This document shows positions 1 to 64,000 of a stretch of 64,000 nt of DNA, piece by piece. Both the position numbers and the translations under genes were made by a program. The stretch lies in NCBI GenBank assembly GCA_010645155.1, contig JAAGOF010000300.1, positions 921,312 through 985,311 of the forward strand, read 5' to 3'. This DNA is from Tigriopus japonicus. Lineage: Eukaryota > Arthropoda > Copepoda > Harpacticoida > Harpacticidae. Below the pieces are notes generated by a model that made no database searches, had not been told where the DNA came from, and worked only from the letters and a program-made list of their open reading frames with translations. How positions within the stretch are numbered: the first letter of the stretch is position 1; every line of letters begins with the position of its first letter.

Positions 1-194
1 TGCGTGATATATTGCAACTTAAACTTTCCGTGACGATGATCAGCTGTTGATTTTGTTTACCCTCGTGTGATCTTCCTTTTCCGTTTTGTGTTTGTTCACA
101 ATCGCTTGTTCTCGTTGAGGTAAAGCCCGAAAAATCGGCGACTTGCGATTCCATCCCCCAACCCATCCATCCATCTCTCAACACAAAAACCGCT

Positions 195-607
195 ATGGAC
201 ACCTCCGAACTGGCTTGCGTCTACGCCGCTCTCATCTTGGCCGATGACGATGTCGCCATCACCGTAAGTCCGCTAACATACTTGAACACCATCTCTAAGG
301 ATGACGTTTCATTTCATGCGCTTTTGTTTGCTTGTTTGTTGCTTAGGGCGAGAAGATCCAGACCATCCTAAAGGCCGCGAAGGTCGATGTGGAGCCCTTC
401 TGGCCCGGTCTCTTCGCCAAGGCTCTGGAGTCTTGCAACGTCAAAGAGCTCATCACCAACGTGGGATCCGGCGTGGGTGCCGCTCCCGCGGCCGGTAGCG
501 CTCAAGCTGCGGCCGCACCCGCCGCCGCTGACGCTCCCAAGAAAGAGGAGAAGAAGGAAGAGTCTGAGGAGGAAGATGACGACATGGGATTCGGTTTGTT
601 TGACTAG
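195..607 (+). CDS. RPLP1: 60S acidic ribosomal protein P1
   Basis: Stalk protein of the large ribosomal subunit that, with P0 and P2, recruits elongation factors. Two coding exons, 195-263 and 347-607, flank an 83-nt GT/AG intron and join in phase 0 to give 109 residues, close to the family's usual 110-115. The N-terminal helical domain starts [20 protein letters not shown]. An Ala/Pro-rich hinge, a Lys/Glu stretch and the hallmark acidic tail ending [10 protein letters not shown] follow; that tail is the P-protein signature. The upstream leader is pyrimidine-rich around 71-90, as expected of a 5'TOP mRNA (inference). A polyadenylation signal AATAAA lies at 713-718. The identification is secure. 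Confidence 0.96.
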
Positions 608-712
608 AGTGGATTGCACCGAGTCGAAGAACATCCGCGGATTTTGCCCGCAGTTCGGAAACGGATGGGATCAGCCCAACTAAGTGGGCCCATATTGTTT
701 CAGACAATTTGA

Positions 713-718
713 AATAAA
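713..718 (+). terminator. Polyadenylation signal of RPLP1
   Basis: A canonical AATAAA hexamer lies about 105 nt after the stop codon of the ribosomal protein P1 gene, on the same strand. Confidence 0.7.
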
Positions 719-1015
719 ATTGCGAGACCTCAAAGTTGAGTTATATTTGGAACAAAGTGTGGTCTTCTGCGCTCCTCGTGGGTTACGGCAGTGGTTCGAA
801 TGAGTCGACATGCAGTCAGGACAAGTCCTAACCTAGTCATGTTCCCGCGGTCTGAGATGACTCCAAAAATTAAGAAGTGTTCTATCACAAAAACATGGTT
901 AGTAGACCAATTTAATGAGTGGTCAAACGGGGGGGGGCTCATTTAGATAGGGCAGCTGGGTGCCACGATAAAATAATCAACGATTTAAATAATGTTCTAG
1001 CGATATACTGTACAG
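719..1015. other. Intergenic, nothing recognised
   Basis: AT-rich sequence with a short G run near 929-937. No conserved open frame or RNA gene was seen. Confidence 0.5.
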
Positions 1016-1020
1016 GAAAT

Positions 1021-1873
1021 CGTTGAAAAATGCATCTTGACAAAGATCTGTAACTCTTAGTGGTTTGGTGCAACTTTACAAATTCCGATTTTTGCACCGG
1101 AATTGTAGATTGTCACAAGGTTGCTTCAAGTGAGCGTTTTAAATCATACCACTAGCGGTAAAACAAGGCCCTGGGTTGTATCGAGTTGCTCTGGCGAATT
1201 TGGGGAGTCCAAGTTTTTCCCTTTTAATCGTCCATTCAATGAATGTCTTGAAAATGAAGTTGATGACGAAATGAAGTCCTTGAAAAGGATGTATATATTT
1301 CACCTCTTAATGTCTCTGCATACACCTGATTGATAATATGCTCATGTCATTTGCTAGAAAATGGGACATGTAAAATCATTTATTGCCAGCAAGAAGCATT
1401 AAGAACTAGTTCATTTCTTTATATGTGAAACATTTTTAAATATTGAAATGATTCTTTTGAATCCACAGAACATAAGAATTTCTAATTATTGTTTGGATCA
1501 ACGTTAAGTCATAATTTTTGCAAAAGGACAAGGCTTACTTAGTTGCCTTTTTTATCCTAAAAATGAATTTTGCGCACTATTGACCCAGTTCCAGCCCAGG
1601 TATTTTTAGGTGAAATTTCGTTCTTTTCCGGGGACCAAAAATCATGAAACAAATGGACGCTTTAATGGGAAAAAACTTGGATTCGCCAAATTTGCCAGAC
1701 CAACTCAGCACAGCCAACGGCCCTGTTTTACCGCTAGCGGAATGAATTAAAACGCTCACTTGAAGCAACCTTGTGACAATTTACAATTTCGGTGCAAAAA
1801 TAGGAATATGTAAAGTTGCACCAAACCACTAAAAGTTACAATTCTTGGCCAAGTTGCATTTTACAATGTTGCC
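1021..1873. mobile_element. Foldback element with ~215 bp inverted arms
   Basis: The arm at about 1021-1238 matches the reverse complement of about 1655-1873 with moderate divergence. Conserved blocks include a 'taaaacgctcacttgaagca'-type segment and an 'actagcggtaaaacaaggcc'-type segment. The two arms enclose about 415 bp of AT-rich DNA. No transposase frame is present, so this is a non-autonomous inverted-repeat element. The short open frames here (1121-1333 plus, 1577-1768 minus) are two readings of the same arm, not genes. No clear target duplication was found. Confidence 0.75.
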
Positions 1874-2195
1874 CGAACTTTTTGGGAAATTTTGAAAGAC
1901 CTCTTTGGCTTCGGGCATTCCAATTAAAAGCCTGTCGGTGAATGGGTTCACTAAATTCTAGTGATGTGTTTCGAACCAGGAGTAAACTGCCAGTTTTGAC
2001 TCGGAAGTTTATTGTTGTTAAAAAGGGCAGGTTGGTTTGAACTTTTTGAAAAGACCTAAACAGGGACCAATTTGGCAACACCTGAACTAGTACGATTTTG
2101 AGTTCCATCCATATTCCATCCACCGAAAATGGATTTCGAGTTGGCAGTGCTGCCATATTTTATGGTAGATAAAGTCTATTGCTTGTTGATAAGTA

Positions 2196-2400
2196 GAGCG
2201 GCCGAAAATATTTAATTTTGAAGCCCAAATATTTAAACAATATTAAAGAAAAAAACAACAAACTATTTTAAATCACAACCAAATATTTAAAAAATATTTA
2301 AATTTGTGAAGAGTTTTGGTCAATAAATTGGCATTTCTGAAAATTTTGATTAAAAAATCTAAATATCTGATGAAAAACGTAGGGGTTGGCTTTGCTTTTG
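2196..2400. mobile_element. Truncated copy of the GAGCGGCCG element
   Basis: Starts right after a TA dinucleotide with GAGCGGCCGAAAATATTTAA and resembles the first ~200 bp of the complete element at 49605-50150. The matching right end (ATATTTTCAGCCGCTC) is not found nearby, so this copy appears broken. Confidence 0.55.
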
Positions 2401-2704
2401 CGCCAGAATTTGAACGTTTCATCACTTGATCATTTAAGTTTTGAATTACTTATTTGTTTATTAGGTTTAGGGACGTAAATTTAACATTTGACGGAGTTCC
2501 ATGATCTCTCAAAATGATTTTTGAGGCAAAACTTCAAAAATAATAAAAAAATGAATAACGACCAAAAAATTGAATGGAAAAAAAATAGAGAAAAGGCATT
2601 GAGTTCCCCCAAATCGGAGCCATTTCCGAATCATTTTTTCAAAAAATCCCAAATTTCTGCCTTGTGGAATTCTTGCCATTACTTTGTGATGGGCCAAAAG
2701 GGCT

Positions 2705-2950
2705 CATAACCGAAACCGAAACCGAAAGCAGCTGGTTACAAAATTGTATAGAGGCAAAGTCCACCTTAAAAATTAAATTGCTCATGTGTTTGATGTTGGG
2801 TAGTGGCAAATTTTGAAAAATCGGGAAACTTAAATTTCAGACGTTTTTGGACCAAAAAAATTTCGATTTTGTTGTTAAACTCCATCCTTTATAGAGCATC
2901 TCTGCTTTCGGTTTCGGAAGGCATAACCGAAACCGAAACTGAAGTTTCGG
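2705..2950. repeat. CCGAAA-rich inverted repeat
   Basis: Runs of CCGAAA near 2709-2731 end in CCGAAACCGAAAGCAG. The exact reverse complement occurs near 2901-2916, followed at 2927-2940 by another direct CCGAAACCGAAA block. The region may be a small foldback element. No coding potential was seen in the ~170 bp between the arms. Confidence 0.5.
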
Positions 2951-3203
2951 CCGAATGCGCTTTCAGTCCATCACTTATCTTACTCGTAGATTTTCACACT
3001 CTTGGAAGTTATCCAGGCCCTTCCATTTAGGAGAATTAAACCTAAATTACCAAGACGAACAGAAATGCCCAACATGTAAATATTTGTGAGAATGTAAAAA
3101 CACTAAAGCTTCAAGCAACTAAAAGCGCAACAGGGTCTGTTTGATTTTGCTGACCATTTTTATATTTGACCGGTTTTTTATGTGGACCAACAACACCCCT
3201 AGA

Positions 3204-3545
3204 CACGGTGTTCCGAATGGCTTTTTAGGTTTGAATCAAAATACCCAAAGACACCATGGCAATTTTTGGACCCACAATTCAATGGGGAACAACTTTACTT
3301 TTATTGTATTATACAAGATTAGGTCCAGGGAAAAAGTTATATACCTAAAAACCTATTAAATATAAAAAAATTAACAAACTATTTAATCCATATTTAGAGA
3401 CCATTTAGTTACCCTATGAATTCAAATTGAATAAAAATTCATTCAGCAACAGCTGAGTTATTTGACTTTGAATGGTCCATTTTCGACCCCAAAAAGCCGA
3501 AAAACGCTACAGTTATATAAAAAACAAATTCCCATAGATTTCACG
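3204..3545 (+). mobile_element. Solo arm of long-inverted-repeat family (copy 1)
   Basis: About 340 bp beginning CACGGTGTTCCGAATGGC. It closely matches the left arm of the complete element at 34524-35660, including the segments 'gaacaactttacttttattg' and 'gccgaaaaacgctacagtta'. Only one arm is present here. Confidence 0.75.
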
Positions 3546-3814
3546 TAGTGATAAAATGATATATAAACTCCTCAAGAAAAGGTAAAAGAATCCTCCATGA
3601 AAATTACTTTTTAATGTAAAAATCAATCAAATCACCTTCAAATATTGATTTTTCGTTTGAAACATCTCAAAAGAATTCGAGGAAAATGGGGAAATATATT
3701 GTATCTTAGAAAATATAGTTCCGGGTCCTACTCATGAGTCATGGCAATTTTCATTTTTAATAAACCATAGACCACTGGATCCCTATATTGCGTCCTCTTT
3801 AGCATCTTTTTACG
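3546..3814. other. Intergenic, nothing recognised
   Basis: AT-rich sequence between the solo repeat arm and the minisatellite. No gene signal was seen. Confidence 0.5.
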
Positions 3815-3929
3815 TCTTCAGCCCCCTGTCACAACCCTCTTCAGCCCCCTGTCACAGCCCTCTTCAGCCCCTTGTCACAACCCTCTTCAGCCCCCTGTCA
3901 CAACCCTCTTCAGCCCCCTGTCACAACCC
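3815..3929. repeat. Minisatellite, five 23-bp units
   Basis: Five head-to-tail copies of TCTTCAGCCCCCTGTCACAACCC. Only single-base differences are seen (one CAGCCC in unit 2, one CCCCTTG in unit 3), so the array is young or homogenised. The unit is GC-rich against AT-rich flanks. There are no spacers, so it is not CRISPR-like. Confidence 0.95.
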
Positions 3930-5226
3930 TGGACGACCTTTGAAAGCAAAAGTTTTGCCTCCTGATCCCAAAATTTTGACACTTTTTCCCAGAAAGTCTC
4001 AACTTCAAGCTCTCATGAATGAGAAAAGTGATTGCAAGCCGCCCAAAATGGATGACTTTCACTTAGTACGACACCTGAAACTGACTGAGGACAACAAAGC
4101 CAACAGAGATGGGCTGGCCAAGCCATCAAAATTAGTTTACGTCTAAATAATGCTTGGGGAATCTATAAGAAGATCTTGAAAGAAGAGGGAGAAATGTTTT
4201 GCTTCAGTCTTGTCATGTAAGAGTGTTTTTTGAAGAAGGTTGACTCATAATATTGGCATGTTAGTGTGTTCAGATATTACGTTACTTGTTGAATTGTCTC
4301 GTGAATTTGGACACAAAGCTGATTCTTTCATTTCACTCGTAGCAAAAAGAGTTTTCAGTTTTTCTAAAGAGAATCTCACAGGTAGGAGAAATTCAAAAGG
4401 AGATGAAAGTTAAAAAAAAGGTAAAGAAAAAGAACTAAAAATCTGGTTCAGACTCTTAAAGCGTAGCAAAATTGCAATCTTTGTTTTTACATGAACAATG
4501 ACCATTATTGCACATATTTTATTATGATAATATATATTAACATTTGTTTAGAATATGTGAGTAAAATTTTATGTTTATGCAAGGTCATAGTCATCCTTGA
4601 TAGGAATCACTCCAGAGTTTGGAAAGGTGTTTTTGGAAAGGTATTTGGAATGGTTTTCATATGATTTTAGGGATTTTATAACATTAGGTGATCTAAAACT
4701 TGATAAGAATTTTTACAAAAGTTGTTCTTTTTGACACTATGATTTTGGTAAAAATCATGTAAGGTCTTGGCAATAAGCAGTGGGAGCTATGCAATCCGCC
4801 GTGTTTGATATAGAATTCCCTTCTAACTTACACTGCAAATCGATGTTCCATCTCCAGTTTACAGTTCTCTATGCTATATCCTAACCAAACTTGTAATTTG
4901 ACCAACAAAACGAAGATAACATTACTGTGACTCTGGTAGATTACTATTGCCTTTTACTTTCATATGAATCCGCTAAGAACTTAATTTGTTAGTTTTTCTA
5001 ATATATTTTTTAACTGACTAAATCAAAATTTCAAAAAATACTGAAGCGCTTCAACTGTATTTGTTATTTATGGACCCTTGGATTAAATCACAATATTTCA
5101 TGAATTTGTAATGAAAGAGTCTTGTTTCAACTATCATGGATGATTCCAGGTAATGATATTCTTTTGATTTTCAATTGGTTTAGAAATGCTGGGCTTAAGA
5201 AGCCTTGGCAAAATTGTGTGTGTGTG
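3930..5226. other. Intergenic, nothing recognised
   Basis: About 1.3 kb of AT-rich DNA with only short open frames lacking recognisable domains. It probably includes 3' flanking or UTR sequence of the minus-strand gene that ends at 5227. Confidence 0.4.
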
Positions 5227-5892
5227 TCACAAGGTCTCCTCACTAAGAGAATAGTTCCCCGATTCACCTACGCGGGTGTCGTTGCTTATGCCATCAAAAG
5301 TGCTTAGGCTCGTGGTACGATATCGATTATTTAATTCCTCCATCGTGCCCGTAATCCAGGCATGAATCACTTCACCCATTATGAACATCACTAACCCAAG
5401 CATTAACGCTCCAACCACGATCAATGTCCATTTGAATATAATCACACACAAAGGCTCCTCTTCGGATTGTTCCACCACTCTGTGAAGGTTTCTTAGAGTA
5501 GATTTTCGTCTTGGAACAGCATGAGCCTCTCGTCTCGGACTTGAATTAATGACAGGATTGATTTGATTTGAGCTAGCGATGGAAGGATTGGAATGGGCAG
5601 CAGGATCCATTTCGTCTTCTGGTTGATCCTCTGCCTCAGGGATGCCCATTTCTTCTTGTCCAAGATCGGATTGAATCCGTCTCTTGGCGCCCGACGATTC
5701 GTGGGACAACAAACCGTGTTGACTACTTGTGCTGGGAGTCAGAAGGAGATCGGTGGCAATCGTGTGATTGCTTTCACTGTTTTCCATGATATGCGAGTGT
5801 CTTTTGTGGTTATTAGGAATGGAGGAATGTTCCAAAACTGGAGTTCTAGGAAGACTTGACTTGGGATCGCGAAGGGTGTTTGCTTGTGCCAT
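5227..5892 (-). CDS. Predicted single-pass membrane protein, family unknown
   Basis: One uninterrupted 221-residue frame. The ATG at 5892-5890 is the first ATG; the frame extends further upstream only through a TTG. Residues ~1-150 are polar, rich in Ser, Glu, Asn and Pro, and look disordered. A basic stretch (SPRREAHAVPRRKSTLRNLH) precedes an acidic EQSEEEP. One strong hydrophobic helix follows at about residues 151-178 (IIFKWTLIVVGALMLGLVMF...), then a short polar tail with possible N-glycosylation sites (NDT, NYS). No signal peptide is visible, which suggests a tail-proximal anchor with a long cytosolic N-terminus. I do not recognise the family. Coding is supported by frame length and composition only. 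Confidence 0.55.
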   Translation of the reverse strand: MAQANTLRDPKSSLPRTPVLEHSSIPNNHKRHSHIMENSESNHTIATDLLLTPSTSSQHGLLSHESSGAKRRIQSDLGQEEMGIPEAEDQPEDEMDPAAHSNPSIASSNQINPVINSSPRREAHAVPRRKSTLRNLHRVVEQSEEEPLCVIIFKWTLIVVGALMLGLVMFIMGEVIHAWITGTMEELNNRYRTTSLSTFDGISNDTRVGESGNYSLSEETL

Positions 5893-5946
5893 CCAAGCAA
5901 TCCCTGGCAAATCTATTGCCTCATTCGCCTTCCAATTTGCTTCCAA

Positions 5947-8622
5947 AATTCACTAAATGGGCGCGAGACATAAATCACATTTGCAACAAGCAGAGTGTGC
6001 GGTATTTCAAGCAACAGGTCGAAATAGTGTGACGTCATGGCAGGTTTTGGATGGTGGTTGTTTTACGGTATTCTACCAGCTTTAAATAGGGATGCCTTCG
6101 TCTTCGTCGTCGTCTTCTTAGTCTTCTGGATGTGCTCATTCTCCGTAGTGTCACGTCAGAGCTCAAGAGCTTCCATGGGTTTTACTAGTTCACATACTCG
6201 CATAAACGCTCTGCTGCAACACGTCGATGGTTGTGGATATTATAGACACTTGGATGCTTGTACCCATTTTGCTTGGCAAGCAAGCAAACGAAGCAGGAAA
6301 AGAGAAACAGAGAGAGATGTGTGTAAGCAACGAAGCTCCATTGGTACCAATGTATGTAGTCTCATCGACGTCTCCTCATTTTTCAACTCATATTGCATTT
6401 TGCTTGGCATGAATTGTACTAAGCCAATAGCCTCGGGTTGGCGCCAAAACTATCAAGGGTTCCATTTCCAATCAATTTCCAGATCTCTGAAACGAAAGTG
6501 AAATTGTCACTTCGAGGAATAGATGACTCTTTGAACCGAGAATGCCAGCTTGAATTTTGTTGCACCAAATTTGATTGTACTAGACAACGCAATTCGTGTA
6601 AAGAAAAGTCAAATACCCCTTGGAAGCAGGTACAGTCTTGGTTGGTTTAATGTCCTTATAATCTGCTCCACAAGAGCCTGGTGAGGCCGGCCAAGTCTGG
6701 AAATGGATCTTTCCCTTAAGAGAGTTGCTACAACAAGCACTCGTCTTGGAGGTTTGCAACTTTCAGAGAAGAAATTTGCCATCGATTTTCTTCCTCTCTT
6801 CTTCGTGAGAGAATGACAGTGACATTCGGACAAACATTGGAGCTCCTGTCCGTTTTACTATCATTTTGATTGATAGGAAAGGCTCCAGAGTTTGAAAAAT
6901 AACTCAGTTTGTCTCAGACAGACGTATGTAGTATGATTAGGTAATTGTTCCACATATTTTTTTGCATGGGGAGTACTCCCATCACAGGAATTTACTTTTC
7001 ACTGAGTGCATAATTGTCCTGTACTGCAGAAATTCTCACGTATCTCGATGAAAAAGTTCTCAAAGCGCAATAAAGTAGTATTTATGCTAGATTTGGAAAA
7101 CACTTCTTATTAGATCATGACAGTGCATTGAACAATGTGAAATAACATGTTGAAGACTATTTGACTTGAAAAGAAAGGCTTGAGAGTTTTACGTGTACAA
7201 TCAACCCTCCATTAAATGACCATTGCGGGTAAATCAATTTGTTACTTCGGTATTTCTTTGTCTAGCTATCATGTGAATCTCTCAATTAAGTGAATGCTGC
7301 AAATCGTGCTCACTTAATGAAAAGTTAACCTTGTCATTGACTTTTCTATTACGAAATCTTGTTTTTGGTAAGATATGAGGTAGAGTGTATTTTTTTCTGC
7401 ACTACGATGACTTTTCGTGCGAAAGTGGGTTCGATCCCTTTAACTGGTTTATCCCTTAACTGCCGCCCTAGCAATGAATATTTCGAAGTTCAAATTTAAT
7501 TTTAAACAACCTTTTAATGTGAAAAATACCAAATATAAGCCATTGGCAACCAGACGTGGCAAGGCACTGGAACATTCTTTCATGGTACGTATGTTTTGTG
7601 GATGTGCTGATTCCTTAACTAACAAATTGACGTTCTATGTACATAGTTATAGGCATACTTTCTTTTTCGCTAATTGTACAGCTCTCTGTCCAGCACACTC
7701 CCAACCTGGCATTTCATGTGAACCACCCAAGGCCCTGATTGTTATGGATTGATAATAAAATGAAGTTCGTTTGGCGACTTAATTGGAACCCCAGTTGTAG
7801 GCAAATCAATTTCATGTTTATGATTCGTGTCCTCTTTATTCATTGAGGGCTCTTCAATCGAATGGTTGTTACCTGGACAGCAAACCCTCTCACAAGACCC
7901 ATGAGCTTGCAGACGTTCTCCTGATTAAATTTGTATGCACCTTGGAGGGCTGTGGTCACAAATGAGAATGTACATGGTTTGATAGGTTTAGTCTTCTAGG
8001 TAAAGAATTACTGGTTAACCTCAAATAGGTACGCGTGGGCCAAATCCTGCCCTAGTTTATATCGAAACCTCGTCACATTCTTATTTGGCCTTCGTGTTGC
8101 AAATGGTATTTGAAATCAATAATGGCATTTGCTATCTGTGCAACCTTTTCGAGCTAAAAGTTTGACATTTAAGCATGTCGGTCAAAACTTAGAAACATAT
8201 AAGATGAAAGTTGACGTATTTGCTCGCTTTGGTAAGATTAGTTAGTCCAAATAAAATGAGTTTACTAAGCCTAAGATAGATAAATTTCAAAAAGTGTGCC
8301 GAAACTGTTGTTGCCAACACACTCTCTCAAAAATATGTTAAATCAAGGATTTCTAGAATTTATTTTAGATGCCCTTGGTTAAATCAAGACTTAAGTTGAA
8401 GATTCTCCTTTAAAACGGCAAAAAAATGTCCTTAAGAAGCGACTAAGAAAATTACCTAAAGGACACTTCACTCGAGGAGCCTTCCAATGTCAAGGATTTT
8501 GGCCAAAAATGAGGCTTGATTCGCATCACTAGTAGAAACATGTCATTTTTGAAGAATGACAATTTTTGTTTCCAAAGAGAGAATTTTATGTTTTATTCCA
8601 CTCGCAATAGCGACATAAATCT
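5947..8622. other. Intergenic, no supported gene
   Basis: The frames seen here (for example 6037-6501) lack domains, conserved composition or good splice context. The first part probably holds the promoter of the minus-strand membrane protein. Confidence 0.4.
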
Positions 8623-8651
8623 TTACTTTTGAAGAAAGTAGAACTCACTTG

Positions 8652-9117
8652 CAGAATCCATCACAAGTCCAGTTACACCCTCAAACACATGGAACAACAC
8701 AACCACAAGACTGGAACCGCTCTGGAACCACAGAGAAATTACGTGAAAGCGAAGCGTCCTCGAGCGCCCCCAATCATGCTTCAAATTTGCGTTTCCAACG
8801 TAGGCTTCTCGAGTTTCAAGTGATATCAGACATTCGAGAGATACCAAGCGTGTGCATGCACCTCCGATTTCACTGATGAAGACGGAGGCATTGTTCAGCG
8901 CACTCATCTCCCGCGTCCATGTGTATGTAGTGGAGCCACTACCCTCCACACCGACCAATTCGTGGCATTTGGATCTACTTTTCGCTCTCTGTTCCAAGAA
9001 TAAGTTATGAGAGGATTGCTCGAAGAAGCGAACCAAGCCAAGCAGGGCTAGAGGTGAGCCATCGATTGAACGTGAACATATTTGCAGATTACCAAAAAGA
9101 GGAACACCACGAGCCAT
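8652..9117 (-). other. Possible exon(s), doubtful
   Basis: A minus-strand open frame from an ATG at 9117 runs to 8623. A good donor context (GCAA|GTGAGT) on this strand lies near 8651, and an acceptor-like CTCAATCAG lies near 9160. An overlapping frame (up to 9266, ending 9048) contains a hydrophobic stretch VAWLVVFLFLVI that could be a signal sequence or anchor. The two frames cannot both be right and no domain is recognisable. I mark the region only as possibly transcribed. Confidence 0.2.
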
Positions 9118-9269
9118 GCAACAGAGAGACCTGATTTCAGAGTCAGAGGCTCCTTCTGATTGAGATTGTGAAGAGTGATAAAAATAAATAAATTCCCCTC
9201 ACAACTAAACTGACTATATGATTGAAAATCTCCAAATTTGAAAGAAATTGCAAGTTCAATCTTCAATTA

Positions 9270-10447
9270 TTCGATTTGGTCCAATTTGGGGTGTCCACCA
9301 AGAGATAAATCGTGGGAGGCACATTTAGCTTTCAAAGCCAACCATTTCCCACGTTGCCCTTGGAACACAAAATACAAAATAAGGGGGAATGACGCATGGA
9401 ATGCCCATTACCTATAAATGAATGATGCACTGACTCCACGAACCAAAAAATTGGAGAAAGTTGTAAAAAAATAATCACTAGACCAAACTGGTTTTCCCAG
9501 TCCTTGCCTCAATGAAAAAAAAAACAAAGTAAAGAAGCAACCAAAGCAACACGTGCTTAATCATTAAGCACAAAAAGTGTTTTTTCCAGTACAGTCGGAC
9601 ATTTCGAGTTTAAAGTCAAACTCGTTGTGGATTTATCAAGACCATGTGGATTTTTGACCTCAAGGTCGGATCTAAAAAAGGTTTAGTACTTTGCATCTGT
9701 CACTACTCAAAATAATATTTTCAGATGTTTATTTGACACTTTCAGGTAATTTCCTCCATAACAATAAAGATGTATTCAATCAGCTAAGCAAATGTTAGCT
9801 TGACTTCAAAACTGATTGATTTTGTTGGTTCATGCATTAACCACAAGATAACCGAGAAAAAAATATTTGCTGATATTTTCTTGCCTTCTTTGTTTCATAG
9901 CTTACAGTAAATGCTGGAATTTTCAAACTGGTTGGCAGCAGAAAGACGAAAAGCGGTTAAGCAGCTAAGGGCCAAGGATACGAAAATATCGGCTAATAGC
10001 TGAGAACAAGTCATACTAGAGTCTCTAGTCCAGGGGTTCTCGTATCCCAGGAGCTTTTTAAACAATCGAATTCAAGGATATGGAAATCCGTTTTGCTTTT
10101 TTTTTGTTCTTGATTCATGTTCCTCGTGATGATCCAAGAAGGTTCTGAATATGAAAACTGTTTTGAACGAACAAAATTGAAGTAATTGTGGTTGACATAA
10201 TAAGTTTACTTCCAAAATTCTCACATATTCGCATAACAGATAAACTAACAGCTTGAAATCAGGTTAAAAAGCTGAACATTTGCTTTGTGGGGGACCTCTG
10301 AGGTACCGATGGAGGATGACATATATTCTGAATTGAATTTTTTGAGAATCATCTTTTACCCATGTCAGAGGGAGATCGAGGCCACTTGAAACTAATGTAA
10401 TGTTTCTTTTCGGTGATATGCATAAATCCTTCATTCTTCACCTCAGC
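9270..10447. other. Intergenic, nothing recognised
   Basis: AT-rich sequence with no open frame of note. The right part is the 3' flank of the DIDO-like gene. Confidence 0.4.
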
Positions 10448-13400
10448 TCATTCATCGGCTGTGGGAGTGCCATCTTTCCCTCTGTGTCCGGGAACAGGCT
10501 CACCAGGCCCATCAAATCGATCCCGGTCCCGGTGACGATTTTGGTCCCGTCCTCGGTGATTGAGACGATCATCCTCGGATTGGCGTCGATTCCAATGATC
10601 ACGGTCTCGATGATGGCCCCGATCACTTCCACGTCGATTGTCTCGACGGTCATGGAAACGATCCCGGCGATCCCTCGGATAATTGCGATCTTCTGAAAAG
10701 CGACCCCCTCCGCCACCACCTCTTCGTCGATCGTGTGGCTGATGTTGTTGATCCTGGGGATCGAAATGCTGCTGTTCCATGTGCCTCCATGGAGGTTCGT
10801 TTCGAGGCCCTTCCCATGGATCATCTCCTCGAGTCCAAGGCCGGTTTTGCTGTCCAGGAGGCTCAAAACCTTGCATCCATGGCCCTTGTTGCTGTTGTTG
10901 GGGTGGTTGATGAGGATGATGATGGTGGTGATGATGAGGATGGGGATGTTGTTGCTGTAAGGAGTGAAGTGAGGGAGCGCCATTGGCGTGCCAAGAAGGT
11001 CCCCCACCTCCCATGTTGGTGACAGGATGATGAGTTTGAATTCCAGATGCCACAGGATAGGGCGGTACTGGAGGCATGGCTAAGCCGGATAAATGAGCCC
11101 CATGAGTAGTTGAGGAGGGTGTCCCTGGATATGGTGGGACTTGAGATTTGGGTAAAGATTTTGTTGGATTACTTTCCATCTCTTGCACCTTGGCCAAAAG
11201 ATCGGCATCCGACATTGAGCTCAAAGTCGAGGACGGTGGAGCTTCTTTTTTCCTTGGATCACGGGAATTCGACTGGCCCTCATTTGTACTTGCACCAAAA
11301 AGGATGCTGGAGATTGTGCTCGGGAGACCTTGAAAACCTGGAGCAGCTTTGGCTGAGGGATCAAGGCCAAAAGCCGGTCCTGAGCTCTCAATGAGAGGTT
11401 TGCGTTTATCGGCCTGAATAACCGTGGGATCTCCTTGACCGGTCAGAGAGGCAATCTCGGCTTTTTCTCTGGCAATTTCCGCGGCCAGTTTCTTCAGTTT
11501 GGCTGCAAATACATCATTCGGCGAATGCGGGGGGCTAAATGCGGCATCCTCACTCGACTCCATCTTGGCCATTTTCTTTTTCGGACCTTCTTCATGTTCG
11601 TCTTCGTCTTCAAGAGGAAAAGCCTTTTCAGGGTCATAGTCTTCCTCCTCCTCTTCTTCGTCTTCTTCTGAATTTGGATCAGAGAAGGCGTCCATATTGC
11701 CGGCCTTGGCTGGGTCGTACTCTTCTTCTTCTTCATCGTCGTCGTTATCTTCATCAATGATTTTGACCTCAATTTTTCGCTTCTTCTTGGTTGAAGCGTA
11801 ATTGGTCGTTTTTTCGGTTCGCTTAGCGGCCTTATCTGACAAACTGGTGGACGTCAAAGTCTTGGGCCGGATTTTAAAAGCGGAACGTTGTTTCAAGCTG
11901 GAAGAACCCTCTGGACGATGACGAACCGTGCGAACCATCAAGGCCACCAATATTTTTCCCTTTACGTTGTGCAAACCCGGTGGATCTAATGGACGTAGAC
12001 ATTCGGGCAAATCCGTTTCCGTCTCAACAGGAATGACGTAGCAGTCCTTGACCATTTTACTACAATTGCCGATCACACCCAATCGTGCCTTCTTCTTCAA
12101 ATAGGAGTAGAAATTCTCATATCCCTGTTTCTCTAACTCGGAAGCGGCTTCGAGCCTAATCAATAATATTTCTTTCGAGGGTACCTCTGCCAGATCGACA
12201 ATGTATTTCCAAACTGTATCAGGGGGAATGCGACCTACTACTTTGAGAACCTCTTTGGGCAAATCTTGTCGGAGGAAATCGGAGACTCCAGAGAGTCCGA
12301 AAGCCTTGATATTGAAGTTGGCAACGTCAGGCATATTCACCAGGCCATCCCAAACGAGTGAGGGCAAAGATGGCGAAGGGGCCAACCCTTCATCGCCTTC
12401 ACTGACAACAATTTCAGGAGTTTTAATGTGTACGGTCGAGGAGACTTCTTCTGGAGGCGATGATAATGGCATGGAACTGTCATCCCCTAAACGAACCGGC
12501 TCCGGTTGACTGACAAGGCTATCACTCCCCGAAGCCATGGTCTGATTGAATTCGAAGATGGCCTTTTCGGCCTTGGCCATTTTCTCTGAAAATTCCTTTT
12601 GCCTTTGAGCCTCTTCTTTTTGTTTGGCCGATCGGATGTTCTGCATAATCTTTTCCACAGATTTCTCATCTTTGTCCTTTGTTTTCGTTTCAGTTTGCAC
12701 GTTGTCCTTTGTTGGACTCGACGATATTGTGGTATGACTCCCAGATGAAGAGCGCTCTTTTGAAGTCTCATCAGAATGAGATTTACTACTGCTTTTGTGA
12801 GAATGGTGTCGATGACGCTCTTTGTCAGAGCTACTCGATGATTTGTGTGACCTGGACGAAGAGCTTGAGGATTTATCTTTGTCTTTGGATGATGATTTAC
12901 TAGGACGATGATGATGGTGGTGGTGGTGATGGCGATGGCGACTACTTGAACTTTCCTTGTCCTTTCGGGAGGAGGTTGACTTCTGATCTCGGCTGCGATC
13001 TTTTCCTTCGTTTTTACTTGTTGGTGTTTTCATCTGTAAATATAATCTCTCGACATGTTAGCTGTGGGCTGAAACAAACAACCAACTCATCCGCTTCTGG
13101 TTAGCGAAATACTCACCTCTCTCTCATCATCGAGAGTGTCAAGGATCCTTTCCTCTTCCGGCATTTTGATATCGTTCACGTTGACCGACTTATCCGTCTC
13201 AATAATTTCCTCGCCTTTATGGCTTTTGACTACGAGTTTATTGCCCATGGCCATCATCTCGAGCTCGTGGGATTTGATCTTCTCAATGTCATGCTTCAAC
13301 TCGGCTTCTCTCCATTGTTGAAGCTCCTTGCTGGCCATCTCCTCTGGACTCATGTCCACCAACTTCTTTGGACTGATCTTCCCTGAAACGATCTTACGGA

Positions 13401-16234
13401 ACAGGCCGTTGTTCTTTGGATCCTTGATATTAAAAACAAGCCGTCGATATTGATTTTTGTACTTAAGGCCGACATCCTTGTTAAAAATCTCATATAGTTC
13501 TTTTTCAATCGCTTTCACTAGGTCTTTTAGTTTGCTCTCGTCAATTTTAACATCCTTGTTCTTTTCAAGTCTGCCTTTCAATGCATCCAAGAGGCCTTTG
13601 CAGGCATTTTCTCTCAAAGGCTTGACGTCTTTGGGCTTAGCGGTAATCATGATTTCCCCTTTAGGCACATGAACGGTCGTTTTTCGGGCAGGTGGGTCGT
13701 GGTGTCGTTTGGGCACGTTCACATTGTGTTCATTGGATCTTCGACGAGCGTCCATGGCTCGCTTCGCATCTTGGCTCTCTCTTCTGGATTCAGATTTACG
13801 ATTGGAGTCCTTCAGGGAGGCTTGAAGAGTCTCTCGAGCAGCAGAGAGGCTAGACAAAGCCATCGATTTGTACTCGGCTAGTTTTTGGTTGACTTCGTCG
13901 GAGTTCTTGGTTACTTTATCATGAGGTGGAATGATCTTGGGCCCCCGCTTTGATTTTTCCACATGAACAATAGATTGTTTCTTTTGTGACCTAAGATACA
14001 GAGACCATTGAATCAGTACGCACAGTTTATCTTTCAGCGGGCGCTCTTAGCGTCTTAATTCCTATTAACGAGAAATTCTGGCACAAAGCCCATTTTGGTG
14101 TGTGACTTACCCGTAGAACTTGGAGGTGGGCATTGATTTGGGGATGACCACGTGAAACTCGGTGTGCTTTCTCATCCAATCAGACAAAGTTTTGATGGTT
14201 GGAGCACTCGGACCACTGAACATCTGATTTGATTTAGGATTCATGACAATGATCTGATTTGTGGCCAAAGATTCATTGCTTGTCTGAAATGTATACCACT
14301 CAGGTGCTGTCTTTTATTACTAGACACTTGAAAACACCCAACTTACCTTGGACGCAAATGCTTTTTTAGCTCGATCTACATGGGCTTCGATGCATTTATC
14401 CGAACAATAAAGAGAATGCTCCATGGGCACTTGGTCGCACTCAAAGCAAATCTTGCCTTTGGGCTTCTAAAACAAAAAAAAATAACTAATATCCTACATT
14501 GCCTTAAACAAAACAAAAAAAAAACGGACGTACCTTTTCACCCTCAACGATAGTTTTAGATGAGGTATTGGATACAGCTTTAGTTGAATCGGTGCGTTTT
14601 GAAGGGGATTTTTTCTCAATATCTCCCTCATTTTTGACGACTAGGGCCTTTTTCTTGGACTCTTCTCGTTCCTTTAACTTTTGGGCTAACTCAATTCTTT
14701 GCTTTTCTTCCCGGGCTTTTTCCTCGTCGGTTTTGCATTTTTCGCAACGCCACTCTCGTCCGTTCTCTTCCATAGTTTTGCCCATCTTCTTTGTGATACC
14801 CACACATTTACCGTGGAACCAATCGAGGCATTGATCACAACAAATCATAAATCGATTATTGTGCGGCTGCTGGCAGACGCACCAAAGACGTTCGGGATCA
14901 TCTTCCGAGTTCCAGCCATCCCCTTCATCATCATCCTCGTCCTCCTCATCGTCTTCCTCTTCTTCCTCGTCTTCCACGTTTTTCTCAACCAGATCCTTTG
15001 GCTCAGCGGGCTTGGACTCGGACTCGCGAAGAAATTCTTCCTGAACATCCGCAATGCCTTCAGCGGGCTTTGTGGGTGGCGCGGGTTCAGGCACACTTTT
15101 GACTGCCGGGGTTTTGACGGTTGACCGAGATACGTCAATCGTGACAAAATCCCCTTGAAGATGGGCCGGTACCTTTCGCTGTCGTTTAGGCCGCCCAGCA
15201 GCCACTGAGGTTTGGGCGGGCGGGACGGGACTAGACGTCACAACGGCGAATTTGCCGGTTCCAACGGCGTCTGATTTGGCGGCCACCGCCGAGGTGGTTT
15301 GAGGCTCTGTTGGGTGTGCAAAGGCTTCTTTTTCTTTCTTGAGAAGCGCCTGATTTTCCATTCGTATGCGCTCCGCCTCCTCTTTGATTTCTTTGTCCAT
15401 TCGGCGTTGACTTCGACGTTTAGGACGACCTGGCGTCGACTCGACCGCGGGCCGAGATTCACTTACATCAGGGGACTGCAAACAAAATCGATTTAAAATG
15501 GCACGAAATCCCGGTCCAATCGACCTCATCCGTGACGCTCTTACCGTCGTTGGCCGTTGGGGCGAATGCTCAAAGCTCATTGAGTCACCCGTGGCGTTCA
15601 AATCCGGAGCCAGTTCCGAAGCTAATATGTGATCCAACGGACCGTGTTCGTCGCTCAACATGACATGGCCCAACATGTCTTTGGCCTCGGTGGACTGTAA
15701 CACGCTCTCCAACTGGCTGATTTGTTCCTGATCCAAGATGATGGAATTCGAGGCCGGATTTAAGGCGGCCGGATCATGCGATTCGACTAAGGTGGCATGG
15801 GCCAAGAGATCCCGCAAGGCTTGGGCATCACCCGCACTCGTCCCACCGGGACCTTGGGTCAGATCTAGGGTTTCCATATCGGGGGGTACGAACTCGGCCG
15901 CATCTTCGCCGCCGACCGAGGGCGTCTCTTCCAAGTCAGCGGCATTGGGGGCGGGATCACCCTCGCCCGGACCACCCAATCGGACAATCGTGACCTGCGT
16001 CGACGTTTGATTGGAATCTAGAAACACAATGAGAAATCGCATTAGGCGTGGATGGGCCACCGGATGGGATGGCTTCAACATTCTTTTGACCGTACCAATG
16101 ATGGATTGAAGGACGTTTTGGTCGTAGAACATCTTTTGGTTCTCGTCAATCATGATGGTGACGGATTTCTCTTGGCCTGAGGGCGGATCACCCGTGCTAT
16201 CCGCCGCCGTGAGCGTGTCCTCCGTTTCCATCAT
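10448..16234 (-). CDS. DIDO1: DIDO1/PHF3/pps-like chromatin and Pol II-associated protein
   Basis: Nuclear PHD-TFS2M-SPOC protein. Relatives (vertebrate DIDO1 and PHF3, fly pps) bind histone H3 tails and the Pol II C-terminal domain and affect transcription and splicing. Six coding exons: 16234-15545, 15475-14534, 14466-14347, 14283-14111, 13990-13117, 13033-10448. All have GT/AG borders and compatible phases, giving about 1794 residues. PHD finger at ~427-476 (WCVCQQPHNNRFMICCDQCL, then WFHGKCVG and WRCEKCK). An extra Cys pair motif, CFECD..YCSDKC, follows in exon 3. TFIIS central (TFS2M) domain at ~765-905, with LYEIFNKDVGLKYKNQYRRL, FNIKDPKN and LVDMSPEEMAS. SPOC domain at ~1156-1305, with VWDGLVNMPDVANF and YENFYSYLKKKARLGVI. 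The last exon also has a His/Ser/Lys-rich segment, acidic patches, a Pro/Gln/His-rich region and an Arg/Asp/Gly-rich tail. Overall homology is certain; splice details are predicted. Confidence 0.92.
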
Positions 16235-17856
16235 CGTGCTCGGGATGGACGGAGGGACTCCTCCCGTTGTCCAAATCCAACCAAGGCGACGAAAGTCACT
16301 TTAGACGTAATAAGTTGACGGCCCCAATCAAGCAAGCAAGCAATCAATCAATTAATCACGCACGACGAACGGCCAACATGGTTGCTGGACACGGAGCTCC
16401 ACCTATCACTCACTCCCTTGAGCCCGTAACACGGCTCCGAAAACCAATGCAAAATGACGCGATGAATTGGTATGAACGCGAACGGCAAGTGCAATGCCAC
16501 CAACACAACAACAACGCAAACTCCCCTCAAAGAGGACGAGGAGCTGTAGTCCCTAATCCAACTACAGACGAGGAGCCCACCAACAACGCGAACACGACCA
16601 GCACCACAGTGCATGCCTCAACTCAACTTGGACAGGCTGGCCAAAATTAGGAAAGACATTTAGTCAGACTCGTTTCGTGCCTCTTGATAGTCCACGTGGA
16701 TCAAAACGCAGACGTACAAGATGATTGATTAGAACTGATGGAAAATTGAAGGAAAATTGATGGGATGAGAGTGCAAAGAGCAACATTGGTGTTAAGAGCA
16801 GACCCATTATGTTGGGAAACGAATTTGGCGTTTAACGGAACTTTTTAGCTACGCTTTCATTCACAACAAAGACTTGAGCAGCGAGCTCTGTGAGCCATGT
16901 GGGGTTGACTGAGGCTGGAGAATCCGGTTATTTTCAGGCTGAGTTGGCTGAAGTGCACGGGGAAGGAGGAAAGTAGAGCACTGTAATAGTGCTAGAGGAA
17001 AGAGGCTCACAACTGTTTTGGCATAGAGTGGATACTCCGTAGCGGATTATCGAAAAAATAACAAGGTCAAGTTTGGGCTTTGGGTAATGCTTCGCAGTAG
17101 GCTTACAATCCGGTGAAATGCGTTCAAATTTTATCATTTCTTGACTTATAGATTTTATATACTCCCATCCGCATTGTTATACATCAAGTCCAACAAATTG
17201 GTACAATTCCTTTCACAGACCTCAAAATTTCCTCTTCCCAAGTTAGGCTTCGACTAAAACGTAGATTTCTCGACTGCTGATTACCGGACGACCGACCATG
17301 CTGAAAATAAAAGAGCTCCATGATTCAAAAGACTTTTCAACATTTTTTGTTAATATCTTCGTCCGGCCTTGCCTGTTATTTATCGAGGACAATCAACCTC
17401 ATCTACTCTTTTTTTAGCGTTGCATTCGTGATTCAGCTGACGATGGGGCGGCCATTGTTGTTGTGTTTTGGATCGATCAGCTGTGCAGCAAAAGAGGACG
17501 ACATCGACAGCCCAGTGGGTGAGTGAGCGAGTGAGTGAGAGGGAGTCCGAGCGACGTGAATGCGTGTTCGCAGATTTTTCAGCTTTCGATCGGCTGCTGG
17601 ATTTGTCCCCGGCATCTCCGCTCTGCCGAGAGTGAGGACGTGTGTGAGTGCGGGATGAGGGCCGTGGCCAGGCTTGCCTCCCCTCGATTGAGCAGCCCGC
17701 TGGTTGTTACTAACTCATTGGACCGAGTGTTGGTGGACAGACATTTTGGTCGTTCGTTCCTTCGTTCTTGCTGCGGGATTGATTGATTCTCCGATTCTCG
17801 GTCGGCTCGTGGATCTCTTGGGAAGTTGGTTGCATTGATTCGTGCGTTGGTTCAAG
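16235..17856. other. Region between DIDO-like and DAPIT-like genes
   Basis: Holds the divergent upstream regions of the minus-strand DIDO-like gene and the plus-strand DAPIT-like gene. Open frames at 16267-16650 and 16348-16614 are low-complexity and overlap on opposite strands, so they are rejected. No TATA box was chosen with confidence. Confidence 0.4.
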
Positions 17857-17979
17857 ATGACCGGTGGCAATGAGGCCTTCTTTAACATCAACACCGTCAA
17901 AGGTCGTTATCGTACGTCCATTGCCGCGTTCGGGGCTTTGGCCGGGATCTACATGTACACCAAAGTGAGATCGCCCAAG
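17857..17979 (+). CDS. ATP5MK: DAPIT-like ATP synthase membrane subunit, first exon (partial)
   Basis: ATG at 17857 opens a 41-codon exon ending in AAG just before GTGAGT at 17980. The product starts MTGGNEAFFNINTVKGRYRT and continues SIAAFGALAGIYMYTKVRSPK. This fits the DAPIT/USMG5 pattern: a short polar N-terminus, a phenylalanine-rich segment, 'GR', one transmembrane helix and a basic K-R-x-x-K end. DAPIT is a ~50-60 residue subunit of mitochondrial F-type ATP synthase, needed for dimer stability. The C-terminal exon should be only a few residues, and I could not choose it confidently. Candidates downstream include an acceptor CTGTCTTAAG followed by ATGAAATGA near 18127. If the intron were retained the protein would end VSSHS. 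Confidence 0.6.
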
Positions 17980-20320
17980 GTGAGTTCCCACTCTTGATCC
18001 CCCCAAGACGGCGGGGATTTCACGTTGAGGTCGACCTCATTTCAATCCGAACTAAATAAGTCAAGCGAGGAAAGAAAGGCGACAAAATGACCAACTTGAA
18101 TGGCCGGTATCTCATCACTGTCTTAAGATGAAATGATTACAAAATAAGGACTATTCCGCCTCATTGCTCCGCCAACTTTTCCGATAGGTTTCTAATCTTA
18201 TTTCGGTTCAGACTACCCAGTGGCCCTGCGTCTCACCAACCATGACATCGAATCAAACCCGACCTTGTGAGCAAAATGGCAAGCTCAAAGCGTTGGGTAG
18301 TTCGTTGTTTAACGTATGGCTAGTTGATGAATCGCCTCGAACCGCTCATCGTATTTGTCGAGCGTAAAACATGATCGGAATCTCAGATCTTAATAGTTTT
18401 GAACACTGTTCAAGCGATAGTCGGCTTTCCTTCTCAGAAACTGTCAATTGTTGAATTGAAAGCGACGAGAAAACATTGACGTCATTGTCCACCAAATAAG
18501 AAATAAGGTGAAGGAAGATGACCCGCACGAAATTAGATTTGTTCGAGATGTTTTCTTCCTCGAATTATGACGTGAATGGCCGTGCTATTTTGTAACATAG
18601 TAATCTTAATCGTCGAGAAAGATGAGTATGGTTCTTCCTGATAAAATTCTTTTTTATGCGCGGTGCTTGATTACAACGGTCAACACTCACAGAAACTTTC
18701 AGTCTTTGTTCCTAAGGAAAATGCGTTATTCGATTAGAAATAAGATCAAAGTCGTTTTTGAGGCTTACATAAATAGGGGTGCAGATTTCTGGCAATTAAA
18801 GTACGCCATTTAGGCCCAAGAAATGCCAAACAAACACACCCAAACTGACAAAATGGCATATAGACACGAAAAGTTGCCAAAAATGAGGCAAAACTGGCCG
18901 AAAAATTCGAGAAATGAGCAGAAAATTTCATTGAAAATTAAATGAAAAGAAGGACGTGGTTTTTTAAATACACTCTTAACTGTGTCAATTGTTCTTGATA
19001 GAAATATTGCTCTCTGGTGGCATCATGTGATCTTTCAGAGAAATAATGTTGTCAAGATTGTTTTTAATGTTAAGACTTATTTTGTTCTAGATCGTCAATT
19101 ATCGTGTCCAATGATCTGACAAATCCTGATCTGTGGGTACATTTCTTTGCAGTTTTGTCCCAAAATTTTCCCAAAACTTTTGATTCCCCTATTTTTCGCA
19201 TTTATTTGCCCAATAAGGCCTACTTTTTCATCTATGTGCCCCAAAAAGACAATCTTTGCATTTATTTGGCCAAAATTGACATGTTTCGCATTTATTTGTC
19301 CAAAAATGGCATTTTCCAATATGGATAGATAGAAGGCTTCGTTGTCATAAGTTCAGGTAGGCTTGTGTACTATAGAAATTACTAGCTTAGGTTTTGAGTG
19401 GCTGGTTTTGACCAGCTAAAAAATAAAATAGGGGACTGGAATTGTTGAGTGGGATAACTGAGCCCGGATTCTTAATTCTCCTACTACGGGCTTCCTACTA
19501 CTTAGTTGTTACTTTGTACTTCAAGTAAGACTTCAAGTGCCTAGTAAGATTTGAGAATGTGGGCCCTGATCGCTTCACATCATTTTTCTTGAATTGGCGT
19601 TTGAGAGCAATCTTAAGGTAAAATGAGTTACTCGGCAATCTAGATCGCGGAAAAACTCAGTTTTTCATAATTTACTGTCGAGTAAATAAAAAGCAAACTA
19701 TTAATTATGTTTGAAGACCTAAGTTAGTAATAACTTTTCAACTTGCTATTTGCAGCAACTTAATGAGGCTTAATAAAGCGACTCTGACTTTTCCTTCTGC
19801 CTCGGGAATGAAAGAAAATAAGATAAAAGAAAGAAGATAAATATGTAGGCTTTCTTACATCGTCTTGCCGCATGCTTACGGCTTCATCGCCAAAAAAGCT
19901 TGGGTGTAGAATCTTTTCACTAGGTGGGTTTCATGGTCAGTCGGTCACAAGTATTCTATGGCTTGAGCAAACTTTGCATTGATCGGTGAAAGGAATTTCG
20001 GTACTTTGTGACTTCACGGGATTCGTTTCCGCGGATTTCGAAAGTCAATAACCCTGGTTCCTTCGGATTTGGTTAAAATTTTAATCTTCTTTGGCGCCTC
20101 ATTGGAAATTCAAGAACTCCGCGCTTCTTTGTTTAATGAAAAATGTGGAGACACGGGACCAAAAAAAATGATGTCCAGCTGGTCCCATTCCAATCCAGTT
20201 TTTGTGAGACCCTACCGAGCTTTCGCAGCGTATTTCGTATCTTTCGTTTTTACTACAATGAAAATTCAATGGAACATTTACTTGTAATATCCTCTCAATT
20301 TAATACAATTAATAATGCAC
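17980..20320. other. Intron or intergenic with degenerate 33-bp repeat
   Basis: Mostly AT-rich. It likely contains the rest of the DAPIT-like gene near the left end. A degenerate minisatellite sits at about 19190-19320 (listed separately). Nothing else was recognised. Confidence 0.4.
19190..19320 (-). repeat. Degenerate ~30-33 bp tandem repeat
   Basis: On the minus strand four consecutive units read FGQINAK, FGQINAK, LGHIDEK, IGQINAK when translated, each about 10-11 codons long. At DNA level this is a repeated 'ggccaaataaatgc(g/a)aa' core. It is probably a decayed minisatellite and not a gene, since the frame is short and isolated. Confidence 0.55.
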
Positions 20321-20934
20321 GGGAGGTTCGAGTGATCTGTTCAAAAATCTTATCGCGGCGAATGAAACAAGAAATAACGGCTTGTTTCGTAACGGTAGGT
20401 GGTTCGTGAGAATTTGGGTGGTTCCAGGGTTTTTGCATTTTACAAACCGCTCTTATGACTATCTTGTATTACGTTACGTATCTACTCTGTGTTTTACAAG
20501 AATATGCACAATTCATGCGTTTCATTCAAAAATTACAAGTCCCTTGAAAGGATCATTGCTAATAATGAATAAACATTATAGTTGTAAAACACGGCAGTTT
20601 TTTGTAAGTCACTATGGTTTTTAAGCTTGACAATACAAATTTGTGTTTAATGACGTGATGCTTTCCACTTGTATTTTTCAATAGCAGTGGTCTTTTGTTG
20701 AGAGATTTTTCATGCGACAACGAATTATGCATATTTTTCCAAAATCCCAACCAAGTCTACAAATTTACAATCCAACCTCTTTCATAGCGTCAATGTCATA
20801 AGAGCGGTCTGTAAAATGCAAAATCACTTGAACTCCTCAAATTCTCGCGTGCCACCTACCGTTGCCAAACAAGCCGTGTTTCTTCTTTCATCCGCCGCGA
20901 TGAGATTTTTGAAAAGATCACTCGAACCTTCCGT
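20321..20934. mobile_element. Foldback element, ~140 bp inverted arms
   Basis: The arm 20321-20459 (starting GGGAGGTTCGAGTGATC) matches the reverse complement of 20795-20934 (ending GATCACTCGAACCTTCCGT). The arms share 'aatcttatcgcggcgaatga'-like and 'gcattttacaaaccgctctt'-like blocks. The ~335 bp centre is AT-rich and has no transposase. No target duplication could be fixed. Confidence 0.75.
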
Positions 20935-23188
20935 AATTTCAAAATTTTGAACCGTAGTTCACGTAAGCTGTTTTTCTGTAATTCGTCCTGAGAGGCTTCA
21001 TTTAACCTAGAGACTTTTTTTAGTCTCTAATTTAACCCTGCAGGCTCATAGAGAGCTCTCAAGTATAAGCAATCCTTACAAATTTCAATTTTGGAGAGAA
21101 AACTTTTCAGAGAAAATATTTGAAATTATTGGTCGTAGTAGTTGAAATGCAGTTACAATTTATTCGTATTTTTGGTGTAAAAGCTAATTTACAATTAGAA
21201 GAAAATATGATTTTGAAAATTAGATTTGTAATAGCTTAACGTTGAAATATTATTGTTATACCCTCTGGAAAGTCTTTCCATGGAGGTTTAAATATGTAAA
21301 TTATTCATAAAATCAGTGGGCAAACTTGATTAGATTTTGTCAAACTTTTGTTGCTGACGAATGATTGAGAAGACGTAATCGGATAGCCCCTGTACTTTCT
21401 CCTTTATGAACTAATTGTTCCAAATTACTTCTGTTGCGTATCGTAACATGACTTGAAATAATTAGGAATCTTAAAATGTAGTTTGTGCCTCAAAGCCACA
21501 TTTAGCTATGCTGTTCTAAATCATTCCTTATCATGTGATTGCTCTAGGGTGCAATCGACATGTTTCCATGCTCAGAAGTGTGAAAATTTGAATCTACGGA
21601 CTACTTAATCTTTGATTAATAAGCAGTGAGCTTAGTAACTAGTAAGATAGCTTGAATTGCTTAGCAGAAGATATGTTAACGGGAATGGATAGTGTTTGAG
21701 GTTCATACTCCTACTTAACAAAGAAATTTTGTATTGGTAAAATACAGATTTAAATTAAAACAATGTGGAGAAATGAAAGTTTTGCCAATGCTCTTTCAAA
21801 AAAGATATTTTTGATCACAATTCAAATAGGCGAGTCATTATTTTGTAGTATCCAACAAGCTCTATGACAAAGGATGCACGCACACGAATTACATACATTG
21901 GAGTAAGTGGATCTGGACAAGACAACTCTCATATTTTTTGTTAAAGATTACTCCAACTCGTCGAACAAATGACTGATCTGTGTTTGGAATTATTTAATGA
22001 CAGGGGAGCATGATTTGGTTTTTCCGATTCTTTCAAGTATTTTGTGAAAATCAGATTTAGTATATAACAGAAATTTGAATGTGGGAAACTGACAAATCCG
22101 TGTTCATGAGTTGACCTCATTAGAACTCACACCTTGAAACACAATGGTCGCAATGGTCCCATTCTTTGTGTCGCCCAAGTAGACTCGGCGGGAAAAATGA
22201 TTCAGCTCTGCATGTTACTTTTTGGTTTGCATGTTTCTTGCAAGATTGGAACCCAATTTGGAAGGCTTATTGGTTTCTAGTTCTAAACATGAATGACAGT
22301 TGAAGATAAAGGTGATTGGTTATTGGCTATTTTCCCGTAGCCTTAGAAACATACGTGGGGTTAGCAACGAGCCTTTCCCTTCCTTTTCCAACACCGAAGT
22401 TCTTTTTCTCCGTTGACGCCCTCGTTCATGCCGGCATATGCATGTATGTTGCCCATTTTGCCCCACCAGACCAATCCAATGGCCACTGGAGTTTTAATTT
22501 TTGTATGTACTTGGCTTGTTTAAACGTTTTAAACCACAGCGACTGTGACCAGGAACCTCTCACCACTGGACGCGAACTTCAGCTGACGCGTAGCCCAATG
22601 AGGCCCTTAAAACAGTGCGGCTCTGCAGTGAATTTGAACGAAATTGCCAAAAAACGATAGAAATAGGTGTTTGATAGCAAACATCGCTTCAGAATATTGT
22701 TGCAGCATTAGATAGCGCTCCTTTTCCTACCATTCATTTTTATAATGCTGCTTTCTGTTCTCGGGAATTAGTCAAAACTGAGCTCCTTCAGACCAATATC
22801 TCGCACAAAATGGAGAATGGATCTCGAATAAATGCATATGTAACTTAAATATAATAATACCAACTTCAGACAACGAGTTCAGTTATACTTCAATCAAGTT
22901 TCATGAAGATTGGGCGTCTTTTTAGAAAACTGTGGCCATGTTATTAACAATGAAACTCACAGCCACAGTATCCACACTCTTCCCCATAAAAACATCATTT
23001 TTAGTCAGCATTTTATCGTCTGAAATCCTTGAAATCCATTAGATGCCAAATATCAACATTTTGATCAGCCAAACCGAGAGGAAGCACGAGATTAAACAAT
23101 TTTTTTGTCAACTAATAGTTGAGTCGTTGATGATTCCCTCACACTGATTATTCATGCAGAATGCAGTGAAGAAAAGATCACTCTCATG
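20935..23188. other. Intergenic, no supported gene
   Basis: AT-rich. A 114-codon plus-strand frame at 22316-22660 has no domain, no splice support and mixed composition. It is not called. Confidence 0.4.
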
Positions 23189-23335
23189 GAGCACTGTATT
23201 CTTCGCTTTGATGGTGTTGTTTGGTACTTATAATCTGAAACCATTGGTATTTCAGGATAAGTTGAATAGGGTTGATAATGAGTGGTGAACGTGATTTACC
23301 CAAGAGTGGGTTGCATTTAAATATCTCTAAGAGAC
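23189..23335 (+). repeat. Dispersed repeat, copy 1
   Basis: About 147 bp, containing 'gttgaatagggttgataatg' and 'aacgtgatttacccaagagt'. Its reverse complement occurs at about 27272-27412 and again, shorter, at about 27537-27640. The copies bracket the phosphagen kinase gene and lie in inverted orientation. Confidence 0.65.
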
Positions 23336-24016
23336 AGAAACACAAACTAGAATCATGTCTAGACAATTTGTTCACTGATTTAGTACAAAATATTGAATAT
23401 TGAGTCCATAACACTTCCCTATCGTTCACTCCAGAGGGCCTCATTGAGCTCTCAAAAACAACAACAAACAGCTGTCTTCGCATCCTCTTCTGTAAGTATA
23501 TCCATGCTGTGACTGATAAGACGACGCCAAGCATGCATTTTCTCCATTCCGATTGGTGGAGCGGGTTGATAGGGTGAGAGGGGCTTCCAAAGATATCAGT
23601 GATCCCTGATGCGGATGCCGTCGCCGACGGGACGTGTGTGGAAGCCGGGCAACGAACGCATGATGAATGCGATGACTCACACGCACACGGTTCTGGTTTA
23701 AGAGCAACGAAGGCAGTTTCGACTCACGAGCATAGTAGAAGGCTGCATGCAGGCACTCAATTGAGCCCGTTGAGAGCAGATTTTTCCTCTTTTTCCTGTC
23801 AGGCCTCTTCTCTCTAGGCTCCCAGCTTTGTTGCTGGCTGTAGTGCTGTTAGTTCCTTCTGACTGCTTCATTCCACTTTGGAGAAGATAGCTAGCTAGCT
23901 TGCAGGAAGAATCTGTCTCTCAGTAACTCCAAATCCTTGGTCGAGTCGCGTCCCGCTTCCTCCTCTTTCAACCACCAAAGTCGTGAACGAACCTAAACTT
24001 AAAGGAAAAAAGCAAT

Positions 24017-25936
24017 ATGGTAAGTAAGTCAGATTGGGCTTGACACATGGTTGGCATTTGCTTTCGAAGTGGCTTATTGCCGTGTCTTTATGTCTGACAA
24101 AGATTTCCGGGGTTATGAGGTCACCTTGGCCGTTCAATTCGTGCCGATGGATTTCGCCGGTCCAATGCGCGATGCATTGCGTTACGTTGACGCCATTTTG
24201 CCACGTCATGGTAATTCTCGCTAGAGGGCGTTAGGTCAATCAATCCGGCTATCTTTCATCAACCTTCTTGTTTTGTGTTCATGCCGTTGTTCAAATTCAA
24301 ACTAAGCGTGTTGCGTGCTCGAGCAATGTCAGCAATACGACTTGCGAAGCTCATGTAATTTGAGCATCTTAGAATGTGGCGGACGATCCGAAGACACTTG
24401 TGCCACAATCCATGGCTGGCATTACTCGTGTTCGCCTTGGGAATGCTCATGTATAACCGTTCTGTGTTTCAGACGAGCTCCAGCTCCTTCCCCGTGATCA
24501 AGTCCCAACACTCTTTGGTGGCCAAGCATGTGACTCCCGAGAAATGGAACAAGCTCTCTGGCATCAAGACCAAAACGTCTGGATTCACTTTGGCCCAAGT
24601 AAGTTTTGTTCAATAGGCTGCTAGTCAAGCAAGTCAGTATCAGCTTGAAGTATGTATGACGCGATAAGCCAAAAAGCGTTTAATGCCCACAAGATACTGA
24701 CCTCTTTTAAAAAAGGCTGTTGGGAGATGTGCGATATCGTTCTACGTGAAGCCTTATCTCTGTTTGGCCTCTTTTTCAAGCCCTTTTCGTGCTTCTCCTC
24801 GAAGGCGATTATTTATGAATGCATTTCTGAGCAGGAAAATGCGATGCATCGTCTTGAGGCGGGTTAAGCCGGTTAAGACTGGAAGATGAGCTTACCAAGA
24901 AGAAGAAAAATCATAAACCCGTTTTTGAAAGATACACAATACACTCACTGGGTTGTTGATGCTAACATTAATGTCTCTTTCCTTATTCAAGGCCATTGCT
25001 TGCGCTGTGCAATTTGACGACCAACATTGCGGTATCTATGCCGGAGACGAAGACTCTTATTCCGACTTCAGCGATGTGTTCCACCCCCTGATCTTGGAGT
25101 ACCATGGGCTCAGCCCCGAGTTTTCCCATACCTCTGATATGGACACTACCAAGCTAAAGGGCAACATCGATCCCAAGGCCCCTGTCAAGTCGACCCGTAT
25201 CCGTGTGGGTCGTAGCATTGAGGGATTCGGTCTGTCGCCCGGAATCACGCGTCAACAGCGTCTCGATGTCGAGAACCTGATGAAGCACGCCTTCGGCAAG
25301 TTGAAGTACGACTTGGCCGGCAAATACTACCCTTTGCAGGGTATGGACGAGGGAACCCGTCAAAAATTGGTGGATGATCACTTCTTGTTCATGTCTGGAG
25401 ACAAGAACCTCCAAGCCGCCGGTATGGAGCGTGATTGGCCCGAGGGTCGTGGAATTTACCACAACGAAGCCAAAACTTTCTTGGTGTGGGTCAACGAGGA
25501 GGACCAACTTCGCATCATCTCGATGCAGAATGGAGGCGATGTCCGTGGCGTGTTCGACCGCTTGGCTCGCGGCATCGACGCCGTGGCTGATTCGGTCAAG
25601 TCCGAATCGGGCAAGAATTTCATGCTCCACCCCAAATATGGCTATTTGCATTCGTGCCCCACCAACTTGGGTACTGGCATGCGCGCTTCGGTGCACATTG
25701 ACCTGCCGGGCTGGACCAAGGAAGGCTTGCCTGCCTTGAAGAAGCGTTGCGAGGAGTTGGCTCTCCAACCCCGTGGCACCCGTGGTGAATCCGGCGGCCA
25801 AACTGGTATCACCTATGACATCTCCAACAAGCATCGTTTGGGATACTCCGAGGTCCAATTGGTTCAGACCATGATCGATGGAGTAAACACCTTGTACAAG
25901 GAAGATTTGGAATTGCAGAAGAAGCACGGCTTGTAA
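24017..25936 (+). CDS. Phosphagen (arginine/creatine-type) kinase
   Basis: Catalyses reversible phosphate transfer between ATP and a guanidino substrate, buffering cytosolic energy. Exons 24017-24019 (only the ATG), 24473-24598 and 24992-25936 join in phase 0 to give 357 residues, the usual arginine kinase length. The N-terminal domain (TPEKWNKL, KTSGFTLAQ) resembles creatine kinases. The substrate-specificity segment reads CGIYAGDEDSY: 'GIYA' with its tyrosine is arginine-kinase-like, while 'GDEDSY' is creatine-kinase-like. The catalytic domain has RGIYHN, KTFLVWVNEEDQLRIISMQ, the reactive cysteine (about residue 265) in CPTNLGT, and RGTRGE. Arginine kinase activity is the likely job in an arthropod, but the sequence is a mosaic. 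ATTAAA at about 26042 could be the polyadenylation signal. An alternative in-frame N-terminus starts at 24374 (see findings). Confidence 0.93.
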
Positions 25937-27271
25937 ATTCGGCCTTCCACGGTCGTCTTGCATCAAGGCCAAAACTAATAACTACACCATCGTGAACGTT
26001 CTCCCTTTTCTGGGGTCAGCAATGATGGATGGACCTTGTTTATTAAAAGCAACATTTCTCTATTTTAAGTAGGAAACAAATACAACTCTATCCTGAAGTA
26101 TCCCGCTGAATTTCTTTTATTATATAAGTCTTCTCTTTAAGCGCATTTACCAACGACTTAAAAAATTTTAGACCTAGGCGGAAAGGTTAAAGAAATGGTT
26201 TTTAATATGTTGCGCCCCAAGGATTACACATACAAGACGACCAATTTAACACCATTTATTGCTTGAAATCGAGTCATTTGCAACACCAGACTAACATATT
26301 TGATCAAGCGTGTCAAGAAACTGAAACGTGTAACCAATGGATGAGTGTAGTCGTGTGAATTCAGCTGGGAATTTGGGGGCCAAATTGGCTCGGGATAGAT
26401 CATAACTAGGCTTGTGCATTTCATAGTTTAAGTTTGCTGCGTGAGGGAAAAGTTCTTGTTTTGATTGTCAAAACAAAGTAGGCTAATTGGGCTCAAGAAT
26501 TTTGATTAAGTTTTTTTGGAGGGTCAGATTTGACTCGGACGCATCCCTAGCCATTTTTGCCCCAGAATCTCAGCTGAATCTGTTCGATTACACTCAGAAC
26601 ACTGATTTAGGAGTGTTGCCGAGCATTTTTGAGAAGTCACTAAAGCTCTAAAAATGTAAGGCGTTTCTAGAGGCCACCATTTTTATTTTAAAGACATTGA
26701 TCAGCACAAAGGATATGCAGATTTCTGGATTCATAAGCCTCATATGTTATTATTTATTTTTACTTAAGCAATTCCTGCAATCCAAAATTACTTTTTTAGT
26801 ATAAATTTCAATTCATTATTCTTTGAGGCTGACTAATCTATGTAGTGGTAAAAGAAAGCTCAAGTTAACTATATAGAGAACTTGCATAGTCATATGGAGA
26901 ATTAGACTTATTATGATAGGGTTTGAAAATGTAATGTTTGTCAAATCAATGAATGATCAAGTGGGCAAATTCGCCGATTCGTTTCTTTTCTAAGTTTCAT
27001 TTTTATTAACGAGGCAGTTCTTTTCTTGTTTTTTCACACACAAGTCCCTTAAACTCCTCAGTTCTATCAACCTATTTGTCCTCAAGTCGACAAAACTGAA
27101 GTTGATTTTAATTCCAAGAAGTCCGAAGCAGAGCTCTTATTCCTATTCCACGTGCTCTTGAAACTTGACAAACCAAATTTTTAATATTCGTTTAGATTAT
27201 TCTATTCAATCCAATCTTCTTCAATTCCTCCTCAAAATTTTCCAGCTTGTTTATCTGTCGCTTAAAGATGG
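25937..27271. other. 3' flank and intergenic DNA with one MITE
   Basis: Apart from the MITE at 26342-26596 (listed separately), the region is AT-rich with no gene signal. Confidence 0.4.
26342..26596. mobile_element. MITE, TGAGTGTA terminal repeats, copy 1
   Basis: 255 bp with ~55 bp imperfect terminal inverted repeats. The left end TGAGTGTAGTCGTGTGAATT pairs with the reverse complement of the right end (ATTCAGCTG..GGGGC..AAA..TGGCT..GGGAT shared). A second copy of the same family is at 32644-32865. No coding capacity. The repeat of ends and centre in two places makes the element call firm. Confidence 0.8.
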
Positions 27272-27412
27272 TTAACTGCGCCCTATTCTTGGGTAAATCA
27301 CGTTCACCTCTCCTCATCAACCTCATTCAAATTATCCTGAAACACCAATGGTTTCAAGTTAAAAGTATTTAACAACACCATCAAAAAATGTGTGAAGAAC
27401 ACAGTACTGATG
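27272..27412 (-). repeat. Dispersed repeat, copy 2
   Basis: Reverse-complement match to 23189-23335, including 'cttgggtaaatcacgttcac' and the 'acaacaccatcaaa' end. Confidence 0.65.
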
Positions 27413-27536
27413 TGTGAACAAATTGCCTATTTCTTTGTTTGTAAATTTGTTTGGGCTTCAAAAATATTTGTTTGGGGTAAATTTATGTCATTTCCAAATT
27501 AAAGCCGTGTTAAATTCACGGTGTATCCGTCTCTTA

Positions 27537-27640
27537 GAGATAATTAAATGCACCCCACTCTTGGGTAAATTACGTTCACCTCTCATCATTAACCCTATTC
27601 AACTTATCCTGAAATACCAACAATGTTTCAGTTGTATGCA
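27537..27640 (-). repeat. Dispersed repeat, copy 3 (shorter)
   Basis: Repeats 'actcttgggtaaattacgtt' and 'aacttatcctgaaatacca' of the copy just to the left, so copies 2 and 3 lie in direct tandem orientation. Confidence 0.65.
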
Positions 27641-27650
27641 GTTCGCGTCC

Positions 27651-27697
27651 TGTGGCAGGAACCATATCCATGCCTGTGGTGAGAGGTTCCTGCCACA
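27651..27697. repeat. Perfect 13-bp hairpin upstream of the 738-aa gene
   Basis: TGTGGCAGGAACC at 27651-27663 and its exact reverse complement GGTTCCTGCCACA at 27685-27697 are separated by 21 nt. It lies about 105 bp before the ATG, so it could be promoter DNA or a 5' leader stem. No known motif was recognised. Confidence 0.6.
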
Positions 27698-27802
27698 CTG
27701 CGCACAGAAATCAGCTGGAATGAAACATAACAAAAGTCATGCCGCGTTGAACGAAAAGAGCACGTGTATTTTTTGGGGGAAAGAGGCTTTGTAAGAGAAG
27801 AC

Positions 27803-30293
27803 ATGGCCACCGTGTCCGACCCTCAGTCCGATTCCGCCCATCCCATCGCGGAATCCTCATCCTCAGGAGACAAAGATGCCGCTTTGGCTTCCCAGAATGT
27901 TAGGGATCCCTCGTCGTCCTCCCCAAATGGACCCTCCGCATGTTCAAACTCGAGCCCCAATATCCCGCGTCTCTTGCGTGAATTTGAGCGCCGAGGCTTT
28001 CGTCGCGTGTATTCGCCCAACGATATCACCTGGAAGCGCAAATTCTTTAAGAACCTCGCCAAAGACGAGGTGTGTCAAGAACTGGGAATCCCGAGCACGC
28101 CCTCCAATTTCCGGGCCATCACACTCTTTTGGCGCAACTGCAAAGAGAGCTGGCTCAGCCGCCATTCACCTGAACTTGCGCATTATCCAGAATCCAAGGC
28201 AAAACGTCAAATCAAAAACCAACGAAAAGCTCCCCCCGCGACCAAGACCAAAAAGCCCCTCCAACCCGGTAACCGGAGTCAGCGACATAATCCATCGGGG
28301 TTGAAAACGAATAAAGAGACGACTGACCAACGGCAATCGCGATCCATAGACCGTGAGGATGTCCCTCGGCCAAACTTTGCCTCCGAAAGGGCGCCCCATC
28401 CCGAGAGTTTACCCCCTTGGGTCAAGCGGGCCTCTGACTTGAGGGAGTACCCCATACCGCCCCCGGGATTTTGCTTCTTTGATCCACAGCGATCCACAAT
28501 GGGGCAACCTCGACCACCCTTGTTGTCGAATCCGCCACTGCCATTTCCTGAATATGCCGCTTACGCTTACCTTGGACCTCAAACCCACAGGCTCGGACAA
28601 AACCCTTTTCACATGGCCAGGTAAGATGGATTGACCAGCACCATAAGGACGAGAAAGTGGGCCTAAAATGTGGTCCAAGTTAATGAGAACCTGTCTTTTA
28701 GGCGATCTTCCCGGAAAAGGGACCGAGACGAAATGCACGAGCAATCCGTGGCCTTGTCCAAAGCCCGAGAAAATGTGGAGAAAGAAATCGATATGATGCT
28801 GGAAAAACAAAAGACGATGAGTAAGGTTCAAAAGCTCAAGGATCGATTGCGTGATAAGACGGCCAGTCTCCCCGCCTCATCTGACGATGTCCAAACTGAA
28901 CCTGAGGGAGAGACCGAACAAATGAACGAAGATGTCTCGATCGGTCCACCGGGTTCGAAATGGTCAGATTTTCGCCCTTCGAAGTGATAATCAGCCTAAT
29001 TATTTCACCCATCAACCCACTATTTTCTAGGCACTTGAACGCCGACATTCAATTAAGTACGGAAGATTACCGACTGGTTGGAGCCGGAGTTGTTTCAGCC
29101 ACCACCTCCGATGATCATGAACCTGTGTTGGCAGATCCAGCGTCTGTGGCTGTTTACTCCAAGACCACTGAGGAGTCCGACAAAGCTACTGGTAAGTTAT
29201 GGAAGCCAAGTATTTCAAATGACGCCTCGTTATTTTGTAAATTGATTTCAGGTGACTCCAATGCTCAACCACGCATTGCCAAAGCTCCACAATGGAAAGA
29301 TGTGACTTGGTGGCAAGAAAGGGCCAAAAAAGCTCGATTGATCTCTGAGACCCGTGAAATCGAAGACAGCCATATTCCAATCAGGTAGGTCGTTTTCGTG
29401 TACTTTGTTTTTAAAAGGAAAAAATTCGAAAGAGCGACCCTCGGCAAATGCCTTTAAACATCGTTTGCAGAAAACGATTAAGACCTTCCTCTCCTGGTGA
29501 AGATCCAGTGGCTCCGATCGCTCCTGTCATATCGGAAGAGGACCGCACCAAATACGAGAATATGGTACGGCGGCTTAAAGAAACCATGGTGAAAAGTAAG
29601 CATTCTGATCTCACCGAACTCGTGGACTGCCCCTCGTCCATGAAACGCGTATTGATGTCCAAACTCTTCAATGAACATCGCGATAGTATTTCTCAAAGAC
29701 TAGACAAACTCAGGTTCAATGGCAAGACATACCAGTCTGATAGTGAATTGCAACTTATCAAAGATCTCGAGCAAACTGCTCTAGAATTGGAGGAAGTGAA
29801 CTTGGAAGCTCTACCGGATAGCTTCGTCCATCAAATCGAGCGCTTTATAATGCAAGAGAAATTCGGAGAATCCAATCCGGAAGAGTCAAATGGCCATGAG
29901 AACCCCGAAGAGGCCGATGAAGAGATTGTTGAGGTGCCTGTTCCTCCCAGACCTCCTGTCCTCCTCATTGATCTGGATACAGACACAATTGCTACCTTGC
30001 CTGTTGATGAAAATTCTCAAAGAGAATTTGAAAGCTTTGGGCAAGAAGAATGTCCTGGTGACAATCCCCAAAATGGGAAAGAACCCAGAAAAAATGTGCA
30101 AGATAATCGGGTTTCTTCTCAAGTTCCTGTGGAGAACGGAAGATCCCTGGACGATCTTCTCAAAATTCATCTCGAGGAAGAGTCATTGCTTCTTCAGAAT
30201 CGGAAACTTTGCGACGAATTGCGCAAGAATAATGATCGTCTGCAATATCTCCGAGAATTGCGAATAGATCGTTTGGCCATGGAGAAAAACTAA
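27803..30293 (+). CDS. Uncharacterised probable nuclear protein, 738 aa
   Basis: Five exons, 27803-28620, 28702-28983, 29031-29191, 29252-29384 and 29471-30293, with short 47-86 nt introns and matching phases, give 738 residues. The N-terminus is Ser-rich and disordered. A compact segment at ~52-125 (IPRLLREFERRGFRRVYS, DITWKRKFFKNLAKDEVCQE, FRAITLFWRNCKESW) looks folded and basic-aromatic, possibly DNA-binding. A Lys/Arg/Pro-rich region with likely nuclear localisation signals follows, then predicted coiled coils at ~276-310 and near the C-terminus (LDDLLKIHLEEESLLLQNRK). The last exon has acidic patches and a Pro-rich segment. A polyadenylation-like ATTAAA lies near 30331. I do not recognise the family; exon consistency makes the gene itself credible. 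Confidence 0.75.
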
Positions 30294-31560
30294 AACGGGT
30301 TTTTTACTATTTCTGCTCACATTTGTCAAATTAAAGTGTTCAAGTCAGAAGTCATTCCAGTCTCTAAGCGAGATTTTTTCAAGTGTAGAGGGACAATATA
30401 GGCTTTTTATTTATTCAGAACACAACAAGACTTAATTGGAAGTATGATGTGGCAATAAGGATGGTATGATTAGCAGTTATGTTAATGCTACCAATATAAT
30501 GCATGGCTACAGAAGAAATACAAGTCTTTTTTTGAATACTACGTCAAGTCTCGCCACACTCAGCATGTTGGAGACCTATACCTCTAAAAACATAACAAGG
30601 AGTCCAAGGTTCCATTCGGGCCCATTTCTGGGATTTTCTGGGATTCCATTTCTGGAATTCTGAGAACTGGGTCAGGATCACGATTTGGTGCCATAATTGC
30701 AAAAATGTAATAGTTGTTGTATTAGGTACGGTAGCCAGAGAAGAAGTTCGGGCATCACTAAGTGACCCGGAGAAGACTATCAAAGAATGCCAATGGACCA
30801 GGCTCAAACTTCTACTTTGACAACCAAGAGTTGAAATGATAACATTCAGCGAAAAGTTCAGATATGGAATGTCCCTTGAGCGCCGATCCTACTTGCTTAT
30901 CAGGTGCTTTACTTATTTTGTATGTTCGAATCACTGAGCCATCGATGGGGCCTTGCTAAAAATCAAGATAATCAAGATGGAATCGGATCTCTTAAGAGCC
31001 TACGATGATAAAAAAAAAGAGATTGATGCTGCTATGATAAGAAGAAAAGAATTGTCAAGACAGAGAGTGGAGCCGATATTTATGGACAACGAGAAGGGTC
31101 TTTGAAGGAAGCTGGAGAAAGAGGCAAATAATCCCTTGGGGAACGAGTGCCTTGGAGGTCAAACGCTCGGAATAAGACCGGAATGATTAGGTGACAGAGA
31201 GGCAAAGTGAGCGAGATAGAGATAGAGGGTACCAAATATAAATAATCAAGTCGTAATGTTGTCTTAGGAGATAAAACATTCATGCAGTGAAAAAGTCACA
31301 CGGAAAAAGGAAAGCAGCAAGGACCTAAACGTTCTTTCTCGTGGGAAGAATGTCGAAGAAATGAACTTAATATCCAAGCCCATCGTTGGCTTTGTTCTTG
31401 CTTTTGTCGTTGCTTGGCGGATTGGTCTTCGTTGGATTCGTCCGCGAGCAAAGGTGAATGAATGTATCAGAGATCCTGGGAACACAAGGGGATCGATTAT
31501 CGGGCACAGATCTCCCGGTCAAAATATGGTACAAGAGTAGGAACGCCTACTCTGGAATGC
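30294..31560. other. Convergent 3' flanks
   Basis: Lies between the stop codons of the plus-strand 738-aa gene and the minus-strand SNAP-25 locus, so it mostly holds 3' UTRs of both. No other gene was recognised. Confidence 0.5.
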
Positions 31561-34500
31561 TTATTTCAAGAGCCTGCCCGCTCGGTCATTCGCCATTTTC
31601 ACTCGAGACTCATTCGACTGGGCCTGAAGAGGGTGAAATATCAGATTAGTTCATGCTTTCCTTTACTATTCAGTCATCACCACCCACTTTGAGGTTTATC
31701 CTGTCCAGTTGAGAATTTTGATTGGACACCTCTGTTCCCATGTCTGCGGCCATATTCCGTAGATTACCGATCATTGTGCTCACTTGTTGCATGTTCTCTT
31801 CCATTTCCTCTTCGCGATCGTCGTTCGTGATCCTGAAGGAGTACAAGACTTAATGAAGAATCTCAATCCACAATCCGTAATCAAGTCAAACGAGCTACTA
31901 CCCTAGTAGTGAGATCTTAAAAATGAATGAAATGAACAACGAGCTGGTTTATGAGCAAAGATTGGATCGGAGATCCAACTCTTATATGGTTCCGTCCGGC
32001 GTGAGGAGATGCGAATCGTCAGAATTTAGCAAAGCTCATCATTGTTCGTTCTGTCGAATCTATCTTGGCATTCCAATGAATCATGCCTCCTCAATTAAGA
32101 GGGAATCAATCAGAATGGACATCAAGGTCGCTTCCTTTAAATTCAAAACTACTTGGAGCTCCTCAAATAAAGAAGTATTTGCGTACTAATTCTTTTGCCG
32201 TTTATTGGCATTAAAGAGAGAAAGAAAGAGAGCGAGGTGTCGATTTAGCGTGGCAGAAGTTTTTACAAGAACGTCGTAAAGCGATCTCAAACATTAATTT
32301 CTATGTGTAGTAAAGTCCTTGCATCGATTCACTTCTACCTTGGATACCATAAGTCATTGTGATTAATCAAGTATGTACTTACATTGTGCTTAATGTGGAA
32401 TTCAATATTCTAGGTCATATTCTATTATGGAGCGGACTGAATTATACAGGGTTGGCCACTTAACCGAGCAGGGGTAATTGTTAGTTACGGACAATTAGGG
32501 GCTTCGAATCAAGAAGTCATTGTCACAAATGGTTTTAATTTTACGGTTATCTAGAACTTTTGTTTTTAAACAATTTCTCGATTTGACGAATTGACGAGGT
32601 CTTGAATTCAAGTTGCATTAACAGCAGTTATATTTTTGTTGGATGAGTGGACTAATTTAGGTGGGAATTTTGGGGCCAAACTGGTTAGGGATGGATCACA
32701 ACTGGGTTAGTTAAAGTTTGTAACGCAAAGGAAAAGTTATGGTTTCGATTGATTTTCAAAATCAAGAATTGTAATTGAGCTTTTTTGGGGGTTAATCTTC
32801 ACTCTGAGGCAGCCCTAGCCATTTTGGCCCCAGAATTCCTAGCTGAATTCGTCCGATTACACTCATCATACCTTCAACATTTATCCCACAATTGGGTTTG
32901 ATAGATTAATGTAAAGTTTATTTTTCTTCCTCACAAGTCCATTGGATTGGGCTTTCAGAACAAGAGAGGAACTTAATCTCAAAACTGACTTTCTCTCAGA
33001 TTTCTATTAATTGGGAGGTGTTGTAGGGTAATAAAAGGCACCCACTTGATTTTGGAAGGTTTAGAAATTCAAGTCTTGTTATTGGATAAAAATTTTGACA
33101 CAAATTACTGATAAAAGTGACCCTTAATGTCAGATGTGGTTTCTTTGCTTGGTTTTAAGAGCAAGGTCAATTGTAGGCTAGAGTGCCATTTCTTCTCCAA
33201 AACTCAATCCCATAAACCTTTTAATTAAACCTTCATTTGAATCCTTTTATGGGATGAATGTGGAAGGTACTGTTAACAGAATAGTGTTCATTCTGGAATT
33301 CGATGACTGGATGAAAAGAACTTCAGTCTTCTTTTATTGCTAATTGAATTCAAAGCCCCATCAAAAATGGGGCCCACTTAGAGAAATTGTTTGAAAACAA
33401 AAGATCTAGATGAATATATAATAAGAACTATTTGTAGCAATAATTTTTTGATTCAAAGCCCCTGATTATTCGAAATTTACAATTTTCCTTGTCCGGTTTT
33501 AAGTGGCCAACCCGGTAGGCTTCAATCAAATGTGTTGAGACGTTCCTCGAGTGGAATTTTATTGGTATGAAGAAGCAATTTCAAAAAGCAAAATCTGAAA
33601 ATACCCTTCGTACATATAATGTACAAAAAAACGGATCCTCAACCTGCAATTGGCATGTCTGACAAGCAATTACTGAATACGGGTAAGAACGGACAAATGA
33701 TCAAAACTGGTTTTTGGAATAGCGTTTTTTTTTCTTTTCGGTAATAGCTTTTTTCGTTCAAAATTTGAAGTGACAGAATTCACTTCCGATTTGATTCAAA
33801 GAGCAAGAAATAAAGCTTCGACAACTTTCGACCTTACACAAGGTCAAAAGCTAGAAACGCTACAACTGTACAAGTTCAAGCGAGAAAAATGCACCTCTGT
33901 AACATTTTACATAGGCGATTTTAATATTGTATGTCGATATGGGACATGTCGTCCCATCCCCTACATGGTCCCCAACATGTTTAGATCAACTAGAATATCA
34001 CAATGGGTTTCCACATTAGCTCTAGCCTATTTGGATGTTACTGCTCGATTCGATCATATATATATCAAATGGAATCAAATGGAACAAGAATCAAACAAAG
34101 GGTTTCGTCATGCCCTCGGTTTGAAGAAGCTCAAATACAAACTAAAATCCTTGTCTTAATTAGGATTTACCGAAATAAAGATGATAAGAAATGAGATAAG
34201 ATTTTCACGAAGGTCAGCTTGCTCGCTACGTGTATGTAGTAGTTGCATATGGAAGAAAAAAGTAGTGCTCTAAGGATTGTCAGAGGAACAACGGTATTTG
34301 GTATACTGTAGTGGTTTCAAGACCTTTCAAGTTAGCCTTGGCGACGAACGTTAATCCTAGTAACTTCACATAGCCACGGGAATTCGCAGCTAAAAGAGAT
34401 GGTATATGCACCACATCATCAGTCTTGAAGTCACAAAGACACTTATTTTCACATGAATGGATTGTATCTACTATGTAGGTTGTAAGTTGGTACATGGTAG

Positions 34501-37500
34501 GTGAGGAGGTTGTTACTTAACATCATGGTGTTCTGAATGGCTTTTTAGGTTTGGATCAAATACCCAAAGATATCATGGCACTTTTTGGACCCGTAATTCC
34601 ATGGGGAACAACTTTACTTTTATTGTTTTTCATAAGTTTAGGTCAAGGGAAAAATTATATACCTAAAAACCTATTAAATATGACATTTCTAAATAAACTA
34701 TTTAACCCATATATAGAGACCATTTAGTTACCTTACGAATTCAAGTTGAATAAAAATTCATTCATCAACAGCTAAGTTATTTGACTTTGCATGGTCCATT
34801 TTTGACACCAGAAAGCCGAAAAACGCTACAGTTAAATGAAAAACCTAATTCCCAAAGATCCCAAATAGCTTTTCAATAATGCTAAAAATAAATGAATTTT
34901 TGAGTTTTGGAGATTTTGTTAAAATAACTCAAAATAATATGAAATCTCACTTAAAAAGAATTTAAACAAGATTTTCGGAGAACATATTTCATAACTATTT
35001 AGAGTGCACTCACTTTTTTGTGTGTTCAGCCAAAATTACAAATAAATATGTCTTACAGATTCATATTCAAATGTACAATTTCTTGAAGGACCATCATGGA
35101 ATTCAATTCAGTTCAAAATGGACTAAAACAGAAACTTGAAACATCAACCGAATTTTTCAAAACTGCTAAGTTTTGCCCAACTTTGAGTGCCTTTGACATT
35201 GCAAAAATAATTTTTTATCGCAAAATGTATTTTCAGTGCTTTTTAAGTGAAATTGTATATTATTTTGAGCTATTTTGACAAAAAAAAATCATTTATTTTT
35301 GCGATATTGAAAAGCTATTTGGGATCTTTGGGAATTTGTTTTTTCATATAACTGTAGCGTTTTTCGTCTTTTTGGTGTAAAAAATGGACCATGCCAAGTC
35401 AAATAACTCAGCTGCTGATGAATGTATCTTTATTCAATTTGAATTCAACACATGACTAAATGGTCTCTATATATGGATTAAATAGTTTATTTAGAAATGT
35501 CATATTTAATACGTTTTTAGGTATATAACTTTTCTCTTGACCTAAACTTATGAAAAACAATAAAAGTAAAGTTGTTCCCCGTTGAATTAAGGGTCCAAAA
35601 AGTGCCATGATGTCTTTGGGTATTTTGATCCAAACCTAAAGAGCCATTCGTAACACCGTGAGCAATCATTGATCCTTGGGGTGGGTCTGGAGTTTGAGCT
35701 CCCCCCCTGGCTCACCCTATTCTGTGTGTAGCTTGTGAAAAAAAGATTTAACTGGTACTTACTTGGCTACATAGCCCCCTTGGGGCCCCATCCCACCCAT
35801 TTGAGTTGGAGGCGGTCCACCACCTCCCACACCTCCATCTTCACCTCCTTTCCAGACAGCGTCATCTTCTTTGAACTCATTCGATCTGAAAGTACATCAC
35901 CATATCATACTCCAGTCTTTGCCTACTACGGCCTTGCCAGTTTATGAAGAAACCTTCTTCAGTAGTAGCTTACTTTTTCCAGAACTTGGGGAAAATGCCA
36001 CAACAAAGTTCCATTCCTTTGAGAGCCTTTTCGGCAATCTGCATGTCGGCGTTGATCGAATCCAAGCCGCCCTCGATTTTTTCCAGTTGTTCTGAAGGGA
36101 AAACGAGTGGGATCCAGTTCAGTGTCTACGATCAATGAACTTTTCGGGAAATGAAGTACAGACAGAGAAGAACAAACGAAGAAGAAGAGAAGCCTTTTGG
36201 CATCGTGTGCTTTCAAAAGTCGGGACACGTATATTTTGCAGGCATTCTCGTACAGATCTAAGTCAAGTGGTTCCATGAGTTTGACGACGGAGACGGATAG
36301 GAAGACGAGTCCATTCACGAACAAAGTAATCCTTTTTCTGCGGTCTGAATTTTGAACATGAAGGACAAATTGTTTCGCAACGCACTCGTCAGTCAGGCTG
36401 CTGGCAATGGTTCTGGCGTTTGCATCGCGCACAAATATCGAGAACACATATCATATTTGGTCAGATTTGAGTCAATGGGAAACACTCCAGAGATACCTAG
36501 GGTGTGCAACATTGCCGAACAAACCTTTTAACCTGTGCATATCCAAACTCTGTTTTCCCTGCTGTCTCTTTCCTTGACTACTTCGGTTCAAAAATGACTA
36601 GTTTCTCTCTGAGGCAAGCTTTTCTGGTAAGTATGGTGCCTGAAGGCAGGAGGTCACCGCAACTCATGACATACATCAACTAATAAAAGGGCACCAATAC
36701 GGATTTATTCACCACTTGAGAAGCAAAATGAGTGTCCATCTAATGATATTTTCAACAGTACAACATGAACACGAGGTAAGAATTCTCCGCTCGATGCGGA
36801 TACTGCTCTTCCGTTTCAGGGTATGCGTGAAACGTCATCCATCATTTCATAAGTTTGCCCGCTCTTTTATTTGCCGTAGCTACCCGATTTTCCTCCGAAG
36901 AGGCCTAAACAAACGGAGAGAGAGAGGTTGATTGGTTGGTTAGTAGGTAGGTAGGTAGGTGGATGGGTAAGGGACTAAGTACACGGATGTAGAGAGAGCA
37001 ATAAAAATAGGAATTGGAACTAGATTAGACCAATCGTACCTTTTCATAAATGGTGCCAATCTGCTTATTTTGAGTTTCGAGCTCGGTTCCCATGTCAATG
37101 GCCATATTTCGGAGATTATTAACAATTGCAGCCACGTGGTGCATGTTGTCTTCCATTTCGTCTTCACGAATATCGTTTGTGACACTTGGGGAAAGACGGT
37201 GGTCGGTCATAAACTGAACCATTTGTCATTTCTTTCTACCTAGGTTGAACTTGAATCCTCCCTTCTCTAGGTAGACAATTGGGAGGTCTACCTACTTGCA
37301 AATGAACCCTGCTGCATTTTGCTTGCCTCCTAGAATGCTCGGATGGTCCATTGAAATTCGACGTTGAGTAAGGACTGCACCTGCTTGCGAAGCATCCTCA
37401 TTTGTAGGGAAATTATTGGCTCCATAGGATTCCTCGGCCTCTAACCTTGACTTCCTCCCTCTGCATGCAGGAATAGATGGCGAACAAAACACATGATAGC

Positions 37501-39775
37501 GATTTGGCGGACTGGATACATGACTTGGCCAAATAGCATCGTGAACCATGGATCAGTGCGTATGGCAAGTCGAATTTGGGAAGGTTACGAGAGGTTACCC
37601 TACCTTAAGCAAGGAAGGCATCGCAAAAGGCCTAAGCAGCAACTTTCCATGCCTCGTAAGGCTCTTTCAGCCTGATGCATTTCAGAGTTTATGTTATCCA
37701 AACATTGCTCAATGTGGTCGAGTTGCTCTGTGTAAGGGAAAAGATGCCAAAACGTTGAGTGAGAATTTGGTTCTAATTGCACGGCATTTATGAAGCTTAA
37801 ATCATTTGCAATCAGTGCGGATTGACCTCTTTCCAACCTCCTTTTATCCGACCAAGTTTATCACGGCCCTTGTTGTTCAATATCATAAACTTGTTTTCTT
37901 TGTTTTTAGACATCAAACAACATCCATGCGTTTTTTCGAAGCCTACATTTATCAACTAACAAGAATATTCTTACATTAAATGTGCAAGGTTTAAAAGTCT
38001 AAGGGAAATCAATCACAATAACATCAGCCTGAATGTGAAAAACCAGAAAATTAAAAAAATAACAATGTTATATTTGTTCATCATCAGTGAAATATCAATT
38101 CGTGGCGGATAAACAAATGAAAGCTACAAGGGACATCTGTAATACATTGTCGATAAGTAAGTCCTTGAATCGTGATTAATGAATGAACGTAGAATACGTG
38201 TATGGGGTTGGCCGAAACTGGTGTAAGTGCTTTTCAGTCACTTCAACAGAAACTCTGTTCTCCGATTGACTTCGACAATCCGACTCTCCACATTGAAACT
38301 CTACAAATGGGCAGAATGTGTGAAAATAAGGTAGGTACATAGCACATGGGGGCCTGATACAAAATGGGTGCGTTGAGTCTGATACAAAAAATAACCAAGG
38401 TTATTTCAAAAGTTTCTCTGTCCGTTTGTTGGCCAATCCAATCCTGGCATCCACCAGTTGACTCTGTAGAAAGAAATCAAATCAAAGCAAGAAATAAAGA
38501 GCAAATCAAATTAAAGATAAGAGTAACAAAACAAAAGTGCCAACCACATCCATCACCTGCCATTCTTGTTAGACCCTCTCCAAATGTTAGCAAGATCTCA
38601 AATACCTTTGTGTTTAATCTATCAATCTGACTATTCTGAGTCTCAATCTCGTTGCCCATTTCACTGGCCATGGCTTTCAAGTTTCCAAGAATATTTCCAA
38701 CGGATTGCATGTTCTCCTCCATTTCGTCCTCGCGTGCATCGTTATTGATCCTTTGAATGTACGGACCATCAGATTGAACGTTAACGGCCGAGGCACCCGA
38801 GGGTTTCGAGCCAGTTTTGGTTGGAGATTTGCCATTACTTTTACCATTGGCTTTGCTCCAAGACGCGTCGGTGTCCTGAACTTTGGATTGTCTGTTGAAA
38901 CGATAAACCCCAACACCAAGAGAGCCCGATCATTTCTGTACTCGCTTTGGTAATCTCTACTACAAGCTTCGGTTTACCTTCGCCAAGGAAAGATACACAA
39001 TCCACACCATTTTTCCATTCCGGTCAAATGCTTCTCTGCTTGTTTCATTTCGGCATTCATGTTATCCATGCCCTCTTCAATGCGATTCAATTGTTCTATA
39101 GTTACCGATGAAAATGGAATTGATTTCAACAAGCTTAGTCTTTACGAAAATCTGAACTGTCTTAGGTTACCTCCTTGGACATCCAACAATTCCAGCGTTT
39201 TGGTTCCAGCTGCTTGGCTCTGAATTAAAAAAAAAACGAACAAAAACAAAATAAATTTTAGAAAAGCAAATAAATGTATGATGATGCTACATTTATAGAC
39301 TGAGAAGATTCTTAATAATAACAACGATCAGAATATAATAGGAAATGAACAAGATCCGCCACCAATTGATCATTTGATCACCAATGAATCGTAAAATTTA
39401 AGTGATTCCAATTCAAACTTCATGCTCACACCCTTCATCACCCCCCTTTAAACGGAACTTACCTCCTTGATCGTCCAAAGCCACCAAAGTTTTGATACCA
39501 GCCTCCTTGGACTAGGAAAGCATTGATTGTAAACAACAAATCAAAGGTGAGAAAACACAAGTTTGAGCCCTTTTCCCAATAAAAAACATTTCTACAAAAT
39601 GACCGTCACCGTCTACCGTGTTCTCTGTTGCCATAACTCTACTTACATCTTCGCACATGGCGATCATTCTTCGCGTACTCTCCAAAGATTCATCCGTTAT
39701 TTGGTTGGACTTGAGTTGGAGAGATTCCAACTCAGTAAGTGGAGGACCTTCATCATGTTGTACTTCGGCGGCCAT
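31561..39775 (-). CDS. SNAP25: SNAP-25 t-SNARE with three alternative C-terminal modules
   Basis: Palmitoylated Qb/Qc SNARE that forms the synaptic fusion complex with syntaxin and synaptobrevin. Shared N-terminal exon: 39775-39647 (43 codons). An in-frame TGA sits 9 nt before the ATG, and a 5' UTR acceptor lies near 39834. Then one of two 49-nt exons (39511-39463 or 39219-39171), both in the same phase and both carrying the first SNARE motif's central Gln. Then one of three complete C-terminal halves, each with cysteine linker, second SNARE motif, last exon and stop (modules 1-3, listed separately). Predicted products are 214, 224 and 208 residues, matching the family (~206-212). I saw no other N-terminal exon in the locus. 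The alternative reading, three genes with undetected first exons, is less likely. Confidence 0.9.
32644..32865. mobile_element. MITE, TGAGTGTA family, copy 2
   Basis: 222 bp inside the long intron of SNAP-25 module 3, starting TGAGTGGACTAATTTAGG and ending CGATTACACTCA-like. It shares ends and centre with 26342-26596. Confidence 0.8.
34524..35660. mobile_element. Complete element with ~345 bp terminal inverted repeats
   Basis: The left arm, about 34524-34870, begins CATGGTGTTCTGAATGGC. The right arm, about 35316-35660, ends GCCATTCGTAACACCGTG. The arms are nearly complementary throughout and share 'aacaactttacttttattgt' and 'ctatatatggattaaatagt'-type segments. The ~450 bp centre has no transposase. 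It is inserted in the SNAP-25 module 3 intron. Partial copies are at 3204-3545, 49255-49604 and 59625-59725. Confidence 0.88.
36842..37727 (-). other. SNAP25: SNAP-25 C-terminal module 2
   Basis: Cysteine-linker exon 37727-37604 ends [15 protein letters not shown], with four cysteines near the palmitoylation site. Spacer exon 37460-37296 is the longest of the three (about 55 residues). SNARE exon 37184-37040 encodes [20 protein letters not shown] and [13 protein letters not shown]. Last exon 36904-36842 encodes [20 protein letters not shown] then TGA. All phases match the shared N-terminal exons. Confidence 0.87.
38401..39095 (-). other. SNAP25: SNAP-25 C-terminal module 1
   Basis: Cysteine-linker exon 39095-38978 ([17 protein letters not shown]..., [12 protein letters not shown], two Cys). 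A single 286-nt exon 38891-38606 contains both the spacer and the second SNARE motif ([20 protein letters not shown]-type centre [10 protein letters not shown]). Last exon 38463-38401 encodes [20 protein letters not shown] then TAA. In modules 2 and 3 the spacer and SNARE parts are separated by an intron; here they are fused. Confidence 0.88.
39171..39511 (-). other. SNAP25: SNAP-25 mutually exclusive exon pair (end of first SNARE motif)
   Basis: Exon a, 39511-39463, encodes [16 protein letters not shown]. Exon b, 39219-39171, encodes [16 protein letters not shown]. Both are 49 nt, start in phase 0 and end in phase 1, and both have AG/GT borders. Including both or neither would shift the frame (49 and 98 are not multiples of 3), so exactly one must be used. 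Each keeps the zero-layer Gln of the motif (DDQG or DVQG). Confidence 0.85.
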
Positions 39776-42660
39776 CGTTCTTCAGGTAAGTCCTCTTTAA
39801 CGAACAATCCAAGGGCACGAACGGCCAAGCTATCTGCAAGGAAGAGATGGCAAGTTCAATCGCGAAAGTTCTTACTTGAGACAGATTAGTTGCTCCCGAT
39901 TAGATACATTCAAGTGTTGACTTCATAATCAAGTCAAAGATTATCGGAAAAGTTTTATTGAGACTGTACCAACGACTTCCAAGTTGGCAAGAACAATGGG
40001 CATCTTCAGATACGGTCCAAGGCAGAAAATGGTCCAATCTCTCCAGAGGAGGAAACAGAAAGGAAGGGAAGCAGCTGTCCGTGTCGGCCCCCTACTTGTT
40101 ACTTCATTCTCGGGTTGAGAATCTCTAAAATCTTCAAACCAAAGAAGTCCGTTCACAAAGATCTTCAACTACTAGTACAATCACTAAAATTTCGTAACGA
40201 ATAAACTCCGATCAAATCTACTTTTGAAATACAATATTTGTATTGAATATAAAAGGCGTGAGCAAGAAAAAACCAAAGCCAAATGGCTTTGAAAAGCTCA
40301 ACTTAGATAAACTGAACTGGAAGTGGAGGTTCACTAACCTGCGATCAGACAATATCAATCCCGAAACGATTCACTGCACATACACACCCCAATTAACGGG
40401 TAGGTTTTTTTAAACTTTTTGCCCAGCAATTAGCACCAATTCTCCTAGATATCGACGGTCCTACACCCAACAGTCACAGATCCATCTCAGTCTCGGGTGA
40501 TCCTTGAAGACGGCCTTCAAGATCCTCAGCCGACCTGCCAGTAAACCACCACCACTATCACCGCAACCTTTTTGTGCCCAGTGGCTCCTCGTGAGTAAGT
40601 TGAAAGCTTTATGTTCTGCCTCGATGGCCTTCACAACTCAAGACTCCCGAGATCTGGCGGCCTTTCGCTCGAAATCACACTCCCTCACATTCGATAACCA
40701 TACTTATTCCACTGACAGCGCCCAACAAGAAGGACACCATGGCCCGAGGTTGACGAGTGCTCGGAGCAAAGCAAAAAGAGGAGGAGGAGGAGGAGGAACG
40801 CGACAGACGCTGACGACAATGATAACGACGACCTTGAAACTCGTCCTTCTCTTTCGCCTTCCCTCGTCATGTCTCGCCCCTCCTCCTCTCTGGTCTTCAG
40901 TTCAACCGAATCAGATTTCCAGAGACTCGAAGGCCTCCTTCTTCCCCTTTTGAAATCTACTGGTGATGGTCGATCGCGCACAAAAGCAAAGCTAAACAAG
41001 GACAAGTTCCTCTGTCGTCCGTGATTCGCCCGCACCAGCGGGTGGCGGGCGGAAACCGACTGTCTCGAGGATGAGCAACAGTCGATCGGTCCCAACGAGA
41101 GGCTGGCAGGCTTTAGCTTTTCCCTGCAGTCGGCTTGGCTCTTTTCCTCTGTCTTTCCAAAGATGTCACGCCCGCCTTCTGAAACCAATATCTATCCATC
41201 CACCTATCCAATACACTGGGTTAGACTTAGGGACGTACGGGGGATGGAACCCCACAGCCTCCCCTCCCCTCCCCTTCCTTCTGTCTTGCTTCCTTGGGCT
41301 TGGCACTGACTGTGTGTCTGTCACGTGAGCCAACCAGGAACAAAGACCACAAAGAAAGTATGGGCGGGATTACAATCTTGTAACCCCATAGAAGGAAGGA
41401 ATGGATGGATGGAACGCCTTGAGCGCCCAGAGATAAGGGGTTTATTTCACGATTCGGCTACGGGGGCAGGCTTCTCCTGGACCCTGGATTTTTCTGTCAC
41501 CTTTATTTTTCCTTTCATGTCCTTGGTCCCGAAAATGTCATTCATTCGATTTCAGACTAGGCCGTTACTCCGATCTATTAATGTAATGACAAAACAGAAC
41601 TATGAAGGTCGTTTTCCTTGGGATTCGTCCATACCTGAAATGGTCCAAAGTGAGGCCGTTTACTCTTCGTGTGCAAATCGGGGACAGTTCCAGCGAAACT
41701 TTCGATACAAGAACCAAGGGGGGCGACAAACTCAGGTTTACCATTACATTTCGCCAGAGAGCGCATTGTTCTGAAATTGTCGCGTGAGTGAGTGCGAGAC
41801 AGGCAACCAAGCACCAAAAAATCAGCTGAACGGCTGTTAAGAATTCTGCCGAAATACAAGCAGACAGCCGGCTGGCTGCCCAAGCAAGCCTTAAATCAAT
41901 GTGCTCCCCCTGACAAGAACAGACACATCGGCGTCGTTAACGTGTGGCTCTTTTTAGTGTCAGATTCGTCCGACTCGACTCGCCTGACTTGAGGGCTGTA
42001 CTCTGTGAGTTGGGCCTCAGCTCGTCTCGATACGGCCCTGGTCTGGATCTGTGACTCACCTAGCCTCCTTTTCTTCTGCTACCGGGTCCAAGGCCGCCAG
42101 GCAACTTTCCTGAATAGTGATGAATGTGAGACTTCCTTCGAGCCCAGAAGTAAACAAAGTCGAAGCTCAACTGTTGAAGAATAAAGTTGATTCTGTGGAA
42201 TTCGTTGACTCAAATATATAACAAAGGCAACAAAAAATCCAATTTGTTGTGTTGGAGTTATTCCCACTTGAGTCCAAGCGGGCCAGGCACAATATTTTAA
42301 ATGAAGTTAGACTTTGCATGTGAGGGTAGACCTGATTTTTGATGAAGCCATTTTGATCAAAAACCAGAAATCAATAGCCGACCTCAGTCATCCAGATGAT
42401 TCAGCAGACCCCACACTTGATGCCTAAATGTCTACAACGCTAAATTTTTAGTTTTACAGCTTTGAGATAGCTCGGAATATTCTCCACCTCTTTGATGCCA
42501 AACAACTTGAGAATGAACGGTTTGAGGCAAAAACAAGTTGGATTATCGGACTCGAGCTCCATTGAAAATATCTCGGACCAGTCCCGACTTTAGTTGGCAG
42601 CTGCAACCGATCACTACTAGCGTTTGACATTAAAGGTGCCACGGTAGATGGCGTTGTTAA
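39776..42660. other. Upstream region of SNAP-25, then intergenic
   Basis: An acceptor-like CTTCCTTGCAG on the minus strand at about 39844-39834 suggests an untranslated first exon farther upstream, perhaps in the 40.4-41.2 kb GC-richer stretch. No coding exon was recognised on either strand. Confidence 0.4.
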
Positions 42661-42673
42661 TCTGAGAGAGACT

Positions 42674-43358
42674 AAAGGCTTTATATACAAAGAATCGCAA
42701 AGGTCTGGAATCGAAGGTCTTCTCTGATTAGAGGGTTCCTCGGGACCCAAGTTCTGATTGGTCAAGCAACCCCTTTCGCCAACGTGACTAGATGCAGCTT
42801 GTCTTGGAAGCTTTCAGGCCCAAAAAAATCACAAATTCGTGGCTTCTAAATCAAGATTAACATATTGAATGTTTTACGCGACTAAAAAAGAGAGGCCCCA
42901 ACAAATTTATGAAGTTTTAGACATGAGATTGTATGAAAAAGTGGAAAGAGTCAACCGCTTTCTTTTTTTGGACACCCTGATGATCTCTACTCCACATGAG
43001 ATTGGGAGGGCAAGGAGAAGACAGGAGATCTCAGTTGCTGAACAAAGGGTGGCACTTTACATGCCATTTCCAAATTTGTGTTTCTGGACTTTGTGTGAGG
43101 CAAAGAAAAAAAATGCTACAGAATGTTTAAATTTCTTTATGTAGTAACATTCCAATTTGTAACTGCAACATGTATCTATTGGATTGAAAGCCATTAAATC
43201 GGAATTTTCCTGGGACAAAAGCTTTCAAGACATGCCGCATCCAGTCACGCTGCCGCAAGGTGTTGCTTGACCAATCAGAACTTGGGTCCTGAGGAACCCT
43301 CTAATCAGAGAAGACCTTCGATTCCAGACCTTTGCGATTCTTTGTATATAAAGCCTTT
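42674..43358. mobile_element. Foldback element with promoter-like inverted arms
   Basis: The arm 42674-42771 is almost identical to the reverse complement of 43262-43358. Each arm carries CCAATCAGAAC and, ~70 bp on, TATATAAAG, oriented outward. The ~490 bp centre is unrelated. The identical starts of two opposite open frames (42765 minus, 43267 plus) are this repeat, not proteins. Confidence 0.8.
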
Positions 43359-43468
43359 AAGAGAGACAGACTCGAGGCGAGGCGGAGTCTATCGGATTTC
43401 AATTTTCAAAGTCTGGCTGGATCCTTTTGAGAGACAGACTAGAGCAAGGATGGCTCAAGCCAGGATTA

Positions 43469-43585
43469 CTTTCAAAATACACACTAGGTCCGATTAATAC
43501 AATGGAAATTCAACAGAACAATATATTTGTTGCAAAAACCTCACATTTTAGTACAGTTATCGGACCTAGTGTGTATTTTTGAAAT
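43469..43585. repeat. Short inverted repeat
   Basis: CAAAATACACACTAGGTCCGAT near 43471 pairs with ATCGGACCTAGTGTGTATTTTT near 43559, with a ~65 bp loop. It is likely a tiny foldback element adjacent to the hAT MITE. Confidence 0.55.
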
Positions 43586-43633
43586 CCGTCCTGAAGTACA
43601 GTGGTTCCTGACTGGAGCCAGTATGCTCTAGAG

Positions 43634-43849
43634 CAGGGGTAGGCGACCGATGGGCCAGAGCCCACATGTGGGCCTAATGGTGGTTTTTGGTGGGCCCAGG
43701 AGCTATGGAGAAAGTCCAAAATAGTGGGCCCGCGAGACACACATAGTCCTGTACTTGTGGGCCCAAAGCTCTTTGATCGTTAATTTTTGGGCCCCTGACA
43801 TGTAATCAAATTTGGTGGGCCTTGACCCAAAAGTGGTTGCCTATCCCTG
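43634..43849. mobile_element. hAT-type MITE with 8-bp target duplication
   Basis: 216 bp bounded by CAGGGGTAGGCGACC and GGTTGCCTATCCCTG terminal inverted repeats. It is flanked by perfect 8-bp direct repeats CTCTAGAG (43626-43633 and 43850-43857). The CAGGGGT ends and 8-bp duplication are typical of hAT transposons. The interior is rich in GGGCC and has no coding frame. Confidence 0.92.
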
Positions 43850-43857
43850 CTCTAGAG

Positions 43858-45677
43858 TATGTTCTTGGTATGTTCCAATCCAAGTTTCAGACACAGAAAT
43901 TTTGAAGTAGTTATCTGAAGGCATATCGTGATGGTTAAAAATGTTATTTCGAGAATACGATTCAACCGTTTCAGTTTGTGGCCTCGTCTTTTTGTGGAAA
44001 AAATTCCATGGAATTCAGATAGTAAAATTTCATTCACGTTCCCACGTAATCCTCCGTTAATAATAGTTTGGCCCCAGGTTGATTTTTGCTGATCCTGATA
44101 AAAACTTGATTTTTCTGTTTTATTCACAAATTCTCTTTCGGGTTAACCTCCTACGACCTTGTGGCATTAATCTTTGCTGTTATGATCCTTTCTAGAGTAA
44201 CCAGTTGAACACTCGAGAAATACAGGAAGGAACGTTTAAAATACCAACCACTGGCCAAGACTAGTGGGTCCTTCAACGAGCAGCTGACTGGGAGGTCACA
44301 CTACATAAGACTGGGAGGTCACCTTAGTAATCCAGCTCCAAATATTGCACCCTGACACAAACGTTTGACATATTTTCAAACTTCTAAATGTATATTGGAC
44401 ACGTAAGAACAAAAATTTTGCGTATTAAAGCTCAAAGGTTGCACGTGTTTTCCATTTCATTGGTTGCGCTTAAAGGACTCTTCTAGAGTCCTTTAAGCCA
44501 CTGCGATTGGTAAAGTAAGTGAGTGCGTGAGAGTGACTGATCCCACTTAGATCCAAGTGTCTTCACATAGTTGAACATAAATGAGTCTCTTGCATTTTCT
44601 CTGTCGGAATTAGGCTTCTCGAGAACCACTTGACTTGCTTCATGTTAATTTCCAAAACAAGATTGATCCACAATTTACATTAATGTCTTCTTCAAATATA
44701 ATAAATGTTATTACGTCGAGGGAGGATTCAAAAAGTTGGGGTCGACACATTGCCAAAAGTGAACAAGCTAAGACATAATTACTTGTTCCTAACTAAATTC
44801 CTGGGTTCATATCAAACTACCATAAAAAGGATAGATTCACTAAGAAATAGGGATTCATTGCTTTAGGTTTTGGACAAAAGTCCGTCACTACAGATCTAGT
44901 TACATGACATCACTTATTCAGTATTTGAATAATTTGATCCGTGAACGGAACAACTAGGCCCTGTGTACGTAACAGAAACAACAAACTTGTGAATTCGAGG
45001 GAATCAAATTCGAGGCGAATGATAATGCCCCCATCCAATTACAAATGTGACTGAACTGAAAAAACCACTATCTAGTTTGAAGTCCTTGTGCTGTTGTCGG
45101 GTCAGACCGTAGCCATTATTAAGTATCCATTTTCCATTTACGTGGCAACAATAAAGAATATCTATCTCGACCTAGAACATTTATTATCGGTGAACTTACA
45201 ACTACTTCTGGCGTTTACCTAAATGGCTCCTTCTGACCTTCTGAGTTTACCAATTCTAAGGCAAGACAAATGTAGGCTAGAAATGGTCTGAGAGGCTTTT
45301 GGCAAATTCCATTGCCATCAATTGACAAGTCAGGGGTCCTTGGACTAGTAAAGACAAATCACTGGTCAAGAGCTATTCGAAAGTTAGCTTTTAATTTTGT
45401 TCATCTAGAGAACACAAACTGGTTTGGTCCTCCTTCAGCGTGCGTATGTCGTACCAATTTAAAATTTCCCACTAAAAAATGTACGTACATATCACGCCCA
45501 ATATCTAGACGACGACAAGGATCTTACAACGCAAACAGATCCCGACGATAATGAGTTCACCAAATAATAACACAGATAATCCCCAAAGTTCATTAGTCAC
45601 GCAACTTTTTAGAGATTTTCAAGGAAAGCTACATTTCTGAGCCATACAATGTCACAGGCCTTTTGCGCGTTCCTTGA
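43858..45677. other. Intergenic with a small perfect palindrome
   Basis: No gene was recognised. CTTAAAGGACTCT at 44469-44481 and its exact reverse complement at 44485-44497 are separated by 3 nt. The right end is the 3' flank of TIM50. Confidence 0.45.
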
Positions 45678-48150
45678 CTAGGATGTCCGAGAGCGGCCAA
45701 ATCCTGACAAGGAGAGGAAAGAGGATCGTCTTTTGGTTTCATTGCTCTTCTTCCGTTCTTCTTCAGCTTGCATTTCGCTCTAAAGATAAAACGCACCCAT
45801 GAGAGACTTGTTGATTATTTTTTTTTCGTTTGACATACCTGCAGCTTTCTTTGATTTTCTCGGAATGCCTCGATAGGGTCCTCAAATTGTCGATAATATT
45901 CAAGCACGTCTCGGACATCATCCACGTCGGAACTCTTGATAGCTACATTGGTTAGAACAAACGAATTTATCAATGCAGTTCGAGCACAAATGATGTCTTA
46001 CAAACATCTGAGTTCACTTGAAATGACAGGATTGTTTCTGTCCTCAATTTCAATCTAATCCAAAGAAAGACTTTGGATTGAACTTGCTCCAATTCTCATG
46101 AACTATCAAACAAGCATTGCAACATAACTTCAAATATCGTAAGCCTTGAGGGCAGTATGAGAAAGTTACCGTTCTCGCGTAAAAATATCTCAAAATTCCA
46201 AGTCCAGTCTTTGTCAGCAGGTTTTTTAAAGCAGATCCGCCTCCATTCAATACACCTAATCTTCTAAATTGAACCACGTGAAAGGAGCAAAGAGCTTTCA
46301 GTCAAACTGTCCACGAATCTTGAGGTATTTTCTGCCTAAATTGAACGATGATTTCGCTTAATCGCAAATGAATGGCATTTTTCCAAGTTTACAAGAAGCA
46401 CTATCAAAAAGACCTCAAATTATCTCCACCACAACCTGGCGATTCCACCTCCTTACCTTGGAGAAGTTGAGCCAATCCAATGAGGGATCGGTCTGAGTTA
46501 TCTCCTTTCCACTTTGGCAACAGCAGGGTGTTTTCCCGACTCAAAGTCACCGAGTCTTTATCCCAATCGATCAGGATGACGCGTTTCAGATCCCGGTTCA
46601 AGGCTTTTAGGTCCTTGGTATGATGACCGTTCAGGTATCGGGTGGCATCCCGAAAGAGTCGATACATGATGAATTGATTGTTAGGATCCAGGCCATCCAC
46701 AATCGGGTAAAATGTGACGGCATTCTCGGTAGTATAAACAACTAACTCGAATTGAGGATAACCGATTTGGGATAAGAACATGTCCACACCGGGTCGTTTT
46801 TGAAACCGCCAACCATGCTTGTGCTAAAATGGCAATGAAGACTATCAGAATTTTCAATCCTGGTCACCGATCGAGTGGAGCCCGTCATCAATACCGTCCA
46901 ATTGGAGTGCACCATGAGCCCGGTCAATTCAATGAGCACGGTGTACTTGGGTTGATAATATGGCTCAGGCAAAGGATCAGGCAAAAGTTTATCACTAAAA
47001 GGTTCTTCCAAGTCCTTCTTGGTCTTAAAAAAACGACTCTTGAGCCTTTGATAATATTGACTGGAAAAGGGTAGCGAGGAAAATTCATCTTCAATCACGT
47101 TGCCGTCCTCATCCTTTTCGGGCGTGGCTAGAAGAATCAAAAGGAGACCAATTCAATACCGAGTTTAATATGACAGCTACTACTGAGTGCGCCATTTCAC
47201 TCGGGCAAAGAAGAAAAAAAAATCACTTTAATAGATAGGTTTTTAATGATATTTCTAATTGATAAAACCTTTGCCCTTTTTATAACCACATTTTGTATCT
47301 TTTTATTATTATCATTATTTACACCTTCTAAATGACACAAATGTGGTGAACGGACTGATTGAAAAACTGTCTCCTTAAGCTGCAAACTCTATTTCGTGCA
47401 CTTTTTTAACGAAGAAATATCCCAAAGAGTAACAGAAAAGAGAAGGTAACGGTTATGAAAGTGTTTGACATTTTTGAAGTCATCTTGAAAATTGGGTCAC
47501 TTTGAAGAATTATTAATCAAAAAAATCAGTAGGAATCTTAGGTGGAAGTTTGTCAAAGATTAACAAAATGAGAGTTCGGTTGAAGTCCTAGATTTTTGGG
47601 AACTAAGGATCTTTAGATAAGGCTTTGACGGTGCAGCCTGTCCAAGGCCAGGCAATTTACCAAAATAGATGATGAATCCTACGGCATATCCGGCCAACAC
47701 AACCGTGAGAAAGATATAGCCCCGTTTCTGCCAAGTACTCATGGGTTTGGGGCCCTCACCGCCCGATCCCGATGAGGCCGGTTCTTCCGATTTCGAGTCC
47801 GAGGATGACTTCTGTTGAGTCGCTTTTTGCGCGGCCATGATTTGATCGGCCAAAGACGGCGGCGGATTCGACGAGGCATCATTGCCTTGGGACTTGGAAC
47901 TCGTCTGATCGGCCCAACTCCGAACACTGACACTCGTGAAGGCGGGGCGAGGGCTACAGAAGGATCCGGGGATAGGGCCCGTTACGGGCCAGACTGAGGT
48001 ATAGTCCTTGACAGAACCAAGACCACGGAGGGAGCTCGAGGCTGAATTCGAAGAGGACCATTGACGGGAGAGCAGATGATTGATTCTTTGCGCAGCCGCT
48101 GCCACCCGCGCCGTCGTTCCCGGCGCGCGACAAAGCACGGACAGGGACAT
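45678..48150 (-). CDS. TIMM50: Mitochondrial import inner membrane translocase subunit TIM50
   Basis: Receptor of the TIM23 complex that passes presequence proteins from TOM to TIM23. Exons 48150-47661, 47127-46895, 46823-46457, 45942-45839 and 45779-45678 join in phase to give 431 residues, the usual size. The N-terminus is Arg/Ser/Ala-rich without acids, a mitochondrial targeting sequence. A helix [20 protein letters not shown] anchors it in the inner membrane. The FCP1-like domain follows ([56 protein letters not shown]). The phosphatase DxDx motif reads IELTG, so it is not catalytic, as in other animal TIM50s. The tail includes [19 protein letters not shown] 48150 is the first Met; the frame upstream begins only with TTG. 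Confidence 0.94.
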
Positions 48151-48666
48151 TCCGCGAATGGAAGCACTTGGCGCACCCGCAGAAACACGCAAAGACCAGA
48201 AACACAGACCGACAGGGTAAGTCAGGGAGGATGAATCGGGGTATGAAATGGAATGTCTGCCTAGTGCCTACATACACGACACTACGAAATGGACCCAAAT
48301 CTTACAAGAACAAGACTTGCTTGAGGGGGCCATGTGTGTTTTTGTTTTGTTCTTCAATAAACACCGCTTGAGGGCGCTGCCACCCCGGGAGTTCAAAACG
48401 GGCAGATTTTTGCTCGAGTTCGTGTTGCTACTTTGCCTTGTCCGGGAGGCTCACATCATTCATTTCACGTTAAAACACGTCACTGTTGCTATCATATTTC
48501 AGCTATTTTAGCGAAAAACGTGCGCTTCTTATTGTAATACTTTAATGGCACGCCGAGTTGTTTTGGACTCGATTTTACGGATTCACCACAACCTCTCAAT
48601 GTAGTCTCGTAAATCACGTAAGGTTATTTTTCTATCATCAACTGGATCAGCTTCAAAATATAACCA

Positions 48667-49010
48667 GCATTGAGCCGAGAAAAACATCAACGGAAACCTT
48701 GCGTCGCCAGACCCATCTTACGTTGATTTACAACATGGTTGCCAGGGCGAGATATACGACGCTAGTTTTTGGCAAAATCTTAAGTCCTTTTCCATGACGA
48801 TTATCTTCTTTTGAGTGGCATCATTTAGCTTAATGGCACTCATTTTTGAGAAATGATCCTTTTCGAAAAAATGATAACTATCGAAGAAACATAGTTGACA
48901 TGTGGCCAAAAAGTGGCATCAAAAATATGTTTTGGCAACCATGTTGGAAATCACTGTAAGATGGGTCTGGCGACGCAGGGTCTCCTCTGATATTTTTCTC
49001 GGTTCAATGC
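48667..49010. mobile_element. Foldback element, ~78 bp inverted arms
   Basis: The arm 48667-48744 (GCATTGAGCCGAGAAAAACA ... CATGGTTGCCA) pairs with 48933-49010 (TGGCAACCATG ... CTCGGTTCAATGC), with high identity over 'gcgtcgccagacccatctta'. It sits about 500 bp from the TIM50 start on the other side of the promoter. No coding frame. Confidence 0.82.
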
Positions 49011-49254
49011 CGACCGATCGAAGCTAATACATATAACGTAAGAATTTTACTGATTAGGCAAAAAATGGGCCTTCGCCATCCATCTAATCTCATCTTTGCC
49101 TAATATCAGATTTAGGGAATGTTCTTAATTCGAAGCGGTGGTTACAAAGTGTCCCAACTATTTATTCTTTTAGTAACACGCCACCTTGGTTTAAGAAGTT
49201 TAAAAAGGCCGTAAAGAAAAAAGGTTTTAAAAGTGATTTTATTTTGTGACATCA

Positions 49255-49604
49255 AAAAATTATATCATTTGCTTGGGAATTTGAGTTTTCATATACCCGA
49301 AACGTTTTTTCGCTTTTTTGGGCCAAAAATGAAACGATTAAACTCAAATAACTAAGCAGCTGAGCAACATGTTTTCAAGCAATTTCGATTCAAAAGGTAT
49401 CTAAATCTGCTCTAAAAGTGTCGTGACTAGATTTTCAAAAATTAATTTATTTGATAGGTTTTTTGGTATATAACTTTTAATCCAGACCTGACTTTGAGAA
49501 ACTCAGTAAATCAAAGTTGTTCCTCTTGGTTTCCTGAGCCCGAATCACATTTCATGGTGCTTAGGAATTACTCTAGAAACTTGATATGATTTTTTCAGTA
49601 CCGT
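49255..49604 (-). mobile_element. Solo arm of long-inverted-repeat family (copy 3)
   Basis: Diverged match to the right arm of 34524-35660, from 'ttgggaatttgagttttcat' to the terminal 'accgtg'. It directly abuts the GAGCGGCCG element that starts at 49605. Confidence 0.6.
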
Positions 49605-50150
49605 GAGCGGCCGAAAATATATAATTTTGAAGACCAAATAAAAAACATTTAAAGCAAAAAGCATCAAAATATGAAAGAAAGTAACCAAAATACACCCAAA
49701 GATAAAAAGGAATTGAACTGCGAGCATTTTTTGGGCAATATATTGGTATTTTTAAAACTCATACATAAATGGCGATTTTGCAAGGACGTTACCATAGGTT
49801 AAAAATCGGATGTTATTAAAACCCAACATGAAAAATGATTTTTTACGTACAATTTTTTTATTTGATGTCATTATTAGTCTAGAAAAGTTTCAAAACAGGA
49901 ACAAACAAAGAGTGACATTCATTTTTTTTTACTATGCTTGTTTGAACTTTTTTAAATATATTTTTTTTTCATATCAAAAAAAAAATCAAATAATGTTCTG
50001 CAATTATACACCTTCTTCAAATAATTCTAGAACAAAACCTTGTATTTCCTTTAATTTTGAAAGAAAATGCCCAAATATTTAAAATTGTTCAAAATAGCAA
50101 AAAATTTAGAATAAATATTTACATGTTAAATAAAATATTTTCAGCCGCTC
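49605..50150. mobile_element. GAGCGGCCG element, complete copy
   Basis: 546 bp bounded by GAGCGGCCGAAAATAT and its near-exact reverse complement ATATTTTCAGCCGCTC. A TA follows the right end. The interior is AT-rich without a transposase. A second, broken copy starts at 2196 after TA. A Tc1/mariner-like TA duplication is suggested by two of three checked ends. Confidence 0.72.
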
Positions 50151-50476
50151 TATTTGTAACGCGGTCAAGACTTGTCATTGCTTTTCACGATTTTAATGTG
50201 AAATCAAATCAAATGGTACATCTTTTTGAATAAATGAATGACTCGATGAGTTAAGTTACACACTCTGCCATGTTGCAGAAATAATAAAAAAACAAGCGCT
50301 TCATTCACAAGTTGGGATTTAACCTAACCTAACCCACGGACATCTAGAATTTCCTGGACGGCGCACGGCAAATCAGGGGTGACCAAGATCAAGTGGAGAA
50401 GCACAAAAGGAGAGAACGTGCTTTTGAAAGTAGAAAGTCTCAGTTTTTAAAGAATTGATGATTATCCATCAACTTA

Positions 50477-51540
50477 CAACGGTTTGGGATACACTTCTGG
50501 AATATTTGAATAACAAAATGCATTACTCAAGCAAAACACTAAACTTGTAATGCCTCTTCATGGTTTCAATGAACAGATAAAACACCCTTAGAACATTCTA
50601 CTATCTTAACTCTTACTCAGCCTAGAACACACCTTTTCAATGAATAAGGTTTATTTGCATCATTCGAACTTATACTGATCATTGAACTAACTCATAAACA
50701 AAAAATAAGAATAGAAAACACATGAATACATGAAAATATTAAGACAAATTTGACTGTCATTGAAACTTACAAAAAAATAAGCTAACCTAGAAATAAACTG
50801 ACAATAGATCGATAGAAATGAGACAATATGAATCAAAATCAACTTTAACATTTTGAAACAGTTCTCATATCTTTAATTTGGTCTCTAAAACACATCTTTC
50901 TAATATACTATTGCATTATGAACAAATAAAGTAAAACTGACTAGTCTTTCACTATGTATTTTACGTGATACCAAGATATATTTTCCTGTTGAATGTTCTT
51001 ATATCCAGGTTAGACTAGTCTTTCATGAAATTCTGTAACAATTCAAATCATGAAGTTCTGAAGAGAAGCAAAGAAGGTTATGCCAAATTAAAAGTCCTTG
51101 TGTGTCAAACTTGGGAGCACGTTGGAAAATAGTCAAAAATTGGATATTTAGGCATCCTTGACCATAATTACATTATACGTATATGATGAATTATATACTT
51201 TTCTTTTTGTTTGTTTGTTGCGGATTTTCTACTACCGCTACAAGGAATGCGATTCCCTGTAAACAAGGATTTCTCCCGACAGCGTCAATTCGATCCCCAA
51301 CAGGATTCGAACCTACGCCGTCTGGGGAAGCACTTTTTTTTACCCTCGGCTCTTATAAGAACGCATTAGTACGTGGGACCACTCTGGCTTCCTTATACAT
51401 TACAGTATTTATGCTAGCTCATAGTATTCTTAAGTTTAAATAAAATGATTTTCAGACAACGGTTTAGGACACACTTTTGGAATATTTGAATGACAAAATG
51501 CATTTTTCAAGCAAAACACTAATTTTGTAATGCCTCCTTA
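50477..51540. repeat. Pair of ~85 bp direct repeats
   Basis: About 50477-50560 and 51455-51540 share 'acacttttggaatatttgaa'-type, 'acaaaatgcatt' and 'caagcaaaacacta' segments with few changes. The interval includes the tRNA-like element, so they could be ends of a larger unit. Confidence 0.6.
51290..51394 (-). repeat. tRNA-derived sequence (SINE or tRNA pseudogene)
   Basis: The minus strand carries a perfect Pol III B box, GGTTCGAATCC (51313-51303). About 65 nt upstream there is an A-box-like AAGCCAGAGTGG (51390-51379). Spacing and a possible long variable arm suggest derivation from a class II (Leu/Ser-type) tRNA. The anticodon stem and acceptor stem do not pair properly, so it is not a functional tRNA. 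Confidence 0.5.
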
Positions 51541-51689
51541 GGTCTGAAATCTAGATTTTCAACTTGTTTGCATCAATATCAATTATAATTATAAGGTGCA
51601 AGTCTATCCTATGGCATATGGACCTTAACCCACACGCAAATTCACTACTTAAAACTACTTGAACAACTCTTACCCATACTGAGATTATC

Positions 51690-52275
51690 CTGAAATCAAT
51701 GACACTATCGTACAATAATTGAAATACGAAGATGAAACCATCATTTTTAGAACATGAATTTATGCCAAGGTGACAACCCTTAAAAAAATCGATTTCTAAT
51801 AAGCAATAAAGATTGCCATGTCTTAATTAAATTCAGGATAAGGCGTGGATGAGCAAAATCTATGTAAGTTGTTCAAGCCGGGTAACAGATATGCTCAAAA
51901 AAAACGCCGTTATGTTGTTCATGTTGTTTCTTGAATGAGCGTGATAAAACTCCGCGTTTTAGTCCGGGGGAGAATTTCCGGGGGAAATATGGTTCCTAAT
52001 CCATTTTCAAGATGAATTTGCGTAGCATTTTTAAGCAAGACGACACCGAACGAGGGTAGGAAGAGCCGAGTGAAGGAAGACAACAGGGCGCGGAAATAGA
52101 GTAGAGCTACTCTGGACTTGCGCAAGCGATGAAGAGACTTCAGACGAACAGATTCCTTTGCACAGGCTACACTTTTATAATATTTACACTTTAAGAAACT
52201 TTATCATAATCCTCAAAAAAAGTTTTAATCCTGAAATCAATGACACTATCGTACAATAATTGAAATACGATGTAC
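51690..52275. repeat. Pair of ~45 bp direct repeats
   Basis: CCTGAAATCAATGACACTAT and the following 'cgtacaataattgaaatacga' occur identically at about 51690-51735 and 52230-52275. The second copy continues into a short GATGAAATAC tandem run near 52275-52300. Confidence 0.75.
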
Positions 52276-54274
52276 GATGAAATACGATGAAATACGATGA
52301 ATCAGAAAAACCTTCATTCAGTTAGCTTTCTGAGAGGCCGGCCTCGCACTTCTGATATTCATGAGAACATTGAGCACCTAGAGAGCTTTCTAAGACATTT
52401 CAAGACTTTAAACAAAACACACTGATTAGGGAATGATGATGCATTGGAAAATAGACACTAAAACACTCTTTATAAATTATGAGCCACATGAACTTTGTTG
52501 CACGACTTAAAAGAACTGAGCTTGTTTTCCTTCTTCAGGGTGTCTCCCGCAAATCAGAAAAACTGCACACAAAATCAATCTTGTAGTGTTTTAAGACTAT
52601 TGAAAGACACTTACGGTCTGAATGATTTTATTTGAAAGGTCTTCATTGATATTAGTCGAAAAAGCAAGCAGATTTTTTACTTGACAAGCCTCAATTGTGG
52701 TGTCTTGAAAGTTTGAAGAAAGGCTGGATTATGTGATCTTCTAATCAAAACTAAGAAAAAACCTTATGCCATTCTGGATCCTCTTTTCAGACAAATTATT
52801 TGAACACTCACAAAAGGCTTTAAAGTTTATTACACTTAACATTGACAGGTTTTGTTCAATATGTTGCAAAATAAGTTCTTAACAATATTCTGATTGTTTT
52901 GGTCACCATTTTTGATTTTCATCTTCTCTCTTCAGGGATCCTGTGGCACGTTGTCTTCTTAAGATTAATTATATTTGAACCAACAAATTAGGACAGACCA
53001 GCTGACTTAAAGTGTGGCAAAACAATAAGTTAAGTCACCTTTGTGTAACATTCAAACCAATTATTGCTCTTGGGGCCAATCAATGAGCATCTTAAAGTCA
53101 TTTTGAACATTGCAACAGTGTCATCAAGCAACCCTTAATCTAGAAGAGGCCTCATCTTTGGCAGTTCCCCCAGCCAAGTTAGCCAGAAGACCAAAGAGGC
53201 TGCTCTAAATTTCCGGCTGAATTGGCATTCGATCTTTGCCTTTCACTTGATTTGGGCCACCTCCGGCCAGTTTTGCCGTGCCGTGAAAAGTCCACCTCTA
53301 TTCTAGATGTCCTTGCCTAACCTAACCTAATTTTGAAGTTCATAGAATGATGATTCCTGATCATGTCACATCAATTCGTACTCTGCAGTGGTTTTAGAAA
53401 ATCGGCACTTAGAATGAATTTGAAGTTGAGATTCTTCGCTAAATGAAGTCCAGTTTCTCGCAATATGTTAAAATTATAAATACAAATATAAATAGTAAAA
53501 ACTATAAATACAAAACTTGTCGTTCAAAAACCTACAAATATCATATACAAGGGCGAGTGTTGGTTTAAGTTAGAACTGGCTTATGATATGGTTGGTAACC
53601 GTGTTCTTAGAATCCTGTCAAATTCAATAACACGATTGCCGTTTTTTCAAAGCGCTATTTCTTCAAATTTACAGTAGTAGTAACGAACAAAACGATGATT
53701 GGGTCTCAACCATTTCGATTTATTGACCATATTTGGTATGCTCATTCATGGGAAAGTTATGAAAAGTTCGGTAGACATTATGTAAAGGTAATTGACATAC
53801 AGTAAATACAGTTCTAAAGATCTGAGGAAAAGTGTTTTTCACGTATCTCTGAACTTGCACACAAGAATAGAAGTGATGGCAATAGAATAAGGTGGGTGCG
53901 AGAAGCATTGTGCGATATCACTGAAAATTGCTTGAAAAGAATATTGTAGGTTTGGAGTGTCTGCTCGTAACACAAGAAATGGAGCACGTGAAAGAACTAA
54001 AAAGCGATCCCGATGGGGATCAATGGATGATTCGGTCGCGGCCTCTACTTCCTTTCAAAGTTGCCACGAATTATGTCATCATAGCTCTGGGCCAAAAGAT
54101 TGTTCGGCTCCGTTTCGGAACCTGCGTCTTCAGCGGGCGATGGAGAAGAAGAAGGCGGTTGGGGTGGTGGGGGCGACGCAGATGATGGCGAACTTAATCC
54201 GGCCTTGTTCCGCCCGCCAAGATTGAGAGCACTCCCTGAAAATTACTTTAAAGTTGAGTGACAGTCTTAAAAGC

Positions 54275-55918
54275 TTATCCTCGTAAAAGCCTTTGCAACG
54301 GCTGTGCTGGTGGACGCTGACGTGATTGCTGTCGATTACGACGAGCGTTTTGTATTATTTCACTGGGAAGGATAGGGAAATCATGAATTGGAAAGCCCTC
54401 AGGCTTGTCGGTGGTTCCATCTTGAAATTCCAACTCGTCGGAATCTGGAGACCCTAAAAGCAAGAAAGACGGAAGCTTCTCCGCTCATCTGTTCCAAGTT
54501 TCACGAGCGAAGGAACAAACGTCGGAGACGATTATGTCACTAGCCTTTACTTACGGCCTTGAGCAAACGGATTGTTGATGAAGGCTCCTCCAGGGTTTGG
54601 ATTCGGGTTGATGTTACTATTGGTCACCACAACCCTCTGGTCGCATAGCATACCCGTGAATCCAGCCTCGCATATGCAATCCCACGGATTGATGCAGAAC
54701 CCGTTCTGACAGCCTTCATAGGTCTGGCATTGGTCGCAGTTCACACCCTGCCATCCAGGACGGCACCAACATTCTCCTGGGTTTTTGCAGAATCCATAAG
54801 TGGCATTGCATCCGTCTCGACAGATTGGTCGCTTGCAATCTGGGGGTAAGTAGCCTGGCTCACAGATACAGTCCATGGGCTTCTCGCAAAAGCCGTTGAC
54901 GCAATCGGGTGATCGAATGCAAATGTCACAATTCGGTCCAGTCCATCCAGGATGACAGCTACGAAATAAGAGACAAATTAACAAATATTGTAGAATCTCT
55001 TCAGCCATAACTAAGAAATTTGACCTACTTGCATCGCCCAGGAATAGAACACGTGCCGTGCACACAACCCTCCTTGCAAATGGCTGGAAATGACAAAAAT
55101 AAGATCGATCTCCGAGTTACTTACTACAACAATATCATCCGAATCCATAATAATACGAAAACATTGTCTTTGCTGTATAAATCAGAGTTAGGAAGTTTAC
55201 AGTACAAAAGGATAATCTGAGTGAATTAGCAAAACTGAGCAGGAACAGAGCTTACTAAATTACTAAATCTTTCCGGTTGGTGTTTGGATCTTTGCATCTA
55301 CTTTTATCGTGAATAGAAAGCTCACTGGACACATTTACGGATTTAGTTTCAATCCTTGGCAAGCTTTGCCACAAACATTGCCTCAACCACCTGGCGTCTC
55401 AAAGACGAAATTTTCTTCACACCATACCGAGTCGTGCTTACGTTTGTCGCAGAACATTCCTGTCCATCCGTTATCACAATTGCATTCAAAGGGATTGGAA
55501 CAATTTCCATTTTGGCAATTAGGCAATGGAACGCATCGGGTACAATCGGCACCATACCATCCCACATCGCAAGTACAAACGTTGGGAGCCGTGCAATTGC
55601 CATTCACGCAATGAGGATCACAAATCGGGGTAGTGCAGTATTTGTACTCATCCGTCCAACCAGGCAAACAAATCATGGATCCATTGCGAGAGCACATGTA
55701 GTTTTTATTCCCCTGAAAATGAAAGAGCTTTGCAATTCAAACAACTTGATCTTGCTCAAAGGCAAACGCGGTAAAATTACCCTCAAGTTTTCAGCTATAC
55801 AAGCCGTCTTGTACCAGCCATTGATTAAAGTGAAGGGTGCCCTGGCTTCCGAAACTTGTGTAAAGAGGAACACTGTCAATCCCAATAAGACCAAAACTCC
55901 ACCGGTCTCATTTGCCAT
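54275..55918 (-). CDS. Secreted DLK/Delta-like EGF-repeat protein A
   Basis: Exons 55918-55781, 55712-55442, 55083-55029, 54958-54555 and 54453-54275 join in phase to give 348 residues. A signal peptide (GGVLVLLGLTVFLFTQVSEA) is followed by a short unique segment and CLPGWTDEYKYC. Six EGF-like repeats of the DLK1/Delta spacing (C..C.NG.C..P..C.C..GW.G..C) alternate two subtypes. The tail is acidic then Arg/Gln/Pro-rich (NRQQSRQRPPAQPLQRL) with no transmembrane helix, so secretion is likely. No DSL domain is seen. A related gene B lies head to head ~700 bp away. Likely an extracellular signalling or adhesion protein; the exact orthologue is not known. Confidence 0.85.
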
Positions 55919-56613
55919 CTTGACTTCCTTGACTCTTATTTTTTTCGTGAAGGTTTCGAATCTGCTTTGACGTTCTTGCCCTAAACTGCTAGGATAAGAA
56001 TGTGATTCTCATCAGCTCGAAACATCTTTATAAAGGGTAAATCAAGTCATCAAAAAGCCGTTTTGGATCAATTAGTTGCTGGACTGTGGTCCTCTAGGGA
56101 ATGATAAAAGGCAAAGGATATCCTCACCGTGCTTTCATTGCTAAGAAAACTGCTCCAGAGGGGAATTTAAGGGAAATCTTGGTACTTTGAGTTTTAGAAC
56201 TCGCGTTGGTTGTTGAAGTTTCCAGTTCAATTTTTGCCCTTTCCAACCTTGAAGACCAATCAAGAATTAAAGCCAGTTTATTTTAGAAAATTATTGGAAA
56301 GAAACGGGGAAAAAACATTCAATTAAATTCAATTGTTTAAAGTGCCAATTTATGTCGGCAAGGAATGCCAAGTCAACAAATCGGTCAACTGCGTATTTAT
56401 GACCCATGACGACCTGCCATTAATTTCATGTTCGGTCTGAAACTGCTTTGTACAGTTTGAAGATCAACCCAAAGAGGAAGTAGACGGAAATCCGCGACCA
56501 AAATATCAATTGGTGAGAGCTGTTTTTTAATCGTTAGTTGGCAAATGTTAGGTTTTGGGTTATTCATTTTGTTCCACTTAATCCTTCATTCAGTCTTTTT
56601 TGCACATTTTGGC
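55919..56613. promoter_or_regulatory. Shared divergent upstream region of two EGF-repeat genes
   Basis: A 695-bp gap separates the start codons of the minus-strand and plus-strand EGF genes, so both promoters must lie here unless there are untranslated exons farther out. No TATA box was assigned with confidence. Confidence 0.5.
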
Positions 56614-59600
56614 ATGATGTTCCTTCGACTCCTACTTCTTTCAATTTTTGGCTTAATTGAACAAGTTCCATGTTTTGTGAACACGAAATTTGGTTTGCCA
56701 AGCCTTGTGGTCCCAATTCCTTGTCAAGCTGACGTCCTCTATGAACAATTCAACTACATTTGCGTGAAGAATCAAATTGTCTGCTTACCAGGATGGACGG
56801 TAATCAACAAACTCTTGCATTCCAAGCCATTTCTGTGATCTTACGCTATTCCCTTTGAATAGAACCCGGAAAACTATTGCCGTGAGCCAGCTTGTCCTGA
56901 GGGTTGCGACAAGAACCATGGTTCTTGTACCAAACCTAATGTGTGCCACTGTCGAGCGGGATACTTTGGACATGCTTGCCAAAATTGCGTTCCATTGCCT
57001 GGATGCATTCAGGGAACCTGCAGACAGGCCTACGAATGTAACTGCAATGAAGGATGGAAAGGCGTCTTTTGTTCAGAAGGTGGTCCTGCAATTACGATGC
57101 ACACAACTCAGTCATACAATTTGAGGCTATCTTTTGTTTTTTTAGCTATTTGCAAAGAAGGATGCCATCCCAATTCAGGGTTTTGTGATTTGCCTGGACA
57201 ATGCGAGTGAGTTCTTGTTTTCCCGAGAATGCTAGACGTTTAGATAAATAATTCAAGCAAAGAACCATCTTTTTCTAGATGCCATATTGGCTGGCAATCT
57301 GAGAATTGCACTGAGTGTGCTGTCTTACCTGGGTGCATTCATGGATATTGCAATCGTCCTTTAGAGTGCATTTGTGAAGAAGGTTGGGCCGGAGAGTTTT
57401 GCGATACACCCATTTGCAAGGAAAAATGCCACCCGGTCTATGGTTCTTGCGACGTATGTTATTCTTTGCTTAAACATTAGTTAGGAATGTTGTTTTTGCA
57501 ATTTGTTCGGTAATGCTAAGTACCACATACTTATCTGGACGATGAGGTTTGTGTGAAGAGCTACTGTTTCCAATAGGAACAAATTAAATGAGACTTTGCT
57601 TGTTTTGGAAGACTACGTATTTAATTTTTAAATTAATGAAATGTACTAAAGTGAAAATATATGCTTTCTTGAAGGTAGAAATGAAAAGGGATTGAAATGA
57701 ATGAGCTCACAATTTTGTGATAAAACATATAAAAAGTTAAGCCGACCAAAGGTTGGTTGTTGAGGTACCTTGGAATTATAGAGGGTCATCATTCGGCCCC
57801 GATTCATGACATCTGGTGGTAAGAATACACAAAACCGTTGGTGTAAAAGTCGAAAAATAGTAAAGACATAATAGTAAGTTTGAATAGCTCTCATCCCACC
57901 CCTGGGCCTTAAAACAACCGGCCATTAGGGGGAAATTATAGAAGATTGTACTCATATTTGATGTTAACATTTCAAATTATCATAAATTTGGCTCATTACA
58001 ATGTTATTGTAAGTCTCAAGTACTAGTTTTAAGGTCCAAAGACCTTCAAAGCTCAAAATTGAAGTTCCAATGAGTACTAAGAGAGCCAGTTTATGTACTA
58101 CAGGGGTGTGCAAACTTATTTAGCAATAGGCCAAATTGGCCAGACCATTGGCGCTCGCGGGCCACACCATCCAAACCGGCAAATAATTTCTAGTATGAAA
58201 TTCTACAATCTACCTATCCTACATATGCTTAATCAATCCTAGGTATTTTACTGATCCTCTTGCGGGCCACGCAAAATCAGCTCACAGGCCACATTTGACC
58301 CGCAGGCCAGGGTTTGCACACCCCTGATGTAATATGTTCTTGTACCTTCTATGAGTAGTTCACAAACGTTTGACTTTTCTTTACATTTCAATATGCAACA
58401 AATTACTCAAACTTGAAGTTTGTTGTTCTGCAGATCAACCAATATTGCTTCAGTTTGTCACACAAATGAAAAAAAAGCATTGTACTATAATTTTCATTCC
58501 CTCCCTTTTTAAGTGTGTCTGAAAATGATCGCTCTAAGTCACACAAGTCAAGGATTCCTTGCACAAGTGTAGTGAAAAGTGGGGCTAAACCTCATTTGTG
58601 TGGGTCTCTTTGTTTCATTTGAAATCTAATTTTTTATCCTTGTTTTAACGCGCGCAGACAGTTTTTTCCTAACACTGGTAAATAACCAAATATGGATCAA
58701 AAAAGTTTTTGGGACAAAAAATGATACAAATGACTCATAGGAAAAAATGTAATATTAAGAAGTATGAAATTTGCGATAAGAGCTGAGAAGAAGTGTACAT
58801 AAGATATTTTTTAGACGAAGGAAGTTCGTATGTGAAAGAAATAATAAATCATACGAGAACAATGATGATCCAAATTATAATGCTTTATTTGCCTTTTCAT
58901 CCTCACCTCACCAAATTCGTTAGGGTAATTTCAATCGATGCTGGATTAGACTCAGCTTTGTTGCTAAGGCTTAACAAATTTGACTTGAATTATGCAATGA
59001 TCCCAACCGGATCCTGGTGGGTGTTATGTACACTCCAAGAAATAAATGCCCTAGACTTCTAAATTTGGCCTTTTAGTCACAAGTTGGATGAGGGTCACAT
59101 TTTATGAACACCTCCTTGATATCCCACTCTCCCCTAGGCCACATGTGAAAATACATATGAATTCATATTGCTTTTTAGGCACTCGCCTCTTCGTTAAGAT
59201 GTGATAGCTATGAAAAGACTGAGGTGGTTCGTTTCGTTTAGTAAATTTTGCCATTATCCTCTATTTCCACAACACTTTTGTGTCAGCCAGGATGTTGTGT
59301 CACCTTGGATGAGCTGCATTGCAGACCACGTTTTCTAGCACATCTTTTGTTGAGGTGCTTCATCAGAAAACTAGTGCCAAGCCGTTAATTTTATAATAGT
59401 CCAAATAATCACACCCATTTTTAGTTTTGCAAGGTTACGAGGTCGCTCCCCTTTCCCTCAGTGACATTCAAAATTGTTTTTGTGCACGTATCAAAACTTT
59501 TAGCGGCAGTAAGTGGAACCTTAACGGGAAGGCAAATTTTTGGCATGTCACACAGAGTTGCAAACCCCTAATCATTTTGGTGCAAGAGAGGAATGAAGGG

Positions 59601-60503
59601 GTAAAAACTTATACAATACAATAAAATTAAAGTTTTTCCCCATTCAATTTTGGGTCCAAAAAGTTGTTAAGATGTCTTCGGATATTTCAATCCAAACCTA
59701 AAAAGCCATTTGAAACACTGAGACGACCAAATTAACTTGAGGTCCAACAAACTTGAAAAGGAAACAAAATATAACACTGTGTTTTACGTCGTGCAATGCA
59801 TTATTGTACAACAATACTAGACCTAATGAGCGCTCAAAGTAAGGATATTTTTTAAGAATAGAGATTGTGTACCTTGGATGAGGAGTCGTCCTTGAAAACA
59901 AAATCATATTTTCATAAGGAGTCTATCAATTCAAAAAATACTTTGCCTGTTTTTTAGTTGGTATTAGTTCAATTTAATCCCAAACGTAATGAATCACGAA
60001 TTTTTCTTGATTTGATGTGGGACTTTAGATCGTGACAACCCTGTAGTAGCCCATTGTGACGCCAACTCTGATTTTCCTTGATAAATCATTGTGGATGTAA
60101 GGATACAGTGTGCCTATTTTCTCTCCACAGCTACCTGGAGAATGCATTTGCAGTAGTGGCTATCAAGGTGAGTTGTGCGATGAATGCCGTCCTTATCCAG
60201 GATGCGAGCATGGAACATGTCATGAACCATGGACTTGCAATTGCGAGCCAAGTTGGGAAGGAACACAATGCAACATACCCAGACAAGAAGGACGTCTCAT
60301 TCCATCAAGTAAGACAAGAAGTAAATACTCGTACTCTGCAAAATCTGAAAATTCCAACGTTGTCAGGATGATTGAGAGACTTTAGAGACCACAGAGATTC
60401 ATTCACTCATGTATGTTTGTTTGTTTATCTTCCTTTCCTTCAAGGAAACCGCGATGATTTCAATTACGGAGGAGGCAACTATCAATACCAAAGAGGACGT
60501 TAG
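56614..60503 (+). CDS. Secreted DLK/Delta-like EGF-repeat protein B
   Basis: Exons 56614-56799, 56863-57079, 57146-57206, 57279-57453, 60131-60308 and 60445-60503 join in phase to give 291 residues. Starts [17 protein letters not shown], a signal peptide. A longer in-frame start at 56545 is possible. [13 protein letters not shown] mirrors CSRNGSMICLPGWT of gene A. Six EGF-like repeats have the same spacing, the fifth split by a 2.7 kb intron. The end [12 protein letters not shown] is short and basic; no transmembrane helix. The donor after the second exon (AAG|GTGGTC) is weak. The two genes look like an inverted tandem duplication. Confidence 0.82.
58101..58326. mobile_element. hAT-type MITE in intron of EGF gene B
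   Basis: 226 bp bounded by CAGGGGTGTGCAAAC and GTTTGCACACCCCTG. Flanking 8-mers ATGTACTA and ATGTAATA are a 7/8 target duplication. Interior GGGCCAC-type segments resemble the other hAT MITE at 43634 in style but not in detail. Confidence 0.88.
59625..59725 (-). mobile_element. Terminal fragment of long-inverted-repeat family (copy 4)
   Basis: About 100 bp matching the outer end of the 34524-35660 arm: 'attttgggtccaaaaagt', 'aatccaaacctaaaaagcca', then 'aaacactgag'. It lies in the last long intron of EGF gene B. Confidence 0.65.
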
Positions 60504-61256
60504 TTCATGTTCCGTCTGCATTTTACGTTGGAACCGACAAGCCGTTTGTGCAAGGAATGATTCTTATTGCTCCAAGTGAATGTTATTTTTATTTCTTCTA
60601 TCAATGTGGTCCATGGTTTAATACTTTTATAAAAATTGATTCGATTGTATTTGATAGATGTAAATAATCGCAAGAGACATAAGAATGTAGATAATCTTTG
60701 TTTACCATTTGTTCCCTGAAATACCGACGATTTGGGTCGGCATTGTTCATCTTAATTACACATCATTTCATGTGATAGCAACTTCGTAGTAGTGACAAAA
60801 CTTGGTTCAGTAAAGATCACAATGCGAGGCATGAGAATCAAAATTTACTAAAAGATATCAAGGAGTAAAAAAGCTAACATTCCTGTTCTGATGTGCAAAA
60901 CACCTGTGAAGGACTCGTTGATACGTTTCAAATCGAGATAGGACCTGTTGTACGTTGGATTGAATAACTTTCAAGGATTTGGGTTTGGTCAATTCTTTGG
61001 CAAGGAAATCTCATTGGCGTCCAAGAGAGAGCAACAGATTTCAATGAATGGGTCAAAATGGTTTGTGATAGGTCAAAATAATACTGTTATCTTTTATCAA
61101 TGCTGTCATCAGGGGACGGTAATTGTTGATCCTTTGGTAAATCGAAAATGAGCATCTATGGGTATGAATCGCCCATAGAGTCCTCTTCGTCTTCTTTCAG
61201 GTATCTGCTGAAAAATATCACATTTCGAGATTGATTATGACGGTCGGATTTGGTTC
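60504..61256. other. Convergent 3' flanks
   Basis: Between the stop codons of EGF gene B (plus) and the furin-site secreted protein (minus). Likely 3' UTRs; nothing else was recognised. Confidence 0.5.
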
Positions 61257-62344
61257 CTAAATCTGTTGGGTGTTGCTGTGGATGGCTTCGACTAGTTTCT
61301 TGCCATAGGCCACGACGATGCAATCTCGATTGCTCCGACCTGAGCAATCGTGATAATGATAAATAGCTCGATTTAGGGCCTTTTCATGCTCCTCCAGAAG
61401 CTCCTCTGATGGGTAAGGAGCCAATTGAGCATGACCAGGGTTGAGCAAAGAGCACATTCCATCGCGAAAAGCACGTGCCATTCTGGAACGATGAGAAAAA
61501 GTTGTTTCGATTCAATGGGAAACATCCAGCTCATTACACCTTCCCTTCCCAGGCTTTAAGGAAAGATAGCAAACTCTTTGTGCTACAAGTGTCCATATGT
61601 GTTATGTGTACTTGGCTAACAACGACTATCACAAACTAAGATCCAAAAAGCGTTTGAAACTTGAGCTTACCTGAGGAATTTGGGCACTAGGGTCTCCCGG
61701 AATCTGCTACAACCTTTTCCATGAGCCCAATCCAAGTGCATTATTCGAAATTGTGAAGAGAGGAAGTAAAAGGAATGGTAGACTTTGGCCAAGACAGCGG
61801 TGGAGAAGTTTCCCCGAGGAGAGAATTCCTCTTCATTTGGAAGATCTGGCGTGTTTTGAAGACTCTGGTCAGGGCACTCATTAAGGCTCTAAAACGGAAA
61901 ACGTTTCTTCGTCAAAGAATTGGCATGGGGACGGATGAAACGCATTTTGCGTAATATGGAAGAAACAACACTTGATCGCGAAGGACCGGGGTAAGTTTTC
62001 AAGCTTACCATTTGTGGTTCCAGAGCTCGAAGTTGGCTTAAAAGAGATGCCGACTGCAGATTGATCTCTCGCTCTCGGCCATTGATTCCTAATGCGTCGA
62101 TTTCTTCCGCGTTTTCTAGTTGGTTGGGTCGGCTAAAGCAAGGGTTGCCCAAGGATTGTGACCATTCCGTGTCGACACCCCACAACTCGGTGAAAATACT
62201 TCGATGCCCGCCAATTTGAGAGAGACTTCTTCGGGCGCGATGGCGTCGAGTGTGTTGTTCTGAGTGTAACCGAAATGGTTTACAAATGCATGGATAAATG
62301 AGTGCAACAAAGACCATCATGGTCAACTGTTGAAAGGGGTTCAT
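61257..62344 (-). CDS. Predicted secreted, furin-processed protein, family unknown
   Basis: Exons 62344-62009, 61888-61671 and 61482-61257 join in phase to give 259 residues. Signal peptide MNPFQQLTMMVFVALIYPCI is followed by RLHSEQHTRRHRARR|SLSQ, a good furin-type site (RARR). The mature part would be about 220 residues with six cysteines (NPCF, NECP, GKGCS, GMCS, HDCS, RDCI), enough for three disulfides. Conserved-looking segments are FSTAVLAKVYHSFYFLSSQF and RAFRDGMCSLLNPGHAQ. No transmembrane helix beyond the signal. It may be a hormone, growth factor or matrix protein. I do not recognise the family. Confidence 0.72.
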
Positions 62345-64000
62345 CGGGAAGGCTTGTGATGATTGGGTAAGGCGTTCTGGAAAAAGATCCGTTGATCATA
62401 AGACTTCGATGCGTGGCCAAACATGCATCGTTCTACCTACTCGGAGCTCCCAAATTGTACTATACCAAGCTATTGGAATTTCCCACTTGAAAGTCATAAC
62501 TGATATGTGCAGCACAAGGGAGGGGGTGTTCTATTGGTAGATAGTACGCGCTAGAGCTCTACAATGAAAGAGAGCGCTTATCTGAATAGCTCACTCCATT
62601 TCCCTTTGGCTGCCTAACATGCGGGCAAAGCATCGTTATCTTAACCGCCACTGGTGGCTCAACTGAAAATATTCAAGCGTCCTCTCTTTTATTACAGTGC
62701 TCTAGAATGTTCTGTGAGATTGGACTTTCTTGCTCATGACTGTCATCATGGGTTGAGCCCACGTGGGTGAATCATCCCCGTTGTTGCATCATGCTTCTTG
62801 ACCGTTGAGGGTGAAATAGTAATTGCGCACATTTGAGCGCCAAACTAAGCATGAGGTGCGTACGGGTACCTGCTAGGTTTTCTGGACAGACTGAAGAACC
62901 ACCTTCTAGACTACTTGCAATAGGGGGGTCATCATTTCCGAGAAACGCAGAACAAGCGGATCGAAAACGACAGGGAATGTTGACCCAACGTTGGTTATGC
63001 CAAGAATGGGCGCTCAATGTTCGAAAGATTACTCAGCTCAAGCCCAATCCTTCACCAAGTACCAATGGAAACTATTTAGTGGGTAAATCTTACGGCTAAA
63101 AGGCTCTGAATTAACAAGGCATAAATGATATGATTTTAAGGATGAAGTTGAATTCACACATTTTTGTGCGGCTGAGGTGATGTTTTTGTGTCTTTGTCTC
63201 GTATTGGTATCATTTTAAATTGTCGAAGCTAATTTGAACAATCGCGATAGAGCAACAAACTTATAAATTATCGAAGATATTGAGAAACATGAAGACGTAT
63301 AAGACCCCAAAATTTTCGAAACCAAATATCTTAGTGATAAAGTTATGCATGTGGTGTAGTCTGTCTTACCTTAGTTTAAAACACTGTTGTAATAGGCTAT
63401 CTGCCAAACTAGATTCGATAGGAAATTCTATTAGTCTACTTGTTAGATGAAATGAGGTTTACTCTGTATTGGATTGGATTGTCTTTGAAACAAGCTTATA
63501 TTCATTTCAATCGAACTGGTGGCTCCCTCCTTAGTTGCGCGAAAAGTTCCAAATAGAGATCTTCAGAGAAAATGATGCTCTGTTGACGGCTGCCAGCGAG
63601 TTCTCCCACCCAAAGGAAACTTTCCCCGGGGACGTTGAGGTCGATAACAACTTACCGAACAAATGAATTGTATTGGATGAATCCACATGTCTAATTCTGG
63701 GTACATGGAATACTCCTTAGGATAGATAGTCGGGAAATGGAGAGAGAGACATCTATTTACAGTACACGAGGAGGGAGAAACACTTTCGAGCTCAAAGGTG
63801 AAATTGCAAAGATCTTCATTCATTTAAGAACGTTTCATGCTTTAATAAACCTCACCGTGAAAAAAAAACCTATTACTTGACCAGATTCTTGCAACAGCGT
63901 GCGAATAATTTGTAATGAACTAATTTGTAGCAAAACAATGGTTATTTTTTGTATTATTCTTACAATTTATTCTTATCTTATTATCTTTTTTATTATTATT
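62345..64000. other. Intergenic to window end, nothing recognised
   Basis: Upstream region of the secreted protein gene, then AT-rich DNA. Open frames here (for example 62833-63099, 63563-63823) have no domain or splice support. Confidence 0.4.

What the first reader, a model, noticed from the sequence alone, without database searches (positions are those of the whole stretch)
31561..39775. SNAP-25 gene with three tandem complete C-terminal halves
One N-terminal SNARE exon region is followed by three consecutive modules. Each encodes cysteine linker, spacer, second SNARE motif and its own final exon with stop codon. All joining phases match (linker exons start in phase 1 after ...GGAG). SNARE exons of modules 2 and 3 are both 145 nt and all three last exons are 63 nt. 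All three keep the SNARE2 central Gln (ETQ, ETQ, SNQ). Known animal SNAP-25 diversity comes from one duplicated exon pair. Swapping the whole C-terminal half with separate 3' ends would be a new arrangement, as far as I know.
Basis: partly seen in the sequence, partly recalled or inferred. Interest (0 to 1): 0.92.

Follow-up and report, generated by a model that had tools for sequence, protein, structure and literature searches.

The report
Copepod SNAP-25 gene with swappable tails
One copepod gene for the nerve-release protein SNAP-25 carries a single front half followed by three complete back halves, and proteins from other copepods show two of them joined to the same front, each with its own matching middle exon.

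Summary
On the minus strand, 39775-31561, one start exon and two alternative 49-nt exons (SNAP-25 "exon 4") are followed by three full C-terminal sets (M1, M2, M3) with separate stops; all six joins are open. No first exon for M2 or M3 was found. The genome is close to Tigriopus californicus.

New: exon-4 choice and tail choice go together. Of the proteins listed (best 120 per search), all 98 M1-tailed cluster representatives lack the "a" exon 4 and all 6 M3-tailed ones that reach it have it exactly, although each query carried the opposite exon. M1- and M3-tailed environmental proteins share identical first exons (40/40, 45/45 residues). An intron-poor paralogue looks like an old retrocopy of the a+M3 mRNA. 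M1 tails occur in three copepod orders; Eurytemora has a second tail after M1.

M2 is open in two Tigriopus species, but no protein joining it to a first exon was found. So two of three tails are supported by relatives. Equal exon lengths are probably inherited. Human GNAO1 is a smaller precedent. New variant of a known kind.

The parts
39647..39775 (-). E1: first coding exon, start of SNARE1 (129 nt, ends phase 0)
   Evidence: the only strong E1-like stretch in the window; in the genome the other close match is the C6 paralogue, with distant 29-30% matches on C1 and C4
39463..39511 (-). E2a: exon 4 version a (49 nt), [16 protein letters not shown], with the SNARE1 central Gln (layer position recalled)
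   Evidence: identical 16 residues in 6 of 6 M3-tailed proteins that reach it
39171..39219 (-). E2b: exon 4 version b (49 nt), [16 protein letters not shown]
   Evidence: b-like exon in the M1-tailed proteins
38978..39095 (-). M1 linker exon L1 (118 nt), end of SNARE1 plus cysteine linker
38606..38891 (-). M1 spacer + SNARE2 in one exon (286 nt)
38401..38463 (-). M1 last coding exon with stop (63 nt)
37604..37727 (-). M2 linker exon L2 (124 nt)
   Evidence: T. californicus P0001
37296..37460 (-). M2 spacer exon (165 nt)
   Evidence: P0001
37040..37184 (-). M2 SNARE2 exon (145 nt, AAG acceptor)
   Evidence: P0001
36842..36904 (-). M2 last coding exon with stop (63 nt); AATAAA 133 nt downstream at 36709
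35974..36091 (-). M3 linker exon L3 (118 nt)
   Evidence: full-length copepod proteins 86-87% identical to the M3 protein (P0003, P0007)
35763..35885 (-). M3 spacer exon (123 nt)
31688..31832 (-). M3 SNARE2 exon (145 nt)
31561..31623 (-). M3 last coding exon with stop (63 nt)

Best explanation
This is the main SNAP-25 gene of a Tigriopus-like copepod. Exons 5-8 (rest of SNARE1, cysteine linker, spacer, SNARE2, stop) exist in three diverged tandem copies behind one first exon and two versions of exon 4. A transcript takes E1, then one exon 4, then one tail, and ends there. Two joins are seen in relatives: E1-4b-M1 and E1-4a-M3. Choosing exon 4 therefore goes with choosing the whole second half of the t-SNARE, giving SNAP-25s with different SNARE1 surface, palmitoylation linker and SNARE2. 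The 4a/4b pair looks older than copepods (insects put a, b and c versions on one tail); the tail copy probably arose next to 4b in the copepod stem and the pair then became a dedicated 3' end. SHOWN: exon anatomy, frames, no other first exon found, relatives' proteins with both joins. INFERRED: that the window's own species splices likewise, the order of duplications, that M2 is used, and how the choice is regulated (competition of 3' splice sites and early polyadenylation is my guess).
For: Gene model and six open joins. No other E1- or E2-like exon in the window: the two E2 exons score 77 and 76, the next minus-strand stretch 25, plus-strand control 27. No further close tails in the 194.85-Mb assembly except the one-tail C6 paralogue; remaining matches are 29-37% identical, on C1 and C4 (only best candidates are scored there). 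M1 clade 100/98, M3 plus paralogue clade 100/100. Coupling: 0 of 98 M1-clade representatives have the a exon (highest identity to it 11/16, median 8; 51 of 98 are single-member clusters), from an a+M1 query; 6 of 6 M3-clade ones that reach exon 4 have it exactly, from a b+M3 query (120 of 1367 and 120 of 767 hits listed). Same E1 on both tails: P0121/P0226 40 of 40, P0122/P0239 and P0122/P0256 45 of 45 residues, on contigs of about 1 kb. T. californicus P0074 = 4b+M1. C6 paralogue: E1, a-like exon 4 and M3-like linker in one exon; its tail is 103/145 identical to M3 against 72/143 to a crayfish and 57/143 to M1. Tandem tails in Eurytemora P0149. All three SNARE2s keep Q at layer 0.
Against: No transcript from the window's own species was available. 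M2 has no full-length protein in the list. The database shows 90% cluster representatives, so an a+M1 form could sit inside the 47 multi-member M1 clusters, and all 7 M3 clusters have several members. Automatic scoring called 92 of 98 M1 exon-4 sequences b, 5 a and 1 c before I compared identities. P0005 (T. californicus, gene prediction) holds both exon-4 versions with 8 extra residues between. L. salmonis P0124 begins with a different N-terminus before 4a and M3, so alternative starts may exist. AATAAA follows M2 closely, but none lies within 900 nt of the M1 or M3 stop (one 1146 nt after M3). Most of the proteins come from unnamed environmental samples, so 'same gene' rests on identical E1 protein, not DNA.
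Confidence: 0.82

Rival explanations
1. M2 (and perhaps M3) are separate short genes or tail-only transcripts with their own promoters, not alternative ends of the SNAP-25 gene.
For: TCALIF_08585-PD (P0001) is an M2-only model that starts at an ATG inside the linker; L. salmonis P0124 has a different N-terminus before exon 4a and M3.
Against: No N-terminal SNARE exon was found before M2 or M3; M3 is joined to E1+4a in P0003, P0007, P0121 and P0122; linker phases fit exon 4; the T. californicus annotation files the M2 model under the same gene number as P0005. For M2 this rival stays open.
Confidence: 0.12
2. Free combination: both exon-4 versions are used with all three tails (six isoforms).
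For: All six joins keep the frame; nine of nine linker/rest hybrids are open too.
Against: 0 of 98 M1-tailed and 0 of 6 M3-tailed cluster representatives show the other exon 4.
Confidence: 0.12
3. M2 is a decaying tail under weak constraint.
For: Long branch (1.79), AAG acceptor, no full-length protein and no close match outside Tigriopus in the list (next hit 54%).
Against: Open in two species and 129/148 identical to T. californicus; 3rd codon positions differ most from M1 and M3 (91 and 89 against 52-65 at positions 1 and 2), though part of that pattern may predate any decay; SNARE2 layers ordinary except E at +4.
Confidence: 0.15
4. Misassembly or collapsed paralogues.
For: Tandem copies are a classic assembly problem.
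Against: The tails are only 40-46% identical in protein, too diverged to be confused; T. californicus files M1 and M2 models under one gene number; Eurytemora shows two tails in one predicted protein.
Confidence: 0.02

Closest known systems
Vertebrate SNAP25 exon 5a/5b
   Same: Mutually exclusive tandem copies of the exon after exon 4; 39 residues, nine differ (PMC2581893, passages seen); that it completes SNARE1 and carries the cysteine linker is recalled
   Different: One exon, common spacer, SNARE2 and 3' end (recalled); here the rest of the coding part is present three times with separate stops, and it goes with exon 4
Arthropod SNAP-25 exon 4 a/b/c and last-exon isoforms (database entries)
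   Same: Copidosoma X1, X2, X3 carry a, b and c exon 4 on one E1; the b version resembles copepod 4b
   Different: There the versions share linker and spacer; in the copepod rows listed the b-like version goes with M1 and the a version with M3
Human GNAO1 exons 7-8
   Same: The two last exons are duplicated and spliced alternatively to give two C-termini (PMC7599900, passages; figure legend passage in PMC5896119)
   Different: Two copies of two exons, in a G-protein gene; no coupled internal exon is mentioned in the passages seen
Tropomyosin 3' exons (TPM1, lev-11, Tm1)
   Different: As described there, 3' exons, not a multi-exon half of the protein
C6 SNAP-25-like paralogue (relative of T. 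californicus TCAL_03071, P0129)
   Same: Similar N-terminus, a-like exon 4, M3-like tail
   Different: Separate gene, one tail, one coding-region intron at a new place

Membership tests
SNAP-25 (Qbc-SNARE) | Two SNARE motifs with a central Gln each, joined by a linker | tested here: met
   PDB SNAP-25 match 6.5e-51 over residues 14-213 for a+M1 (the M2 and M3 forms were not run there); Q at layer 0 in all three SNARE2s (layer positions recalled); the SNARE1 Gln lies in both exon-4 versions
SNAP-25 (Qbc-SNARE) | Cysteines for palmitoylation in the linker | tested here: met
   Linker cluster: M1 two, M3 two, M2 four (M2 has two more elsewhere in the tail); palmitoylation itself not testable
SNAP-25 (Qbc-SNARE) | Pfam SNAP-25 model PF00835 above its cut-off | tested here: inconclusive
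   a+M3 41.7 bits (cut-off 25): met; a+M1 22.7: below; a+M2: no match at E 0.001. The model covers the variable linker/spacer region
Mutually exclusive tandem exons | Homologous neighbours, same phase, both-in or both-out breaks the frame | tested here: met
   4a/4b:
Mutually exclusive tandem exons | One and only one used per transcript | tested here: inconclusive
   Relatives' proteins show one exon 4 each, but P0005 (a gene prediction) holds both; no transcripts of this species
Alternative terminal exon sets (GNAO1 type) | Duplicated multi-exon 3' block with its own stop per copy | tested here: met
Alternative terminal exon sets (GNAO1 type) | Ends joined to the same upstream exons | tested here: inconclusive
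   Identical E1 residues on M1- and M3-tailed proteins of other copepods; not shown for M2 or for this species
Alternative terminal exon sets (GNAO1 type) | Separate polyadenylation sites | tested here: inconclusive
   AATAAA near M2 only; one 1146 nt after M3

The most novel reading that the evidence does not exclude
In copepods the nerve-release t-SNARE is switched as a locked pair: the choice of a 16-residue piece in the middle of SNARE1 fixes which whole second half, with its own linker, SNARE2 and 3' end, is used. This is a copepod-wide system dating from before the split of Calanoida from the other orders, with a third tail (M2) kept in at least Tigriopus.
Probability: 0.6. Interest if true: 0.7.

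Novelty: new variant of a known kind. Interest (0 to 1): 0.6.

Why it matters
SNAP-25 is usually thought of as one conserved protein with a small exon swap. A gene that swaps the second SNARE helix, the membrane-anchoring linker and the 3' UTR together, in step with part of the first helix, would be a natural set of matched t-SNARE variants. It would let one test which SNARE surface residues evolve together, and how a cell couples an internal exon choice to a 3'-end choice several exons away.

Tried and rejected
Pfam family search of the own genome (PF00835) rang nowhere, controls included; replaced by protein queries. Separate first exons for M2/M3: none found. Order of origin of M1, M2, M3: not resolved; one clade of all copepod tails is not rejected (p-AU 0.40), nor are M2+Eurytemora second tail (0.37), M1+M2(+X) (0.53) or M2+M3+B (0.40). 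My first regular-expression split of exon 4 missed 30 of 310 rows; the alignment-based split missed one, P0001. The a/b/c scoring of exon 4 gave doubtful labels for 6 of 98 M1 rows, so I report identities instead. Splice-site strength: pyrimidines in the L1 acceptor 10/17 against 13/17 and 15/17 for L2 and L3; suggestive at most. Structure prediction was not run. Paper searches: (93 papers, 25 listed), SNAP25+copepod (3), SNAP25+mutually exclusive exons+insect (2), Tigriopus+mutually exclusive+alternative splicing (4), SNAP-25+crustacean+isoforms+splice (3), (51, 15 listed; 21, 10 listed), SNAP25+Tigriopus (0), SNAP25+insects+splice variants+exon (1). From the listings none describes this arrangement; I opened passages of four papers only. 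That is all that 'not in print' rests on, open-licence papers only.

Full report
WHAT IS THERE. The gene lies on the minus strand. Exons: E1 39775-39647; two versions of a 49-nt exon, E2a 39511-39463 and E2b 39219-39171; then M1 (118, 286, 63 nt), M2 (124, 165, 145, 63 nt) and M3 (118, 123, 145, 63 nt). The chosen borders are all GT-AG; the acceptor of the M2 SNARE2 exon is AAG. Six of six E2/tail combinations give open proteins, of 214, 224 and 208 residues. Leaving out both E2 exons or using both breaks the frame with each of the three tails. The tails agree in only 62/153, 68/147 and 68/148 residues (slightly fewer in the alignment). A solved SNAP-25 (3j97_M) matches a+M1 at 6.5e-51. The exon lengths 49, 118, 123 and 145 are, from memory, close to those of vertebrate exons 4-7, so equal lengths in M2 and M3 are probably inherited; M1 seems to have lost one intron.

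WHOSE GENOME. 194,852,151 bases in 158 contigs. The best named relatives are Tigriopus californicus proteins: P0074 is 91% identical to the a+M1 query, 146/154 over the M1 tail alone. The genome has one other close SNAP-25-like gene, on C6, and weaker matches (29-37%) on C1 and C4 that I did not follow. In the window the E2-like score falls from 77 and 76 for the two exons to 25 for the next minus-strand stretch (plus-strand control 27), and no second E1 shows up.

WHAT RELATIVES SHOW. Three protein searches gave 434, 767 and 1367 hits, of which the best 120 each were listed: 304 different proteins. A FastTree tree of their tails puts 98 with M1, 7 with M3 and 36 with the C6 paralogue. A careful tree of 67 chosen rows (of 308 tails) gives the M1 clade 100/98 and the M3 plus paralogue clade 100/100. 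M1 includes Tigriopus (Harpacticoida), Lepeophtheirus (Siphonostomatoida) and Eurytemora (Calanoida). So M1 seems older than the split of these orders.

COUPLING. The M1 query carried exon 4a and the M3 query exon 4b, so the searches leaned against what was found. None of the 98 M1 rows has the a exon: the closest shares 11 of 16 residues with it, the median 8; 51 of 98 are single-member clusters, where the row is the whole cluster. An automatic score had called 92 b, 5 a and 1 c; those six are divergent and are covered by the identity figures. For P0149 exon 4 was set by hand from its own sequence. All 6 M3 rows that reach exon 4 carry [16 protein letters not shown] exactly; the seventh, P0125, is cut short. 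Limits: clusters hide minor forms, M3 has few clusters, and only the best 120 hits per search were seen.

ONE GENE OR TWO. P0121 (M3) and P0226 (M1) share all 40 residues before exon 4; P0122 (M3) and P0239 or P0256 (M1) all 45. Their proteins come from contigs whose longest are 908-1063 bases, whereas the window's gene takes 8.2 kb, so they read as spliced RNA. With one such E1 in the window's locus, alternative splicing of one gene is the simplest reading; DNA of those contigs was not seen. The Eurytemora protein P0149 (322 aa) runs from M1 into a second tail, which I take as a gene prediction that stitched two neighbouring tails together. Its second tail is 74/147 identical to M3, 62/150 to M2, 62/150 to M1 and 76/150 to a crayfish protein, so it cannot be assigned; its place in the tree is open.

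A FOSSIL mRNA. The C6 paralogue is 204 aa in two coding exons: the first runs without a break through E1, an a-like exon 4 and an M3-like linker, and its only coding-region intron is at a new place. Its tail is 103/145 identical to M3 against 57/143 to M1 and 59/145 to M2, and it falls inside the M3 clade, though its exact place there is weakly supported (82/37). Relatives exist in T. californicus and L. salmonis (P0129, P0140). I infer a retrocopy of the E1-4a-M3 mRNA, made before those lineages parted.

OLDER BACKGROUND. Copidosoma X1, X2 and X3 carry a, b and c versions of exon 4 with one E1 and, read by eye, the same tail (X4 differs slightly in the linker); Thrips X2/X3 and Bacillus X1/X3 have identical tails with different exon 4. 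Of the 164 other tails the score called 101 a, 44 b and 17 c; the remaining 2 are P0001 and the second Eurytemora tail, which have no exon 4 of their own. A tick, a wasp and a beetle show isoforms with different last residues. So an exon-4 swap probably predates copepods, and copepods appear to have given b its own tail; 16 residues are too few to prove that the b versions are one lineage.

FUNCTION. SNARE2 layers are ordinary in M3; M1 has S, V and T at +3, +4 and +7 and M2 has E at +4 (layer positions recalled). Linker cysteines: M1 two, M3 two, M2 four. I expect different membrane anchoring and fusion kinetics; this is inference. M2 is open here and 129/148 identical in T. californicus but its upstream partner is unknown. 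The third codon position differs most in all six pairs of the four tails compared, as under selection on the protein.

PRECEDENT. Vertebrate exon 5a/5b (PMC2581893, passages), GNAO1's two last exons (PMC7599900, passages; PMC5896119, passages) and tropomyosin 3' exons (PMC9741552, passages). The kind is known; the size of the swapped part, the three copies and the tie to an internal exon are the new points within my searches.

Noticed in passing
34523-35661: Inverted-repeat element in the M3 intron: 330-nt arms, 91% complementary, 408 nt apart; 41 matches of one arm were listed in the genome, both arms here included, with only 40 of 1614 candidates scored. It helps make this intron 3930 nt long.
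   Followed up: partly
32435-33527: A second inverted-repeat pair (118-nt arms, 77%, plus 29-nt outer arms, 83%) in the same intron, possibly an old DNA transposon.
   Followed up: no
L022 2949-6595 (C6:2064948-2068594): Intron-poor SNAP-25 paralogue with an a-like exon 4 and M3-like tail, likely an old retrocopy shared by several copepods.
   Followed up: yes
G000 C1:13489183-13489830 and C4:7985246-7985590: Distant SNAP-25-like matches (30% and 29%) elsewhere in the genome; not identified.
   Followed up: no
window 24953-25936 (+): ATP:guanido phosphotransferase (arginine-kinase-like, name recalled) coding stretch, Pfam PF00217 2.2e-69.
   Followed up: partly
window 10448-16234 (-): Neighbouring open stretches with PHD finger, TFIIS central and SPOC domains, in that order on the minus strand, perhaps one gene.
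   Followed up: partly
P0017/P0056 (Amblyomma), P0180/P0092 (Polistes), P0169/P0188 (Anoplophora): SNAP-25 isoforms with different last residues in a tick, a wasp and a beetle, suggesting alternative last exons; separate from the copepod case.
   Followed up: partly
P0005: T. californicus TCALIF_08585-PB holds both exon-4 versions with 8 extra residues between; artefact or real alternative donor unknown.
   Followed up: no
P0124: L. salmonis isoform X3 begins with a different N-terminus directly before exon 4a, lacking the first part of SNARE1.
   Followed up: no
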